Origin: a virus
Strand: one strand, 5' to 3'
Virus record (IMG/VR): IMGVR_UViG_3300045125_000119
Location: 82,165-146,164 of that record
Length of the DNA stretch: 64,000 nucleotides
Of the stretch, positions 1 to 64,000 are shown piece after piece. Both the position numbers and the translations under genes were made by a program. The notes beneath the pieces were generated by a model. The model searched no databases. It was not told the DNA's origin and worked only from the letters and a program-made list of their open reading frames with translations. The number at the start of each line of letters is the position of its first letter. Position 1 is the first letter of the stretch.

Positions 1-532
1 GCGGAAGCGGCCTCATGTCCTTGATGCGGGTCACGGCTTCAGCGTAGGGAACTTTACGACGCTCCCAAACGGCTTGGAATTGCGGATCGCCTTCACGCCA
101 GTTGGAGAAAACGTCCCACTCCCCGGTGTACCCGCCGTGCCATTCGTCGGCACAAAGGGGCGGATCGACTTCTTGGCAGTCGTCGCAAAATGCCAAGTAA
201 ATGTCAGTTTCCTTGGCGGTCTTGAACCGTTCACGCCGTTCGTCAAAAATAGCCAGCCGCCGCTGTGTCGCTTCGTCGGTGGGGATGTCGGGCAACTCGT
301 CCTTGAAATCCATGAAATCTTCGATGGCTTCTTTCAAGCCTTGGATTTCTTTCCAACATTCTTCCGCAGTGGCCCCACGTTTAACACTGAACGTCTGAAT
401 GGGACCGTCGGCAAGGCCACACTCGGCCGTGACGTAATCGAGTCCGAGATAAGCGTAGGTGTCGTCTTCTTGGCCCAAAGCAGCGAAGTAATCCTGTTGT
501 AGCGGCGAAAGCGGCTGAAATTCGTCCGGCAT
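1..532 (-). CDS. Hypothetical protein, 3' end outside the window
   Basis: An ATG at 532 opens a frame that runs without a stop to the window edge (177 codons), with no indel needed. The product is acidic and rich in Trp and Glu and has a small Cys cluster (CDDCQEVDPPLC) about two thirds of the way along, which could bind metal. I do not recognise the family. Its start overlaps the stop of the upstream gene (TGATG), so it is probably the distal member of the minus-strand operon that begins near 5300. Existence is well supported by an open frame with protein-like composition; the function is unknown. Confidence 0.7.
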   Translation of the reverse strand, partial: MPDEFQPLSPLQQDYFAALGQEDDTYAYLGLDYVTAECGLADGPIQTFSVKRGATAEECWKEIQGLKEAIEDFMDFKDELPDIPTDEATQRRLAIFDERRERFKTAKETDIYLAFCDDCQEVDPPLCADEWHGGYTGEWDVFSNWREGDPQFQAVWERRKVPYAEAVTRIKDMRPLP

Positions 533-928
533 CACAGTTTCTCCGGCAGGGTGACTTCGGTCCAGCGTGTTTTACCTTCAACAATCCGTGGATTCAACAT
601 GATGCGAATCTTCGGATGAACCAAGATCGACTCCACAAATTCCTGACCGTCTGTGATTTTTTTGATCTTGTACGGGCATTCCTTTGGAGTAGTCAATGTT
701 GACAACCGGGGTGCCGTCGTGTTCGGAATGAGTGACGTAATTTCCAATTACAACAAACGCCGTCTGTTTGTGTAGAGCCTCTTCGTTGTCAAATACTGAA
801 ATGAAGTAGGCATCGACGCCGGGGATTTGGGTCATAACCGGTTGCTCGGTGTCCTTCCAAACGGGCATCAAGCAACCGGTAATATTGATCCCACGAAAAT
901 CCCCCAATACTCGCTCTGGAGTATCCAT
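532..928 (-). CDS. Hypothetical protein (one frameshift)
   Basis: Starts at 928 with MDTPERVLGDFRGINITG; the frame is lost near 685 after VVNIDYSK and resumes as CPYKIKKITDGQEF to a stop at 532, giving about 132 residues. The C-terminal half (VHPKIRIMLNPRIVEGKTRW) is basic. Start and stop overlap the neighbouring genes, as expected inside an operon. No family recognised. Joining the two frames is inferred from continuous protein-like sequence without a second start or ribosome site. Confidence 0.55.
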
Positions 929-1501
929 TACTTCTCCGGGGTGTAATGTGAGGCGAGAACATCGAAGGTCACGTTCGGAACGTAGCGGGCGAGCATCCGC
1001 TGAATCGCTTCGAGCGGAACACAGTGAGTTTCCTCACTCTTCTTCGCCAAGAAAATCGCCGCCAAATTGAGTTTATCCCTGTACTTTTCCTTGTCGGTCA
1101 GGTACGGGGCGATGTCGTTCACCCACCACGGGCTGGTCGGTTCTTCGATGCGAACCTTGTACCCGTACTGATACGCCATAGCGAAGTACGGCATCATTTC
1201 CTTGACCATCGTGTTCGTGTTGTCCACGATCACGAGCGGTGTCATGAGCCTGCATCGCCTTGCGGACGTTGTCCTGACAAGAAGCGTGGGCGTACCCGAT
1301 CTTGGACGGGTTCCAGTTCTTGACGTACTCTTCCTTTGTTCGGCCGTAAAAATGGTCGGCCGAACAAATCAGGGATTCGTCGCCACCGGCCAGTTCTTTA
1401 GCCCGGTAGCTCTTTCCCGAAGACGGGATGCCACGCATGATTACCAGCGTGAGCGGGTTGTCCGGGTGTACCATCCAATCGAAGTTCACTACGTTTGTCA
1501 T
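928..1501 (-). CDS. P-loop polynucleotide kinase-like protein (N4BP2L1 / PNK type)
   Basis: Starts at 1501. Residues about 18-32 carry a Walker A loop (MRGIPSSGKSYRAKELAG), followed by ICSADHFY and the AHASCQDNVRKAM helix; after a frame slip near 1245 the sequence resumes with VIVDNTNTMVKEMMPYF and YGYKVRIEEP. That order (GxPxSGKS, SADxFY, AHxxC, DNTN) is typical of the NEDD4-binding-protein-2-like kinases, which are related to T4 polynucleotide kinase and phosphorylate nucleic-acid 5' ends. The phosphatase domain of T4 Pnkp is not visible. The gene sits in the same operon as an RNA ligase 200 bases upstream, which favours an RNA end-healing role. Family fairly sure, exact substrate inferred. 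Confidence 0.72.
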
Positions 1502-1691
1502 GTTCTTCAGCCTTTTTGGTAACTTCCATCATGCACCAGCCCGCTCCGAACCCGCAAGACAAAGCGGCCAAAGCGAGCAAAATGGCAGCACCTTCGTCTC
1601 GGTCTTTGTGTTTCAAAGCCAAGAGGGTGAACAGAGCAACTCCTACACAACAGACGAGGGCGGCACCGCTTAGTACAACAATTAGGGTCAT
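1398..1691 (-). CDS. Small membrane protein
   Basis: Starts at 1691 with MTLIVVLSGAALVCCVGVAL, a strong N-terminal membrane segment, then a charged stretch (LKHKDRDEG) and a second hydrophobic segment (AAILLALAALSCGFGAGWCM) to about residue 55. The reading frame then overlaps the kinase start at 1501 by about 100 bases; the real stop is probably near 1500 and lost to an indel. Two-helix topology is visible; function unknown. Confidence 0.5.
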   Translation of the reverse strand: MTLIVVLSGAALVCCVGVALFTLLALKHKDRDEGAAILLALAALSCGFGAGWCMMEVTKKAEEHDKRSELRLDGTPGQPAHAGNHAWHPVFGKELPG

Positions 1692-2412
1692 TTCGTCACC
1701 TTATTTCGTCGGATTTCTTCACCCAACAAGCTACCCTGTCTGAAACCTTCTCGCACCATCTTGAACCGGCCGGTGACGTACTTACCGTCACTTACCTTGA
1801 CGTACAAACCTTCAGGTTTTTCGTGACCGGAAAAGGGCGACGTTACGCCGTTGACCAGTTCTTCCAGTTGTTCGTATTTGGTCAGCTTGCCCGGCTCCAC
1901 CGGAAACATCGGAGGAACAACGAATCCGGCGTCCAGTAGAGCCTTCGTTGCCGTTTTGGGATCAATGTACCGTCCGATTCCCCAATCGTAAACGTCAAAA
2001 GCAATGAACCAGTCGGGAAGGTAGTTGTAAACCATGCCGTGCTGCTGAACCATCCACTCGCCGTAAACGCTCACGTCGCCAAGATCGGCGTTCAGCACCT
2101 CAAACTTGTCCTTGTTTTGTAGAACCACGAGTACACAGAAGAAAACTGAGCGAGTGACGGATTGGCTTTGCCGGTAACACGCCCTTTGCCGATGAATTTG
2201 GTGCGACTGCGTATGATGGGGTTGCCGTCGAACAGACACATGCCGCAATTAGCCCCGTCAACTTTCTCCGATACGGTGACGTGCGGCGACTCGAATATAA
2301 TTCGAGCCTCGGAATTCGAGGCGATGCGGTCGCCGTTCGTATTGGGTTTCCACGGCAAGTGCAGAGTCGCCGGATATTCCGGCAACAACTCACCCGGTCT
2401 TATCTTCTTCAT
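1688..2412 (-). CDS. RNA ligase family protein (one frameshift)
   Basis: The start MKKIRPGELLPEYPATLHLPW is at 2412. Motif I of the covalent nucleotidyltransferases is clear (EKVDGANCGM, Lys the adenylated residue), followed by RSRTKFIGKGR. After a slip near 2120 the other frame continues with LQNKDKFEVLNADLGDVSVYGEW (motif III region), the WFIAFDVYD segment, and motifs IV and V as EGLYVKVSDGKYVTGRFK. Total is about 240 residues, the size of a compact Rnl2/DraRnl-like ligase without large accessory domains. It would seal nicked RNA using ATP. It lies in an operon with the kinase-like protein at 928-1501. Family assignment is confident; RNA rather than DNA as substrate is inferred from motif pattern. 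Confidence 0.75.
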
Positions 2413-2642
2413 CGAAGAAATGCACGCCCACTGGCGCACCCTCAGATTCGCCTTCGATACCAACGCCGTCCACGACGCCGCCGGTAATTTCCTTCATCTT
2501 GTCCATGAGTTCCAAACCCAACTGTTGGGCCGGGGACAAGGTTTGATCTTCGGCAGCAGGACCGGGCCACCCCGGTTCGCACTCGAATTAACGCCAACGT
2601 CCGTGCCGCCAACATCGGACAAAGTAATGGTTACTGTAGGCA
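2390..2642 (-). CDS. Small acidic protein (one frameshift)
   Basis: Begins at 2642 with MPTVTITLSDVGGTDVGVNS; the frame slips near 2545 and continues as QQLGLELMDKMKEITGGVVD and a Glu/Asp-rich tail ending FDEEDKTG at 2390, about 80 residues. The end overlaps the RNA ligase start by 23 bases. It is too short in each frame alone to stand out, but the joined product has consistent composition and correct operon overlaps at both ends. No family recognised. Confidence 0.5.
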
Positions 2643-3065
2643 TTATTTCTCTTCTTTCTTGTTTTCGCCCTTCAAGCCGTCTTTCACGCCGGTAACGGCA
2701 CCTTTGAACAGACCGTGGGTAAGAGACTCGGCCCCCTTATCCACGCTTTTGCTCAAAGGTTCAGGTTGCGTGTGACGGAAAGATCGGTAAACAGTAATGT
2801 CATCGCTGTTGGACGGTAAACCGTCCGGCCCGGAAGAACTCAAAGTCAAATGAGTGTCGTACTTGCTGTTCGTGACCTTTACGTTCAGCGGGTTGCCGTA
2901 AGCGTCCACGGCGGTCGGCTTGAAATCAAGCTCGCCCTTCCACGAATCGGCTTGAACGTTCAAGACGGACTTGGTTTGTTCCCTAAGTTCTTTGGGAGTC
3001 GGACCTTGCGGGCCACAACCAGTGAAGCCAAACGCCAGAGCCAGAAGCAAGATGTACTTTTTCAT
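2643..3065 (-). CDS. Predicted lipoprotein
   Basis: Intact frame of 140 residues. MKKYILLLALAFGFTGCGPQ is a lipoprotein signal peptide with the lipobox FTGC, so Cys17 should be lipidated and the protein held in a bacterial membrane. The mature part is polar and contains a short beta-rich stretch (DTHLTLSSSGPDGLPSN) and a Lys/Glu-rich C-terminus. Lipoproteins coded by phages often act in the host envelope, for example in superinfection exclusion; that role is a guess here. Stop overlaps the next start as TAATG. Confidence 0.7.
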   Translation of the reverse strand: MKKYILLLALAFGFTGCGPQGPTPKELREQTKSVLNVQADSWKGELDFKPTAVDAYGNPLNVKVTNSKYDTHLTLSSSGPDGLPSNSDDITVYRSFRHTQPEPLSKSVDKGAESLTHGLFKGAVTGVKDGLKGENKKEEK

Positions 3066-3108
3066 GCTTGCACAGTACCACGATTTCGTGAAGTTGTAAA
3101 GCGGGCGA

Positions 3109-3888
3109 TCAATCCAGATATTCTAGCCCGTCTTGCAGACTCAGTTTGACTTTGCGAATGGTCAGATTTTCACAGTCACGAAGACGGCGGAAGTCTTTTA
3201 CGTTTCGCTCGGCAGTTTTCAGGTCTGCATACACTTCGACGCCGGTTGCAAACTCAACAACCTGTCCGTCACGACACAGGGCGTATCCATCGACGCTTTT
3301 GCCGCCGAAAAATTCGTCAAGGGACTTGTAAAGGGTGCGAATGGCCGGAGCAATTCGCATGAACTCCCAATATTGGGCGACCTCTTGACGGAACATAGTT
3401 TCTGGTCCGGCGTTGATGTAGTTCCACGACAGCTTGCCGCACGCCGTAGTTACCATTTCGATGGCGTCTTGCAAATCGTTGGGGTCAGTAGGATATGCGT
3501 CCAGACGACCACATGCGTCTTCTTTGATGCACTCCCACAGCAACTTGAGTTTACTCGCCGGGCCGTGCGTACCGTGACCGTGATTTTCAAGTTGATGAAC
3601 GGCCCGACACAGGTCGGGGCACTCGATCTTCTTGCCCTCACGAACGGCACCGAACAGAATGTCTCGAACCTCGCTCACCGCTGCACAACAGACACCGAGA
3701 TACGGACCTTCTTTATTGAGCATCCCGACCCACTCTTCGTCAGAGTAGTCGAGATAGACTTCTTGGATCGCCAACGGTTCCCAATTCGTGGTTTTGATGC
3801 GGATTCCCCGACCGTTCATCGGGTTCAGCATACCGGCGTACTTGTCAACTAAAGCTTGGGCGGCTTTCGGATCAACTCGGTTTGGCAT
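3109..3888 (-). CDS. Hypothetical protein, 259 aa
   Basis: Intact frame starting MPNRVDPKAAQALVDKYAGM. Predominantly helical by composition, with many Cys, Trp and Tyr; no P-loop, signal peptide or membrane segment. The C-terminal third (VEVYADLKTAERNVKDFRRL, then LTIRKVKLSLQDGLEYLD) resembles a small alpha/beta module. No family recognised. It is separated from the lipoprotein by about 40 bases and could share its transcript. Confidence 0.65.
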   Translation of the reverse strand: MPNRVDPKAAQALVDKYAGMLNPMNGRGIRIKTTNWEPLAIQEVYLDYSDEEWVGMLNKEGPYLGVCCAAVSEVRDILFGAVREGKKIECPDLCRAVHQLENHGHGTHGPASKLKLLWECIKEDACGRLDAYPTDPNDLQDAIEMVTTACGKLSWNYINAGPETMFRQEVAQYWEFMRIAPAIRTLYKSLDEFFGGKSVDGYALCRDGQVVEFATGVEVYADLKTAERNVKDFRRLRDCENLTIRKVKLSLQDGLEYLD

Positions 3889-3908
3889 TGGACCCTCCGG
3901 CCCGCATC

Positions 3909-4555
3909 CTACCCCGATTGTTGGGGGTTGTAAACCAAAGTGACCAAATGGTGCGGCTCAATGAACCACATCCCCCGCCCTTTCAGTCCGGCGAACTCGA
4001 CAACTTCCTTCATGGTAAGGGCATCAAAAACGTGATGATGAAGGCACCGGTTTTGGAAGTTGTTGAGCGACCGTGCGTGAAACTCTTCGTAGGTTCCGGC
4101 ACCCTTGTCCATTTCTAAATCGTGAAGTTCGAGAATTTCCGAAAGATGCGAGAGGTCGTCTTCGCCGGTGTTTTTGTTGTAATCTTCCAAAGGTGGTCGA
4201 AAGGTGTTGCTTCCCGATTGTGGTCGAAAGTGCGTTCCTTGACCGGGGTGACAATAACTATGTGACCGCCGGGACTGACTCGTTTCCATTCCAAAACGGC
4301 TTTAAGTGGGTTGGCGATATGTTCGAGAACGTGAGAGGCCATTACCAGATCGTAGGGGCCATCGACTTTAAGATCGGTGGCCTCCGAGACGATGACGCTT
4401 CGTGATTTGGGGTGCCATATTGACGAGTCCGAGAAATCAACTATGTCCAGATGTTCTATTTTGTCGTACACCCGGAAAACAGTAGAAAATATCTCGGACG
4501 GCCCGCCGATTTCGAGGGCCGTCTTAGCTGTAATTAGAACCGAATCGTCAGGCAC
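3909..4555 (-). CDS. Class I SAM-dependent methyltransferase (one frameshift)
   Basis: Starts at 4555 with MPDDSVLITAKTALEIGGPS: motif I is ALEIGGPSE, the acidic end of strand 2 is LDIVDFSD, and motif IV is DLVMASHVLEHIANPLKAV, the VLEHI helix common in Methyltransf_11/31 proteins. The next strand is GGHIVIVTPV. A slip near 4200 joins NREATPFDHL to the LSEILELHDLEMDKG segment and a tail ending NPQQSG. About 210 residues. Substrate unknown. The start overlaps the end of the DDAH-like gene by 22 bases. Confidence 0.7.
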
Positions 4556-5322
4556 TTGCAGGCACCGCCAGCTTTAATGAACTCCCCCATCGGAGTCTGG
4601 CGGGCATTATATCCGGCCTTGTCCAATTTTTCAGCAGTGACGGGACAATCGGCAGGAATCACAACGTTTCTATCGACGCAAACCGCATTACAGGCAAAAC
4701 GGTGAGCCTCGTCTTCCGGTACGTCGATCAGGTCGAAGAAACTCGAAAGCATTTGAAATGCCATGCGATCAAATGCCGGAGGGTAAACTAAAGCGTGCCT
4801 GTCTTGAAGCGGACAGAAGCAGGTGTCCAAGTGATAGAAGTGAGGATCGACCAACAACAGGGGCCGTATCGCAACCGAAAATACGTCTCGGACTGCGTAG
4901 TGGGCGGCAAGATCACTTCTGAACCCGTACCCGCACCAAAGAACTCCGTCGGAATCGAACAGGGCGTCCCCGGCACCTTCGTAGCTCAGTTCGTCGGGAA
5001 GCTCGTGAACCTCGAACCCTAGTTGTTCAAACTGACGCCCGTAGAAAGGTTTCTCGCCCTGTCGTTCCGGGTATTTGAAATTGGAGAGTACGACTTGGTT
5101 TTTCCAAACGGTTCCGGCGTTGGCGGTAAAAACGATGTCCGGCAAGTTTGGCTCGCCGGACATTTCGTGAAGTTCAATATTTAGAGATTTGAATAATTGC
5201 ATCAAATCGGCCCACTGGTAATGGGCCAACATGCGATCCGTCGCTTTAGAAGGGTCCATCCAAGGATTTATTTTGTAAAACACCCCGTAGTGGGCGGGGT
5301 TACAGACCAGCAGCCTGTTCAT
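4534..5322 (-). CDS. Amidinohydrolase/amidinotransferase family protein, DDAH-like
   Basis: Intact, 262 residues. The pentein fold signature is visible: NPWM near residue 20, LPDIVFTANAGTVWKNQVVLS around 60-80, EGAGDALFDSDG near 116, catalytic His in HFYHLDTCFCPL near 163, and the nucleophile Cys in GGACKCLT at the C-terminus. Family members hydrolyse or transfer the guanidino group of arginine derivatives (dimethylarginine dimethylaminohydrolase, arginine deiminase, glycine amidinotransferase). The compact length and HLDTCF motif fit the DDAH branch. Possible link to arginine or polyamine metabolism, since the phage also codes a SpeD (20250-20654). Family confident, substrate open. Confidence 0.8.
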   Translation of the reverse strand: MNRLLVCNPAHYGVFYKINPWMDPSKATDRMLAHYQWADLMQLFKSLNIELHEMSGEPNLPDIVFTANAGTVWKNQVVLSNFKYPERQGEKPFYGRQFEQLGFEVHELPDELSYEGAGDALFDSDGVLWCGYGFRSDLAAHYAVRDVFSVAIRPLLLVDPHFYHLDTCFCPLQDRHALVYPPAFDRMAFQMLSSFFDLIDVPEDEAHRFACNAVCVDRNVVIPADCPVTAEKLDKAGYNARQTPMGEFIKAGGACKCLTIRF

Positions 5323-5325
5323 ATA

Positions 5326-5601
5326 TCACATCCTGGGTTCCCCGGCTATTTGCCTAACGAGGTCGCCGACGGTGCCGGATTGAGGGCCGTCAATAAAAGC
5401 CAGGACACGGTTCTGTACTTCGGGTGGTAGCTTGGCGAACTCGCCTAGAGACTGTAGCTTCTGCTTGAAATTGTTCTTGTCCAGTGTGTCAATGGTCTGG
5501 GAGAGGCCGTTGTTGCGGTCCAAATTGAAATAACCCAAGATGATATCTTTCCACTTGGCGTAATCATTTTCAACCAGTTCTAGCCACACTTTGAATTTCA
5601 T
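5326..5601 (-). CDS. Hypothetical protein, about 91 aa
   Basis: Start MKFKVWLELVENDYAKWKDI at 5601 is preferred because TAGG lies just upstream and the longer frame would run into the divergent hsp20 gene. Helical and charged, ending VGDLVRQIAGEPRM. The DNTLD-like middle (TIDTLDKNNFKQKLQSLGEF) suggests a helical bundle. It ends 3 bases before the DDAH-like gene, so the two probably share a transcript. No family recognised. Confidence 0.5.
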   Translation of the reverse strand: MKFKVWLELVENDYAKWKDIILGYFNLDRNNGLSQTIDTLDKNNFKQKLQSLGEFAKLPPEVQNRVLAFIDGPQSGTVGDLVRQIAGEPRM

Positions 5602-5713
5602 CCTAGTATGTAGAATATCTGAATCTTTTTCGCACCAATCCCATCTGATATTGTAAGCGATACGGAGAGTTTCCGGTCGCCAAACTTTATGCAAAGCAAA
5701 AGTGAGGTAAAAA

Positions 5714-6232
5714 ATGTCTAACATTGTAAAACAATTCAACAATTCCTTGTTTCCTGAGCTTGTGTTCCCGTCAAGGGACGATCTGTTTTATCCGTTCCAG
5801 TCGTTGTTTGACGACATTTACAACAAAATGACTTCGCAAGTGGCTGGGGATTCGATGAAATCGAGGAATTATCCTCGCTGGGACATCTACGAAACTCCGG
5901 GATTTTATGCGGTAGAAGTGTCAATGCCGGGATTGACGCCAGATGACACAAAGGTAGAAATCTTGCCGGATCATGGTGGTGGCAGAATGTTGAAAGTTTC
6001 TGGGCGAATGAATAGAGAATACCAGCACGGGGATAGCACCAAACACCACGTCCGTGAACTTCGTCGTTCGTCTTTTGAACGATACCACCGACTCCCGAAT
6101 TACGTCCAAGGCGATCCAACCGCCGAGATGAAAGACGGGTTACTTACACTAAAGTGGAACGTAGAAAATACCGCCCCGAAACCAAAGTCGATCCCTATTC
6201 AGGGACAAAAAATTATCGACTCAGACCAGTAA
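5714..6232 (+). CDS. hsp20: Small heat-shock protein Hsp20
   Basis: Intact, 172 residues, with GTGAGG ahead of the ATG. The alpha-crystallin domain spans about residues 50-150: PRWDIYETPGFYAVEVSMPG, then LTPDDTKVEI, RMLKVSGRMN, and SSFERYHRLP followed by EMKDGLLTLKW. The C-terminal IPIQG resembles the I-x-I tail motif used for oligomer assembly. Hsp20 proteins hold unfolding proteins in an ATP-independent way. hsp20 is a known auxiliary gene of T4-like phages of aquatic bacteria. Divergent from 5326-5601 and followed by a strong hairpin. Confidence 0.92.
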   Translation: MSNIVKQFNNSLFPELVFPSRDDLFYPFQSLFDDIYNKMTSQVAGDSMKSRNYPRWDIYETPGFYAVEVSMPGLTPDDTKVEILPDHGGGRMLKVSGRMNREYQHGDSTKHHVRELRRSSFERYHRLPNYVQGDPTAEMKDGLLTLKWNVENTAPKPKSIPIQGQKIIDSDQ

Positions 6233-6236
6233 AAGA

Positions 6237-6264
6237 AAATGCCGGGATTCTTCCCGGCATTTTC
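6237..6264 (+). terminator. Intrinsic terminator after hsp20
   Basis: AATGCCGGGA-ttc-TTCCCGGCATT is a near-perfect stem, followed by TTTC. It lies 5 bases past the hsp20 stop. Confidence 0.8.
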
Positions 6265-6277
6265 ACTAAATAAGAAC

Positions 6278-7086
6278 ATGAAGAAACTGGTGAGATTTGG
6301 GGAATACGTCCAACTTCGTGAATGGGCCAAATACGGGTTCGAGAATCCGTCTGCGAGTAAACCCACCGGCGGCACGCAAATTCCCGACGACGCAACGCCA
6401 ATCGACCCGATCAATTGTGAGACGATCATGAAAGAACTCTCACGTTTGCCGTTGGGTACGTTCAAGCCCCGTTGGTCGTGGCAGGACATTATGGAATGGG
6501 GGATCAAGCGGGGGCGATCAAAATTGACGTGTCGCCACTCGGCTCCTACAAGATCATCGCCCGCAGGAAAATCAAAGACATCCAAGGCGAAGACACTTGG
6601 GTGTGTAAGAAGGTTTTTCCGCTTGATGAGAACGAACACAACAACAACGAAATACCTTTGGCCCACAGTATTTACGACGATCTTGTGGAGATAAACAAGA
6701 CTTTACTGGAAGGTCCGAAGCGTGAGTTCCCCGAATTTGAACGTCTGGTTGAGAAACTGACTTCGGCGGTTCGGCAAAATTACCCCTCGTACTGCATGTT
6801 CCCCAAGGGACTCAAGAAAATGAACGAGGATTACTTCAAAATATATTTCGAGTTCAAAGGGCACGGGGTCGAAGCTCCGACCCGTGGGCGTGCCGAACAG
6901 TTTGACATTGACGTTTTGTGGGATCGGAACAAAGGGCTAGTCAGAATATGGGGTTACGATATTGACAGCAAAGTTCGGCAGCACACATGGAACGTGCAGC
7001 CGAGTGAATTTGACGAATGGTTCAGTCCAAGTCAGCCTCCAGAAGAGATTATCGAAGCGGTTGTCAGTATGTTTATGACTTACTGA
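6278..7086 (+). CDS. Hypothetical virion-associated protein (one frameshift)
   Basis: Start MKKLVRFGEYVQLREWAKYG at 6278, directly preceded by TAAATA at five bases and with no Shine-Dalgarno sequence. The frame slips near 6500 (WQDIMEWGIK joins GDQAGAIKIDVSPLGS) and runs to 7086, about 268 residues. The C-terminal part is rich in aromatic residues (YFKIYFEFKGHG, VRIWGYDIDSK, HTWNVQPSEFDEWF). The N-terminal amphipathic segment resembles the short capsid-targeting leaders of T4-like internal proteins. Not recognised otherwise. Confidence 0.55.
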
Positions 7087-7491
7087 TTGAACGGTTCGAT
7101 CTTCAGGATCATATCACCGATCCCGTTGTCGATGAGCAGCCCAGCTTTTTTGAGGGCCGAAACCTCGTCCATCGTCAAGCCCCACTTGTTGATGAGGGTG
7201 AGCGACCCGCCAATAATGTTGTTGTCGCCGATCTTCAGCGGGTTGCTTTTGATTACGCTTTTCTGGTTGTTCGTAAAGACCTGACGAATTTTGTTCGTGG
7301 CACTGTACAGGAAAGGATTTTCCTGTTTCATTGCCATTTTCTTGCCGAGCATAGAAGCTCCGACGCTCGGCGGCTGTTGAAGCTACATTACCCTTTCCGG
7401 GCAAGGGTGGCGGGGTCGGCCTCTTGGGGTCGGCAATTGGAAACCCGGTGTTTGGGTCGATATCTTCTAGAAATTCCGTGAACGTCCTCAT
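7080..7491 (-). CDS. Probable internal head protein with T4-type capsid-targeting leader (one frameshift)
   Basis: Begins MRTFTEFLEDIDPNTGFP at 7491, very close to the T4 capsid-targeting sequence MKTYQEFIAE. A proline-rich stretch follows (TPPPLPGKG), the frame slips near 7370, and it resumes GKKMAMKQENPFLYSATNKI to the stop at 7080 (about 135 residues). The C-terminal region contains IGDNNIIGGSLTLINKWGL. Start overlaps the methyltransferase stop by 4 bases. A prohead-packaged protein is inferred from the leader only. Confidence 0.5.
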
Positions 7492-8133
7492 GCAGCTATG
7501 TAGCGAAACACTGCGCCATTTCCGCTCAATCCGATAAAATCTAACTTGTCGGCGAGAGTGTCTTTCACGGCTTTGTAGACCCCGAATATTCCGCTCTCGT
7601 TTCTCAGGTCTTGGAAATCGTGGAAAAACAGATATGCACCTTCTTGCAGAACGGACGGGAGTTCCACGCACGCCCGGTAAACGGAGTCGTACCCGTGGTC
7701 GTGGTCTACGAAAACGAAGGCAAACTTTTTACCTTCTTTGGCAAGCTGCTTGATTCCGGCGGCGGCGTCGGCGTGAATGATCGTGGGCTTAACGTTGTGA
7801 CGTTTGAAATTGGCCCGTGCCGCTTCAATGGCTTCCATGCTGATGTCTATTGTGGTGACGTTTCGATTGGCCCGATACAAAACGATGGTACTCGCCCCTT
7901 GGAGACAGCCGAGTTCGAGGACCGGTCCTTTTGCAAAAAAGCCAATTCGTGCAAAGTTAAAGCTTCCGCTTGCCATATCTTGCCTTTCAAGTCGAACAAT
8001 TTTCGGCTAAAATTCTGGTCGTCCTTCTGTTGTAAATAGATCGTGAAGTCGCCGCCCGGAACTTCGGAGTAAGATCAGGGAAGTAAGCCGAGGCGTCGTG
8101 TCTCAGGTCTTCGTAATTTGGGTAGTTTGACAT
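7488..8133 (-). CDS. SAM-dependent methyltransferase, Methyltransf_24 type (frameshifted N-terminus)
   Basis: The catalytic core is continuous from 7976 to 7488: motif I VLELGCLQGASTIVLY, motif II TTIDISMEAIEAA, then IIHADAAAGI and the FVFVDHDHGYDSVYRACVEL loop typical of Methyltransf_24, and AYLFFHDFQDLR. The likely true start is MSNYPNYEDLRHDASAYFPD at 8133; its frame is lost near 8000 and rejoins through a segment reading LFDLKGKIWQAEALTLHE. The start has TAAATA five bases upstream and no Shine-Dalgarno. Substrate unknown. Confidence 0.7.
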
Positions 8134-8160
8134 AGCCGTATTTACCATTTGAGAGGCAAA

Positions 8161-8679
8161 AATGAACCGCAATTTGATTTGGGTAGTAGCCGCTTTGGGC
8201 CTGTTGGTCGGAATCGTGTTCTTCGTCCGTCACCAAAAACCGGCTCCCGCCCCACTTTAACGGGTGAACGGGAGTTTGACACGAACAAGCCGCCGAAGAC
8301 CTACAAGGACGCACTCGAAACTCAGAAAGTCACCAAGCAGAAAATCTTGGTCGTGTTCGGGGCCGAGTGGTGTGGCCCCTGCAAAAAGTTGCACAATGAA
8401 ACTTTGGCAGACCCGGAAATTAAAGAACTGCTAGTTTCATATATCTTTATATACATTGACTCGGACGCCAATAAGGAACTAGCTCATTCATTTAATGTCG
8501 AGGCTTTGCCGTCCTATTATGTTATAGATAACGGCAAGATATCAAAAGAAGGCAGTGGATATAAATCCACGCCGGAATTCAGAAGTGGCTTCATTAGGAA
8601 ACATTTTATTGAACAGAGTTTCGATTTCCGAGGGATATCATGCCCCGGAAAACGTCCAAATCCATTGCCAGTCCCGTGA
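8161..8679 (+). CDS. Membrane-anchored thioredoxin-like protein (one frameshift)
   Basis: GAGAGGCAAAA precedes ATG 8161. MNRNLIWVVAALGLLVGIVF is an N-terminal membrane anchor, followed by a proline-rich linker where the frame slips (near 8260). The thioredoxin fold then follows: KILVVFGAEWCGPCKKLH with the redox pair CGPC, a YIDSDANKEL strand and the cis-proline loop VEALPSYYVID. About 170 residues. It would face the periplasm or outer surface and reduce or shuffle disulfides. The last 25 codons overlap the convergent gene and may be an artefact. Confidence 0.78.
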   Translation, partial: NEPQFDLGSSRFGPVGRNRVLRPSPKTGSRPTLTGEREFDTNKPPKTYKDALETQKVTKQKILVVFGAEWCGPCKKLHNETLADPEIKELLVSYIFIYIDSDANKELAHSFNVEALPSYYVIDNGKISKEGSGYKSTPEFRSGFIRKHFIEQSFDFRGISCPGKRPNPLPVP

Positions 8680-8965
8680 TCCCTTCGGGGAACAATTTCT
8701 TCACAAATGGCGACAAAACCAGATAATATGGGCTGATTTTGCCCATATTGATCCATCGGTAGAAGTTCTTGTTGGCGACGGCGAGTTGCAAGTCCTCGAA
8801 CTTGGCCTCGGTAAAAGTCTTGACCAGAAACTCTTTGGTCGTAGTGAGCGCCGACGCCACTTTCATCAAGTTTGCGGGCACAACAGAGCTAGTCTCGTTA
8901 ACCTTTAGACACACTATCATATTTGCAGCTCCACATCTTCCAACGAATCCAAGCTTTGTCCCCAC
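8606..8965 (-). CDS. Hypothetical protein, 119 aa
   Basis: GTG start at 8965; in-frame codons upstream (SVQIVY) end at a TGA, so a frame slip may hide a longer start. Contains LTTTKEFLVKTFTEAKFEDL and KNFYRWINMGKISPYYLVLS, helical with aromatic residues. The C-terminus overlaps the convergent thioredoxin gene by 74 bases. No family recognised. Confidence 0.5.
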   Translation of the reverse strand: MGTKLGFVGRCGAANMIVCLKVNETSSVVPANLMKVASALTTTKEFLVKTFTEAKFEDLQLAVANKNFYRWINMGKISPYYLVLSPFVKKLFPEGITGLAMDLDVFRGMISLGNRNSVQ

Positions 8966-8994
8966 ATAGACAATTTGGACCGATCAAACAGTGA

Positions 8995-9306
8995 TTAGAA
9001 GGACGGTGCGTCGATATCTACTTTAAGATTTCCAACTGTGCCCGGACGTAGAGTGGATAATCTCTTTCTTCCAATATTCCCTGTGTTTCCCGAACGAGTT
9101 TGTAGCACTGTTTGAATATAAGTGACTTTCGGGGATCGCCTTTGGCGCGCCATTTTTGCATGTTTGTATTCCAGGAGACGCTTTTCGGCTCCAGATCGAG
9201 CCACAGTAGCGTGAGTTTGTACGCCCGGCTCTCAAGTTCGGTCATGTCGTAATCGACAATGGCATCGAAGTCTCATGTCTTTCTCGCTCGGTGACTGGTC
9301 GGGCAT
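8995..9306 (-). CDS. Hypothetical protein, about 103 aa (two frameshifts)
   Basis: ATG at 9306 has GGAGATATCCT directly upstream, a good ribosome site. MPDQSPSEKDM joins by a slip near 9275 to DFDAIVDYDMTELESRAYKL, and a second slip near 9025 adds VDIDAPSF. The middle is helical and basic (TNMQKWRAKGDPRKSLIFKQ). No family recognised. The ribosome site and the sensible continuation in both joined frames support a real gene. Confidence 0.5.
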
Positions 9307-10039
9307 AGGATATCTCCGTTTCGGAATTGCGCCCAAGAGGAATATTTGGTCATTTCGGCTTGCCTTGTTCGGCGACTTCGGGTAAAAGTGTGTTTGTCAC
9401 GACTGCTCCTTGCGGGTTTGTGACCGGAAATATCCGTCCGCACCTACAGTCCGACGAAAGCAATTAGGGTCGGTGCAAACCTGCCAAGATTGCCGAACTA
9501 CTTGGACTATGAGAATTAGTTAGTTTGGATATTGCTTCCACTTTGAACACTGGCACGGACACGCGACAGAGATAACACGCCTAAGATCGTGACGTATTCG
9601 AGGGGAGAGTTCACCGCCCTCCTTTGCCGTGGGACCGGGTTGCGCCTGTAAGCCCCATACCGGATGAGATTAAATTCTTCTGTGTCTCACAAGGACACAC
9701 ACAGGAAGCCACAGGTAGTTAGCGGCTCCCTAACTTCAATTCACCTAACGGACACAAACGTGTCTGTGGACTAGCGTCACTGACACTGGGTTAGTGACAA
9801 GAAATGCTTGTGCACCGAAGCTCCCAAATAAAAGTAGGAGTGAGGTGGAAGGGTTCTGATCCTCCTCAGAGTTTGGTGTGTTTTTTTCCCTCTACTAAAC
9901 CACATAGATTCTAAATCTCTTGTATTTAGGCTAGGACACAACATCATCGTCCCGGGAGCGGTGCTATGCGGCAAATCATATCTGGAATAATTGACGCAAG
10001 TCTCTTGCTGTGTCCGACTGCAGGCAGTATCATTTAGCT
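9307..10039. ncRNA. Gene-free 730-base region packed with hairpins; candidate large structured RNA
   Basis: No convincing coding frame on either strand. Within about 480 bases there is a run of local inverted repeats: CCAAG/CTTGG at 9484/9501, a CTTCTGTGTC stem at 9677-9708, GTTAG-cggctcc-CTAAC at 9718-9734, a 7-bp stem CGGACAC-aaac-GTGTCTG at 9749-9766, GTCACT/AGTGAC at 9776-9798, TGAGG/CCTCA with inner GGA/TCC at 9841-9868, and a 35-base imperfect stem at 9895-9929 whose arms are CTAAA/TTTAG and AGATT/AATCT. This density fits a large ornate RNA such as the GOLLD or ROOL classes known in phages. I could not recognise either class, nor any tRNA, and the strand is not clear. Confidence 0.45.
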
Positions 10040-11428
10040 GAACAAAGAGAAATCCCTTTTGGTCGGCGCATGGACTCCGTCAAAACTAACCCGTGTGTTG
10101 GCAGATGCCGTTACAGCCGGGCAGAATGTGTATGTGCCACTTCGCCGGAGATGTTGGACTTCACCGATCCGTCGTTCCGGGCGAGTTGACGATTTTCGGT
10201 CAGGGCGGGAACGTGGTGACGGTTTCGTTGAACAGTATTTCTGGAAACTGTTGTTGGCGTATTGAGAGAAGTTTCCAGTGTTCTCCAAGAACATGAAGGT
10301 ATTGTAGTTGTTGGAACTGGAAGAGTGGCCTGTAAGTTACATCAAGAACCGAACCGGAAGAGGATTTCTCCGTCGATGCCGCAATCATTGACTTGAAAGT
10401 GATCGAGTCTTTTGCGGGGTTTGGGCGGAAAAAGCCGCGAAATCTCTCGCCGACGGGTTGAACAGAGTCAAGGCGCGGGTGTCGTCGGGCGTCTGGAAGG
10501 AGGTTCAACCGGTTTACCAGAAGGTTCATTTGCCCTTGGTCACGGAAGTGGTCCCGGCGTGCTTAGAGACAGTCGGCGTTTTGAACGCGTGTTGGGCAAG
10601 CGAGTTTGCCCGCTTGTTACGAGGTTTGTGGTCAGGTGAACGGGCGACTGAACAGTGGGTCAGAATTTCCTCGAAGGGTTCCACCCGCACGGTTTGAAGC
10701 GAGGACGTAAAAAAGCGACTGAAGCCCAACGCTTTGGACGAAATGTTTATGTATTTCGACTTTAAGAACATGGAAGTGTCAATGTTGCAGTGGTTGTCAA
10801 AAGACGAGCAACTCGCACGGGCAATGGAAATGCCGGACGTGTATTGTTGGAAATTTACAGGTTGGTGACGGGAATCGAGTCGAAAGAAAAAGATGACCGA
10901 AATAAGGCGTAAAAAAAATGTTTCTGCCGGTTATATACGGTCAGTCAGCCCAGGCATTGGGTCATCGACTAAAGGTTGCCCTTCCCACCGCTGAGAAGAT
11001 CGTCACCCGGATTCGTGAGTTGTTCCCGACGGCATTGGCCTATACCAGAGCCGTACACAGAACAAGCAAAGGCTTCCGGGTCCGCAAAAAGACATCTTCG
11101 GCGAAAGCCGGCGTCAATTCTCGCAGGGGGAGGAGTACGACGCTCTCGGCTTTTCTGTCCAGGCACCTGCGTCTACTGTTTGCTTGGAAAAAGAAAACTT
11201 GTCCGGGTCCCATTCCGCTGTAAAAGGCATCACGTCGCTGGCGTACAGCGTACACGACGGGTGTTGCGTTTACGCCCACAAGGAAAACTGGAAGAAAGTT
11301 TACAGGTTGGGCTACGACGTACTGACGGGGGAAAGTTCCCTTTGTCCGGGTCTTCGGTTGAAGGTCACTTGTCACGCCGGGCGGAATCTAGATTCGTTGA
11401 AATCCGTTGGAACAACCAAGGAGTCTAA
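10040..11428 (+). CDS. polA: Family A DNA polymerase (many frameshifts)
   Basis: Four or more frame changes, but the order of family A motifs is intact. GLNRVKARVSSGVWKEVQPV with YQKVHLPLVTEVVPA (10450-10560) matches the segment ahead of the palm; WVRISSKGSTRTV follows; motif A is MYFDFKNMEVSMLQWLSKDE (10745-10810), equivalent to DYSQIELR; motif B is DRNKA with FLPVIYGQSAQALGHRL (10895-10980), equivalent to RxxxKxxxFGIIYG; motif C is SVHDGCCVYAHKENWKK (11245-11300). Before 10400 the frames (for example IIDLKVIESFAGFG) may be an exonuclease remnant but are not identified, and the start is unknown. Whether the gene is functional depends on whether the indels are sequencing errors. Confidence 0.72.
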
Positions 11429-11992
11429 ATGAAAGACATCTGCTTGAAGTATCGGGTCACTGAGGAAGAGTACCTGGAATTGAACAAGGAATACGGCCGT
11501 TTGTGTTGGAAGGCCGCTCACGAGTTGAAGAGGAAGAATTCCCGCAACAATTACACCGACGACGCCGAGGACATTTACCAAAAGTCTCGTTGAGGCGATG
11601 TTGCGTGCGGGTTCGTATTACAAGCGTCAAATATGCATAGAAAAATGTCTGGCGCTCGCATAAGGAATACGCCCAAGATGATTTTGTGGGTTGGGTGGTC
11701 AAAGAGCTAAACAGTTTGTGGGAGAATCGCACCCGCCACGGTGCGAACCGGCGAAGTTCGGCCCATTTCAAGAAAAGCTGCTCGACCGCATAATTCGCCC
11801 GTCTGGTCCCCGCCCGTTACAGACCACGTCGCACGGAACCACTCAAGATCGACTCGAAGTTCGGCACATATTGCAAGGCAATTGTGTGGAACAGCCAGAA
11901 GAAGTATGGGCAAACGAATTACTCGTGAAAAGTCTATTCGCTGCGGACAGGTGAGTTTGTCCGAATTCGATCACGTTACGGCCGGAATCTGA
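11429..11992 (+). CDS. Unrecognised DNA-binding-like protein, possibly sigma-factor-like (several frameshifts)
   Basis: ATG overlaps the polymerase end. Segments in order: MKDICLKYRVTEEEYLELNK, NNYTDDAEDIYQKS, VEAMLRAGSYYKRQICIEKC, EYAQDDFVGWVVKELNSLWE, KFGTYCKAIVWNSQKKYG, and in one frame KRITREKSIRCGQVSLSEF. Helical and basic, with DDAEDIYQ and KFGTYCKAIVW loosely resembling sigma-70 region 2. That comparison is weak and I would not name it. At least four frame joins are needed. Confidence 0.4.
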
Positions 11993-12018
11993 CATCGACT
12001 TTTAGCTCAAATAGTTTA

Positions 12019-12047
12019 GAATACGGCGGGATAAGCCCGCCGTATTC
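12019..12047 (+). terminator. Perfect 12-bp hairpin, terminator-like
   Basis: GAATACGGCGGG-ataag-CCCGCCGTATTC, 27 bases after the previous stop and 17 before the Nudix start. No U tract follows, so processing or an RNA cap is also possible. Confidence 0.6.
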
Positions 12048-12063
12048 CATATCTGGAGTCACA

Positions 12064-12531
12064 ATGAAAGAATATGTCATTAATTCACACCCGGCTGATT
12101 GACGCCGATGGTCCCAAGGATCGTGTCCCTATTGATTCACAAAGAAACCCGCTTGGCAGGCCGGAGCGGCTCAACCTTCTCGGCGGGAAAGTCGAAGAGG
12201 GCGAGGATACGATTGCCTGTGCCATTCGGGAACTAAAGAAGAGTCGGGATTACAGCCCGACCGATGCACCGACGCCGTATTGCTTTGCGGTTCAATCGTG
12301 GGAAACCAGTCGCTAGTACATTGCGTGCGTATTGACGTGTGTTCTTATGACGCCGTTCTGAAACCGGGGGCAGACGAAATCGAGAAGGTTGAATGGTTCA
12401 ATATGGCCGACGCTATTGTTGACGAGCGTCTGATGCCTAACCTTCAGATCATTATCCCTTTGATGCACATGGGTGTGGTCGGTTGGCAGGTGATTGACCA
12501 GAAATCGTCCTCGATCTACCGGGGTTCATGA
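12064..12531 (+). CDS. Nudix hydrolase (frameshifts)
   Basis: The Nudix box is readable as LLGGKVEEGEDTIACAIREL; the REUXEE glutamates are lost at a slip near 12240, and the second frame continues with SLVHCVRIDVCSY, EIEKVEWFNMADAI and a hydrophobic C-terminus. A further slip near 12150 likely restores a strand before the box. About 150 residues. Nudix enzymes cleave nucleoside diphosphate linked substrates such as oxidised dNTPs, NAD or capped RNA; the target cannot be told. GGAGTCACA precedes the ATG. Confidence 0.75.
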
Positions 12532-12585
12532 CGTGACTGTTCACCTGCCCATCCGTAAACCTTTTGAGAATGAGGCCGGAAAGTA

Positions 12586-14040
12586 ATGCGTGAACTGACA
12601 CCAGAAGAACAGGCAAAACTCGAAGCGTTGAGCGGGGACGGGACCAAGGTCAAGTTCTCTTGGGACGACACGTTCCAGCGCAGAATTGATGGGGATGTTG
12701 TTGACCGACCGGGCCATGCTCACGCAGAGCATGGACAAAATAGACCCGGATATTTCTCGAACGAAGTCCACGTCATGGCGTGCAAGATTTTGTTCGAGTA
12801 TTTCACCTAACAGCGTTCGTTGCCGAAATTTGGGTGATGAAGCAGAAATGTCTGACCGCCTGAAGGACCGAGACAAGGCTATCCAGATTCACTTTATGGG
12901 CGAACTGGAAAGTCTCTACACCTATTACGTTCCGGGTCTGGACACCCGTGAATATCTTCTCGAAAGGTGGTGAATTTCGCCAAGGTTCAGGCCGTCAAGG
13001 TGGCCTTCCACCGGTGCGTTGACAAAATGACGGAAGCCCCAGAGGGCGAAGAAACTTGGAGTTTCGTGTACGACCAGATCACGAAAAGCGATGACGGTCG
13101 AAAGGGAACGGGCCAAAGGGTCTTGAGTATTTCATGAACATTGACGAAATGTTCAAGCGGATGAAAGAAAAGATGTCCGGCAAGGACCGGTTCACGACCG
13201 CCTTTGAGAGCATCGACAACGCCTTGACCGGCGGCGGTCTGTTCCCCGGAGAGATTGCAGCTTGGATCGCCCTGCCGGGCGTCGGCAAATCCCTCGCCAT
13301 GTGTAAGGCCGCTGTCGCCAACGTCTTGTTGGGCCACAAGGTTCTTTACTTGACGATGGAAATGGACGAAGTCGGCGTCGGCCAGCGGTTCACGTCGCAA
13401 ATGTTCAAATACGACGTGAACAATTTGTTGGGGATGGAAGCCGAGATTAAGGGGCCATTTCCGACTTCAAAGCAGAGCAAAGCCGACCCGAACCAGTTGA
13501 TGATTACTCAGTTCCCCGGCGGCGTTTTGGACGTGAACGGGATTCGGGCCTACTACAACCAGTTGTCGCTCCGGGGTTGGAAGCCGAACCTGTTGATTAT
13601 TGACTACGTCGGCGAAATGAAATTCAACACCGGGAAACACAAACAGAAGTACGAAGCCGCTTACGAAATTTTGCGCGACTTGAGAGCGTTCGGCATCGAG
13701 GAACAGCACTGCGCGACCACCGCTTTGCAGCCCAGCGCCGGTGCCGCCCGGCTGGAGATTCGCCAGTACATTGACGAATCGAATATCGGCACGGCGTTCG
13801 ACCAGTTCAAGCCTCTTGACGCTTTCTGGAGCATTAACCAGCAGAGTTGTTGAGAAGGACGCCGAAGTCGGGCGTGGGTTCGTGATTAAGCACCGCAACG
13901 GCCGGTCCCGGTTCCCGTTCAGAATGGGCTTCGATTACAAACTAGGTACTCTTGACATTTTCGAGATAAGCAGGATGAAGTATCGGGGAGAGTCGATGAA
14001 TATGATGCAAGATAAGAAGTCCGGTGAGATTCGAATCTGA
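12586..14040 (+). CDS. dnaB: DnaB-type replicative DNA helicase (frameshifts)
   Basis: N-terminal part MRELTPEEQAKLEALSGDGT, then LGMLLTDRAMLTQSMDKIDP and SNEVHVMACKILFEYF in another frame, matches the DnaB N-terminal helical domain. From 13134 the RecA-like core is continuous: FTTAFESIDNALTGGGLFPG, Walker A ALPGVGKS, strand VLYLTMEMDE, Walker B PNLLIIDYVGEM, and a sensor-like QPSAG loop. A slip near 13850 joins QQS to VVEKDAEVGRGFVIKHRNGR and LGTLDIFE. About 480 residues, normal for the family. It would unwind DNA 5'-3' ahead of the fork. A Lys-rich tail may extend to 14133 if one more indel is allowed. Confidence 0.85.
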
Positions 14041-14131
14041 CGCCGTGCCCGGCGAGGCAGAAACAAAAGTCCAAGCGTGGATTTAAGCCCAGCGCAGCCA
14101 TCGAACCTTCCGAAGAGGAATTGCGGGGTGA

Positions 14132-14285
14132 ATGATGAGATACTTGACCAAAGGCGAAAATAATTGCGAAATATCAGCGAAGCCCTAGCCTTTGCTATGC
14201 CGATCCGACCTGTTGGCGGGGCAACCCGCATGTGCGGGCGTGCGATCAAGGTCGCATTGACTGTTCAGACGCTGTGTTTGAATAA
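14132..14285 (+). CDS. Small Cys-containing protein (one frameshift)
   Basis: Starts MMRYLTKGE, slips near 14160 and continues AKIIAKYQRSPSLCYADPTC, WRGNPHVRACDQGRID and CSDAVFE to a TAA at 14285. Four cysteines with spacing that could bind zinc. GGGGTGA precedes the start. About 50 residues, unrecognised; lies just after the helicase, where a primase or primase partner would be plausible but is not shown. Confidence 0.35.
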
Positions 14286-14351
14286 CGGCGAAGTAGCTCG
14301 TCAGGCGTTGCAAGGTCGGCGAAGGCACTCACATTAACGAACGAGGAACCA

Positions 14352-14923
14352 ATGCCTGAAGCACCAGAAGAGAAAATTATCGTCGCTGTTCGTGGTCGTG
14401 AAGTCGTTCTCGATGACCCGACCAACATGAGAGTTGGTAGCAAGCGCACTTTTGTCTCGGTATTTCGAGTACGAGTACGGTTGGATCGACTATTTCGGCA
14501 AGCAAGAAGAAATGGCCCGGCGTGAAATGCTCGACGCCGAAATTGACGCCGAAGCTTTGTACAGCCAGAAGTACCTCGAGTGCAAAGACGAAGGCAACAC
14601 GGACAGGTACGCCGAAAGCTAAAGCCACCGCCGACCCGGAAGTGATCGCCGCTCGCAAGAAATATACTGAGCGGCGTGAAACTGTCGGTTTGCTCTCGCA
14701 GCACATCAGGCTTGGAGCAAGAACCACAGAAAACGGCGGGAACCGGGGCAACACTCTTCGGGCCGAGTTCAGCGCCCAGAGTCGGGAACCAGTCATCGAG
14801 ACGGACCAGCCGTATACTCCTATGCCCGATGAGGGCACCCCTGTGGCTTTGTCGAGGACGTATTCAAATGACCGACTCCGGCAACAACCCCGGATACGAG
14901 AAAGCTTAGGTCCGATCCGTTGA
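14352..14923 (+). CDS. Helical hypothetical protein (frameshifts)
   Basis: ACGAGGAACC precedes the ATG. MPEAPEEKIIVAVRGREVVL is followed in a second frame (from about 14440) by RYFEYEYGWIDYFGKQEEMA and LDAEIDAEALYSQKYLECKD, and in a third by ADPEVIAARKKYTERRETVG and LLSQHIR, then KNHRK or NGGNRGNTLRAE. Long charged helices suggest a coiled coil of about 150 residues. Size, charge and position between helicase and other replication genes recall UvsY-type mediators, but no diagnostic motif is visible. Confidence 0.5.
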
Positions 14924-15087
14924 TGGAAGGCCTTCGAGGATCGGACGATTAAGATCGACGCTCCCGTGATGACACGCTCCCGCCATTCCCGCCACTTGAC
15001 GATTCTGATCCGTTCAAGGGCATTCTCGCCGATTTGACTCCGGTCAAACCAAAGAAGTACAATATAGTTCAAAATATGTTTGGCTAA
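14868..15087 (+). CDS. Small proline-rich hypothetical protein (frameshifts)
   Basis: MTDSGNNPGYEKA, then RSDPLMEGLRGSDD and TLPPFPPLDDSDPFKGILAD in other frames, ending NIVQNMFG at 15087. Overlaps the previous gene end. About 72 residues, disordered and acidic. No family. Confidence 0.4.
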
Positions 15088-15088
15088 G

Positions 15089-15142
15089 GTGCGAAAGAGA
15101 AAATTCAGGAGCATTGGGCAGAGCCGGTGGGAATTCCACTAA
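15089..15142 (+). CDS. Micro-ORF, RSI-type peptide 1
   Basis: GTG start, 17 residues: VRKRKFRSIGQSRWEFH. Basic N-terminus, then RSI and a W-E pair. It resembles the three KxRRxRSIDDPWE peptides at 15284, 16251 and 58906, though less strongly. It follows the preceding stop by one base. Translation is not proven. Confidence 0.25.
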   Translation: MRKRKFRSIGQSRWEFH

Positions 15143-15331
15143 CTGTAAAGCCAAGCGGAACGATGGGGACGTTGGCGGAACCCACAGGCGGTCACCCGAT
15201 ATTTTGTCCCTATGTCCCTTTGGGCTCAAACCCCTGTGGTGCTGGACCCGGAAACGTTTTCCCGGACGTTCACCGAAATCAAGGTCAAGCCCAGACGGTA
15301 CAGAAGCATTGACGATCCTTGGGAGCCTTCA
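15127..15331 (+). CDS. Unresolved coding fragment ending in the RSIDDPWEPS peptide 2
   Basis: Two frames carry protein-like sequence. One reads PLTVKPSGTMGTLAEPTGGH, recalling the TVKPSGT loop of B12-dependent ribonucleotide reductases but with no other part of such an enzyme nearby. The other reads PVVLDPETFSRTFTEIKVKP and ends with RRYRSIDDPWEPS at 15331. The last element recurs at 16251-16295 as the end of another small gene. Gene limits are uncertain. Confidence 0.35.
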
Positions 15332-16077
15332 CAGCAGTTTGCTCCGCATCGACGCCCGCGACGCCAAGTACGACCGCATCGCCGAAATATCCGATCCGAA
15401 CCGGGTCAATATTGCAATCGGCACTGGCATCGACTTTATCAGGTACAGTTTCGGCGTCGGTTCTTTGGAGCCAAAAGGCAGGCAGCCTAATTGGGGCCGA
15501 TTTCAGGGACTGGTGAACACTTACCCGATTACGATTGGATTTTCTATCTCGATACTGACGCCATTTTCACAAATATGTCCCGTGACGTGCGTCAGTATGT
15601 CTGACGAAGAAATTACGATCTAATTGTGCCTGAAAACCCGAGAGGGGCACTTGTCCACCGGCGGGATGTTGGTCAGAAATACTCCGTGGACAATGGCATT
15701 TATTCACGATTTATTGGAACCAAACTCCAGTTCATTACCGAGGGGTATACTGGCACTCTCTCAGGAGGCGACGGCCGAATGTATTTTGAGCAGTCGTCGT
15801 TTCACTACCTTTACGACACTAGAGAAGATTATCGCTAAGCGGATCAAAGGTGGTCGAGCGAAAGCTGTTCGCCTCCACCATGTTCGACCACCAGCCGGAT
15901 CATTTGCTTGTGCATTTCCCAGGTCGGGCGCACAAGCGAGAAATGATGATCTGCTACCTGAACGGCGACTACGAAAGACCCAAGCAATTGTACGAATACG
16001 AGATGTCGGTCATGGACATTTATCGCAAATCTAAAGCGGTTAAAAAGGTCAAACTCATTGGGAAGCCATTGTTGTGA
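15330..16077 (+). CDS. Glycosyltransferase, GT34-like (frameshifts)
   Basis: Joined frames give RIDARDAKYDRIAEISDPN, QYCNRHGIDF-like and the key segment YDWIFYLDTDAIFTNMSRDV, where DTD is the metal-binding DxD motif. LIVPENPRGALV, TGGMLVRNTPWTMAFIHDLL and a C-terminal QPDHLLVHFPGRAHKREMMI follow; the HFPG/HFAG loop and the NTG...RN...W pattern are those of GT34-type galactosyl/xylosyltransferases. About 245 residues. It would transfer a sugar from a nucleotide donor; acceptor unknown. At least three frame joins, start not resolved. Confidence 0.65.
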
Positions 16078-16295
16078 TAATCCGCTCGATACGCAAAGAG
16101 TCGATGTATCTGAATCTTTCGACCAGTTTGTGTTTTCACATGCGACCGGGGAGACACGAACCCTGCCCGACGACACGCCGCATTTTGACGTTTTGATGAA
16201 CTATGTGTCCCTCGGTCTGATCAGAAATGATCGCCGAAGGGACCGCAAAGGTGAAGAAACGAAGAACCATAGACGATCCTTGGGAACCGTCATGA
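16058..16295 (+). CDS. Small protein ending in RTIDDPWEPS (frameshift or separate micro-ORF)
   Basis: One frame from 16058 gives SFDQFVFSHATGETRTLPDD and VLMNYVSLGL; near 16225 another frame gives MIAEGTAKVKKRRTIDDPWE-PS and stops at 16295, its TGA overlapping the next ATG. A GTG at 16251 with GAAGGG upstream could also start a 14-residue peptide on its own. The tail is nearly identical to that at 15284-15331. Confidence 0.4.
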
Positions 16296-16916
16296 TCGAC
16301 CCGACCAACATTACGGACTACAGTCAGAACGAACGACAACTCGAAGAAGTTTTGCTTTGGTGGGTGTGCGCCGCCGGAAAGAACGGCGTCACCATCGCCA
16401 AGTGTCTGGAAAACCTCTTGCAGACTTTCCGTCATTTTTGCAAATCGGCCAACCCGACGCCGTTCGAGATAATTTCTGCCATACCGCTTCTGCCCGAACA
16501 GATGCGGAATCACGGCATCGGTTGCTACAACAGCAAGGCCCGGACGTTCAAAGCCCTGATATCGGCCAAGCTGGATTTGAAAACTTGCACCGTTGACGAT
16601 CTTGAAGCGATTCCCGGTATCGGCCCCAAAACGGCCCGATGTTTTTTGATTCACAGTCGCCCGAACCAACGACTGGCGGGCGTTGACACCCATTTGTTGA
16701 AGTTCCTTTACGACATGGGCTACGACGTTCCCAAGGGACGCCGGGCAAGAAGAGGTACAAGGAACTTGAGGCTGATTTATTTGTATTTGTGCGATGTCGC
16801 CGAAATGAAACTCGGCCGATTTGGATTTGAAGATTTGGAACGCATACTCGAAAAATGTCGGCAAACCAGAAGACGTGCTGATGATTTTCAACATTCCAAA
16901 AAGGAGAGGGGCATGA
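16292..16916 (+). CDS. HhH-GPD base-excision DNA glycosylase (one frameshift)
   Basis: Starts MIDPTNITDYSQNERQLEEV. The helix-hairpin-helix is LEAIPGIGPKTARCFLIHSR and the GPD region has the catalytic Asp in LAGVDTHLLKFLYDMGYDVP, as in Nth, MutY and OGG-like enzymes. There is no 4Fe-4S cysteine cluster at the C-terminus. After a slip near 16740 the frame reads KKRYKELEADLFVFV and, after a second, DLDLKIWNAYSKN to a stop at 16916. About 205 residues. It would remove damaged or mispaired bases from DNA. The TGA overlaps the next start. Confidence 0.8.
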
Positions 16917-17372
16917 AGAAGTACAAGGTGAAGATCATCGAAGTTTGGGGCGGGAATTATGACTATGATGAAGATATGCGACGTTGGATCGTCAAGGGCA
17001 TTACCGAATGGACCGAAGTGACGGCCGAGGAATATCAAGTTCTTCAAGGCTATGTTAACAATTACGGTTTTCATGAACGGCAGCGGGGCAACTATGACAC
17101 TTTGCCTCAATTGCTATTGTTGCACGACAACGAAGACCACATGCCGGTTAACGTCCTCGACCAAGTACCTCGAAGACGCCCGAAAGGTAAAGGCTGAGGG
17201 CGAGGCACGTCTTGCAAAGGAAAAGGAAAAGCAACGGAAGAACGAGGAAAAGCGTAGACAGAAGGTCGAAGCCAAGGAGAAGGCTCTGTTGGAAGAACTC
17301 AGGCAAAAGTACGAAGGTCAGCCGCCGATGGTTTGGGAAGACACTCACTCTGAAGATGGAACCCCGAAGTAA
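16913..17372 (+). CDS. Hypothetical protein with C-terminal coiled coil (one frameshift)
   Basis: MKKYKVKIIEVWGGNYDYDE and TEWTEVTAEEYQVLQGYVNN in one frame, slipping near 17160 to KYLEDARKVKAEGEARLAKE, then a long Lys/Glu-rich coiled coil and a tail ending DGTPK. About 152 residues. An AAAAGGAGAGGGGC site precedes the ATG. No family recognised. Confidence 0.6.
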
Positions 17373-18160
17373 ATGGAACCGTTTAACCTCAAGGTTTGGA
17401 AGTGCCACAAAATTCTTGCCGTGTTGAGTCTGCCGAGCGAACTCTGAAGGGAACCGCTCACGAAGGTGGACTCAAATTTTGCGGCCCTATACACTACGCC
17501 AACAAGTCGGGATTTTGGATGTACCCGGCTGTTGACGTTGATATTTGTTGGCACTGGCGGCAGCAATTTCGAGGTCAAACTTCACCAAGAATTTGACCAA
17601 CTCCGACGCCGCCACTGTTGCGATCACTTTTGACCCCGACCGACGACGTACACCCGGACGTTTGGTGCCCGGCGGAACAGGGCGGAACAAGTTCTCTTGG
17701 GGCACGGTTGACGAGGGCGTAGTTCAGTTCTGGACCGGTAACATATTTGAGACGCCGCCGGGATGGAGCCTGCACATCCGCAGTCCCATCAATTTTCCGA
17801 CAAAGCCCTGTCACGTCATGGAGGGCATCCTCGAAACCGACTGGATGCAACAAGACATATGGGCCAATGTCGTATTTGATCGCAAGGACGAATGGGTCCA
17901 ATTTCGCACCGACACCCCATTTGCTCAACTGGTTCCGGTTCGCCGTGAGAGCTATGCGGAAAAGTGGCAGTTGAGCGAAGAAATCATCAACAGGGACACA
18001 CCGGAGGCGAACCGGGTGTTCGAGTATTGGACTCAGTTCAACGAAAGAAGTTCGCACACGGCGGCAAGCAGGTGTACGCCCCTGATCGGACCAAAGACGC
18101 AACGACGTATTACAAAGAAAAACAAAGGATGTGCGCCGGGCAGATAGAGCCGAAACCCGA
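17373..18160 (+). CDS. DUF6065-like protein (frameshifts)
   Basis: Begins MEPFNLKVWKCHKILAVLS; other frames supply FCGPIHYANKSGFWMYPAVD, then from about 17690 FSWGTVDEGVVQFWTGNIFE, TPPGWSLHIRSPINFPT, VMEGILETDWMQQDIWANVV and FAQLVPVRRESY. The order GFWMYPA, FxTPPGW, SPxNxP, GxxExDW, PVRR is that of DUF6065, which I know only as a family of unknown function that sits near glycosyl and methyl transferases. The end with the next gene is blurred because both share a frame near 18150. Confidence 0.6.
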
Positions 18161-19102
18161 AATGCTCAAGTGCCCGTTCCACAAACCGAACCGAACGGTC
18201 GTTTACGTCCTTAACGACACTCGCCCCCGTCATCCGGTAGACGACTGGCCCAAGCACGATTACGTCGAAATGGGTTTGACCAGCTTGAGGATGTTGCGGG
18301 AACACAACAAGAATATTCCTGTAAAGATCATTTTGATTAACAGTCAATATCGGGAAGTGGACGAACGGTTCCAGGCACTTGGGGCGACCATTATTCACAA
18401 GACGAATCATCCCTCCGACCGGTCGTATTTTCCGATGAACAAGTGCTGGGTCGGTGAACTCGAAGAGGATCAGGTTCTATATCTTGACGTGGACACGTTG
18501 TGTGAACGGAGATGTGGCTGATTTATTTTCCAAATACGATTTCGATTACACTGCGGCCGAAAGTGAGTGGATACACCAAAAGGGCTGGAAAATGGAATTC
18601 CTCCCCGGCAGTTATCACCCACAAAATTCCGGGGTGCAATTGTTCAAAAAGGGTTTCCACAAGATCATGTTTTCTAGGCTCCCGGAAGCTCTTGCACGAC
18701 TGAACCCGTTGGACTTTGGTGTTTACCACCCAAATCGAGAATATCCAAGTCCTTTGGCCGAGTGGGTGTGGAGTTATGCGAACGGTTGGACCCGTGAAGA
18801 AGTGGCTGCGTCTTTGGTTGCGGCCGAGCGGCATAAAGGCCGGGTATTTCTGGAAGCAGGACGTGTATAACATTCAGAGGCCCGACGATGTGAACCGGTG
18901 CCGGGAGTCACTGATTTTCCACAGCTACAGCGAGCAATGGAAAATGGTCAACAAATGGCTGGCAAATCGCCGCAAGATGGTATGGCCCGGAAATACGATT
19001 TGTGATAAACAAGAGTATTCTCAAAAGGGAGTGTCCGATGAAAATCCCGGCGATCCGTCCGCTCAACTTCAACAAGAACTCCCGCTCGATCCTCAAGATT
19101 GA
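18161..19102 (+). CDS. Glycosyltransferase, GT8/nucleotide-diphospho-sugar transferase type (frameshifts)
   Basis: RTVVYVLNDTRPRHP begins the first strand; NIPVKIILINSQYREVDERF, IIHKTNHPSDRSYFPMNKCW and QVLYLDVDTL follow, the DVD being the metal-binding DxD. After a slip near 18500 the frame reads VNGDVADLFSKYDFDYTAAE and SGVQLFKKGFHKIMFSRLPE; after another near 18850, YFWKQDVYNIQRPDD and ESLIFHSYSEQWKMVNKWLA. About 290 residues. Retaining glycosyltransferases with this layout act on protein, lipid or polysaccharide acceptors. The end probably lies near 19012 and the last codons overlap the GNAT gene. Confidence 0.65.
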
Positions 19103-19540
19103 GTTCGACTGCTATACCGATCCTTGGGACGAAGAGACGTTTCGGGACTGCTTCAAACAGAAGCACACTAGGGGCTTGACCGTTGACTTGGACGGAGAAA
19201 TTGTTGGGTTTATCATCTATCAAATTAACAAGAACAGCATTACACTTGTCAACGTGGCCGTGGATAAGGCCCACCGGCGAAAGGGCTATGCGAAAGAACT
19301 GGTTAATTCGGTCAAAAAGTCTTTTGAAGAAAAAGGGCGATCAAATTGGACACCGTTGTGTCTGACATTTGTCTCGAATCTCATCTGTTCCTGAAGTCGC
19401 AAAAGTTTGTGGCGGAACGAGTTGAACGCAAATATTTCAAGGTTGGTGACTCTTATGAAGACGGGTATCGCTTCGTTTTTACCCGGCAAGAGGCGACCAT
19501 GACGCCTGATGAGTTCGAGGAACTGGTTTGTCGAAAATGA
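19038..19540 (+). CDS. GNAT N-acetyltransferase (one frameshift)
   Basis: AAAAGGGAGTGTCCG precedes ATG 19038. The acetyl-CoA site is VAVDKAHRRKGYAKELVNSV (Q/RxxGxG/A pattern) after the strand DGEIVGFIIYQINKNS; after a slip near 19340 DTVVSDICLESHLFLKSQKF completes the RimI-like fold, where an Asn/Ser-rich strand leads into the final FRFV strand. About 165 residues. Acetylates an amine on protein or small molecule; substrate unknown. Confidence 0.78.
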
Positions 19541-19629
19541 CTGATGACCAAATGGTAGCCGCTACTGTTTTGGCTATGTTTTTGGTTAGTGTAATCCATG
19601 ATGTTAGTTTGCAACTGAGGATTCAATGA
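19537..19629 (+). CDS. 30-residue membrane peptide
   Basis: ATGA overlaps both neighbours (stop of GNAT and start of the macro-domain gene). MTDDQMVAATVLAMFLVSVI is one hydrophobic helix followed by a polar end. The double four-base overlap supports real translation. Function unknown. Confidence 0.5.
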   Translation: MTDDQMVAATVLAMFLVSVIHDVSLQLRIQ

Positions 19630-20249
19630 AACTAATTCTGCGTGACCGTAACCAGGGTATGGTTGATGCCTGGAATTCTCAATTCCGAGGCGTTCCCGAA
19701 ATGTCGAAATCGGGTGCGGGGATATTTTTGACGTTAAAGCCGATGCCATTGTGTCTCCGGCCAATTCGTTCGGGTTCATGAACGGCGGGATCGACCTTGC
19801 TTATTCCAAGCGGTTCGGCTGGGGGCTTCAGGCAAAACTCCAGAAGCACCTTTTCGATTTATACGACGGTGAACTGCCCGTAGGGGATGCCGTTTGCATT
19901 CTCATTGACAACGATCCCGATTTTAAGTATCTGATTTCGGCCCCGACGATGCGAGTGCCGATGAACATCGTCGGGACTGTGAACGCCTATCTCGCCATGC
20001 GTGCGGTTCCTTCGTATTGTTCGGGGAATGAACGGCGTCGGCATCAATTCGGTGTTGTGTCCGGGGTTGGGAACGGCTATTGGTCAAATGTCTTACGACG
20101 TGGCCGCATTCCAGATGCGAGAAGCTTATCGTGTTGTGATGGAAAACCAGCCTTTGGATTTCCGTGACATTGCCGGATCGTTTTGTTACCACGATGCCAT
20201 GCGTCGTGGCCTTTTCTACTGTGAACCCGAAGCGAACGAGGGCAAATAA
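19626..20249 (+). CDS. Macro domain protein (two frameshifts)
   Basis: MKLILRDRNQGMVDAWNSQF, then after a slip near 19710 GDIFDVKADAIVSPANSFGF and MNGGIDLAYSKRFGWGLQ, the ADP-ribose loop of macro domains (VxPANxxxxMGGGxxxA). ISAPTMRVPMNIVGTVNAYL follows, and a second slip near 20010 leads to MNGVGINSVLCPGLGTAIGQ and MSYDVAAFQMREAY. About 205 residues. Macro domains bind or remove ADP-ribose and related nucleotides. In a phage this could act on NAD-derived signals or ADP-ribosylated targets; that is inference. Confidence 0.8.
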
Positions 20250-20654
20250 ATGGGAGTGGAACATAAGCATTTAATTGTTCGTTGTAATGTCAGCAAGCCT
20301 TTTACCGACGTAGAAAAAACAAAAGATTGGCTTCGCAGACTCGTCAACGCTATTGGAATGAAGTTGTGTAAGAGTGGCGGGCCTCACGTTGATTATGTGG
20401 AAGCCGAAGGGAACAACGGAATAGCTGGCATAGCGATGATCGAAACGTCGCACGTTTCTATCCATTGTTGGGACAAACAAGAACCTCCGTTGGCCCAATT
20501 GGACGTGTACTCTTGTGCAAAGTTCGATCCAGAAACCGTAATGGCTTACGTTCTGGAAATGGAACCCACAAACGTTGAATGCCTGATCGTTGATAGGAAG
20601 GACAGAATCACTTTGGACTTTTTGGGATCACCGGCACACTGGTTCGAGATTTGA
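20250..20654 (+). CDS. speD: S-adenosylmethionine decarboxylase, SpeD/SpeH type
   Basis: Intact, 134 residues, the normal length for class 1B enzymes. EAEGNNGIAGIAMIETSHVS-IHCW contains the self-cleavage site and proton donor: Ser67-His68, and LDVYSCAKF gives Cys89. Known enzymes usually have Glu before the processed serine (ESH); here it is Thr (TSH), an unusual change at the cleavage site. The enzyme makes the aminopropyl donor for spermidine. speD is a known auxiliary gene in T4-like aquatic phages. Starts one base after the macro-domain stop. Confidence 0.88.
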   Translation: MGVEHKHLIVRCNVSKPFTDVEKTKDWLRRLVNAIGMKLCKSGGPHVDYVEAEGNNGIAGIAMIETSHVSIHCWDKQEPPLAQLDVYSCAKFDPETVMAYVLEMEPTNVECLIVDRKDRITLDFLGSPAHWFEI

Positions 20655-20659
20655 TTAAC

Positions 20660-20882
20660 ATGGGTTGGGAGGGATTTGTGAAAAAATATATCCATGTGAG
20701 CCAACACAAAATCAAAGCTAACCGGAAAAATGGCACTCGTGATCCGGTTATCACCGGTAAAATCGTATAAGGACAGCCAGTACGGGCATGAGGTCGTGAT
20801 ATACGACAAGGACGGCGTTGAAGTCGCCCGCATAGTGTACCGCCGGATTGCCCACTATCATGTGGAGCGCATGTTTGGGTAG
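20660..20882 (+). CDS. Small basic protein (one frameshift)
   Basis: MGWEGFVKKYIHVSQHKIKA then, after a slip near 20755, KSYKDSQYGHEVVIYDKDG and VARIVYRRIAHYHVERMFG. About 72 residues, beta-rich and basic. No family recognised. Confidence 0.5.
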
Positions 20883-20910
20883 AAACCCAAAACGAAGTGA
20901 GTAATTACCC

Positions 20911-21012
20911 ATGATAAAGAAACTGTTTAGAGGTGGCGGCTGGTGCTTCCTGATCCTCGTCCTACTATTACTTTACGGTTGTTTCAGAACCGGAAGTTGC
21001 GTATTCGGGTGA
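20911..21012 (+). CDS. Small lipoprotein-like or membrane peptide, 33 aa
   Basis: MIKKLFRGGGWCFLILVLLL then LYGCFRTGSC. A charged start, a hydrophobic core and an LYGC lipobox-like site. First of three consecutive tiny membrane proteins. Confidence 0.45.
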   Translation: MIKKLFRGGGWCFLILVLLLLYGCFRTGSCVFG

Positions 21013-21016
21013 CATC

Positions 21017-21139
21017 ATGGACTTTATGGACAAGTGGTGGTTTTGGGCCTTGTTTATCCCGGTGTGGATCGCCGGAGCCATTTGGTGGTGTTACAAGGTA
21101 ATGACCGCCGCTGAAGACGATCACTGGAGAGATTACTGA
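21017..21139 (+). CDS. Small membrane protein, 40 aa
   Basis: MDFMDKWWFWALFIPVWIAG AIWWC forms one aromatic-rich membrane helix, followed by an acidic end (AAEDDHWRDY). The stop overlaps the next start as TGATG. Function unknown; such clusters of tiny membrane proteins in phages are often envelope-acting. Confidence 0.5.
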   Translation: MDFMDKWWFWALFIPVWIAGAIWWCYKVMTAAEDDHWRDY

Positions 21140-21311
21140 TGACCAAGTTTCTCGCTTGGTTTTGGTTGGCTCTTATTTTTTCGGCATGTTGGGCCTGATG
21201 GTTTGGGCTTACGGTTTGGAATTTACCCTTATTGTTTGGGCGATAACGTTCGCTTGTGCGGCGTTTATGTTTCTGACGGTGAAAGCCATAGACATTGCAT
21301 CACGACCATAA
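21139..21311 (+). CDS. Small membrane protein, about 57 aa (one frameshift)
   Basis: MTKFLAWFWLALIF, slip near 21185, then MLGLMVWAYGLEFTLIVWA and ACAAFMFLTVKAIDIASRP: two to three hydrophobic helices. It ends 8 bases before the deaminase start. Confidence 0.5.
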
Positions 21312-21319
21312 GGTGAAAG

Positions 21320-21951
21320 ATGATTTCCGACAAGTTCGTGGGCAAGTACATGAGACTTGCCAAGCTGGTGGGCGAAGACAAGAACCCTTGCTACAGCCGT
21401 AAAATCGGCGTGGTAGTGGTTCGGGCCTACGACGACGGTTCTGGCAGAGTGTTGGGTTCGGGTTACAACGGCCCGCCCCGCAAGACGCCGCACTGCGACG
21501 AACCCGAATACCTCCGTGACGTGTTTTGGCCGCAGTTGACGATGCTCGAAAAGAGAAGGTTCTCAAAGCTACTGAAATTGCCGACTGTTGGGACAAATCC
21601 GACTCCGAACAGTGCCAGATGGTTTGTGACAAATTCGGCGGGAGTAAGACCTGCCCCCGCAAAATCATTGGGGCGGCATCCGGCACTCGCCTCGAACTGT
21701 GTAGCTGTGTCCACGCCGAAACGAACGCAATCGTCAACAGTTCGGACGACCTGCACGGGTGCTGCCTCTTTTGTTGGTGTGGGGTTCCCTGTGTCGAATG
21801 CACTAAACTCATCATTAACGCCGGGATCAAGCGGGTGTACGTCATTGATTGGGGAGCCGATTACAGCCACGGTTCCCGGTGGCTGTTCCACAAGGCCGGT
21901 ATCCCCATTGAGGAGCATCCACCCGAATACTACCTAAATTTGGGGGAATAG
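21320..21951 (+). CDS. dCMP deaminase (one frameshift)
   Basis: MISDKFVGKYMRLAKLVGED and KIGVVVV start the cytidine deaminase fold; SGYNGPPRKTPHC follows. A slip near 21545 continues with the zinc site CSCVHAETNAIVNSS (HAE, with the Glu as proton shuttle) and GVPCVECTKLIINAGIKRVY (PCxxC). A 60-residue insert with several cysteines before the zinc site resembles T4-type dCMP deaminase, which has an extra zinc. About 205 residues. It turns dCMP into dUMP for the ThyX coded at 45315. Confidence 0.85.
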
Positions 21952-21998
21952 TTGCAGAATTGTTCTGTGAACACTCCATTTATCCAAGGAGGATAATT

Positions 21999-22553
21999 AT
22001 GGAGTGTTTCATAGGGCAAAGATTTGGTCGTCTTGTTATTGTCGGAAGACGTGGGAAAATCAAACACAGTTGGAAATGCCAGTGCGACTGCGGCAAATCA
22101 CTGTGGATTCCACCGTCAAGGTTGACGAAGAAGAATGGACTGAAGTCTTGCGGCTGCAACAGATTCCCATCTGGGGAAAAATGCAGTCGTCGAAAAGGAT
22201 ACAAGGACGTATCTGGTAGCATGATCTACAAGATTAAACGAGACGCCGAGCGGCGAGACATTAGTTTTGACGTTGAGGCGAAATACCTGTACGAATTGTT
22301 CGAGTTTCAACAGGGATTGTGTGCGTTGACAGGCACACCTATAACGCTGCCAAAATGTAACGATGACGATAGACATTACAACTACACGGCCTCACTTGAC
22401 AGAATAGACAGCAAGAAGCCATATGTGGCTGGAAACGTGCAATGGATTCACAAAACGCTTCAATGGATGAAGTGGGATAAACCAGAGTCGGAATTCGTAG
22501 AATGGTGTCGCAAGGTCGCTGTTTATCATGAGCAACAAAGCACGCCGAGCTAA
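21999..22553 (+). CDS. HNH endonuclease, free-standing homing type
   Basis: AGGAGGATAATT precedes ATG 21999, a strong ribosome site. N-terminal zinc-knuckle region: WKCQCDCGKSLWIPP and LKSCGCNR, common in phage-type homing nucleases. The nuclease core is LCALTGTPITLP with YTASLDRIDSKKPYVAGNVQ, where the D-R-I-D and N-V-Q residues are the HNH pattern. 184 residues, intact. Base composition is more AT-rich than the flanks, in keeping with a mobile gene. Overlaps the next HNH gene by 26 bases. Confidence 0.82.
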   Translation: MECFIGQRFGRLVIVGRRGKIKHSWKCQCDCGKSLWIPPSRLTKKNGLKSCGCNRFPSGEKCSRRKGYKDVSGSMIYKIKRDAERRDISFDVEAKYLYELFEFQQGLCALTGTPITLPKCNDDDRHYNYTASLDRIDSKKPYVAGNVQWIHKTLQWMKWDKPESEFVEWCRKVAVYHEQQSTPS

Positions 22554-23209
22554 ACGTCGAGCCGATGGCCTTTGCAGTGAGTGCAATGAGCCGCTTTGCC
22601 GTTTCTTTCTCGTTGTCAAAAGCACTACGATCTCCATAAAGCCTATATGGGGTCTGAAGAATATAAACAAAAACAAAAAGAAACCGTCCTCAAAAGGAGG
22701 ATGGAAAGGATTTGTGCGTTTATTGCGGCGAACCAGCCTCTCCTGGTATGACACGATGCGAATTTCACTACAAACAACATAAAGAACAAGGGCAACAGAG
22801 AGCCGACGCACGATTGCGAGACGGGCTGTGTAGAAAATGTGGCAAATTACCTCACTGCAAAGATCGACAACAGTGCGAAGTTTGTCTTTTGAAACAAACT
22901 GCTACCACACTCTGGGGCGATCAAAAACGATGGCCGGAGTTGAAGCAGTTGTTGGAAAATCAGCGATATATTTGTGTTTATACGGGCCGAGATGTAAGAC
23001 TAGGAGCAAATGCTTCTATTGACCACATCTTGCCCAGAGCCAGAAATGGCAGCAACGATATTTCTAATTTGCAATGGGTCGATATTGCTGTCAATTGTTT
23101 CAAGCTTAATCAGCTTGGCGAGGAAGTTCTTCAGTTGGCGTTCGAGATTGCCCGTTATAATTACAATGAATTCAAAGCATTCATGGAGGGGCGATGGCCG
23201 TCAGTCTGA
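22528..23209 (+). CDS. HNH endonuclease with zinc knuckles (one frameshift)
   Basis: MSNKARRAKRRADGLCSECN, a slip near 22600-22700, then CVYCGEPASPGMTRCEFHYK and GLCRKCGKLPHCKDRQQCEV: three CxxC knuckles. The nuclease core is ICVYTGRDVRLGANASIDHI then LPRARNGSNDISNLQWVDIA, an HNH core with D-H and N residues. About 225 residues. Second homing-type nuclease in tandem, also AT-rich. The end overlaps the radical SAM start by 16 bases. Confidence 0.75.
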
Positions 23210-24325
23210 ACGTCATCAAAGCCGGTGGTTGCGACAAGCACAAAGAGTTGTCCGAGTTGTACACGACTTGGGGAACCTCCAAACTGCTTCAGCACACCGA
23301 CCTTTTGTACTCGATGCAGAAGGACCGGAAGTTCTTCCCAGTCCAGGTTCAAATCTGCCCCACGGAGGTTTGTGACAGCGATTGCCCGTTCTGTGCGGTC
23401 GGCTACCGTCCGTACAAGAGTTCGATGCCGTGGTCGATGATCGAGAAGTGCATAACAGACTTCAAGTCGCTCGGAGCCAAGAGCATTGAGATAACCGGGC
23501 GGCGGCAATCCGATGCTGTATAAGTGCAAAGAAACCGGCAAGAATATCAACGACATCATCCGGTTCGCCGCCGATCTGAAACTCGACATCGGGATCATTA
23601 CCAACAGTGAAAAGTTGACCCGGCTCGACCCGATTTTGTACGACAAAATCAACTGGCTCAGGGTGAGTCTCATCAAGTTGGACGAGGGGAAACGGCCAGA
23701 AGACTACGACTTCAACGGGTTCCCTTACGAGAAGTTGGGTTTCAGCTACATCATCTATGACGGTGCGAAAGGTTGTCGGACGGGACGGGACTACGAGGGA
23801 ACCGACCCACAGACCATTGAGAAAATTGCGAGTTTGGTAGAATTGCATCCGGGGATCAAGTTCGTTCGGATCGCCGGGAACTCCCTCATTACCGGATACA
23901 ACGATCAGAGCAGCAAAAAGTTCAAGAGCGTGATCGACGCAGTTGACCGGCACAAAAAGTTCTTCGTAAAAGACGTGGGTCTGAACGATTTCCCGTTCGA
24001 TCACGGCTGTTACGTCGGCATGATCCGGCCATTTGTGGCGGCGTCACCCAAGGGTGACGGCAAGTATTACGCCTACATCTGCAACAGCCATGTGTTGTTT
24101 TCGGAGCAAACATACGATCCCGACTTTGCTCTGTGCGAGGTTCAGGATATAGTGGATGCTTATTCTCGATTGAACAAGCACTACCAAGAACATGGTTATC
24201 CTTACGCCGTCAAGGGGAACTGTGGTCGTGGCTGGAAGGAAACTTGTAAGCTATGTTTTTACCAACCGAACAACGAACTCCTACACGCAGTAGTGACGGA
24301 AATTCCCGACAAGAATTTCCCGTAA
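23194..24325 (+). CDS. Radical SAM protein with SPASM-like tail (one frameshift)
   Basis: VQICPTEVCDSDCPFCAVGY contains CxxxCxxC, the 4Fe-4S and SAM site. AKSIEITGGNPM follows across a slip near 23505, equal to the GGEP-like motif, then ADLKLDIGIITNSEKLT and KINWLRVSLIKLD. A second Cys group near the C-terminus (NCGRGWKETCKLCFYQ, with CEV and CNS earlier) suggests an auxiliary cluster. About 377 residues. The reaction is unknown; neighbours are methyl and glycosyl transferases, so modification of a sugar or peptide is possible. Confidence 0.82.
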
Positions 24326-24919
24326 ATTATCCTTCCGCCTACTACCAGTCCGGCAATTACAAGGATTACCTTTCCAGAGCGGTCAAGTACGACAAGCTGG
24401 CTCTGGATTTGCACGAAAATTTCCTCCGGTTCATGCCCGGCTCGGCCCCGCTTCTCGATTTCGGGTGCGGGGTCGGATTCTTGGTCAAGTCCCTGCAAAA
24501 TCTGAAATATTTCACCTACGGGTACGATCCGTCACCTTGGCCGGTCGAACACGGTAGTTCCGTTCTGGGAATAGAACACCTCACGACCGATTACAATAAG
24601 GCCATCGGGCCGTGGGAGTGGTACGAGGCCGTTACCGCCCTTGACGTGTTTGAACACATGAAGCCGGACGACGTGAGGCACTTTTTGCGAAACGTCAAGA
24701 CCCGGTATCTGATCGTTCGGATTCCCGTGTGTTTGCGGGACGGTGAAGATTTCTTTTGCAAGTTTCCCGAAACGACCCCACGCACATTACCTGCATGACG
24801 AAAATTGCGTGGGAAACGTTGTTCGCCGAGTGTCGGTTCTATTCCGTGTCTCAGTTGCACCTCCCGACGATTTACGACACTCCGGGGTGCTGTGTGCCAT
24901 TTACCACCAAGACAAATGA
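24325..24919 (+). CDS. SAM-dependent methyltransferase (one frameshift)
   Basis: Core SGNYKDYLSRAVKYDKLALD then motif I APLLDFGCGVGFLVKSLQ, GYDPSPW, and VTALDVFEHMKPDDVRHFLR, RYLIVRIPVC. After a slip near 24770 ITCMTKIAWETLFAECRFYS completes the domain; a third frame ends VLCAIYHQDK with its TGA overlapping the next ATG. No clear start codon: the frame is open into the radical SAM gene, so the ATG may be lost to an error. About 195 residues. Confidence 0.72.
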
Positions 24920-25646
24920 AAAAGATCATCAGTTACGTCCTGTGGGGCGACGACCCAATTTACAACGTCGGCATCTGTGAGAACGTCAAGAACGCCGCCC
25001 GCTTCTACCCGGACTGGAAAGTGCGGGTGTATTGCGAACAGGCGTGCCCGGCCCATTCGATCTGGCGTTCATGGACGACATTTGTGAGGTCGTACCGTTT
25101 GCCCCGACGAAGATCGGCTCGACTTACTGTTGGTCAAACCTTTTGCAGAGGTATCGGCCGTTGTACGAAGACAACGAAGCCGTAATTTTCGTGACGCAGA
25201 CTCTCGTTTGAGCGACAAAGAAGCCAAGGCGGTGGGCGAGTGGTTGGATTCCGGCAAATCTCTGCACGTCATGCACGACGATGTGACGCACTGGCGGTTC
25301 CCTATATGTAGCGGCATGTGGGCGTTCGGGGCCGGAAATGGCTGCCGGGTCTGTACGAGATGTTCGAGCGGTGGATGGATTTCCGTGGTCACAAAGACGC
25401 CGTCCGAAAGGAACTGGCGGTTGACGAACATTTTTGGCGGAAGTAGTGTGGCCGATGTTCCGGTGTGGGAACTACATCGGTCACGGCATCAGGACCGAAG
25501 GCGAACCGTGGGGAAAGAACGATAAACCTTACCCGCCCCACGAACCTTTGGAATACGGACGATATATTGGTGAGAAAATCTGGGTATCTGAGCCGCCCAA
25601 ACTGCCGAAGTTTTTCTACTACAGGTCAGCGAATAACGGGCAGTGA
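24916..25646 (+). CDS. Glycosyltransferase-like protein (frameshifts)
   Basis: MKKIISYVLWGDDPIYNVGI then WKVRVYCEQA; second frame FDLAFMDDICEVVPFAPTKI and LLQRYRPLYEDNEAVIF; first frame again RDADSRLSDKEAKAVGEWLD, HVMHDDVTHWRFPICSGMWA. DADSRLS with the following SGMWAFG resembles the DxD loop and GMWG strand of capsular-type glycosyltransferases. C-terminus ends GKNDKPYPPHEPLEYGRYIG and KFFYYRSANNGQ. About 240 residues. Confidence 0.6.
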
Positions 25647-26645
25647 GTAGGCGAACGGTTTGCTTTTGTTTTTAACTAGCAAGTCGAAGGCGTTCATTAT
25701 TTCGTTGGCTTTTGTTTCTGCCACGCACGGCTTCGGATGGTGCAGCGGGACTTTCGGACACATTTGCCAGTTGTTGCACGGCCCGCACCAGTCGGGGTCA
25801 CAGTCTTTGTGTTTCTGTACCAGCATGAAGTCGTAGTGTTTTCCGTACACTTTGCCGTTAGTCCAACTGAATATGCCGATCAGCGGTTTTTTCATTCCGC
25901 CCGCCAAGTGAAAAGCCGCTGTGTCGATAGAAATGACGTAATCGACGGCGGCGATTACCGATTTCCACGTCATCAGATCGGCAGTCACGATAGATTGGCA
26001 ATTGAGCAATTGAAACAGAGGCGGCGGATCGGTGTGCATAACGACTACATTGAATCCCCTGTTTTGAAGGCCGATAACCACATCAACAACTGTATTGTCA
26101 AACAGATTTTTTCAGTTCCGTTGTTCGTAAACGGAACGAATAACACCGACGGTTTGTCGCCGATTAGCTTTCTGGCTTCTAACAAATAAGGTGTCGGCAC
26201 TTTCAGGTGCATATCGTGTTTCTGAAGTTCTACGCCGCAACTTCCGGCCCAGATGTCGCTTCTGTTGACGCTACAGTTTATTCCCGTCGAAGCCTCGTAT
26301 ACTCGACACCGGGTTGTGGTGTCATAAACTATGCCATAGTCTTCATTTTTGGAATAGAGGTAGTCGTAGCAATCGTGCAGGAATGGGTGATCCTTGACGA
26401 TTTGAAGGTATTCCTGCGGGCAACAAAAAGTGAGTTCGATTTCCGGCATTATCCGATGGAAGTCCTCGAAGATCATCCTGTGCATGATGATGTCGCCGAG
26501 GCCACCCACACGCCGCCGAGACCAACACTTTGTTGCGACGTTCCCAGAATTGCCGTAAAGATACAGGTTTTTTCCCACGCTTTTTTACCAGACACTTGAA
26601 TAACGTGTTCTTGCCAGCTTTGTTTTTCTTTTCGCATTGATACAT
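25626..26645 (-). CDS. Glycosyltransferase family 9-like (heptosyltransferase fold) (frameshifts)
   Basis: AAGGACACTAT precedes ATG 26645. N-terminal RRVGGLGDIIMHRMIFEDFH is the GxGDxI loop of GT9, then IELTFCCPQEYLQIVKDHPF. After a slip near 26080 the C-terminal Rossmann domain has AVDYVISIDTAAFHLAGGMK and PLIGIFSWTNGKVYGKHYDF, the STDTGxxHLAxxxxxPxxxLF pattern of ADP-heptose transferases. A Cys-rich insert (CDPDWCGPCNNWQMC) follows. About 335 residues. The presence of HldE at 47269 makes an ADP-heptose donor plausible, though not shown. Confidence 0.75.
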
Positions 26646-26815
26646 ATAGTGTCCTTGAGCGATCCAAGCTGTCTTCAGCCACGGGGAGTTCGACGTTCGG
26701 TCTGTCTGTGAGGATGACCGATCTTCGCCCGGTGGAGGGAACGAGCCATCACAGGGCTGGGATGGTTTTAGCCACCGGCCAGCATCGCCCACCTTGGTAA
26801 AAACCAGTCAAGGGC

Positions 26816-26850
26816 AAGGAAGGCCAGACTCGTTGTCTGGCCTTCCTTTT
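26816..26850. terminator. Perfect 14-bp hairpin between divergent genes
   Basis: AAGGAAGGCCAGAC-tcgtt-GTCTGGCCTTCCTT followed by TT on the plus strand. It could end plus-strand transcripts that run past 25646, or protect the next transcript's 5' end. The 26646-26892 gap otherwise shows only a short hydrophobic frame (MAGLFVVNLEKEGQTTSLA) on the minus strand that spans the hairpin. Confidence 0.55.
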
Positions 26851-26892
26851 CCAGATTGACCACAAAAAGACCGGCCATACTACTGTAGTTGT

Positions 26893-27695
26893 ATGACCAA
26901 AGAATTTCCCGTTTTAACCACTTGGCAATCAGATTTGATTGCTGGATCGTTGCTCGGCGACGGCTGCCTTCACAGTGGGCCGAGTGGCAATGCCCGATTT
27001 TTGAAAAATCAAGCAATTGTCAAAAGGGAATATTTGCAGTGGATGTACGAGCAATTGCTTCCGTACAGTAGCAATATTTTCGACAAAGAAACTTCTGGAA
27101 TTAGTTTTGTCAGCGGAAAAATCGTAAGTGATGTGACTAAGCCTAAGTTGCAGTCTTGTTGGATGTACACTTCTCGTCATCCATATTTCACTGCTTTGAA
27201 AAGTATCTGGTACAAAAATGGGGTGAAAGTCATTCCTTCTGGATTTGTTTTGACGCCGCCGATTATAGCCATTTGGTTTTTCGATGATGGTCACATTGAT
27301 GTGAGCCGTCATCGAGCCGGATTTTGCACCAACGGTTTCACCTTAGATGAATGTCGGTATTTGTCAGATCAATTAAGGTTATTTGATATTGAAGCTAAAG
27401 TTAGTGTTGAAAAAACAGCAACGGTAATCATCAGCCTAGATTGAGAGTTTACAAAAACCGGTCTTTTTTGGCTTTAACTGAGATGGTTAAGCCGTATGCA
27501 ATTTGGGATTGCTTGGCGTATAAAGTTGATTTGAAAAATTACGTCGCCCCAAATGATAAACCCGGTCCAAAACCGACTGTTACAGATGAGATTAAGGAGC
27601 AAATCAGGAAATTATCACCTTATTTATCACAGAGAAAAATTGCAGCGAAGGTAGGAATCAGTCAGGCTTCAGTTTGGAAGGTGCTAAATGGGTGA
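26893..27695 (+). CDS. LAGLIDADG homing endonuclease with C-terminal helix-turn-helix (one frameshift)
   Basis: First LAGLIDADG helix is SDLIAGSLLGDGCLH (residues 13-27), second is IIAIWFFDDGHIDVSRH (about 125-141), each ending in an acidic residue that binds the catalytic metal. After a slip at about 27440 the frame reads LALTEMVKPYAIWDCLAYKV and a helix-turn-helix, TDEIKEQIRKLSPYLSQRKI then AAKVGISQASVWKVLNG. About 265 residues. Strikingly AT-rich compared with its neighbours, a sign of recent arrival. No flanking intron or intein halves are visible, so it is free-standing. Confidence 0.82.
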
Positions 27696-28317
27696 ATTTG
27701 ACTTAGTTGAACTTAAAAAATATGTAGATGACTGTCTTGATAAGTCGATACTTAGCAGCAGAATTTTGCTTGATCGAATGCGTGTGTTGGATGAGTCTTC
27801 TCGCAAGACTGCCGCTTATGCTGATCCGAAGTATGTTATGTTCTACTACCATTTGGGCAAATTCCTGAAAGCGGAATCAATGGTAGAAGTGGGGTTCAAT
27901 CTCGGCCTGCTTAGTGCTTGCTTCCTGAAATCCTGTAAAACGTTAAAGAAGTATGTCGGGTTCCAAGAACGCCGACAAGAATACTATTCTCCCCGACTCG
28001 GAACGCTTAACGTCAAAGCCAACTACAAAGGCGAGTTCCATATCCACGTCGGCAACTTCACGGATACCGAATTCACGGAAAAAATATCACCAAATTCATT
28101 AGATTTGGTCATACTTAATGACGAGGTTGGTTTCGACAAGCATTTGACCTATCTGGATTTTTTCTGGGATCATTTATCCGCCAACGGCATTATTGTGGCG
28201 GAATACATTGTCCGGCACACACCGGCCAGAGATGCGTTCAGAGCTTTTTGTGAAAGCAAGAGTCGAGAGCCGACGGTGTTTGAAACCCGTTACGGGACCG
28301 GCCTCGTTCAAAAGTAA
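27688..28317 (+). CDS. SAM methyltransferase-like protein
   Basis: Intact, 209 residues. KAESMVEVGFNLGLLSACFL is motif I; KYVGFQERRQEYYSPRLGTL replaces the usual acidic strand 2; LDLVILNDEVGFDKHLTYLD resembles the VDxDH loop of Methyltransf_24, and NGIIVAEYI is the next strand. Glycines of motif I are weaker than usual. Substrate unknown. It overlaps the homing nuclease by 8 bases, so the nuclease appears to have inserted just in front. Confidence 0.6.
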   Translation: MGEFDLVELKKYVDDCLDKSILSSRILLDRMRVLDESSRKTAAYADPKYVMFYYHLGKFLKAESMVEVGFNLGLLSACFLKSCKTLKKYVGFQERRQEYYSPRLGTLNVKANYKGEFHIHVGNFTDTEFTEKISPNSLDLVILNDEVGFDKHLTYLDFFWDHLSANGIIVAEYIVRHTPARDAFRAFCESKSREPTVFETRYGTGLVQK

Positions 28318-28328
28318 AGGATGAGAGG

Positions 28329-29383
28329 ATGAAAAAGACGAACTAAAGGAGTACCTGCTGCGTGATGCGGCGAGTCTCCGATCATTGAGTTTCAGCGAGA
28401 ATTACATTAAAGAATCTCTCGCCAACACCGAAAAGTGGGCCAAGACCGGTCTTTTGGGCGGAATATCCGACCCGTATATCGGTCGCCAGCTATCTCGCCT
28501 GATGCAGAATCAGTTGGAGTTTAACGAAGACGGATGGCAAGAGCCGAAGGTTTCGGAAGGAATGCCGGAACCCGATTACAGCACCGCCCAGATGAGGCGG
28601 ATAAGTATCCCCGTGGTACGGCGTGTTTTTGGCAGTTTCTTGCCCCATGCTTTTGGTATCGGTTCAGGTGATTTCGAGGCCAGAGGATCGGTTCTACTAC
28701 ACTGGTTTGGACGAGCGTCAAAACAGTTTGGTAATTACTGCCAAGACGAGATGGGTTGGGACGGACTGGTTGAATATGAACCGGCTGGACGAAGAAGGAC
28801 AATTTAGTCTGGACCGGGAAGCCGAAGAGGTTGCCCGGTTCTGTGAGACTTATTCTTACGATTGCGAGTCCGAAGTCATTCGTGATTTGACCAACAATGC
28901 CGGGAGTTCGGCCAAAGCCGAGTACAAAGACCCGGAGGATTTGGCGAATCTGATCGAAGGCATGGAGCTGCATATATCGGTGCCAAAATCAAAGGTCGTG
29001 AGGCGAACTGGATCGTGGTTTCTCCAAAAGTGGCAGAACTGCTTCGCCCATCTCTCAGCGAATGGGCCGACGGTCCATACCGTGGGATGTTGAGGGAAAA
29101 ATGGAAAGTATTTGAGTCCCGATATCCCGCCGAAGGTTCGATTTTGATGGGCCACAAGGACAATAGGCAGCACTATCTCGCAGGATATTTTTACTGTCCA
29201 TATGTACCGTTTTCGGTTCAGCTTGATTGGGACGACAAGAAACAGCAGTGGCACAACATTTTGTGGTTACGTTACGGGAAGAAGCTGATTGATTCAAATT
29301 TCTACGGGGTCATCGACATATCTAACTTGCCGAAGACTCAGACCGAGGAACCGGCACCCGAAGCGGCGGAAGAGGTGCAATAA
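28329..29383 (+). CDS. Probable major capsid or vertex protein, HK97 fold (frameshifts)
   Basis: MKKDELKEYLLRDAASLRSL (slip near 28345) opens with a T4-like head-protein leader; LSRLMQNQLEFN and ISIPVVRRVFGSFLPHAFG match the LVRRVFPxLIAxELVxVQPM segment of gp23-type capsid proteins. A slip near 28640 continues SVQVISRPEDRFYYTGLDER and LDREAEEVARFCETYSYDCE; another near 29000 gives NWIVVSPKVAELLRPSLSEW and SILMGHKDNRQHYLAGYFYC then PYVPF. About 350 residues, shorter than T4 gp23 (521). Assigned from motif order; a minor head protein is possible. Confidence 0.55.
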
Positions 29384-30131
29384 TGGGATACGAAATTACA
29401 TACAGTTATCACGAAAAAGCAGACGAGGGCTACAACAAAGAAGAAACTAAGAGCAAGAAGAAGAAGGTGGGCGATCCTTTCGAGGACGTGCCGCTCGAAA
29501 AACTTGCGTCGGAAATCATTAAATTGATGGCCCGGCGGGACATTTTCGTGGTCGGTTTTGAGATATTTGAACTCGCCAAGAAGGAAGTCACTTTCCGTGA
29601 AACCAGCTGGCGGAATCGTCCTCAAGAACCGCAAGTTTCTTTTCGATGACGACGATCCCGTAACGGTCAGTGAAGCGATTCAGCCGACTCTTCCACGAAA
29701 TTCCGCAGCACGCCCAACAGATTCCGCAGCACATGACTGTATCGGCAGAAGCGCCTCCGGTTCAGCCGGGTCTTCAGCCTCACAATCGTGGTCAACTTCG
29801 AGTGGTGAAATACATGATTTTCGCCCCGAATTGCAGATGATGCCGGAAGTAAAACAAAAGGGTTTGCGGTTTACGCCCGACAAGAAGTACCCTCGTCTTC
29901 CAGATTCAGCCGCACCCGACTGGTATCGGCGAGGTTTTCAAAATGGTGGACGATACCGGTCGAGAACAACTGGTATCGGACAAGTATTTTGTTCCCGGCG
30001 ATCCTGTATTGTTTGCAGATAGGGAACTTGGTTTCTCAGAAAGTCCTTCTCAGAGGGACGGCGGTAAGCCATATTGGGGTAATGCCGCCCAAGAACCCGA
30101 TATGCCCAACTTGCGGTCTGGACGACGATAA
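29383..30131 (+). CDS. Hypothetical structural protein with Gln/Pro linker (frameshifts)
   Basis: MGYEITYSYHEKADEGYNKE and a helix FEDVPLEKLASEIIKLMARR; a slip near 29600 gives GGIVLKNRKFLFDDDDPVTV, then another frame has IPQHAQQIPQHMTVSAEAPP, a Gln/Pro linker, and ELQMMPEVKQKGLRFTPDKK. The C-terminal part shows MVDDTGREQLVSDKYFVPGD and a CPTCG zinc-ribbon pair in the alternative frame at 30100. About 250 residues. Its start overlaps the capsid-like gene end by one base, so both probably belong to the virion. Confidence 0.5.
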
Positions 30132-30824
30132 TGGAACTGCCAGATCGTATCGTTGTGGAAAATATTCCCTCGGTGATTGATGGGCCATTTTTCTCGCCAA
30201 TCTATCCCGGCGAACCCATTTCTGTTACAATTGATTTAACATTGCCCGTCGATATTGGCGGGCAGTGCGTTGTGATAATTCCCGAAAGGCGTAAGTCAGA
30301 TGAACAACGAAAGAAAATTCAAAAAGAAAAAGGAACGGGAAAGAAGGTCAAGGAGAAGATGGCCGTTCGACGTGCAGCCCTGCACGAACACCGTAAAGAG
30401 CAACGGGCCGAAGAACTGCGTCTTCAGGCCGAATTTGAACTCAAAAACGGCAAACCCGAACCTATTCTGAATGACCCGGAAGCTATTCTGCGTCGTGAGG
30501 AAAAAGAAAAAGGCCAATGTCGAAGACCGCCTCAAGAGGAACCTTGCTATATTGGAGGCTCTCGAAGCGGAATACGATCAGGAGCAAACTCTGCGACAGA
30601 AAGTTAACGAGAAGCTCGAAGAAGAGGGGCACACCACAATAAAGGCCAAACTCGACGCCATGCACAAGAAGGCCAAAGAAATACAGCAAATCATGAGCGG
30701 TGTATCTAAGGTCGGGCAAGGATCGACTCCGGCCGAACTCACCCCAGAAGAAATGAGCTTGGCGTCCAAAGTCGAAGAGGAAATTGTGGTGGCCGAAAAT
30801 ATTTCCCAGGAATCTGAAAAATAA
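30131..30824 (+). CDS. Coiled-coil protein (one frameshift)
   Basis: MELPDRIVVENIPSVIDGPF starts a small beta domain; from residue 58 a Lys/Glu-rich helix (KKIQKEKGTGKKVKEKMAVR) runs on. After a slip near 30510 LAILEALEAEYDQEQTLRQK, KLDAMHKKAKEIQQIMSGVS and an acidic tail follow. About 230 residues. The coiled coil and position next to the capsid-like gene suggest a scaffold or structural role; not recognised. Confidence 0.55.
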
Positions 30825-30932
30825 ACTAAAGTCCTCTGGCACTTTCAGCGATATAGGGTACAACAGAGGCGTCGGACTGACCGACACCGCAGACAACCTT
30901 CAGCAACCTTCAGTAACTACGGAGAACAACTA
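30825..30932 (+). promoter_or_regulatory. Leader of the SSB gene with repeated CAACCTTCAG
   Basis: The 108-base gap holds a direct repeat, CAACCTTCAGCAACCTTCAG (30896-30915), just ahead of TACGGAGAACAACTA and the ATG. In T4, gp32 binds its own leader to repress translation; an unstructured repeat here would suit the same control, which is inference. Confidence 0.35.
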
Positions 30933-31916
30933 ATGGCACTGGAATTTGAACCCCTCGATATGGCGGAAGTCGCAACCGAATCTGAACGGGTAAATACCGA
31001 GCAGGGAGCGGGCGACGGCTTCCTCGACAAGTTTGTAAAGCTGCCGGAACGTAACGGCTACGTCATGATGCGTATTCTGCCCCGGAAGAAGGGCCAGAAG
31101 CTTTACTGCGCCACCCGCACCCACCGTCTCACCAATCCGACGACTGGTCAAAGCAAGAGCCTCCACTGCCCGAAGGAACTGGTCATGACTGACCGGGGTC
31201 CGAGGTGGCAGGGTGAGTGCATCATCTGCAAATACTACAGCGACCTGTGGCAGAAGTCGGAAAAGCTTAACGGTAAGGCTCAAGAAGACCTTCAACAGAA
31301 GGCTCGTGAAATCAAGCCGGTTGAGCGGTATTACTACAACGTGATTGTCCGTCAGGAGAAGGACAAGAACGGGGCGGTTCACACGAACGTCGGCCCGAAG
31401 ATTTACTCCTGCGGCAAGACCGTACACGCCAAGATCATGCGTGCCATTGTCGGCGATCAGTCGATGGGCGAAAAGCCTCTCGGCGACATCACCAATCCGA
31501 CCAACGGCCGTGACTTCCGCTTGGTGAAAGCCGTTGTCAAGTCTGGCGGCAACGAGTACCCGAACTACGACAACTCGAAGTTCGAGGAACCGTCCCCGTT
31601 GGGCGAGATGGACGAAATGGAAGGTTGGATCGAGAACCTCAACGACCTTTCGGCTCTGCGAGTCCTCAAGGACGAAGAAGTCCTGAAGCACGAGTTGAAG
31701 GTTCACCTTGGACTCGTGAAAGAAGAGGGTGCCAAGGACGATCTGGCCGAGTTCCGTTCCGCTCCGTCGGCCGCATCGAGTGCATCGCCGTCTGACGCCG
31801 AAGAAACTGTGCGTGAAGAACTCACTTCTAAGCCTGCGGCCAAGGCCGAGGCCAAGAAGCAAGAAGAAGACGTTCTGGCCGACGACGATTTCATGAAAGA
31901 ATTGGGCGAAATGTAA
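30933..31916 (+). CDS. gp32-like single-stranded DNA-binding protein
   Basis: Intact, 327 residues. Zinc ligands match gp32: His78/Cys79 in SLHCPKEL and Cys96/Cys99 in ECIICKYY. The OB-fold core spans about residues 25-235, with aromatic DNA-contact candidates in VERYYYNVIVRQEKD. The C-terminus is disordered and acidic, ending DVLADDDFMKELGEM, as in gp32 where it binds partner proteins. It coats single-stranded DNA in replication and recombination. Followed by two hairpins and then uvsX, so the two key recombination genes sit side by side. GGAGAACAACTA precedes the ATG. Confidence 0.9.
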   Translation: MALEFEPLDMAEVATESERVNTEQGAGDGFLDKFVKLPERNGYVMMRILPRKKGQKLYCATRTHRLTNPTTGQSKSLHCPKELVMTDRGPRWQGECIICKYYSDLWQKSEKLNGKAQEDLQQKAREIKPVERYYYNVIVRQEKDKNGAVHTNVGPKIYSCGKTVHAKIMRAIVGDQSMGEKPLGDITNPTNGRDFRLVKAVVKSGGNEYPNYDNSKFEEPSPLGEMDEMEGWIENLNDLSALRVLKDEEVLKHELKVHLGLVKEEGAKDDLAEFRSAPSAASSASPSDAEETVREELTSKPAAKAEAKKQEEDVLADDDFMKELGEM

Positions 31917-31920
31917 TCAC

Positions 31921-31965
31921 AACGGGAGAGCTACTTGGCTCCTACATCTAGGTGGCTCTCCCGTT
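31921..31965 (+). terminator. Hairpin 1 after the SSB gene
   Basis: AACGGGAGAGC pairs with GCTCTCCCGTT across a 23-base loop. It lies immediately before a second, stronger hairpin. Confidence 0.55.
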
Positions 31966-31966
31966 G

Positions 31967-31998
31967 GGCCGTGTAGTTAAATCTACACGGCCTTTTTT
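31967..31998 (+). terminator. Intrinsic terminator between SSB and uvsX
   Basis: GGCCGTGTAG-ttaaat-CTACACGGCC followed by TTTTTT: perfect 10-bp stem with U tract. Confidence 0.9.
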
Positions 31999-32028
31999 AT
32001 GTGCATATACAACCACAAGGAGATAGAG

Positions 32029-33276
32029 ATGGCTAAGAAGAAGGCAGCCTCGACCGAAATTGATGATGAGTATTTCAAAGAATTGGCAGAAGCGACCGGC
32101 GGTTCGGTTATAGACGACATCGACAGCGTGAGCTATTTCGTTGACACGGGCAACTTGGCGGTCAACTATATTTGCAGCGGTTTGTTCATTAAAGGTGGTG
32201 TCCCCGGCGGCAAAGTCACCGAGATTTTTGGTCCGTCTTCTTCGAGCAAATCGCTTTTCGGCAACAACATTCTGTTCGGCTGTCAGAAGATCAAAGGCAT
32301 CGCCATATTGATCGACGCCGAAAACTCGGCCAACAAAGAGTTCATCAAGAAGGCGTCTCACGCCGACCTCAAGAAGATGCTCCGTTACCAGCCGCCGACA
32401 CTGGAAAAGGTGTTCGCAAAGGTGTACGAAGTGGTTCGGGCCATTCGTGCGAAGAAAGGCCCGAACGTTCCCATTGTAATCGTTTACGACTCGATCACCG
32501 TCTCGCCATGTGAGCGGGAACTGCGGGAAGTACAACTCCCAGAAAACTACACCCAAGCCGACTTCAAGCGAATCGTCGGTGCAAAAAGTCAGCCCGGCGA
32601 ACGGGCCAAGGTGTGCAGTACCGAGTTCCGCAAGCTCGGATCGTTCATGGAAGAGAACAACGTCACGTTCATCGTCTTGAACCAGACCCGATCCAAGATC
32701 GGCGTGATGTACGGCAACCCGGAAACGACCGGCGGCGGCGGCACCTCTCTGGAGTTTTACGCTTCGTGTCGGTTGCGGCCTCAGACGTATGCGAAGATCG
32801 AAGAGAAGTTGACTTCCAAGAAAAAGATCATTCGTGGAATCAACGTCAAAATGGTGAACAAGAAGAACAAGACTCACCGGCCTTATGTCGAGTCGGACGG
32901 AATCCAACTCACCTTCGACAAAGGCATCAATCCTCTCGGCGGCTTGCTGTCGTGTTTGCTGGACTCAGGCCGCATTGAGAAGGCTGGTACGGGCTATTTC
33001 TTGGTGAAAGAGCCGTGGGCCGGTGGGTCTGAAGTCAAATTCCGTGGCAGTCTCGATAGCGGTAACAGCGTGCCGATGGACGTGCTGTTGAAGTGCCCCC
33101 GGCTGATCGACGCCGAAACGGAAGATGAGGTCAAAGCTTACCTCGAACCGTTCCGGGATGCGATGAACTACAAGATCGAGGGCGACATCGAGCAAACCGA
33201 AGTCGGCGACGGCGACAACGAAGACATTGATTCCGGTATTGACGAGGCGATTGACGCCGAACTGTCTGGCGAGTGA
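32029..33276 (+). CDS. uvsX: UvsX/RecA-type recombinase
   Basis: AAGGAGATAGAG precedes the ATG at 32029, chosen over the frame's earlier ATG at 31999, which lies in the terminator tail. 415 residues, intact. Walker A is VTEIFGPSSSSKSLFG (residues 63-78), Walker B NVPIVIVYDSITVSP, and the TSLEFYASCRLR segment matches the RecA/UvsX L2 region and its following strand. The C-terminus is acidic (DGDNEDIDSGIDEAIDAE). It forms filaments on SSB-coated DNA for strand exchange and recombination-dependent replication. Confidence 0.92.
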   Translation: MAKKKAASTEIDDEYFKELAEATGGSVIDDIDSVSYFVDTGNLAVNYICSGLFIKGGVPGGKVTEIFGPSSSSKSLFGNNILFGCQKIKGIAILIDAENSANKEFIKKASHADLKKMLRYQPPTLEKVFAKVYEVVRAIRAKKGPNVPIVIVYDSITVSPCERELREVQLPENYTQADFKRIVGAKSQPGERAKVCSTEFRKLGSFMEENNVTFIVLNQTRSKIGVMYGNPETTGGGGTSLEFYASCRLRPQTYAKIEEKLTSKKKIIRGINVKMVNKKNKTHRPYVESDGIQLTFDKGINPLGGLLSCLLDSGRIEKAGTGYFLVKEPWAGGSEVKFRGSLDSGNSVPMDVLLKCPRLIDAETEDEVKAYLEPFRDAMNYKIEGDIEQTEVGDGDNEDIDSGIDEAIDAELSGE

Positions 33277-33285
33277 CGTGATCGG

Positions 33286-33336
33286 TGTCGTGATTCGAGA
33301 TTTTCGTCCGAACGGACCCTCGAATCACGACATTTT
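33286..33336 (+). terminator. Intrinsic terminator after uvsX with repeated TGTCGTGATTC
   Basis: TGTCGTGATTCGAG (33286) pairs with CTCGAATCACGACA (33319), then TTTT; the loop holds a second stem GTCCG/CGGAC. TGTCGTGATTC occurs twice more just downstream (33335-33358), at the end of the convergent gene, so the element may end transcripts from both sides. Confidence 0.85.
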
Positions 33337-33344
33337 GTCGTGAT

Positions 33345-33821
33345 TCATGTCGTGATTCGTTTCTCTACGAAGTATTTGCCCCCACCGACTTTGATCGGAC
33401 TGAATCCCATCTTTTGGAGCATTTCGAGCGACCGCCGCAAGTGATTGCAGAAACAGGCGGTCGTCAATTTGTGCTTCGAGAATTTTTCTCGCAAGTCTCC
33501 CAGAGTTACCACCTTCCCGTTCATCAGTTGCTTGATGATGTAGTCACGGATGGCGTCGGCATTTTTCAAGATTGTCGGTCGGTCCCGTCTTTCTTTGGTG
33601 ATTTTGGTTTCTAGTACCTCGAACTCGATTTGAGGGTTCTGGTAGTTCGGATCGCAGATCGCAGGTGCCAGTTCAGCCAAGTCCATTACTTTGCCACGAT
33701 TCAATTTGACTATGGACATCTCCACGTCGAACGTTTTTGAGAACTCGATTAGTTGCGGATAATTTTCTTCGTGCGTGAAAAATCTACGCCCGCCTTTTGC
33801 TTCGATCATTAGACAATTCAT
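33345..33821 (-). CDS. Hypothetical protein, 158 aa, winged-helix-like C-terminus
   Basis: Intact. MNCLMIEAKGGRRFFTHEEN and YPQLIEFSKTFDVEMSIVKL form an alpha/beta N-terminus. The C-terminal part NADAIRDYIIKQLMNGKVVT and LGDLREKFSKHKLTTACFCN-HLRRSLEML reads like a winged helix (three helices then a GKYFVEK wing). A DNA-binding regulator is possible. Convergent with uvsX and divergent from the amidoligase gene. Confidence 0.6.
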   Translation of the reverse strand: MNCLMIEAKGGRRFFTHEENYPQLIEFSKTFDVEMSIVKLNRGKVMDLAELAPAICDPNYQNPQIEFEVLETKITKERRDRPTILKNADAIRDYIIKQLMNGKVVTLGDLREKFSKHKLTTACFCNHLRRSLEMLQKMGFSPIKVGGGKYFVEKRITT

Positions 33822-33917
33822 ATGAGCCTCCCTACGGCACAGGAATTATACTCTGTACCAGGGAAATACGCAATTTTACTCGATTTAACTGGACATATAA
33901 TGGAAGGGGAAAACACA

Positions 33918-34934
33918 ATGGAAGACAAAAAACCTTATATTGATTGTTCTTATGTTCGTCGGTTCGGAGCGGAAATCGAAATAAATGCCTTGGACGGGCG
34001 AAGCAAGCCGGTTTTGAAGGCGCACTACCAGACGGCATACACTTCGTCGGAAACCTAGTGCGTAAAACGACTTCCGAGAAAGTGATCGTTCACAAATGGG
34101 GCCACGACCACAACAACGACTCGTGGGTGGTAAAGCCCGACGGCAGTTGCGGGATGGAAGTGTGCAGTCCGGTTTGCAAAGGTTGGCACGGACTGAAGCG
34201 GGTTTGCAAGGTTATTGAAGCTTTTTCCAATGAGCCGAAGATAAGTGCCGATCACCGGTGTTCGTTGCACGTTCACATAGACGTTAGTGATCTGTCGATT
34301 GAGCAGTTGTGTTCTGTGATTGCGTGGTGGGTGAAGTGTGAGCCTGTTTTCCTCGATTCGGTGCCTCCCAGCAGGAAAAAGAACCGGTACTGTCAGTTCA
34401 TCGGCTTGTGGGATTTGTTCGAGGAAAACTCGACTTTAAGCATGGATCAGCTTATCAAAAAGTTCGGCAACTCCAAGTACGGCTCACTGAACACATACCA
34501 TCTGAAAATGGGTAAGCGGCAGACAATTGAGTTCCGTATTATGGAGGGTGATTGCTGCAAAAATCCCTATATGGCTAAAAATTGGCTGCGACTGCTGGTG
34601 CATTTTGTCGAGCCGCACCTGCAAGCTGCCGCCCCCGGCCGAATACCGAGAAGGTGATTCTATGAGCGGGTGGTGTTGGCTCGATCCGCACGACGTTTTC
34701 AAGGTTCTGGGACTCGGCGGCGATTACGAGTTGTCTCCCGGACTGATACAGGTTAGAAATTGGTTTTTGAGCCGTTTGTTGCACAATTGCACTTCGGGAT
34801 CAGAAGGATCGGTTTTGAGCGAAAAAGCCCGACAATTTGCCTATTCTCAGTACAAAGAGATGTACCTAAATTTCGGATTAAATATCATGCCTCCGAACGA
34901 TCTGGAGGTACGCTTTGTACGACGATATCTTTAG
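33918..34934 (+). CDS. Amidoligase family protein (frameshifts)
   Basis: GGAAGGGGAAAAC precedes ATG 33918. YVRRFGAEIEINALDG is the first strand with the GxExE motif of amidoligases (glutamine-synthetase/GCS fold); after a slip near 34010 DSWVVKPDGSCGMEVCSPVC gives the DGS-GxExxSP block and CSLHVHIDVSDL the cgxHVHv block. Later RQTIEFRIMEGD fits the final ExR strand. A slip near 34630 leads to SMSGWCWLDPHDVFKVLGLG and a helical end. About 335 residues. Such enzymes make amide bonds between amino acids, peptides or polyamines; the substrate here is open. Confidence 0.75.
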
Positions 34935-34966
34935 AAATTGAGACTATATACTAAGGAGAGGCAAAT

Positions 34967-35409
34967 ATGCAACATATCAGTTTGGACGAGACGATTGAGC
35001 AAATGCGGGCGATGGGAGAGCAGTTGGTGCCTTTCAACAGCCCGACCAGTGAGACTGATTTGCACGTCATAAAGACACGGGATGTGACTGTCGAAGGGTA
35101 CGATTTGGTTTTGTACTATACCAAAAACAAGCACGAAACTCATCGTACCGAGATTTTGCAAATATACGGCAAGACGGCTCCTTTCTTGCCCTTCTTTCTG
35201 ATCTGTAAGCTTGCGAAGAAGTTCTTGGGCGAAGCCGAACTGAGTTTGGTCGAATTGTTCCGGGGAATCGAAAAGTCTACTGTTGGACGGTCAGCCTAGA
35301 CGACGATGGCAAGCCGATCCCTTCACCCTACGATGCCGAAGCCGAAGATTGTACTTACGAAGGTTTTCGATACTCGTACTTGCAGCCGAGTCAGGTTAAT
35401 TTTTATTGA
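34967..35409 (+). CDS. Hypothetical protein, about 147 aa (one frameshift)
   Basis: CTAAGGAGAGGCAAAT precedes the ATG, a strong site. MQHISLDETIEQMRAMGEQL, YDLVLYYTKNKHETHRTEIL and GKTAPFLPFFLICKLAKKFL; after a slip near 35265 KVYCWTVSLDDDGKPIPSPY and GFRYSYLQPSQVNFY. Mixed alpha/beta, no family recognised. Confidence 0.6.
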
Positions 35410-35443
35410 TGTCGGAGTACCATATATAAATTAAAGGAGTAAC

Positions 35444-35875
35444 ATGGGAGCGTCATCAGTAACAGGGGTTGGTCAGACATCGGCACGCAAGAGAATTGCG
35501 TACAGAGATGAAGAATCTGTTTCTAACGTAGACTTAAATCCAAAGGTGGTGGCGGCTGGCCTACTGACATTGGACGGCTCAGGGGCAGGGTCCGTACCTT
35601 TTGTTGATTTTTACGGTACTCTCGTAGCATCTTGTGATTCTGGAGGCTGTTCTTGGAATGCGACTGTAGAAATAGCTGTGGGCACTTCCTATCAAACAGG
35701 CGATGCTGATTATGCTGCAATAAGATGGCAAGTTTTGTGCGACGATCCAGTATTTTCTCGTTCCCAACTTTTAAGTGGCACCGCTCAAAAACCAGCGTGC
35801 TTAATTTCATTCAGTGGCGAACCAAATGCAACAATAAGTTACATCGTATCCACCACGGGCAATAGACATTCTTAA
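35444..35875 (+). CDS. Hypothetical beta-rich protein, 143 aa
   Basis: Intact, with AAAGGAGTAAC before the ATG. After a polar N-terminus, residues 30-143 are beta-rich and Gly/Ser-rich: LLTLDGSGAGSVPFVDFYGT, SWNATVEIAVGTSYQTGDAD and ISFSGEPNATISYIVSTTG. This looks like a small jelly-roll or Ig-like virion or secreted protein. AT-rich and stands alone between terminator hairpins. Confidence 0.6.
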   Translation: MGASSVTGVGQTSARKRIAYRDEESVSNVDLNPKVVAAGLLTLDGSGAGSVPFVDFYGTLVASCDSGGCSWNATVEIAVGTSYQTGDADYAAIRWQVLCDDPVFSRSQLLSGTAQKPACLISFSGEPNATISYIVSTTGNRHS

Positions 35876-35879
35876 AAAA

Positions 35880-35910
35880 CCACCCCCGCTTACTGGCGGG
35901 GGTGTTCTTT
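35880..35910. terminator. Bidirectional terminator hairpin
   Basis: CACCCCCGC-ttactg-GCGGGGGTG followed by TTCTTT on the plus strand and preceded by AAAAAAC, which gives a U tract on the minus strand. Lies between convergent genes. Confidence 0.8.
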
Positions 35911-36310
35911 GGTATTTCCAATTGTGCTGTGGAAGCATTTGGCAAAACCTTCGGGCGGCAAGGTGTACGGGCTGTTGACCGGCAATCCGAGTTCCAGCCG
36001 TATTTCTTCCAGTCTCTTGCTGAAGCAGTTCAACCACCAGTAAGTCGCACTGTGGTGAATCACGTTGTCGTAGGCGAAATCGACCTCTTCGCCCTCGTAT
36101 TTCCCCCAAAACTCCACGTTCGGAGGGACTTCCTTGCGAACCACCGAAATGTGAGGTGCGTACATCTGCTTGTTCAGTTGAACCATACCGAGCGGGATCA
36201 GCCCGGTAGTATTCACTGATTCCGGGGTCAATATCGACAACCAGCCGGTAGCCGACGTTTTCGCCCGGCTGGTTGTATTTCAATATTCCCTTCGACCAAT
36301 ATAGTGTCAT
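35890..36310 (-). CDS. 2H phosphoesterase-like protein (one frameshift)
   Basis: MTLYWSKGILKYNQPGENVG and YRLVVDIDPGISEYYR, slip near 36200, then IPLGMVQLNKQMYAPHISVV. Two H-x-S/T motifs are present, PHISVVR and, 80 residues on, KCFHSTIGN, the signature of the 2H (LigT/CPDase) superfamily. Members open or join 2',3'-cyclic phosphate RNA ends. Start overlaps the stop of the CCA-adding enzyme by four bases (ATGA), so the two are translationally coupled. About 139 residues. Family probable; RNA end repair is inferred from coupling and the other RNA repair genes. Confidence 0.7.
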
Positions 36311-37530
36311 TGGCCCCTCCGAAAGTTCTCGTTTTCAACTTGGGCCATTGCATCGGCGATGGCTTTTCCGCTCAGGTGTAAGAAGTCTTGCGCCCGTGCG
36401 ACCGGCTGGTACTGTAAGAAGTATTCGACGCCCATTCCGGCGATCTGTCCGAAATCACGAACGTCTTGCTCCATTTCAGCCTTTGCCGATTCCGCCCCTT
36501 CTTTGAGTTGCTTGTAAAGGTCACGAAGTTTCAGAAGCGGAACGACGTTGCCCCCTTGAGCAGCTTCACGAGGAAGTTCACACGGTCGGACACATCGTTG
36601 GCGTACTTCAGATCGTTCAACTTCTTGCGGATGTCTTCGTTGCCCTTGAGCAACCACGCCAATACCGCTTTGGGATTTCGGCAATTCCCAAGGCATTCTA
36701 CATCATGAAGATCGACCTTCAACTTCGGAAACACCGCTGGCATCAGACCGAGTGCTTCGTAGTTTTTGACGTAAGCAATGGGACTCATCGCTTTCGACAA
36801 CCCTGCGGAAAACTCGTTCACGATGCGTTCGGCCGACACACCTTTCAGGTCACGGAACTTCCGAACCGCTTCTACGGTTTGAGCATCGAGCGATTCGAGA
36901 ACGCTCCCGGAACTGAATCGGGAGTGGAACCGAACAAGTCGTGGGATGCGTAACTTGTCCTCACGAAATCTGAGGGCGGCGTCTCCGACCGGTCGAACCA
37001 CGAGGTTCTTGATGTCGTCAAAGCCCTGACCACGTCCCTCTGCGTTAAGGTTGTAGTCCCGGATTTCCTTCGCCTTCAAACTGTAGAACAGAGCGTTGAA
37101 AGTCAGGTCACGCCGAGCGGCATCCCAACCCGGACTGCTGTAAACAACTTTGGTCGGGTGCCGTCCGTCGCCCTTGTCCGGGTCGTAGTATTCGTCCCGG
37201 AAGGTGGCGATTTCGTACTCTTTGCCGTCCATCACGGCAGAAATCACTCCGAAAGACTCGCCCTTCGGGAAGCACTTGATCCCCAGACTTTGTGCTTCCG
37301 GCGAACGAAAGAACTTGGTTCACTTCGTAGGGGAGCGCCTCGGTCGCAAGGTCAACGTCTTTCGGGTCGAACTTGCTGCCGTGATGGAGACTGTGCATGA
37401 AGTCACGCACGACCCCGCCGACGGCGAACAATTCGTGCCCATGTTTCTCAAACAGTTGACTAAGGGTCACAACTGCTTGTGGCATGGGGACTTCGGTCTT
37501 GAGCGAATCGTAAGTGTACTTTGGGGTCAT
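36307..37530 (-). CDS. cca: tRNA nucleotidyltransferase / poly(A) polymerase family (frameshifts)
   Basis: AAGGAGAACCAAAA precedes ATG 37530. The palm has ELFAVGGVVRDFMHSLHHGS (GGxxRD) and KDVDLATEALP (DxD metal site); after a slip near 37240 EIATFRDEYYDPDKGDGRHP and RRDLTFNALFYSLKAKEIRD (RRDFTxNAL) follow, then RPVGDAALRFREDKLRIPRL, which is the nucleotide-specificity helix. A slip near 36550 adds LRDLYKQLKEGAESAKAEME and a helical tail. About 405 residues. Adds CCA to tRNA ends. It stands in one operon with a 2H phosphoesterase. Confidence 0.88.
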
Positions 37531-37667
37531 TTTTGGTTCTCCTTCTCTGGAATAGACGGGGAAATCGCTGCTAGGTTCAACATCTTCTGGCGATTTCCTT
37601 GCTCTGGTTGGATACATACTTGGACGACCGGCTGCGGTCGGTCGCATCCTTTTTGAGAGGGTCCAAC

Positions 37668-37970
37668 ATGAGCAGCAAGAGCAAAATCCAATCACTTCTC
37701 GTCACCCACCTGATGAAGCACGGCCAGATCGAGATTAAATTGCCAGACGGCGTTGTGCTAGAAATAGGCGTAACGCAAGAGGGCAAGGACGGCGAGTTGG
37801 AAGTCAAGGATAATTACTGTTGGGTTATCGCCAGTCGAGAAAAACGTTCTGCCTGTATGGATTCTTATAATATGGGGTTGCGTTTCGAGGACAACGCCGA
37901 TATATTTGTATTTGAAGACCGGTTCACAGACGCTTCGGGCGAAGCGGTTCGCCGACTAGACGTGGTCTGA
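37668..37970 (+). CDS. Hypothetical protein, 100 aa
   Basis: GAGAGGGTCCAAC precedes ATG 37668. Intact. MSSKSKIQSLLVTHLMKHGQ then beta strands IEIKLPDGVVLEIGV and NYCWVIASREKRSA, ending FEDRFTDASGEAVRRLDVV. The stretch before it (37577-37660) has two hairpins, GGAAATCGC/GCGATTTCC and GACCGGC/GTCGGTC, which may be the divergent promoter region. No family. Confidence 0.6.
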   Translation: MSSKSKIQSLLVTHLMKHGQIEIKLPDGVVLEIGVTQEGKDGELEVKDNYCWVIASREKRSACMDSYNMGLRFEDNADIFVFEDRFTDASGEAVRRLDVV

Positions 37971-38309
37971 TCGGCAATATAAATTGCCCAAAGTGGATAT
38001 GTGAGACAGTTCGCCCTTGTTCGAGAGATATAATTCACAGGTGCCCACGGCAGTATTGTTGTCGATGGGCACCGCAAACTCGGCCCACAGGATAAAGCCT
38101 TCGGGAACGATGTGGAATCTGGACACTGTAATTTGTGTGCCCTTGTGTTTCACTTCGCTATCAGAAAGTATGGCAAACGAGTTGATCCGATCACGGACGG
38201 TTTGCAAGGTGAACGCCATGAATTTCGACCGGTCGAGGAACTTCGTCCAGTTTGCGATCAACAATTCTTCCAATTTTCCCTCTTCGAGAACGTCTCTCAT
38301 TGTTTCCAT
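37956..38309 (-). CDS. Hypothetical protein, 117 aa
   Basis: Intact. METMRDVLEEGKLEELLIAN and WTKFLDRSKFMAFTLQTVRD are helical, followed by strands ITVSRFHIVPEGFILWAEFA and GTCELYLSNKGELSHISTLG. Convergent with 37668-37970 (15-base overlap). Compact alpha+beta fold, not recognised. Confidence 0.6.
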   Translation of the reverse strand: METMRDVLEEGKLEELLIANWTKFLDRSKFMAFTLQTVRDRINSFAILSDSEVKHKGTQITVSRFHIVPEGFILWAEFAVPIDNNTAVGTCELYLSNKGELSHISTLGNLYCRSDHV

Positions 38310-38320
38310 AAGGATGCACC

Positions 38321-38575
38321 ATGAAAAAGCCTGATACCCTTCTAAGGGAGTATGTCCAGCGTCTTTCTGACGACAACCTGAAGTGGGTCACGGGTCGTTT
38401 GACCCAAAGACTTACTGGAGACATCCCAGAGGCATTGGATTTCTTTTCCGCTGCCCACGACGTAGACCGCTGGTTCGCCTCGGCCAAGTCGTGCTGGGAA
38501 CTGTTTGACATGGTTGATTTGATGCAACGCTATACCGACAAAGAATACGCCAAACGATTCGGCGAAGCGGCGTAA
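38321..38575 (+). CDS. Hypothetical helical protein, 84 aa
   Basis: Intact. MKKPDTLLREYVQRLSDDNL and LTGDIPEALDFFSAAHDVDR; all-helical, charged. Divergent from 37956-38309 with only 11 bases between the starts, so promoters would have to lie inside the genes. No family recognised. Confidence 0.55.
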   Translation: MKKPDTLLREYVQRLSDDNLKWVTGRLTQRLTGDIPEALDFFSAAHDVDRWFASAKSCWELFDMVDLMQRYTDKEYAKRFGEAA

Positions 38576-38617
38576 TCAAGCTTGCAATTTGTTTATTTTT
38601 AGCTACCCTGGAGGCTA

Positions 38618-40675
38618 ATGACCAAACCCAAGGAAAGTGAAATGCCGCCGATCATCAAACTGGAAGATCAGCCCGTTTGTGTTGCGACGAGCGAATACCC
38701 TTATGCGAAGTGGAAGTACGAAAAGTTCAACCCTCCTCAAAGTCAGGTGTTCGAGCGTTACGACAAAGACAACAACGGGCTGATTGCCGCCATGACATCG
38801 GCTGGCAAGACCACTATTGCCGAGATGTTCTTGAGTCACGAAATCCGTGTCCGTGGCGGCAAAGGCATGTTCCTTGCGCCGCTCCGGGCACTCGCTCAAG
38901 AAAAGATTGATGAGTGGACCGACAAGGACTACCATTTTGCCGACAGGAAAATCTCAATTTGCACGGGCGACTACCGTCTCACCAAAGACCGTGCAAAAGA
39001 ATTGAAGCGAAGCCGACCTCATCATTATGAGTACGGAAATGCTCAATCACCGTAGTCGCAATTACAAGGCCGAACAGAACGAGTGGCTCAAGGACGTTGG
39101 CACACTCGTCATTGACGAAAGTCACCTGCTCACCGTTCCCGGTCGGGGCGATCACCTCGAAGTCGGGCTGATGAAGTTCACCGAAATCAACCCCAACGCT
39201 CGTCTCGTGTTGCTCAGTGCCACGATGCCGAACGTCGAGGAAATTGCCGAGTGGGTTTCTTACGCCTTGACCAAAAAAGACACCTTCTGTCTCAGAAGTA
39301 AATATCGGCCGTGCCCGCTCAACACCCACTACGAGTCGTATTACGACGGGTATCGCAAATACGACGATATCGAGGGTGAAAAGGTGTCCAAGGCTTTGGA
39401 TATCATCGAATATTACGATCAGGACAAATTCCTCGTATTTGCTCATACCAAGCGAACCGGGGAACTGATGAAGCAGGCTTGTAAACTTGCCGGGATTCCG
39501 TGCGAGTTTCACAACGCCAACTTGGAGAAGAAAGACCGCATCGCACTCGAACAGAAGTTCCGTACAGACCCCAAACTTCGGGTCATTGTGGCTACGCCGA
39601 CGTTGGCTTGGGGGCTTAACATGCCCCGCCCGCCGGGTCATCATCCTCGGAGTCCACCGTGGACTTGAGGAAGTCGAAACCTACAACATCACTCAGATGA
39701 TCGGTCGCTCCGGGCGGGTCGGCCTGGACCCGCAGGGCGATGCGTATATCCTCTTGCCTGAGAGCAAGATGGACATTCACAAGAATCGCCTGAAAGTCCC
39801 ACCAAGGATCGAGAGCCAGTTGCTTTCAAAAGAGGCGATCACCACAAGGTCTTGGCCTTCCATTTGGTCAGCGAGATTCACCACGGATACATCAAGACCA
39901 ACGACGACGTTCACAACTGGTACAAGCGGTCCTTGGCCTCGTTCCAAAACAAGGCTCTGGACGATACTGTTGTTGACAAGAACGATGGACTTGTTGAAGA
40001 AGGTGGGGGCCATTTGGGAAGAAAACAGCGAGTACAGTGCCACCACGGTCGGGCAAGTAGCCAGCATGTTCTATTTCAGTCCGTTTGATGTGAGTGATTT
40101 GAAGAAGAACTTCAACGACTTGTTCGCCAACAAGAATCAAGACAACGATTACTGGCTTTCGATGGCCCTCGGTAATATCGACGGTCAGCGTATGAACATC
40201 GTGTCTAAAGCGGAAAAGGACGAGATGTCCATGTACCACACGAAGGTGCGTGAACTTCTCGGCACGAGGTTCTACAACGATGCGGCCGTCAAAGCGGGTT
40301 TCTGTTATTTCCAACTTTTGAACGGGAACAACAGCGGCGTCCTTTCCGCCATGCAGAGAAACCTTCCAGTTCGATTACAACCGGTTGTCTCAGGTTCTAA
40401 TTGCGTTGGATTCAATGGGCTGTAAGTGGAATAAGTCTGCGTGGTTCAGAGGCATCGAGCAGAGAATCGCTCACGGCGTTCCGATGTATTTGATCGACCT
40501 GTGTCGAGTCGGAAATATTGGAAAGGCTCGTGCCAGGAAACTCTACGACAACGACATCAAAACGGTGTCCGAGTTGGCCGATCTGGACCCGGCGAAGGCG
40601 AAGAAGCTGCTCAACATGAAAGACGATGCTGTAAACGCTATTCTGTCCGAAGCGAAGCAGCTTGATTTAGCTTGG
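38618..40675 (+). CDS. Superfamily 2 helicase, Ski2/Hel308-like (frameshifts)
   Basis: CTGGAGGCTA precedes the ATG. Motifs in order: FNPPQSQVFERYDKDNNGLI (Q-like), AAMTSAGKTTIAEM (I), MFLAPLRALAQEKIDEW (Ia), slip near 39000, LVIDESHLL (II, DESH), VLLSATMPN (III), FLVFAHTKRTGEL (IV), RVIVATPTLAWGLNMP (V), slip near 39625, TYNITQMIGRSGRVGLDPQG (VI, QMxGRxGR). A winged helix and ratchet region follow, and a C-terminal helix-hairpin-helix (LCRVGNIGKARARKLYDNDI). About 690 residues. It should unwind forked or D-loop DNA, or RNA, in recombination repair. The stop is blurred near 40675. Confidence 0.85.
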
Positions 40676-41482
40676 ATAAGTGCCTGCCTGATTTGTGCAG
40701 TTTTGGCACTGGTTGCAGTTGGTGCCGGGCGGTTGGCGAAAAGTGGCTTCGCCGTCGGTGAGGTAGATGTCCGAATACCCAGCCGCCTGATTAGCCATCC
40801 ATTTTTCTGGGACGTAAATCTGGTGCATGGGCTGGAGTCCGGCCCATGCCTTGTCAATGTGTTCGTTGCTACTTTTGAATATATCGTAAAGTGTCTTGAT
40901 GTAGCTGCCACGCACCCAATAAGCGTGGGTGCGGTGACAGTTTGTGGCTTTGAACACTTCTCCGACCGGAACCGGCTGGCTCATATGTTGCCCGCCCAAG
41001 AACAGAGCGTGCCAGTTCTGCGGCACAGCGGATAGGAACTTCTCAAGGCGTTTTTTGAAGTCGTTCGGGAACACGCAATCGTCTTCGTAAACGCCCACAC
41101 ATTTCACCCCGTTTTGTATGCACTCTTCGAGGACTTTCATGTGGCTCAACTTGCACCCGTATGCGCCTGGGCCACCGTTGAATGATGCCGGAACCTCGAT
41201 ATTTTTGCCCTCAACGGCCTGAAATACGTTGATTCTGAATCCCGTTTTCTTCGCCTCTTTGACGAACTCTTTTAGCCGATCCGTCCGACGTTTCAAGTTG
41301 ATGACGTAGTGTCGTTCCGGCCTAGTCGGGGCGTCTGTTTCGCTTTGAAGAACGGACGCCATTTGTGAGTACGCTTCCGTTCTCTCGGAATCCTCGACCC
41401 AGAGAGTTTTGTACCTCTCGTCGTTGTGCCAAAGCCAACACAGTCTGCAATTTTCGGTATCGCACTCACACGGTCTTGGCAT
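40667..41482 (-). CDS. Glycosyltransferase family 25-like (LPS-type)
   Basis: Intact, 271 residues. Core HYVINLKRRTDRLKEFVKEA, AVEGKNIE, PGAYGCKLSHMKVLEECIQN, VGVYEDDCVFPNDF with ED-D as the DxD-like metal site, and ALFLGGQHM. This order is the GT25 pattern. Unusual cysteine clusters at both ends (CECDTENCRLCW and CNQCQNC) suggest bound metal. GT25 enzymes transfer hexoses to lipopolysaccharide or collagen-like acceptors. Convergent with the helicase. Confidence 0.82.
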   Translation of the reverse strand: MPRPCECDTENCRLCWLWHNDERYKTLWVEDSERTEAYSQMASVLQSETDAPTRPERHYVINLKRRTDRLKEFVKEAKKTGFRINVFQAVEGKNIEVPASFNGGPGAYGCKLSHMKVLEECIQNGVKCVGVYEDDCVFPNDFKKRLEKFLSAVPQNWHALFLGGQHMSQPVPVGEVFKATNCHRTHAYWVRGSYIKTLYDIFKSSNEHIDKAWAGLQPMHQIYVPEKWMANQAAGYSDIYLTDGEATFRQPPGTNCNQCQNCTNQAGTYPS

Positions 41483-41483
41483 G

Positions 41484-41751
41484 TTACTCCGTTATCAGGA
41501 ATTTCGAGTTGCTGTAAGCGGCCGATATCAGATTGCCCATCATGAAAAACGGCTCTGTGTTCGCCGGAACGCCTTTTGTTTTAGTTACTGATCCAAGCCG
41601 GTTTTCTTCGAGAACCCAAGTTTCCAGGCCGTTCTCTTTGTAAAGTCTGAAGAAGCATGTGCCGTCGTCCACGCTTTGCCAAAAGCCCCGCTCCATATGA
41701 GCGGAACTGTTTTTATCGGGTAATTGGTGAGGCTCAGGTACAAACCTTTCA
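41484..41751 (-). CDS. Hypothetical protein, about 88 aa (one frameshift)
   Basis: GAGAGGTAAAGAAA precedes ATG 41751. MKGLYLSLTNYPIKTVPLI, slip near 41700, then MERGFWQSVDDGTCFFRLYK and ETWVLEENRLGSVTKTKGVP, ending NSKFLITE. Beta-rich. It ends one base from the GT25 start, so it heads the same operon. No family. Confidence 0.5.
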
Positions 41752-41757
41752 TTTTCT

Positions 41758-42110
41758 TTACCTCTCCCGTCTCGACAATCTTTTTTCAACGAGGAGGAAG
41801 GATGTAGCACAAATGGTTATCGCTACATCCCCAGGATTGCCAACTCCGTCGGGGTAAGTGCAAGCACAAACTCCTGTGCAGTCATCTGAGACTAAATGCC
41901 AACTGCCGAGTTTGCCGTCCCAAGAATAAGTGCAACTTCCACAACCCCTCCACCACCGCCGCCACCACTACTGCTGCAACAATTGCAACAATTCGCCCAA
42001 CAGTCAGTTCCACCGGCTGCGAGCGCACTGACCATTTGCGATTTAGTTTGTTTTAGCCTTTGACGCACTCGTGCTGCGAGTACGTCACGATTGACTTTTA
42101 CGATTGGCAT
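41758..42110 (-). CDS. Cys-rich, polyglycine-linked small protein (one frameshift)
   Basis: MPIVKVNRDVLAARVRQRLK is a basic helix, followed by DCWANCCNCCSSSGGGGGGG; after a slip at the Gly run near 41950 the frame reads CGSCTYSWDGKLGSWHLVSD then DCTGVCACTYPDGVGNPGDV and AITICATSFLLVEKRL. The W-D-G-x(3-4)-W...C...C-x-C pattern looks like a repeat unit of a secreted or virion Cys-stabilised domain. About 117 residues. Start overlaps the preceding stop as TAATG. Confidence 0.55.
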
Positions 42111-42375
42111 TATCGGTTAGTCTCATCCCCAAAGAATCCTTCCGGGTATTCTATCTTTACATTCCCTTTGGCGGCGGGTTTGCCCTTTTCGTCTTCGACC
42201 CACCACCGTACTTGTTGAACTTCAATACCCAACTCGTCCATGTGACATCGGTCGTTCGGGAACACCGGAAGGTGATATTCCTTCCTTCGACCAGTACGGC
42301 CACTTTGCACTGACCACGGGTATGGTCGTAAAGCAGACAGTTTTTGCACAGCGGTTCGATATCTTTCTTTTTCAT
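42110..42375 (-). CDS. Small Cys-containing protein (one frameshift)
   Basis: MKKKDIEPLCKNCLLYDHTR then GQCKVAVLVEGRNITF, slip near 42250, PVFPNDRCHMDELGIEVQQV and KGNVKIEYPEGFFGDETNR. The CxxC, C and PNDxC spacing suggests one metal or Fe-S site. About 88 residues. No named family. Confidence 0.55.
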
Positions 42376-42440
42376 TTCGTATTTCCTTCACAGTATTCTA
42401 CCGGTATAATCATACCCATTCTCCCTTTTAGGAGTTTCCG

Positions 42441-43067
42441 ATGCAGGTTATCGGTATCGCCGGACAATTGGGTAATGGCAAAGACGTGCTGGCCGACTAT
42501 TTGGTCGAACGACTAAATTCGGTCGATCCCGGCTGGAATCGCAGTGCTTTTGCGAACGCCGTTAAGGATATATTCTGTAGTTCTTTTGGCGTGGACCGCC
42601 AGTTCATCGAAGATTGGAAACGCAATCCAGAACCCCCAGAAGGGTTCTTGAAAAATATTCGCCAAAGCCTTCAGTTCATTGGCGACGGGTTCCGGCAGAT
42701 CAGGGGCAACATCTGGATCGAAATTGCCCTAAGAGATGAATCCAAAAAGCTTATCATTTCCGATTCGAGGTACATTAACGAAGCCAAGGCGGTCAGAGCC
42801 AAAGGCGGGGTGATGGTCGTGCTGTATCGGCCGGGTTTCATGAACGACGATCCGAACCCTTCCGAAGCTCAAATCAAGCCGATTGTCGAGTGGTGCAATA
42901 ATCACCTTGAGGATGGGCCGATTTTTTCTCAAGTCGGGTCCGATTTTCCAAGCGATTTGCAATATTACGACCTGTTTATCAGGAACGACGGCACCATCGA
43001 ACAAATGTACGAAAAGATCGACAGGATCGTGGTGCCGTATTTGAAAGAGAAGTTCAGTCGGGTTTGA
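42441..43067 (+). CDS. Deoxynucleoside monophosphate kinase, T4 gene 1 type
   Basis: Intact, 208 residues; TTAGGAGTTTCCG precedes the ATG. MQVIGIAGQLGNGKDVLADY is the P-loop with Asp after GK (GxxxxGKD), characteristic of the phage dNMP kinases; DGFRQIRGNIWIEIALRDES and KLIISDSRYINEAKAVRAKG are the substrate and Walker B regions. It phosphorylates dNMPs (in T4: dGMP, dTMP, hydroxymethyl-dCMP) and so follows dCMP deaminase and ThyX in the pathway. Confidence 0.88.
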   Translation: MQVIGIAGQLGNGKDVLADYLVERLNSVDPGWNRSAFANAVKDIFCSSFGVDRQFIEDWKRNPEPPEGFLKNIRQSLQFIGDGFRQIRGNIWIEIALRDESKKLIISDSRYINEAKAVRAKGGVMVVLYRPGFMNDDPNPSEAQIKPIVEWCNNHLEDGPIFSQVGSDFPSDLQYYDLFIRNDGTIEQMYEKIDRIVVPYLKEKFSRV

Positions 43068-43251
43068 TTTCAATTACGATGGTCGGCCGGATTACTGATA
43101 TTTCCATGACCGTTTCTTTTCCGGCCAATCCCCAAGTAAGTTGGCCCAGGTCCGGGTGCCAGCCCCGGACCCATCGCCGAACGAATCGGTAGCAGCCTTT
43201 TTCGCTTATAATATGCTCGTCAAGAATTTCGATGTCATTCGGCTTGTCCAT
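43054..43251 (-). CDS. Small hypothetical protein, 65 aa
   Basis: MDKPNDIEILDEHIISEKGC and YRFVRRWVRGWHPDLGQLTW; beta-rich, ends with IVIEIKPD. The ATG overlaps the end of the upstream nuclease region (TTTAATGG). It could also be the frameshifted C-terminus of that protein. Confidence 0.45.
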   Translation of the reverse strand: MDKPNDIEILDEHIISEKGCYRFVRRWVRGWHPDLGQLTWGLAGKETVMEISVIRPTIVIEIKPD

Positions 43252-43916
43252 TAAAGCCTCGAACTCTTTGCTTGAGTTTTCCAATTCCGACCTCAGTTAT
43301 CACCACAAAATCCCAACCACGGGCTTCGCAGTGTTGTTGGCACGCCGTCCATTTGGCCTGATTAACTGCCAGATGAGTTTGGTTTGCCGGTTTAATCTCC
43401 CAAATTTCAACATGGCCGTCATCAAATACTATGCTCAGGTCCGGGTTGTATTCGTGTACGTCGCCGTTAATCGAGTATTTTATAGCAAATGGCTCGACAT
43501 CATATTTAATCACTTCCGGCATCTGTTCCAGACACTCGTAAACCTCGCACTCTTTTCCAGAGCGGTAGTGCATTTCTCTGCCGCCATTTTTGTTTGACAC
43601 CAAATATCCTTCACGGAATTTCGGTCGTCTAGCTTTTAGCTTGCCGTCCTTCCCCGACTGATCCTTCCAGATCATTGCTTTCATTTGGCCGCACTTCGGC
43701 ACCGTTTCAGAGGGGTGCTTGGCCTTGAAGTGCATACGAATGTCCCGAACGGGGGCACCGCAGCGGGCGAGGGGGACAAATGACGAATTCTCGACCTTCG
43801 TCGTGCGTTTCGACTATGTGAGTTTTGAACTCCTCGAATTCGGTAAATTGAACCCCGCAGACGAAGCACTGAAACTTCTGCTTGCCGTCGTCTTTGGGAA
43901 ATGGAAAGTTACTCAT
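43235..43916 (-). CDS. Zinc-finger plus TnsA-like nuclease (one frameshift)
   Basis: MSNFPFPKDDGKQKFQCFVC starts a C2H2 finger (CFVCGVQF...HIVETH); a slip near 43770 leads to a second one (CGAPVRDIRMHFKAKHP). Then RSGKECEVYECLEQMPEVIK, FAIKYSINGDVHEYNPDLSI and DGHVEIWEIKPANQTHLAVN: E near the front, PD, and E-x-K are the TnsA/PD-(D/E)XK catalytic set. The order V-x-Y-x-EP, YxPDL, EIKP is like T4 gp4-type head completion nucleases. About 225 residues. Zinc-finger fusion to this nuclease is notable. Confidence 0.7.
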
Positions 43917-44309
43917 TTGTTTTTCTTCTTCTTGGTCGGCTTTTTCTTCCTCTTCATCAATTCATCGACCGCCATATCACGGTCGAGTAATTCAAGACCC
44001 GGTAAGTCCTTGGAGCCGAACATAGTTTCGATACGCTGTCCTAGCAGCGATTGCATGAGGTTGAGGGCAACTGAACTTGGCGTCGTCTTTCCAGTTCGGG
44101 TGCATGTCGTCGTCGTTGCTCTTGAGTTTGGCAAAGACAAGACGGCTCTCTTCGGGGGCACCGAAGAGTTCGTCCCCACGTCGAAAGAACATAATGCACT
44201 GGTTCCCGTCCAAGTGGTCCCCGATGGAGTTCCGTTCGTCTTCCAAGGCGACGTACTGGTCCCATCTGTCCATAAGTAGCCGGAAGCTGCTGAAGCCGGG
44301 TGAAATCAT
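43913..44309 (-). CDS. Hypothetical protein with poly-Lys tail (one frameshift)
   Basis: MISPGFSSFRLLMDRWDQYV and GDHLDGNQCIMFFRRGDELF, slip near 44060, then LNLMQSLLGQRIETMFGSKD and DMAVDELMKRKKKPTKKKK. About 132 residues. The ATGA overlap with the nuclease gene points to a shared operon. No family. Confidence 0.5.
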
Positions 44310-44316
44310 TTGGCTC

Positions 44317-44323
44317 CTAAATA
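44317..44323 (+). promoter_or_regulatory. CTAAATA motif ahead of a virion-like gene
   Basis: CTAAATA also lies at 6266, 49226 and 62120 (plus) and at 48900-48906 (minus), each ahead of a small virion-like or membrane gene. T4 late promoters have TATAAATA. Confidence 0.35.
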
Positions 44324-44326
44324 TCA

Positions 44327-44845
44327 TTGTCCGATGTTTATATACGTCATATGCGGGCTAATTTATCAGGCTTCAAACGGTTCGTATTTGAAGAAATGGA
44401 CCCTTCTATGGATAAGAAGGTGAGCGGTTCTTCTGCGCCCACCGATGCGGGCAAAATGGATTATTTCGGTGGCCTCGGCGACGAGATGGGAATGGAGTGG
44501 CAAGACATCGTTACGGCTCTCGAAGGCGAGCCGTGGGTTTCTACCCATTTCGGACTCGGCGAGACGCTTTACAAACGATCCGCTTGGAAGATCGTCCCCG
44601 GAACGCTCACCAAGAACGGTGCCGCAATTCGGCTGGTGCCACAGGCCGGGGATCGAAGCTACAAAGGGACGAAGGACGGGACGATGCTCAATAAGGGCAA
44701 ACCCGACAGTCGTCAGTATTGGCTGGACCGCCAAGGACTTATTGATTTCCTCACCAAAGGTTGGACCCCGGCCGTGCAAGCGGCTCAGGGCGGCGGTGCG
44801 GCCGGAGCAGCAGGAGGAGGCGCGGGAGCGCACGCCGATGATGTG
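44327..44845 (+). CDS. Hypothetical protein with capsid-leader-like start and Gly/Ala tail
   Basis: A TTG at 44327 or ATG at 44351 (MRANLSGFKRFVFEEMDPSM) starts the frame. FGGLGDEMGMEWQDIVTALE, LYKRSAWKIVPGTLTKNGAA and DSRQYWLDRQGLIDFLTKGW follow, then a low-complexity Gly/Ala tail. The frame then runs without a stop into the next gene start at 44846, so the real stop is probably lost. About 170 residues. FKRFVFEE resembles the leader seen at 49238 and 62158. Confidence 0.55.
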
Positions 44846-45050
44846 ATGAATTTCAAGGAATGGCTAAAAATACAAGAGGTCGGGACCCGGAACAAACGCA
44901 ATAGCCGTATTTTCTCGGCGTTTGTTCGATGAACCCGTTCGACGTGCAACTCACGACGAGTTTATCCTTGGCGGTCAAATTCAAAACAAAAAAGACAAAA
45001 AGGCCAGTCGCAGGCAACGATTGGGAAGGGCAGATAGTTTCTTGACTTGA
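44846..45050 (+). CDS. Small basic protein with capsid-leader-like start (one frameshift)
   Basis: MNFKEWLKIQEVGT, slip near 44890, AIAVFSRRLFDEPVRRATHD then EFILGGQIQNKKDKKASRRQ, ending GRADSFLT. About 67 residues. The leader FKEWLKIQE fits the short N-terminal motif shared by several genes here. Basic tail suits a DNA-packed head protein; inference. Confidence 0.45.
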
Positions 45051-45101
45051 CCCCGATATTTGATTTCTTTACTATACTCCTGTGTTGAACAGGAGTTTTT
45101 T
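45047..45101 (+). promoter_or_regulatory. Sigma-70-type promoter followed by a hairpin that holds the next ribosome site
   Basis: TTGACC (45047), 17 bases, TACTAT (45070). Directly after, CTCCTGT-gttga-ACAGGAG forms a 7-bp stem (45077-45095) followed by six T. The 3' arm contains the AGGAG ribosome site of the GTG gene at 45103, so the hairpin may act as terminator for upstream genes or hide the ribosome site. Confidence 0.55.
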
Positions 45102-45102
45102 C

Positions 45103-45315
45103 GTGTACAACCCGTGGGTCGTTCGTGGTCAAATGAGGCGTATAGCCCAATTCTTGGGGCGGTTCATCGGTTTGGATTACCGTGAATACGTCAGGACTCT
45201 GTGCGAGGAAGTGTGCAAGCACCCAGATTGGCGGCACGATTATTTTGTCATCTTGATCGACAACGACAGTCAGAGTTTGATACGGAAAATAGAAATCAGA
45301 GAGCAAGAACTATAA
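45103..45315 (+). CDS. Hypothetical protein, 70 aa, GTG start
   Basis: VYNPWVVRGQMRRIAQFLGR then LDYREYVRTLCEEVCKHPDW and DYFVILIDNDSQSLIRKIEI. AGGAG lies 7 bases before GTG 45103. The TAA overlaps the ThyX start (TAATG), so the two are coupled. No family. Confidence 0.6.
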   Translation: MYNPWVVRGQMRRIAQFLGRFIGLDYREYVRTLCEEVCKHPDWRHDYFVILIDNDSQSLIRKIEIREQEL

Positions 45316-46190
45316 TGCACGACGTACTTCTGAACCTGCCGAACAAGACCATTACCTGTCTCGACAAGGGCTTCGTCACTCTTGTCGATTCGATGCCACG
45401 TCTTGTGCCAGACGCTACAGCGGACTTTGCAATCGTTCAGGCCGCACGAGTTTCCTACGGCGACGGCACCAAAACTGTCAACGAAGACAAGGGGCTGATT
45501 CGCTATTTGATGCGACACCAGCACACTACGCCATTTGAAATGGTCGAGTTCAAATTCCATTGTAAAATGCCGATCTTTGTGGCCCGGCAGTGGATCAGAC
45601 ACCGTACCGCCAACGTCAACGAATTGTCGGCCCGGTACTCGGTGGTAAAAGACGATTTTTATCTGCCCGACACCGACAACATTCGCAAGCAGTCCAAGTC
45701 GAACAAACAGGGCGGCGACCAACAAATCGACCAGTTCACGGCCCAGGAGTTTCTTGCTTATTTGGACGAGTTGGCCGACTCTACATACGCTGAGTATCTC
45801 GACGCCATCGAGAAGGGCGTTACCAGAGAGCAGGCACGCATGGCCCTTCCGGTCAATTTGTACACGGAATGGTACTGGAAAATTGACTTGCACAACCTGT
45901 TGCACTTCTTGGGCCTGCGGTGCGACAGTCACGCACAATACGAAATTCGTGTTTTTGCTGACGCAATGTTGGATTTGATCCGCCCCATCGTTCCGGTCGC
46001 AATTGACGCATGGGAGGACTACGACCACATGCGTGGGGCTATCAAACTGACCCGACTGGAGATCGAATCGCTGTTGGGTGCCATCAGTGCGATCCCGGAA
46101 TTTACCGTTCCGGCTCTGAAAAGTGACAACAAACGTGAGCAAGCCGAGTGGGTCGAAAAGGCCGCAAAACTCGGCCTCAAGGTGCAGTGA
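45315..46190 (+). CDS. thyX: Flavin-dependent thymidylate synthase ThyX
   Basis: Intact, 291 residues. RQWIRHRTANVNELSARYSV contains the ThyX motif RHRxxxxNxxSxRY that binds FAD and dUMP; MRHQHTTPFEMVEFKFHCKM precedes it and LPVNLYTEWYWKIDLHNLLH, FLGLRCDSHAQYEIR closes the active site. It makes dTMP from dUMP with flavin and methylenetetrahydrofolate. Upstream steps (dCMP deaminase) and downstream phosphorylation (dNMP kinase) are also coded here. Confidence 0.93.
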   Translation: MHDVLLNLPNKTITCLDKGFVTLVDSMPRLVPDATADFAIVQAARVSYGDGTKTVNEDKGLIRYLMRHQHTTPFEMVEFKFHCKMPIFVARQWIRHRTANVNELSARYSVVKDDFYLPDTDNIRKQSKSNKQGGDQQIDQFTAQEFLAYLDELADSTYAEYLDAIEKGVTREQARMALPVNLYTEWYWKIDLHNLLHFLGLRCDSHAQYEIRVFADAMLDLIRPIVPVAIDAWEDYDHMRGAIKLTRLEIESLLGAISAIPEFTVPALKSDNKREQAEWVEKAAKLGLKVQ

Positions 46191-46554
46191 TGACCAAACT
46201 CGATGATGCCTATTTTGACTGGTCGCAAGACGACACCTACAAAGAAAGATGGAGTCCTTCTACACCTTGCTTCACAAGTTGGAAAGCAAGTTTCAGAAGG
46301 ACGGCAAGAAGTTTTCTTTGACCGGACGCCACCACGATGATGACACCGATCCGGCGTCCGTATTTGACCTTTTTAGATATTGTGACCCCTATTTTTCCCC
46401 GTCGTTTGTTACACTGTACGTTTCGGCCCACATTAAGTTCGTCGGCCACAACAAGCGATGGGATATGTGGGACGATCAGTTTATGCCTTTCGATCAGGTC
46501 ACTTTCTCCAAAGGAGATGAATACATAACGGTGTACATCAGCAATATGAATTGA
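46190..46554 (+). CDS. Hypothetical protein, about 120 aa (one frameshift)
   Basis: ATG overlaps the thyX stop. MTKLDDAYFDWSQDDTYKER joins (slip near 46250) ESFYTLLHKLESKFQKDGKK, LTGRHHDDDTDPASVFDLFR and DMWDDQFMPFDQVTFSKGDE. His/Asp-rich middle (RHHDDDTD). No family. Confidence 0.55.
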
Positions 46555-46564
46555 CGGGGGAACA

Positions 46565-47261
46565 TGGGGATAATGTACTATTTCACCGAATATATGTTCG
46601 GTGACACGTTGCCGAGCGAGCAAAGCATTTTCATTCATTTGAAGCTGGATTTGCCCATTTGGTTGGATCGCATCACAAAGAAGAATACTACACTGATGTC
46701 ACTGTCGGGAACGTTTCTGCTGAAACTGTAATCTCGAACGGCGGCACGACAACTCAGACTTACACTTTGACTTATTCGACCGTGTACCCTGCTTCTTTGA
46801 CCGGTTCGATATACAAGCAACTCGGCGGCAGTCCGAATATTGGAACGGACACGCAAATTCAAACGTTCACCACCTCGGACGGTAGCGTGCTGTCTTTGTC
46901 CGACGTGGGATCGCCGTCTCCGAAAGTGTCTTCCGGTTCGATCAACATAGCGACTTCTTTGGTGACTGTTACTTTCAATGGAACACCGGCTTCTCCGTAT
47001 TATCTTTCTGTAAACTATTCTCACTCGTCCGGTTCCGGTGGGATAGATTCATTTGTCTCGGCACTTTTTGATCTTCCGGGTGTGATGGAACTTTCCATAA
47101 AGGCCAACCGTGTTTGGTTCATGAAGTCGCCCACATACGATTGGGACGATGTGTTGCCAAACGTGTTAGAAGTAATTCGACTTCAGTTGGGCCAAAGCAG
47201 CATTTCCGAACTGTCCGGCTCCGGCAACGTTGTGCTTGAAGATCAGCGTCGGACGCTATAA
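46565..47261 (+). CDS. Phage structural Ig-like/adhesin segment joined to an Nfu N-terminal-like domain (one frameshift)
   Basis: MGIMYYFTEYMFGDTLPSEQ, slip near 46640, then AHLVGSHHKEEYYTDVTVGN and a beta-rich stretch TYTLTYSTVYPASLTGSIYK ... SGSINIATSLVTVTFNGTPA, which matches the T-L-x-Y-x-P-V-x-P-G-S and G-x-I-N-x-x-T-x-x-V-T-x-x-F pattern common in phage baseplate and fibre proteins. The C-terminal SFVSALFDLPGVMELSIKAN then TYDWDDVLPNVLEVIRLQLG resembles the Nfu_N domain (LFxIxGVxxV...W..l...v...I). About 230 residues. Confidence 0.55.
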
Positions 47262-47268
47262 TTCTTGC

Positions 47269-48660
47269 ATGAGTCTAATCAGTGAATTCCTCGCACGAAA
47301 CGAGATGAAAAACATTCGCATCGCCATTGTGGGCGATGCGATGGTTGACAGAATACTACTACGTTTCGGTCAAACGTGTCTCGCCGGAATTCCCTATTCC
47401 GGTAATGCTCGCAGACAGTTTGTACCCAGATTACGCACTGCCGGGTGGGGCGGCAAATGTTGCCTACCAACTCAGGCACTTCAACGCTTCGGTTTCACTC
47501 AATTCTTTGATGGACCCGCAATCAGCGAAAATCTTCCAAACCGCCGGTCTGGACGTTCGTTCCGGGGTGGAAATGGCTGCGGGTTACGGACACGTTCCCC
47601 GCAAGCGGCGATTTTATAGCAAGGATTTTCCGCTTGTTAGATGGGACATCGAACTGCCTCAGTACGGAGTTGACGGCAGTCACTTGGAAGACTATCTCGC
47701 CAAGTTGATGGGACGAAAATTTGACGAAGATGTGGTGATTCTTTCGGACTACGACAAAGGTTTATTTTCTTTGGATTTTCAGTGCAACATTTTGAAGTCC
47801 GGTGCCATTACCGTCGTTGACCCCAAGAGCAAAAACATTGACAAGTGGCACGGCTGTTCTATTTTCAAGCCGAACTCGGTCGAGGCAGTAGCCCTCAGCG
47901 GTGAAACCCGTTGGGAGTTTCAGTGTGAATATTTCCGCAAAAGGCTGAACTGTGGTGCGGTAGTCATTACCCAAGAAGGTGACGGAGTTGTCGGTTGGTC
48001 CGACGGAAAAATGTTCGAGTACCGTCCCAAGGGGCGTGGCGTTCGGGCCGAAAGCGTCATTGGTGCCGGTGATTGTTTCGTCGCCATTATGAGTTTGGCG
48101 GTCGGTTTGGGGTTCTCTGTGCGGGAAGCGGCTGAGATTGCGTTCGAGGCCGGTTCCCTTTATGTCCGTCGCAAGCACAACGAACCAGTGACCCTCGTCA
48201 ACTGCGGCACAAGGACGACCCCGTGCAAGCCAAATTCGTTACCCCTCGTGAATTAAAGGGCAGTCCCGGCAAATTGGTGTTCACGAACGGTTGTTTTGAC
48301 ATTCTGCACGCCGGACACCTCAGCACGCTGAATTTTGCTAAGTCTAAAGGCGACCGTCTTGTAGTGGCCGTTAACAGTGATGCCAGCGTCAGTCGCCTCA
48401 AACCGGGGCGTCCGTTTACTGCTTTGGAAGATCGAATGAGGTTGCTCGCCTCGTTGGAAATAGTGGATTATGTCGTTTCGTTTGAAGAGGACAATCCGAA
48501 ACGATTGATCGAAGAGGTGCAACCCGATGTGTTGGTCAAAGGCGGCGATTACGTTCCGCAAGACATCATCGGGTCCGATTTAGTTGAAGAGGTTTACGCC
48601 GCTCCGTTGGTGGCAGATTTGTCTACCACCAACTTGGTCGAGCGGATCAAGAACAGTTGA
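47269..48660 (+). CDS. hldE: HldE-like bifunctional heptose-7-phosphate kinase / heptose-1-phosphate nucleotidyltransferase (two frameshifts)
   Basis: [27 protein letters not shown] begins the PfkB kinase; after a slip near 47365 [20 protein letters not shown] (KRxSPExPxPV, as in HldE) and [20 protein letters not shown] follow, with [25 protein letters not shown] and the catalytic [21 protein letters not shown] slip near 48225 leads into the C-terminal transferase: [20 protein letters not shown] (FDxxHxGH), [40 protein letters not shown]. About 463 residues, the full E. coli HldE length. It would make ADP-heptose. Confidence 0.85.
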
Positions 48661-48876
48661 TTACTTGCAGCACTTGACGCACTTGCAACCGTCGCAGCAC
48701 TTTTTGTCTGCCACACACTTGCAGTCTTCACACTTGCAGTCCGGGCAACAAACGCACTTCTTGACAGGGCAGCAGGCTCCACACTTCTTTGCAGCCGGGC
48801 AGAAGAAGTGGAAAGCGCCTACGACGAGGGCGAGGGCCAGAACGCAGCCGACGAAACATTTAGCGATACACCACAT
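48661..48876 (-). CDS. Membrane-anchored 20-cysteine peptide, metallothionein-like
   Basis: AAGGAGCAATATT precedes the ATG. Intact, 71 residues with 20 Cys. MWCIAKCFVGCVLALALVVG is a membrane helix or signal, then nearly the whole remainder is C-C, CxC and CxxC units with Lys/Asp (KKCVCCPDCKCEDCKC). This composition fits a metal-thiolate cluster. A CTAAATA motif lies 27 bases upstream. Convergent with hldE, the stops almost touching. Homology to known metallothioneins is not claimed. Confidence 0.75.
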   Translation of the reverse strand: MWCIAKCFVGCVLALALVVGAFHFFCPAAKKCGACCPVKKCVCCPDCKCEDCKCVADKKCCDGCKCVKCCK

Positions 48877-48942
48877 AATATTGCTCCTTGTTCCAGATAT
48901 TTAGCGTCTGGATACGCATTGCAACTATATGTATGATAGCGT

Positions 48943-49229
48943 ATGGCAAAAAAACGTTACACAAAAAAGCAATGTCGCAAGAGATTTGACGGGAAGTGCT
49001 TTTTCTGTGGTGTTTCCGAGTACGAATTGCTTGACGGACCACCGCATTTTCGAGGGTCAGGACGGTGGCACTTACGACTGGAACAACATTTTGACAACCT
49101 GTGCTTTGTGTCACAGAAAGTGTCACACCGGTATCATCAAAGATTTTGGGCAAGCACCCTTCTTCTTCCGGCCGGTGGATGGTTCATTACATTGACGAAA
49201 ACGGCGAAGAAAAGTGGGTCGCCAACTAA
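48943..49229 (+). CDS. Small HNH endonuclease (two frameshifts)
   Basis: MAKKRYTKKQCRKRFDGKCF-FCGVSEYELL, slip near 49040, HRIFEGQDGGTYDWNNILTT then CALCHRKCHTGIIKD. H-R-I, N-I and the CxxC/CxxxC pairs form a zinc-stabilised HNH core. A second slip ends with HYIDENGEEKWVAN at 49229. About 95 residues. Homing-type. Confidence 0.65.
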
Positions 49230-49232
49230 ATA
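49226..49232 (+). promoter_or_regulatory. CTAAATA five bases before an ATG without a ribosome site
   Basis: CTAAATA-ttccc-ATG. The same arrangement occurs at 6266-6278 (CTAAATA-agaac-ATG), and TAAATA-cggct-ATG on the minus strand at 8144-8131. None of the three has a Shine-Dalgarno. Confidence 0.4.
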
Positions 49233-49237
49233 TTCCC

Positions 49238-49432
49238 ATGAAGACGTTCGCTCAGTTTCTCGCCGAAAAAGAGAAGATATTCACCACGTTCTCTGGGCAG
49301 TCGCCGGGCAAGGCGATGGCTTCCGTGGTTCGTCCCGCCCGCCCGGTGAAACCTTTCTCTGGAATCAACGTTGCCAAAATCTTCTCGAAAGATGGTCCGG
49401 CCCGACAATCTCCTGGCGTTATGGGAAAGTGA
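49238..49432 (+). CDS. Small head protein candidate with T4-type capsid-targeting leader
   Basis: Intact, 64 residues: MKTFAQFLAEKEKIFTTFSG, then PVKPFSGINVAKIFSKDGPA. The first ten residues differ from the T4 leader MKTYQEFIAE at only a few conservative positions. The rest is basic and proline-rich. Packaging into the prohead is inferred from the leader. Confidence 0.6.
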   Translation: MKTFAQFLAEKEKIFTTFSGQSPGKAMASVVRPARPVKPFSGINVAKIFSKDGPARQSPGVMGK

Positions 49433-49447
49433 TTACTCCGTTAAAGC

Positions 49448-50011
49448 ATGACCAATACCGGCGACGGCCTTTCCGTTCTGATTCTTTGCGATTACATCCC
49501 AATCCACAATTGGATGACTTTTGCCTGTTGGTACAGTCTGTCCAAAATCTTACCGGACTCCAAGATCGGCATTATGTGTAACCGACGGCCGGTCACTTGG
49601 CAAATGTTCGACTGGACACGCAGGTTGCGGGTGAACATGCAAATTCACGCTCCTTTGACGAAAGAGCAGAATATTTCCAAAGCATTGGCGGGTTCTTTTT
49701 ATTCCAAACCGCTTTTGGTTCTTGAGCCAAATATCTTGGCAATTCGTGATCTGGAAAACCTAGAAGGCGTTCAAGAGGTTACTGACGTTGCTTCTTCCGA
49801 TTTATGTTCTGACGTGCGTGGTGATAAAATGTCGCCATTCGTGAGCTATAGTGATGGGTGGGGAAACTTTGTTGTGTCGTCGTGGATAAATAGGGCGGGT
49901 TCTCCTTTTCGACACAAGTTTGGGCGGGAGAACATGACGGTTAACGAGGTCCGGGTCGAAAGATTATGGGGCCAGTTGGCAACTGTTTTTCAAACTGTAT
50001 CGAGAGGATAA
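49448..50011 (+). CDS. Hypothetical protein, 187 aa
   Basis: Intact. MTNTGDGLSVLILCDYIPIH and NWMTFACWYSLSKILPDSKI recall the first Rossmann unit of glycosyltransferases, followed by RRLRVNMQIHAPLTKEQNIS and PLLVLEPNILAIRDLENLEG. No DxD motif is obvious (SDL only). AT-rich relative to its neighbours. Could be a transferase relative; unnamed. Confidence 0.55.
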   Translation: MTNTGDGLSVLILCDYIPIHNWMTFACWYSLSKILPDSKIGIMCNRRPVTWQMFDWTRRLRVNMQIHAPLTKEQNISKALAGSFYSKPLLVLEPNILAIRDLENLEGVQEVTDVASSDLCSDVRGDKMSPFVSYSDGWGNFVVSSWINRAGSPFRHKFGRENMTVNEVRVERLWGQLATVFQTVSRG

Positions 50012-50012
50012 C

Positions 50013-50321
50013 ATGAGAAGATTCGATTACGACGATAACGAAGAACATCGGGAAGAGGTTGACCGGTTTTTCGGCGGCGAGCCGGAAGACGACGCCGAAT
50101 TCCTCACTCCAGAAGAGTACAAGTCGTTCATTGACGAAAACCGTGAACTTCAGCGTGCTTCTTTCGATCTGGCCGTCCGGGATGTTGAGGACCGATTTCT
50201 GTTCCGCATCGTAAAAATGCTTGAGCGTAGTTTCTGGTGGCGATTTTATTCTCACGAAACTCGCATGAAGATGATCGAAAAGACCTACAAACGAATGAAA
50301 AGAATTTCCGAAAAAGGGTGA
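50013..50321 (+). CDS. Hypothetical acidic helical protein, 102 aa
   Basis: Intact. MRRFDYDDNEEHREEVDRFF and PEEYKSFIDENRELQRASFD then VKMLERSFWWRFYSHETRMK. Acidic front, basic back. GAGAGGATAAC precedes the ATG. No family. Confidence 0.6.
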   Translation: MRRFDYDDNEEHREEVDRFFGGEPEDDAEFLTPEEYKSFIDENRELQRASFDLAVRDVEDRFLFRIVKMLERSFWWRFYSHETRMKMIEKTYKRMKRISEKG

Positions 50322-50324
50322 ATA

Positions 50325-50666
50325 ATGCCAAGTTACGATTTTCAATGCAAGAAGTGTGACAACACCTACGAGGTGTTTTTGTCGCTGAAAGAGTGTGACA
50401 ACACGAAGGGCATTAAGTGCCCTTCGTGCAAGTCCAAGTCGAAGGTCCGGCTGTTTGGCGTCCCGAACATAAAGTTTGCCAACCCAAGGGAAAGCAGTAG
50501 GTGGGACAATTTCTCCTACCGAGCGGGCAAAACAATGGAAGAGGCCCAAGAGTGCCGCCGGAATGCCGAAGAAAAATCCCACGTCGGGCCTAATCCGTAT
50601 GGCGATTACAACGCCCAGGTCGCCGCCGACATCAACAACGACGCCAATTGGGGCGAGGTCAAATAG
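50325..50666 (+). CDS. FmdB-type zinc-ribbon protein
   Basis: Intact, 113 residues. MPSYDFQCKKCDNTYEVFLS and GIKCPSCKSKSKVRLFGVPN are the FmdB/CxxC_CxxC_SSSS zinc ribbon (two CxxC pairs 25 residues apart). The tail is Asn/Glu-rich. Small regulators of this kind occur in many phages next to structural or packaging genes; the function is uncertain. Convergent with the terminase gene (8-base overlap). Confidence 0.8.
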   Translation: MPSYDFQCKKCDNTYEVFLSLKECDNTKGIKCPSCKSKSKVRLFGVPNIKFANPRESSRWDNFSYRAGKTMEEAQECRRNAEEKSHVGPNPYGDYNAQVAADINNDANWGEVK

Positions 50667-51456
50667 TATCGGTTGGATCGGATTCAGTTTCGATGGTGCG
50701 GCCTTTGGGCGTAGGGAAAAGGTCGCACTCCATTTCTTGGCTCCACCCCTCGGCCCCTAAAGCTTCTTTCAACGCCTTGACATATTCAGGGTTTTGGTGG
50801 TCCGGGTGTTCCTTATAATTGCTCTCGAAAACGTGGAAGCAGTTCTGGTTCCTCATCGCCCCAATAAACAATTCTGTAAACCACAACCCGACCCCGCCGT
50901 GATTGACGGTCGAGGTTATGTAACATTTTCCAGTTGACCCCAAACACGGCCACAAGACCTTCCAGTGCCATTCCATCCTGGGGATGAAAGCCGCTTCGTC
51001 AATTACCATGTGAGTGCATGGGTGACTGCGACAGCCTTCGGGGTTGGTGAAAATAATGTGACTTTTTGTTCCTGCAAATTCTTTGTGCCGCCGATTGTTT
51101 GTGGGTCATTCTTGGCTGCATCCATTCGGGCAGCATTTTCAACAAAAGGCTGAACGTTTCGGACCACCATTCTGATTCGTGTTTCGTTTTGCTCACCCAG
51201 AGAATTTTCTTCTGTTCGTGGAACAAACACTGCCAAACACAGTAGTTCATGTGGGTGGTAGACAGCCGCTGCTCTCCATTTTTTCGATATCACGAACCTG
51301 TTGTCATTGAGTTCTTCAACAAGTCGCTTCTGCCACGGCTGCAACGTGAGACGGAACGTACCCCTTCAAAGGGTGCAGCAATTTAATGTAGTTCGCACAA
51401 AAATAATCAAAACTTTCGCAGCACTTGATGACTTCTTCTGCTTGAGTTCTCAACAT
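50659..51456 (-). CDS. Terminase large subunit, ATPase part only (frameshifts)
   Basis: GGAAGGAATTAT precedes ATG 51456. MLRTQAEEVIKCCESFDYFC-ANYIKLLHPLKGYVP is the usual gp17 front; LQPWQKRLVEELNDNRFVIS then a GEQRLSTTHMNYCVWQCLFH segment gives a deviant Walker A; KILWVSKTKHESEWWSETFS follows; MVIDEAAFIPRMEWHWKVLW is Walker B with catalytic Glu, and KCYITSTVN the coupling motif. The frame ends soon after GWSQEMECDLFP, where the nuclease domain should begin. About 265 residues against 610 for T4 gp17, so the nuclease half is absent here. Confidence 0.75.
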
Positions 51457-51547
51457 ATAATTCCTTCCAATTAAGCAGCCGCCCAATTGCGGCCATCGTA
51501 TTGATGTAGTTGGGCAAAAATATTTGCAGAATATTTTAAGGCTGCTC

Positions 51548-51576
51548 TTGAACGAGAATATTTGGAAGGGTATATT
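51548..51576 (+). promoter_or_regulatory. Sigma-70-type promoter for prkA
   Basis: TTGAAC, 17 bases, TATATT, located 34 bases ahead of the prkA ATG and divergent from the terminase gene. Consensus spacing and five of six -10 positions match. Confidence 0.65.
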
Positions 51577-51609
51577 GCCGCTCACGTCGGTCCAAATAAA
51601 AGGAACCAT

Positions 51610-53702
51610 ATGGAATCCGTCACCGAGGGGAAGATGAATCAACTCAAGAGAATCACCAGTCTTTTTGACCGGAACAAGTTCCGTTCGTTGAATTCCGAGA
51701 TGAGCATGGCCGAGTACATCGACCTGTGCTTGAAGCAGCCCAAGCTGGGTCGCAACTCGTGGCAGATGATTTACGACATGATTATGGAGAAGGGTTACTC
51801 CACGTTCGAGGAGTATCGTAAAACTTACACCCACTACAACTTCTTCGATGACGAGGAAATCCCCATCGTCGGCCTCTCCGAGATGAAGGACTCTTTGGTC
51901 AAATTCATCAAGGGTGCCGCCGGTCACTACGGTACGGAAAAACGTGTGCTGTTGCTGCACGGGCCGGTGGGTAGCGCCAAGTCCACAACCTGCCGCTTGT
52001 TGAAGCGTGGTTTGGAGCGGTACAGCCACACGGACAGTGGGGCGTGGTACACGTTCAAGTGGGTCGGCCTGCCGACCGGACAGGACGGCATTTACACCAG
52101 CGACGAGTGCGAATCTCCTTTGCACGAGAACCCGCTGAAGCTGTTGCCGAACGAACTGCGTCAGCAGGTTTTGGCGGAAATGAATGCCGCCATGATCGAG
52201 CAGACCCCAGAAGAAAAGCGGGCGGAACTTTACACCTCAAGTGCGACGGCGATTTGAACCCCGCTGCAAGTTCTTCATGAACGAACTGCTGCGTCGGTAC
52301 AACGGCGACCTTGAACGGGTTCTAGAAAAGCACATCAAGGTCGTTCGGAAGACTTACAGCGAAGCCGACCGGGTTGGCATCGCCACTTTCCAGCCGAAGG
52401 ACGAGAAGAACCAAGACTCGACGGAGTTGACTGGCGACATCAACTTCCGACAGATCGCAAACTTCGGTTCGGACAGCGACCCTCGTGCGCTTCAACTTCG
52501 ACGGCGAGTTCTGCGTCGGCAACCGGGGCATGATCGAGTTCATCGAAGCCCTCAAGTTGGAAGTGGCTTTCTTGTACGACCTGTTGGGTGCCTCGCAGGA
52601 ACAGTGCATCAAGCCGAAGAAGTTCGCTCAGGTCATGATTGATGAGGCGATCTTCGCACACACCAACACGGCCGAATACGAGAAGCTAAAGAGCAACCAG
52701 TATATGGAGGCTCTGCGTGACCGCACGGTGAAGATCAACGTTCCTTACACCCTCAAGTGGCAAGAGGAAATTGAGATTCTTGAAAAGGACTACGGTCCCG
52801 ACAAGGTGCGTCAGCACGTCGCCCCTCACACGCTGGAAATTGCGGCCCTTTGGTCGGTCCTCACCCGCTTGCAGGACGACAAGGACGGCAAGTTGTCTCT
52901 CGTGGAGAAGGCCGAGCTTTATAACGGCAAGTTGCTCGCCGGGTGGACCGAAGACTCGGTGAAGGAGTTGAAGGACAAGTACCCCGAAGAGGGGATGGCT
53001 GCGGGCGTGTCGGTGCGATACGTTCAGGACAAGATTTCCAACTGTCTCTCGAACAACCACGAATATGTGAATATGTTCATGGTTTTGAACGAGTTGCGTG
53101 ACGGCCTGTACGACTCTTCCTTGCTCGACAAGGAAAAGATCGGTCGGTACACGACCTGCATCGACTTGGCCCTCAAGAAGCTGACGGAAATTCTCAAGCA
53201 CGAGGTTCAGAAGGCGTTGGTCGGCGACGAAGACGCAATCATCCGGCTCTGCACCAACTACATCGACAACGTGATGGCTTACATCAACAAGTCGAAGGTG
53301 AAGAACAAGATCACCGGACAGGATCAGAAGCCCGACGAACGTCTCATGCGTGCCGTCGAAGAGAAGATCGAAATCCCCGAACAGGGGAGCGACGACTTCC
53401 GCCGTCAGATCGCCGCCTTCATCGGCGACTTGGCCCACAAGAAGAAGGAATTCAAGTGGGACAGCAACCCGAAGCTGAAGAAGGCTTTGGAAATGAAGCT
53501 GTTCGAGGACGTGAAGGACACGATCAAGTTGAGTGCCCTCAACGTCAGCGGGGCCAGCGTGGTGGACAAGGACATTCAGGAGAAGATCGACGCCCTGAAG
53601 TCCCGACTCATCAAGCAGTACGGTTACAACGAACGTTCGGCCACCGACGTTCTCGACTTCGTGGGCGGCATCTTCGCCCGTGGCGATCTTGCCGACGAGT
53701 AA
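51610..53702 (+). CDS. prkA: PrkA serine protein kinase / AAA+ protein (frameshifts)
   Basis: AAAAGGAACC precedes ATG 51610. After IPIVGLSEMKDSLVKFIKGA the AAA+ P-loop is RVLLLHGPVGSAKSTTCRLL (residues 113-131) then SGAWYTFKWVGLP. Slips near 52250 and 52480 lead through NPACKFFMNELLRRYNGDLE, RKTYSEADRVGIATFQPKDE, NRGMIEFIEALKLEVAFLYD and LLGASQEQ. The C-terminal kinase-like region includes LDKEKIGRYTTCIDLALKKL and ends NERSATDVLDFVGGIFARGD. About 690 residues, near the E. coli YeaG length (644). YeaG/PrkA acts with YeaH in starvation responses and in Bacillus near sporulation onset. Confidence 0.9.
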
Positions 53703-53713
53703 TCTTGTTTCAA

Positions 53714-53739
53714 CGGGCGACGGAATTGGCCGTCGCCCG
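53714..53739 (+). terminator. Terminator-like hairpin after prkA
   Basis: CGGGCGACGG-aattgg-CCGTCGCCCG, a perfect 10-bp stem 11 bases past the stop, followed by ATTTCC. Confidence 0.7.
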
Positions 53740-53758
53740 ATTTCCAACCACTAACCAC

Positions 53759-54473
53759 ATGACCACATATACACTACCTAAAACCAAACTTTGTAAAGAC
53801 GCCTGCGGACTTGTGAAGCTTTGGGAAGAGTTCAATTGTTCAAGAGGCTACGACGGCAAGCACAAATATTGCGTAGTTTGCCATAGATTGCGACACCAAT
53901 CTCTGTGCTTGGCCGCTAAAGAGAAGGTTATTCTGGTCGAGAAGCTTGGCGAAAAGCTGTGCCGAAGGCGATACGGATGCCGATTGTCGAAGCCGTCTTC
54001 AGGGAATTGGTAGATGAATATCTTGTATCAATTGGCCTGCCAAAGAGATTCAACCAGATTCCCCACAAAAAGTCTGTCGGAAAAAGGTTGTCGCAAAAAC
54101 CAGACCGGCTCCGATTTTAAGTTTTGATTTGATTTCAAATGAGTCGAAAGCGAAGTTGTCTGAAGTCAAGGTAAAAGCATCGAGAAGAGTTGAGCCAACT
54201 GGACAACAAGCAATGCACGTTGAAAGAGGGATTTGTTTCATGTGATAAGCAACCCAGCGGCCGAAAGCGTTGAAAATAGGTGGAACACTCGATTACGAGA
54301 ACAGAACAAACACCTATCAGACCTATGACCCTTACCGGCAATATAAGATCGAAGCCGCATGGTATTTCCCCGACAGGAAGAAGTCTGAACAGGATATTCA
54401 GTATTTGCTAGACAGTAAAAGGATATACGACGAAGGGAATGGTTCGAGATATCCTTGCAAGAAGCAACATTAG
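53759..54473 (+). CDS. Zinc-finger and restriction-fold nuclease-like protein, probably inserted (frameshifts)
   Basis: MTTYTLPKTKLCKDACGLVK then HKYCVVCHRLRH is a zinc-knuckle front like that of homing nucleases. Another frame gives MPIVEAVFRELVDEYLVSIG and a third LSFDLISNESKAKLSEVKVK, where D...E-x-K is the PD-(D/E)XK set. The last part (GTLDYENRTNTYQTYDPYRQ, KIEAAWYFPDRKKSEQDIQY) continues in a further frame to 54473. Distinctly AT-rich beside prkA and yeaH. It separates two genes that are normally adjacent, so I read it as a mobile insertion. Gene limits are uncertain. Confidence 0.5.
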
Positions 54474-54499
54474 TTGTCGAACAATATAATCGGAGCCAA

Positions 54500-55721
54500 A
54501 TGCCACGCAGAATTGAAGAAGACCACAAGGACTTTCGTGACGTTGTTTCCGGTCGTATTCGGAAAGCGTTGAAAAAGTTCATCAAATCCGGCCAGATCGT
54601 TCGTGGTCGTGGGAAGAACGGAAAGATATCCATTTCCATCCCCAAGATCGACATCCCCCACATCGTTTACGGCGACAAAGAAGACGGTGTGGGCCGTGGG
54701 CCGGGTAAGGACGGCGACGTAATCGGCAAAGACCCGCAAGGGGGTCAAGGCAACGGTGCCGGGCAAGGAGAATCCGAGGGCATTACCATCACCCTCGATC
54801 TTGATGAAGTGTTGAAGTTTATGCAGGACGAACTGGCCCTGCCGAACCTCAAGCCGAAACCGAACGAGACGTTTGAAGACGTAAAAATCAAGTACAACAA
54901 TATCAGCCTGATCGGGCCGGAGTCGCTTCGCCACAACCGGCGAACGTTCCTTCAGGCCATCAAGCGACAGGCGAGCATGGGCACGCTCAACGACTTGCAC
55001 GTTGTACCCGGCAGCAAAGACCCGCAGCGCATCATTACCCCGTGGGACGTGGACAAGCGATACCGTCCAGTACAACGAAATTCGCATCCCTTCCAGTAAC
55101 GCCCTTATCGTTTACGCCCGTGACGGTTCGGGGTCTATGGACGCCACGAAATGCGACATCGTTTCGGACATGGCGTGGTGGATCGACGTGTGGATTCGTC
55201 GTTTCTACAAGCGGACGGAACGCATGTACGTTTGGCACGACACCGCCGCAATGGAAGTGGACGAGGAAAAATTCTACAAGTACCGGTTCGGCGGCGGCAC
55301 TACCTGTAGCACCGCCCTCAAGTTCATCGAGAAGCAGTTCGAGAATCGGTTCCCGCCGGACAAGTGGAACGTTTACATTTTCTACTTCTCGGACGGAGAA
55401 AACTGGAACGACGACAATCAGGTGTTCATCGACACGCTGAAAAATGCGTTCCCGGCCCACGTCGTCAACTTTACCGGAATCACGCAGATCATGGCGTATT
55501 CCTACGAAGGCAGTTTGAAACAAATTGTCGATGTTGCCATCAAGGACGGCAAGCTCGACAAGGAACTTGTCCGAACCGTTAGTGTCGGCAACGAATCGCC
55601 AGCCGCACCGGGCAGTTGGAGCGTGCCGACGTTGAGCGAAGAACAGAGAAACGAACAGATTTTGAAGGCCATTAAGGTGCTGCTGGGAGCCAAGCCGTCT
55701 GACAAAAAGGAGTCCGAGTAA
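54500..55721 (+). CDS. yeaH: YeaH/YhbH family protein (DUF444) (one frameshift)
   Basis: MPRRIEEDHKDFRDVVSGRI and KFIKSGQIVRGRGKNGKISI are the family's N-terminus (RRIxxD...F...), followed by a Gly-rich linker with GRGPGKDGDVIGKDPQGGQG and LGL-like LDEVLKFMQDELALPNLKPK. A slip near 55065 joins to TVQYNEIRIPSSNALIVYAR and the von Willebrand A motif DGSGSMDATKCDIVSDMAWW then FGGGTTCSTALKFIEKQFEN and FYFSDGENWNDDNQVF. About 405 residues, as in E. coli (427). Partner of PrkA/YeaG in host bacteria. TGA overlaps the spoVR ATG. Confidence 0.9.
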
Positions 55722-57312
55722 TGAGCAGTAAGTTCATGCACGGGTCGAGTATCCTGCTCGGCGACAACACGGTTCCCGGCGTACAACTGTCGCCGGAATT
55801 GAAAGAGCATATCCCCACCATCCTGAAAGCGTGTCGGGATTGGGGGCTGGATTTCTACCCGACCGTTGTTCAAGTTTTGACCTACGACGAAATCTCCGAA
55901 AATTGCCGCTTACGGCGGCTTTCAGTCAGAATATCCCCACTGGCAATGGGGCATGGAGTACGAAGAACTCCAGCGTGGGTACAGTACGGGATGCACAAAA
56001 TCTACGAGATGGTGATTAACACCAACCCGTGCTATATTTGGAATTTGTCGTCAAACAGCTTGTTGGATCACTTGACGGTCGTTGCCCACGCCACGGGGCA
56101 CAACGACTTTTTCAAGAACAACATCCACTTCAGTGCGACCGATACCAACATGCTCAACAAGATGGCGAATCACGGCACTCGTATTCGCCGCTATATGACA
56201 CGTTGGGGCAAAGAGCGGGTGATCGAGTTCATCGACCACGTTCTTCGCATCGAAACGTTGATCGACGGGTCCAAAGCTTGGAACCAGAAGATCATCCGGG
56301 ACCGCACCCTTGTTGACCAGCGTAAGTACCGGCAGCCTCGGCGGTTGAAGGTCGAGCGCCAGCGGCTCTACATGGAGCCGTTCATTAACACCAAGCAGTT
56401 CCGTCAGGAAGAGAACGAGCGGATCGCCAAGGCTGACACTGGCGGATGAAATCGGTCTGTTCTCGGAACCCACGAAAGACATCATGGGGTTCATTCGTGA
56501 CAACGCACCTTTGAAACCGTGGCAGGCCGATATAGTCTCGATGCTTTACGAGGAAAGTCTGTACTTCTTCCCCAGCGACAGACGAAGGTCATGAACGAGG
56601 GTGGGCGAGCCTGACTGACCACGAAATCATGGCCCGCCAAGGCTACGTCGGGCTTGGTCAAAGAGCCACGACTGCGGCATCGTAGAGTATGCGGCTCACA
56701 AGATGGGGGTCTTGGGCGGTAAGTACAGCATGAACCCTTACAAGCTTGGGTTCTATTTGTTCCTCGATATCGAAGAACGGTGGAACAAGGGTCAGTTCGG
56801 TACGGAATGGGACGAATGCACCGATATCAGGAAGAAAGAAGCGTGGGACACTGGTGCGAAGCTCGGAAGAAGATTTTTTGAGGTCTGCAAATACTATGAT
56901 GACCTCACATTCCTGAACGAGTTTTTCACCGAGGATTTCTGCCGCCAGCAGGAGTATTTCCACTGGAAGCATTATCCCAATGGTGAATATCGTATCGAAA
57001 GTCGGGATTTCAAGAAGATTAAAGAAGGGTTGATGAGACGGCACCTTAACGGTGGCCTCCCGGACATCAAGTTGACGGAGCCGAACTACCGTGGCAAGGG
57101 CTATCTCATGCTGCAACACGATCACGACGGTCGGCCGATATGACGACCCTTATGTGAAAGACGTTCTTGCATCTCTCAGGTTCCTGTGGGGGAACGACGT
57201 GTATTTGGCTACCAAGACCCAAGATGGCGAAGAGGCCATTTACGGGTGCTACGGTCCAGGCCCGGACGATGTGGAATGTGTTAACCGAAAGAACACATTA
57301 GAACACTGGTAA
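55721..57312 (+). CDS. spoVR: SpoVR family protein (YcgB type) (frameshifts)
   Basis: LKACRDWGLDFYPTVVQVLT-YDEISE starts the conserved core; the alternate frame near 55900 restores AAYGGFQSEYPHW-like and YEELQRGYSTG. Then YGMHKIYEMVINTNPCYIWN, LSSNSLLDHLTVVAHATGHN (AHxxGHxDFFKN) and NHGTRIRRYMTRWGKERVIE, all highly conserved in SpoVR/YcgB. Slips near 56440 and 56600 lead to KPWQADIVSMLYEESLYFFP, then GVLGGKYSMNPYKLGFYLFL, IESRDFKKIKEGLMRRHLNG and GYLMLQHDHDGRP, ending GPGPDDVECVNRKNTLEHW. About 525 residues, full length. Made with prkA and yeaH. Confidence 0.92.
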
Positions 57313-57316
57313 GAAA

Positions 57317-57491
57317 ATGGAAGAGTTCGAGATTACTTTGTACTCGGCGAAAGTTGCCGGAGTTCGTTATGCAGTTAAGTTTCGTGCTAATGGAGCTTGG
57401 CGTCAAAATCAATCTGAAGGAGATTCACGACGATTTTGTGAGTTTCGCAGTAAAACCCGCCGAGCCGCTCGACGGGAAAGACAAAAAATAG
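57317..57491 (+). CDS. Small hypothetical protein (one frameshift)
   Basis: MEEFEITLYSAKVAGVRYAV, slip near 57385, LMELGVKINLKEIHDDFVSF and KPAEPLDGKDKK. About 57 residues, 4 bases after the spoVR stop. No family. Confidence 0.45.
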
Positions 57492-57512
57492 CGTTGCGTA
57501 TATCACGCAACG
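57492..57512 (+). terminator. Small hairpin, terminator-like
   Basis: CGTTGCG-tatatca-CGCAACG right at the end of the spoVR transcript; no clear U tract. Confidence 0.45.
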
Positions 57513-57539
57513 AGTTTATAAAGATAGTGGGAGTGTACC

Positions 57540-58110
57540 ATGCAGACGTACAACAAAACCGGTCACATTCACGGCCGATTCAATTCAGGTCGGCACGGAA
57601 AATATGACGCTTTAGGAAGGAAGAACGCCACCGATTTCTTTGAAAGCATGGGCTGGTCGGTCGGGGACAACGACAAAAATTCCCAAGGCGAAACGATATT
57701 CAACGAACCGGACCTCAAGGCCACCAAATCGGGAAAAGCCGACGTGTTTGTGGAAGCCGCCGTGAAGCGATCCAAACTGTTGGAAATACCTAAAGGAAGG
57801 CGTCGATATCGAGACACGGAAGTGAAGTATTTCAAGGACGGCAAGTTGTCATACGTCGGCATGAGCAGCGAAGAGGGCACTGAGTTTATTCTTATCCCAA
57901 TGGACTGCTTGAACAAGGCCCAGCTAGATTGCGGGGCGGAATATAAGGGGCAAGGAGTTTCTTCGTCTTCTGGTTTCAATATGCCCGCACGGCTGTCACA
58001 GGGTCCGCAAGGTCTGCTCAAAAGGATTCAACCAGAGTGGAACCACAGAAGATTTTTACCGAATACCTTACGAATATTGCCCGCACTATCGGCAAGGACG
58101 AAAGCGGTAA
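57540..58110 (+). CDS. Hypothetical protein, possible restriction-fold nuclease (one frameshift)
   Basis: GGGAGTGTACC precedes the ATG. MQTYNKTGHIHGRFNSGRHG, then NATDFFESMGWSVGDNDKNS and EPDLKATKSGKADVFVEAAV-KR, which could be a D...E-x-A-x-K active site, then VKYFKDGKLSYVGMSSEEGT. After a slip near 57990 it ends RIPYEYCPHYRQGRKR. About 190 residues. The nuclease reading is tentative. Confidence 0.55.
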
Positions 58111-58149
58111 GTGGGTTCAGCAAAACAAACTACAAATGGTGAAACTTCC

Positions 58150-58416
58150 ATGAACGTTGAGACACTTTTGAGCGACGGATTCGATGAGTTCGCTCGCCAA
58201 TTGGCAGTTCTTCGCAACAGGAAGAAGCTGCTCAAGCAGGAACTCAAGGGGCACTACGACCGCATTTCTGCTGAAATGGCGGAAATTGATGCCGCTGCCG
58301 CAAAACTGGCCTCCGAATTCGAGGATAATGACGGCTCCCTCGGCGTATTGTCGCAGGCGGTGCCGGAGGGAGAAAAGATGGAAATGCTGAATAAGCGTCA
58401 ACCGAATGATAATTGA
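58150..58416 (+). CDS. Coiled-coil protein, 88 aa
   Basis: Intact. MNVETLLSDGFDEFARQLAV then RNRKKLLKQELKGHYDRISA and an Ala/Glu-rich helix. The end overlaps the next start by 11 bases. Function unknown. Confidence 0.6.
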   Translation: MNVETLLSDGFDEFARQLAVLRNRKKLLKQELKGHYDRISAEMAEIDAAAAKLASEFEDNDGSLGVLSQAVPEGEKMEMLNKRQPNDN

Positions 58417-58673
58417 ATCCATTGTCAGCGGTAAACTCGAAACTATTGACATGGTCACAGGGGCGATTGCTCGGCTACTGACGCAATCGAGGCGGCAGCA
58501 AAGTTTGAGTGCCTACAACACCCAGATCAAGCACTGCGCTCACGCTTGACGAAGTTGCAGCCCGTTTGAAAATTGTCATGGAAGCCCTCGAATGGGACTT
58601 GAACGGGAAGCGAGCTTGGGAGTTGGAACACGGTCGAAAATTCGATCCAGAACTTCAATGTGGTGACGGATGA
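58406..58673 (+). CDS. Small helical protein (one frameshift)
   Basis: MIIESIVSGKLETIDMVTGA, slips near 58470-58540, then LTLDEVAARLKIVMEALEWD and NGKRAWELEHGRKFDPELQC. About 85 residues. TGA overlaps the next ATG. Confidence 0.5.
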
Positions 58674-58825
58674 ACGTCCTTGTTTTGATTTGGATCATTT
58701 GTTTTCCGATCAATCTTGGATTTACCGCATGGGACGCCCATAAAGAAGGACACAATTGGTCTATTTGGACTTTTTTTGCACACGTTTTTTGGTGTGCAAT
58801 TATGGGTCCAGTTATGACCATTTGA
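58670..58825 (+). CDS. Small membrane protein, 51 aa
   Basis: MNVLVLIWIICFPINLGFTA then NWSIWTFFAHVFWCAIMGPV: two membrane helices with a charged turn (WDAHKEGH). ATGA overlap with the upstream gene. AT-rich. Function unknown. Confidence 0.55.
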   Translation: MNVLVLIWIICFPINLGFTAWDAHKEGHNWSIWTFFAHVFWCAIMGPVMTI

Positions 58826-58905
58826 TTCCAATACATTTGGCATTTTATACCTATCCCAAACCTGACGAACCCGATTTGCCCCTGGTTGGATGAGGATTCT
58901 TCGTG

Positions 58906-58999
58906 GTGAAAAAAGTATCGCAGCATAGACGATCCTTGGGGCGAAGACGCCCCAGAGAAAGAAGCCCGTTCCCTATTTGGAGCGGGCCTCCGTATTTGA
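58906..58999 (+). CDS. Micro-ORF, RSIDDPW peptide 4
   Basis: GAGGA lies 14 bases ahead of GTG 58906. If the six-A run at 58909-58914 is one base too long, the frame reads VKKYRSIDDPWGEDAPEKEA and ends GAGLRI at 58999 (30 residues). The KYRSIDDPW core matches the ends of the genes at 15284-15331 and 16251-16295. Confidence 0.4.
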
Positions 59000-59217
59000 T
59001 TGAAGAATACAAGGGCACATTTAGCGCGCTCAAATGTCCTTCATGCGGCGAGGTTTTACTCATACGGGGACGCCCGATACTCATTCATGATGCCGGTGTG
59101 ATCGCCGGGAGTATTGGAAAAATAAAGCAAAACAGTTGCCATGTTCGTCGGAATCACAGTCGGCATTTTCGGGCTGCTCTGCATGGGCCATCGAGTATTT
59201 TGATGTTGACCCCCTAA
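58996..59217 (+). CDS. Small zinc-ribbon-like protein
   Basis: TTG start overlapping the upstream TGA. LIEEYKGTFSALKCPSCGEV, LLIRGRPILIHDAGVIAGSI and KQNSCHVRRNHSRHF. A single CPSCG pair plus a distal Cys/His set could bind zinc. About 73 residues; the last 25 overlap the next peptide and may be an artefact. Confidence 0.4.
   Translation: MIEEYKGTFSALKCPSCGEVLLIRGRPILIHDAGVIAGSIGKIKQNSCHVRRNHSRHFRAALHGPSSILMLTP
59141..59203 (+). CDS. 20-residue membrane peptide
   Basis: MFVGITVGIFGLLCMGHRVF, one hydrophobic helix. No strong ribosome site; tentative. Confidence 0.3.
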   Translation: MFVGITVGIFGLLCMGHRVF

Positions 59218-59233
59218 TTCCTGCACGTAGTAT
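59206..59233 (+). promoter_or_regulatory. Sigma-70-type promoter for the PolIII-alpha gene
   Basis: TTGACC, 16 bases, TAGTAT, 27 bases before ATG 59260, which has GGAGTG as ribosome site. The -10 TAGTAT recurs in the tmRNA promoter at 62461. Confidence 0.6.
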
Positions 59234-59259
59234 AAGAGGCGTATCAATTAGGAGTGATT

Positions 59260-60686
59260 ATGATCGACTTTGTACCTGAGATTACGGACTTGAACACCTC
59301 CACTTGCACACCGATTTCTCCCTTCTTGACGGCTACGGAATGGTCGAGAATACGCTATACGGGCACCCTCCATCAATCAGAAGTTTTTGACGGTAAGCGA
59401 TCACGGCATGATGGGGGTCATCCCCCGTCAGATCAAAGCGTGTGATAAAATTAACGAAAAGAAAGGGAAGGACACCCTTAATCCGATATTCGCCTGCGAA
59501 CTCTACGTCAACCACCTGCAACCAGAATGCAGTGGACTTGACGACATGCAGCGGTTCGTCAAAGGTCTTGACGAGCATGGCGCTAAATGATATCAAGCCG
59601 AGTTCTCACCTGCTTGCTATTGCCTACAACGAAATCGGATATAAAAACCTCGTCGCTCTTAGTTCGTGGGGCTGGACGAAGGGTTTCTATCGCCGCCCCG
59701 TGTTAATTACGATCAACTTCTGAAGCACAAAGAGGACCGATTTTCACGAGTTGTTGCTACGCCAGTGAAGTCGGCAAAGCGTTCGACCGTGGCCTACGGA
59801 CCAGCCAAGAAGCGGCCGAAGAAGCCGGGTTCGCCATGATCGAGCGGTACATCGAGATGTTCGGCAAGGAGCATTACTATCTCGAAATGATGATGTTGGA
59901 TTTCGTCAAACAGAAACCTTACAACGCATTTATTGTCAAAGCGGCCGAGAAATTCGGCCTCAAGGTTATTGTGACGAACGACTGCCACTACTGCCAACAA
60001 GAAGACTCGCACTTTCAACGGCTGATGCTGATGGTGCAAACCGGCAAGACCATCCAAGACATCCAGAAAGCAATGGCCGAAGACGCCATGCAGGATTTTT
60101 TCGAGTTGCAGGATGCTAATTTGTGGATGAAGTCCGAAGAGAAATTAACGACAAATGGAAACGTGACTATAGCGACGTGGTGCCGTATGAACTGTTTTGT
60201 GAGGCCAAGCGAAACACGGTCTGCATTTGCAACAAAGCCAAAGGCGTGAAACTCGACCGCAGTCTAAAACTCCCGGTCCTTCCAGATGCGGACGAAAAAC
60301 TCAAAGAAGAGGTGATGAAGGGATTCATCCGGCGGGGTCTGCCCAAAAATCGCAAATACCTTGATCGCATTAAAAGAAGAGGTCGGACTGATTACCCGTA
60401 AAGGCTTTTCCAGTTATTTCTTGCTTCAGAAAATGATGACCGACGAGGCCCGCCGCATCTCGCCCAAATTGTTGGGATGGGGCGACGGCACCGAAGCGGT
60501 GGGGCCGGGTCGTGGCAGTGCGGTCGGCGTCTCACCTGTTACTGTTTGGGCGTGACCGACGTGGACCCGGTTTTCGAGGGGCTTCTGTTCTCTCGTTTCA
60601 TGTCCGAAGCCCGTGGCGGTCGTTCGATTGTCCTCGAATTCCGCAACATGGACCCGTTGCCTCCCGAAGAAGCTTTTGCCGAGTAG
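59260..60686 (+). CDS. dnaE: DNA polymerase III alpha, PHP domain and start of palm only (frameshifts)
   Basis: A second frame at 59295 gives HLHLHTDFSLLDGYGMVEN, the PHP signature; KRITDHGMMGVIPRQ-like, IFACELYVN and LLAIAYNEIGYKNLVALSSW follow through several slips. From 59835 MIERYIEMFGKEHYYLEMMM, KVIVTNDCHYCQQEDSHFQR is the rest of PHP. LITRKGFSSYFLLQKMMTDE and AVGPGRGSAVG with CYCLGVTDVDPVFEGLLFSR lead into the palm. The frame stops at FRNMDPLPPEEAFAE, just where the catalytic PDxDxDF motif should be, and a strong terminator follows. About 470 residues, under half the usual length. Confidence 0.85.
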
Positions 60687-60712
60687 TTTACAACTATCGA
60701 CAGTTAAATAGA

Positions 60713-60738
60713 AAAGGCCCGGAAGTCCGGGCCTTTTT
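60713..60738. terminator. Intrinsic terminator, bidirectional
   Basis: AAAAGGCCCGGA-ag-TCCGGGCCTTTTT, between convergent genes; A tract upstream and T tract downstream serve both strands. Confidence 0.9.
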
Positions 60739-60755
60739 CGTTACATTCCATCGAA

Positions 60756-61860
60756 CTACTTCCGCCCGGCCCCATTCCCATTCCGCCCATATCTCCAGCC
60801 ATTGCCGGGTGATCTTTCATGGCGTTCATCAGGTGATGGTGAGCGTGCTTCTTTCTTGGCAGGCATTATTTTGCTATGTGGTGCAATATCGGAAGATGGA
60901 TCGCCGCCGGGACCGTGAGGGCTTCCACCCATATCATCGTTGCCCATACCCATGCCCATGTCGTCGTCCATTCCGGCGTCGTCACCCATGCCCATGTCGT
61001 CACCATCGCCCATGCCCATGTCGTCGTCCATTCCGGCGTCGTCACCCATGCCCATGTCGTCACCATCGCCCATGTCCATATCGCCGCTGCCGCCCATATC
61101 GTCGTCACCCATGTCGTCACCTTCCATGTCTGCCGGGTGCGGCGGCTTGCCGTCTTCGTCTTCCATGTCGTCTTGGTGAGCGGGCGGGGCAACAATTTCG
61201 TTCATGGCACGAGCCAAGCGTCGGGCGTACCGTTCGTCGCCTTCCATGAAGCGAGCCAGAACGCCGTAAGTTTCGTCGTGCCGGAGCATTTCGGCCACAA
61301 GTCTGCCGAAAGTTTTATTCCGTTTCATTTCTCGCACAAGGGCCGCAACCGCACCACGGTTGACTTTAACGAGGTCGGCAGTTTGTTTGACCACTTCCAT
61401 AGGGATGACGCCCTGGCAGGCACACTCGTCCAGTTTGTCCATACCTTCGGTTGTGGCCTTCTGCATTGCCTTTGTGAATTCGGCGAGCGAAAGGCTCTTG
61501 GTCCGGTCGATCCATTCCTGAGTTTTGACCTTCGGCCACGTTTTTACGTTGTTGCCGCCGGGAACGCCACTGGCAGCCCTTGCTCAGTTTTTCTTTGCCG
61601 GGCTTGTAGGACAAAGCCTTGTCGCCTTTGCCAGCAAATCCGTCGGTGAGTTTACCCTTATTCGGGTCTTTGGCGTTGGTGCCACCGGCGTAAGGCTTCG
61701 GATCGCCGACTTGCCCTTTGCCACCAGCGTCTTTGTGTTTATCTTCCTTGCCGGGCTTGGAGTGCTGTGGGCCGTTGTAGTCGGCTACCTGTTGCACTTT
61801 GCCGGTATTTTGCAGCTTTTTCTTGTGATCCAAGTATTCCTGAAATGTCTTGTGTGCCAT
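60756..61860 (-). CDS. Scaffold-like protein with Met/Asp/Gly repeats and capsid-leader-like start (frameshifts)
   Basis: GGAGAAGCAA precedes ATG 61860: MAHKTFQEYLDHKKKLQNTG has the short leader seen in other head proteins. A Gly/Lys-rich disordered stretch follows (GKEDKHKDAGGKGQVGDPKP); after a slip near 61560 comes a helical domain (AQKATTEGMDKLDECACQGV-like, LVREMKRNKTFGRLVAEMLR, YARRLARAMNEI), then DGDDMGMGDDAGMDDDMGMG repeated, and a His/Met-rich tail (HAHHHLMNAMKDHPAMAG) in another frame near 60840. About 370 residues. An acidic, abundant internal scaffold or core protein is plausible. Confidence 0.55.
60950..61069. repeat. Two tandem copies of a 60-base coding repeat
   Basis: Bases 60950-61009 and 61010-61069 are essentially identical, coding two 20-residue Met/Asp/Gly units on the minus strand. 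Shorter Met-Gly-Asp units flank them. Confidence 0.9.
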
Positions 61861-61898
61861 TTGCTTCTCCATTTCCTGTAGTTATTCCTCGGACCCCA

Positions 61899-62088
61899 TT
61901 ATTGCCCACAAAATCCCGCATAGATAATTGGGCTGAAGCCGAATGCGAAAACGCCGACGAGGAACAAAAATCGGATGAAAGCCGAATTCAATCCGGTTTC
62001 TTTGGCGACTCCCCCCGCAGAACGCCCCCAAGCACCCGGTCGCTATTAGATCGTTTTCATTTTGCCCTCCCGTCGGATATGTATTCAT
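61899..62088 (-). CDS. Small membrane protein (one frameshift)
   Basis: MNTYPTGGQNENDLIATGCL, slip near 62000, then AFIRFLFLVGVFAFGFSPII and YAGFCGQ, one long membrane helix. About 62 residues. No strong ribosome site. Confidence 0.4.
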
Positions 62089-62157
62089 TTACTGCCAAGA
62101 AATATGAAGGGTGTACTGTCTAAATAGATCAAGCGTATTTTGTGGCCGGAGAACACA

Positions 62158-62443
62158 TGGAATTCAAAAGCTTTGCCCAATTTCTGAAAGAACGGGGGTT
62201 GAACGAGGACGCCCATGCCAACAAGAGAGGCTATGGAGTTCGACTCTTGCATGCAGATGATTCGGAACCGGTTCGGCGACATGCCGGTTGACCAGCAAGA
62301 AAAAATCGTCCGAATTTCGGCCGGGTACGGGAGCAACACTTACAGCTTGCTCACGCTCTCAAGCGTGACCCAAACGTGTGGCGGGGATCGGGATTCCTGG
62401 GCAGGAGAACTACGTTGGGCAGAAAAACCGGATGTTTAGTTGA
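62158..62443 (+). CDS. Small head protein candidate with capsid-targeting-like leader (two frameshifts)
   Basis: CCGGAGAACAC precedes the ATG, CTAAATA lies 31 bases before it. MEFKSFAQFLKERGLNEDAH has the F-x-x-F-L-x-E leader; after a slip near 62230 FDSCMQMIRNRFGDMPVDQQ and KIVRISAGYGSNTYS, then another frame LKRDPNVWRGSGFLGQENYV to the TGA at 62443. About 95 residues. Confidence 0.5.
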
Positions 62444-62466
62444 CAACCGGCGGTTTCAAGTAGTAT
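62440..62466 (+). promoter_or_regulatory. Promoter of the tmRNA gene
   Basis: TTGACA (62440), 15 bases, TAGTAT (62461), 19 bases before the tmRNA 5' end. The spacer is two short of ideal, which one or two missing bases would explain. Confidence 0.55.
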
Positions 62467-62484
62467 GGTCGGTGTCAGCCTCAC

Positions 62485-62838
62485 GGGGGTGACGGGTTTC
62501 GACGGATTGTGTCTGAGTTTGGGTGGCACGCACTGGAGCATGATCGTCGAAGGCCAGTATAAAAGTCGATCACGCCTTAACCGGCGGGAACGTTCTCTCG
62601 CAATGGCGGCTTGACCGCCAAGGTTACGGCAGCGACGTGGGTAGCGTCTGTGGCTACGCCTACATATCCCGCTGGCTCCAAGTTCTTGCAGCCACGACTT
62701 GAGTGAGAAATGATGCTGTATGCCGAAGTCAACCTTTTTCCGATGTGGTTGATTAGGCGAGATTGGAACAACGGAATAAGCGTGTAGAGGCTCATTCTTT
62801 GAGCGGTTCGGACGAGGGTTCAGTTCCCTCCACCTCCA
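62485..62838 (+). ncRNA. ssrA: tmRNA (ssrA), phage-coded
   Basis: The 5' end GGGGGTGACGGGTTTCGACGG is the tmRNA consensus. The acceptor stem GGGGGTG (62485-62491) pairs fully with CACCTCC (62831-62837), and the third pair is G-U, the alanyl-tRNA synthetase identity element. The T arm is GAGGG-TTCAGTT-CCCTC just before it. CCA is not coded (A then CAT), so it must be added. The tag frame ends GCA ATG GCG GCT TGA (A-M-A-A-stop), with the stop inside the hairpin GGCGG-cttga-CCGCC (about 62605), as in E. coli where the tag ends inside helix 5. The resume codon is not certain: one frame gives ERSLAMAA, and removing one CT duplication gives ALTGGNVLAMAA. 354 bases, a normal length. Confidence 0.92.
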
Positions 62839-62844
62839 CATTTC

Positions 62845-63770
62845 GTCCCAGCGTGCGATTGACGTGGGTGGTGCCTTTCTGGAGACTTCTGGCGTTGCTT
62901 TTACACCATGTTCGAAGCTCCCCGGAAGGGAGTTGCGCGAGGTCCGAGTACGGCGATTTGAAGTTTCACGGTTCCCGCTCAGGCCGCACCTGCGTCTTTT
63001 CCGAGTTGGTAAAGACGGCGTTCGGTCGCTTTGCGGCCGCTTCCGACCGAACGCCTCGACTGTAAAGCAGATTCTTTGCCCGGCGAGTTAACCGAAGACG
63101 TATATGTGGGAATGCGATATTTCCGTTACGCCGGATATCAATTCCCATTAAGGAAGATGGGCGAGTTCGGTTGGGTCTGGATTATTTGCTGACTCAGGCG
63201 CGTGGAAGAGAGCCGAAAAACAGCAGGCAAGCCGCCAAAGCACGGTGCAGAGCCGCTCACCATTGATTATCAAGAGTTGGAATTAGACTTACCGTGACCT
63301 GTTCAGGTATGCAGAACGTCTGGTTGATATATTCCGAAGCTAACGACACTTCAATGTCATATAAAAGTGGTCTGGCCGCATCACAAGTGGCTGGACCGGG
63401 GCCATCAAATTCTCACCAACATTTCACCTCCGGATACGGGCGTCCAAATACGGCGTCACTATCAGTGGCTTTCTGGCACCAGCTATACGGGACGATTTAC
63501 GAGAGAATGCCGGTGTAATCTCGTCCCAAATAATAGCCACATCTGATATTCCCTTTAATGAACATTTTCTTTGGTATAAAATCCCTTCACCACTGGAGGG
63601 AACGTATGTCCTGCCGAAGAAGATCGCCAAATTGAACGAGATTCTGACCGCCAAGCCAAGATATACCAAAGTGCGGGGCAGCGGTATGGACGAAGCTCTT
63701 GCCGTTGAGGGAAATGTCCTTCAACTGACGATGCGTCCGTCAGAAAGAGTTGAGGACTTGTTCAATGGAC
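62845..63770 (+). CDS. Unresolved coding region (many frameshifts)
   Basis: Protein-like stretches change frame often. From 63085 one reads VYVGMRYFRYAGYQFP then LGLDYLLTQARGREPKNSRQ; from 63240 KHGAEPLTIDYQELELDLP; from 63400 FHLRIRASKYGVTISGFLAP, DLRENAGVISSQIIATSDIP and LWYKIPSPLEGTYVLPKKIA to MRPSERVEDLFNGLPTL near 63780. I do not recognise a family. The first 240 bases after the tmRNA (62845-63085) show no clear frame and may be non-coding leader. Confidence 0.35.
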
Positions 63771-64000
63771 TACCAACACTGACGGCAAGCGGTTCGTCCC
63801 GGCCAGTCAAACCGCAGAGAAAATCACGCCGGGCGTGTATGAAATTCAGATGTCGCAGTCCATCGGCAATAACTTTTTCGAGAAGGGTGCCGGTTCTCCT
63901 CAGGGTTGCAGTTCCCCCAGACGAACTCCGAAAAAGGTGTTCAGAAATTCAAAAGTTCTGGGAAAAGGAAGACATTTTCCGTGGTACGGTCTGACCCACA
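63765..64000 (+). CDS. AAA+ ATPase N-terminus, cut by the window end
   Basis: ATG 63765 reads MDYQH, then after a slip DGKRFVPASQTAEKITPGVY with EIQMSQSIGNNFFEK; another frame gives VPPDELRKRCSEIQKFWEKE-DIFR and the first again YGLTH at the edge. The order PA...AEKIxPGVYEI, EIQKFWEKEDIFRxYGLTH is the segment ahead of the Walker A (RGxLLxGPPGxGK) in a group of phage and bacterial AAA+ ATPases of the BCS1/26S-like class. The ATPase core itself lies outside the window. Confidence 0.6.

Follow-up and report, generated by a model that had tools for sequence, protein, structure and literature searches.

Described systems closest to the peptide

The 71-residue cysteine-rich peptide reported here can be compared with metallothioneins of bacteria and eukaryotes and with small envelope proteins of phages. 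Bacterial metallothioneins of the BmtA/SmtA type, present in cyanobacteria and Pseudomonas, are like the peptide small and rich in cysteines arranged in CxC units, sometimes with histidine; a likely binding of metal through thiolates is a further point in common. They are called cytosolic in one source (PMC8790569) and contain a GATA-type zinc-finger fold (PMC10612145). The peptide differs from them in its membrane helix, in its higher number of cysteines per residue and in the absence of any Pfam match. SmtA-type proteins are soluble and have no membrane segment, whereas a hydrophobic helix is found in the peptide and in nearly all of its relatives, and the GATA-type fold does not appear in either AlphaFold2 model, both being of low confidence (mean pLDDT 53-55).

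Among eukaryotic metallothioneins, the mammalian proteins also hold 20 cysteines, according to PMC9846682. The peptide is distinguished from the eukaryotic proteins by its membrane anchor and by the lack of a profile match, and its likeness to them is likely convergent. The CxCGxxCxC spacing of the peptide, with lysines beside the cysteines, presumably resembles that of the dipteran metallothioneins (PF02067), the profile of which gave no match. No phage metallothionein was found in our search of the literature.

Small phage lipoproteins and membrane proteins, such as spanins and superinfection-exclusion proteins, share with the peptide a short length and a membrane anchor or lipoprotein signal, but they are not rich in cysteine, and the peptide matches no family. 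Its neighbour gene is of a described kind, encoding the bifunctional heptose kinase/adenylyltransferase HldE of phages (PHROG 7878). A search of the literature on phage hldE yielded no description of a cysteine-rich partner gene, and a report of a heptosyltransferase in a huge phage mentions neither cysteine nor metallothionein (PMC10747093).

The peptide gene and its neighbours

The window, that is, the whole stretch of DNA analysed, is the right-hand 64 kb of a virus record of 146,164 bases. The virus is T4-like by gene content (UvsX, a single-strand DNA-binding protein and gp23-type capsid domains) and also encodes ThyX and a PrkA-type kinase. A sequence-only reading of this DNA had described, at 48661-48876, a peptide with 20 cysteines in 71 residues, a hydrophobic N-terminus, an intact frame, a ribosome site and an upstream CTAAATA. 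All of these are confirmed in the sequence and the coordinates are exact; the strand, which that reading did not give, is minus. The features of the locus are the following:

48661..48876, minus strand: gene for the 71-aa cysteine-rich peptide with membrane anchor (ATG 48876-48874, stop TAA 48663-48661)
48802..48858, minus strand: hydrophobic helix, residues 7-25 (CFVGCVLALALVVGAFHFF), from hydropathy; predicted by AlphaFold2 at 3-24 with low confidence
48664..48801, minus strand: cysteine-rich tail, residues 26-71, with 17 cysteines; its core CKC-x-DCKC-xADKKC-xxx-CKC is kept in alignments
48884..48889, minus strand: ribosome-binding site AAGGAG, 7 nt before the peptide ATG
48898..48904, minus strand: CTAAATA, a possible T4-type late promoter -10 element, beginning 28 nt before the peptide ATG
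47327..48256, plus strand: sugar-kinase half of hldE (Pfam PfkB), the other half lying in a separate frame
48223..48660, plus strand: adenylyltransferase half of hldE (PHROG 7878, CTP_transf_like); its stop, 48658-48660, abuts the peptide stop
48943..49229, plus strand: HNH-like neighbour, divergent from the peptide and broken (intact relative at L016:2369-2650)
49238..49432, plus strand: small neighbour gene starting MKTFAQFLAEKEK, a start which we take to resemble T4 capsid-targeting N-termini

The translation of the peptide gene is MWCIAKCFVGCVLALALVVGAFHFFCPAAKKCGACCPVKKCVCCPDCKCEDCKCVADKKCCDGCKCVKCCK*. Its hydrophobic segment has a Kyte-Doolittle 19-mer mean of 2.41, or 2.15 if cysteine is set to zero, and the tail (counted here as 49 residues) holds 17 cysteines in four CxC, four CC and five CxxC units. 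The single helix is the sole part of both AlphaFold2 models with a confidence worth noting. A predicted fold of such low confidence is expected of a metal-free metallothionein-like chain, and equally of any poorly modelled peptide.

Protein comparison with the intact genes of the relative G002, a 134 kb record whose UvsX is 78% identical to that of the window virus, revealed frame breaks in many of the window genes (one in hldE, two in PrkA and three in a UvsW-like helicase; the regions affected include 38615-40672, 47345-48651 and 51610-53699). The record therefore seems to hold frequent small insertion/deletion errors. The break in hldE lies near 48193-48274, in contrast to G002, where hldE is a continuous ORF of 469 aa, and the PrkA-type serine kinase, broken at 51610-53702 of the window, is one 703-aa ORF in that relative. 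The peptide gene itself is sound, having a frame that is open from start to stop and an alignment to its homologues that comes close to both ends. In a record so prone to indels its exact length could nevertheless have been affected, and the 71 aa are not a certain figure when the nearest homologues have 102-115 aa.

Two other regions of the window may be mentioned. A low-complexity repeat region lies at 60940-61120 (minus strand), with CCCATGCCCATGTCGTC units on the plus strand, and near it runs a minus-strand frame starting MAHKTFQEYLDHKKK, which has relatives in other phages of the group. At 25851-25976 (minus strand), a match to GT9, the heptosyltransferase family, exceeds the Pfam cut-off and is consistent with an ADP-heptose pathway in the phage.

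Close homologues and selection

Relatives were located through UvsX and hldE. In three further virus lineages, a cysteine-rich peptide with an N-terminal hydrophobic segment is encoded in the same place, tail-to-tail with hldE: in G002 (115 aa, 30 cysteines), in G005/G016 (102 aa, 32 cysteines) and in G015 (115 aa, 37 cysteines). These peptides are 46-54% identical to that of the window, and the core CKC(Gx)DCKCxA(D/E)(K/N)KCxxxCKC is nearly constant in their alignment. Homologues of the membrane-plus-cysteine design, which the sequence-only reading had proposed to look for, have been found in further phage lineages, and the lack of conservation in relatives that it had named as damaging to its view is contradicted by them.

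In the closest pair, G005 and G015, dN is 0.19 and dS 1.61, values which alone do not exclude an antisense frame, because one such frame shares the wobble positions. For the remaining pairs pS is higher than pN, and dS is saturated or close to it. These substitution patterns indicate that the peptide gene is under purifying selection.

Similarity searches are nearly blind to peptides of this composition. Those of the tblastn type gave no match to the peptide in IMG/VR, phages, plasmids or genomes, but a homologue with 50% identity scores E = 3.8, so that absence cannot be concluded from these negative results; scans for DNA patterns and synteny recovered peptides where such searching did not. 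Bacterial genomes were covered by one motif pattern and by one search with insensitive tblastn confirmation, and one narrow DNA pattern had no match in the genomes of 84,980 species of bacteria and archaea. Comparison with phages at the DNA level gave just chance matches of 20-26 nt.

A family of peptides paired with hldE

A search by hldE alignment provided 79 loci. Counting the window and LR756511.1, there are 26 distinct cysteine-rich peptides whose genes lie beyond the 3' end of hldE on the opposite strand, usually within 50 nt of it, and all except that of L116 have a strongly hydrophobic N-terminus. LR756511.1 is a phage of 595 kb whose hldE is 47% identical to that of G002 and has a convergent helix-plus-cysteine peptide gene beside its stop.

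In a control scan, 68 IMG/VR hldE loci were searched for ORFs with an ATG, a ribosome site, at least 9 cysteines (at least 11%) and a hydrophobic N-terminus, criteria that were chosen after the first matches had been seen, yet were applied alike to all positions. All 23 such ORFs fell in the slot beyond hldE on the opposite strand (up to 1.4 kb past the gene, less than 8% of the strand-bases scanned), and none elsewhere. Together with the same-position homologues and the excess of synonymous over nonsynonymous changes, this argues that the window ORF is a real gene and more than chance. A motif scan independent of hldE returned seven records, six with the peptide beside hldE and one (L181) with a chance frame of 13 residues.

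On the hldE tree, the presence of the peptide needs seven changes, against a mean of 18.9 with shuffled labels, and none of 500 shufflings was as low. Eight hldE sequences of greater distance group into a clade of their own, in which the peptide is lacking, and at loci without it hldE is usually followed by a gene on its own strand. As judged from these comparisons, the peptides constitute an undescribed family in some two dozen different phages, nearly always beside hldE, and the link between the two genes is conserved but unexplained.

The HNH-like neighbour, which has a CxFC...LLDxHR motif and in its L016 copy meets Pfam HNH exactly at the cut-off, lies beside 10 of the 25 other peptide loci and 4 of the 16 loci without the peptide. 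A mobile cassette borne by this gene was rejected as the sole cause of the linkage, since presence at just 10 of 25 loci means that it alone cannot explain it. Another recurring type of cysteine-rich protein near hldE, starting like MPCTPPLCNGTGSWCGCNCQCCPPAGCC, is found at L044:18089-18793, at L049:7723-8460 and in the starts of L122, L134, L135 and L140; proteins of this type have no match in Pfam.

Anatomy and topology of the family

The peptides of the family contain from 9 to 37 cysteines, their tails being 15-39% cysteine with many CxC units and few aromatic residues. Only the skeleton CxC...CxC...C...CxC is kept throughout; in the alignment C54 and C66 are invariant and C47 and C64 nearly so. 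At the N-terminus stands either a hydrophobic helix, in which GxxxG-like spacing is frequent, or a signal with a lipobox-like end: GAGC, ISGC, FVGC and FAGC follow the hydrophobic stretch in L105, L118, L127 and L146. Lipoprotein processing is confined to exported proteins, and the tails of these four should therefore sit outside the cytoplasm. By similarity of design, a tail-out topology is likely for the other members as well.

The window peptide lacks a lipobox ([LVI][ASTVI][GAS]C after the hydrophobic stretch), and its reading as a lipoprotein was rejected on this ground; the charges flanking its helix do not favour the tail-out arrangement. A membrane anchor is not universal either, as a relative of the L128 peptide encoded beside hldE at L182:3206-3433 (plus strand; MKCESCDCGCDCC...) has no N-terminal helix. 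The LPS-type genes and the lipoprotein-like members suggest a Gram-negative host.

Proposed metal binding and its alternatives

Tails that are rich in lysine, poor in aromatic residues and dense in CxC units are typical of metal-thiolate proteins, which makes the binding of Zn, Cu(I) or Cd on the outer side of the membrane the most economical reading. The composition is that of metallothioneins: a small size, a very high cysteine content, CxC, CC and CxxC units and few aromatic residues. No metallothionein was found in Pfam among the matches of 24 family members at E<=1, a search in which the composition correction of HMMER lowers sensitivity for such sequences, or in NCBIfam for the window peptide; a sequence search of the PDB gave chance matches only, and no entry of Pfam, PHROG or PDB matches the peptide. 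In view of these negative results, we do not class the peptide among the metallothioneins and propose only that it acts as they do.

The best-supported mechanism is thus a metallothionein-like binding of metal through thiolates at the host membrane. The N-terminal helix would anchor the peptide in the host cytoplasmic membrane, a task that lipoprotein-like signals would take over in several relatives of the same design, and the cysteine-rich tail would be a flexible chain, most likely facing the outside of that membrane, able to bind soft metal ions (Zn, Cu(I) or Cd). Such binding may buffer metal or thiol stress at the envelope, perhaps at a late stage of infection, which would be the benefit to the phage. 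To this reading, a small membrane-tethered, tail-out metal-thiolate peptide encoded by a real gene of a T4-like phage, we assign a probability of about 0.55. Metal capture at the host envelope, one of the roles suggested by the sequence-only reading, gains support from the conserved CxC/CC/CxxC skeleton, the character of the tail and the export signal of the relatives, and remains a prediction drawn from these features.

The main rival is an exported thiol/disulfide device, in which the oxidised tail would be a redox sink or a disulfide-linked coat of the envelope, for example against superinfection, instead of a metal binder. Thiols outside the cytoplasm may be oxidised, members with an anchor or a lipoprotein-like signal speak for an oxidising compartment, and the number of cysteines varies widely; all the same, the CxC/CxxxCxC core is fixed, keeps Lys and Asp between its cysteines and is closer to metal-thiolate than to disulfide proteins, and adjacent CC and CxC pairs are ill-suited to ordinary disulfides, which leaves this alternative possible but rather improbable. 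An unlikely variant retains the metal and turns the topology around, the peptide being a membrane-tethered buffer whose tail, with reduced thiols in the cytoplasm, would hold zinc or copper freed during host takeover. The window peptide, more positive after the helix than before it, fits this arrangement, and the helix-less L182 relative would be cytosolic; the lipoprotein-like relatives and the Lys or Arg that precedes the helix in 19 of the 26 members favour instead a tail that faces outwards.

Doubtful to a greater degree is a role in the heptose pathway, as its partner or its substrate, with the peptide being modified by, or working with, enzymes that use the ADP-heptose made by HldE. The very regular pairing with hldE and the GT9-like domains in the window record and in 17 of 41 others searched are in its favour. 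However, peptide and hldE genes are convergent, which precludes co-transcription, Ser and Thr are scarce in the tails (0-19%) and nowhere conserved in the alignments, and many phage hldE loci lack the peptide. That the peptide is packaged in the virion or displayed on it is very improbable: small genes with capsid-targeting-like starts do lie near it, but it has a membrane helix and no such start, and T4-like virions have no membrane, so the role at a virion surface raised by the sequence-only reading is left without support. Hardly credible is, finally, that the frame is no gene, arising from chance or antisense composition or from a sequencing artefact. The record is indel-prone and one antisense frame is also open, yet the sole start of that frame is a TTG in the window, L016 and L017, whereas in each of the four lineages the sense frame starts with ATG behind a strong ribosome site; with ATG, ribosome site, core and position conserved in independent records, the homologues effectively refute this explanation.

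As a separate observation, a 68-aa peptide encoded at L067:6969-7175 (plus strand; record G009; MKSFNQWLESKLPEINCECDCKPCRESDCKNCNCKNCKCKGCKCKETDEDKEG...) combines a T4 capsid-targeting-like N-terminus and an LxE site with a metallothionein-like middle of 11 cysteines; it has no match in Pfam and is possibly a metal-binding protein packaged in the head.

Timing of expression

CTAAATA has been described as the late motif of the T4-like phage Aeh1 (PMC1524935). NTAAATA precedes starts with a ribosome site six times in the window virus (1.0 expected) and nine times in G002 (1.2 expected), where CTAAATA is the most enriched upstream heptamer. Products of genes behind the motif include a tail-fibre-like protein and a UvsW-like helicase, yet a RusA-like resolvase is among them too. 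Within the family, CTAAATA stands before the peptide in four lineages (window, L118, L129/L141 and LR756511.1), and NTAAATA occurs within 90 nt upstream in 6 of the 26 members (0.67 expected).

The late expression that the sequence-only reading had deduced from this motif is supported in part, by its enrichment and recurrence in different lineages, but CTAAATA is missing immediately before the peptide gene in the three closest homologues. In G005 and G015, a small gene whose product has a capsid-targeting-like N-terminus comes first and the peptide gene second. Late expression is plausible on these grounds.

Significance of the peptide and its pairing with hldE

The pairing with hldE, which was not visible to the sequence-only reading, is the more surprising part of these results. 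Its regularity and the GT9-like matches hint at a joint envelope function, although the genes are convergent and phage hldE is often found alone. It is tentatively proposed that hldE and an exported, metal-loaded cysteine-rich peptide form a two-gene envelope module in many large phages and act jointly at the surface of the Gram-negative host during infection. If this is true, the module could change metal-bridged LPS or block rival phages, and phages would encode a hitherto undescribed sort of metallothionein-like system, tethered to the membrane.

The link is so regular that hldE can be used as bait for further members of the family, and the peptide offers in turn a handle on the question of what phage-encoded hldE does. 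The wide distribution of this family, its strongly conserved position and its probable export, in phages as large as 595 kb, suggest that infection imposes a so far unrecognised demand for metal or thiol handling at the envelope.
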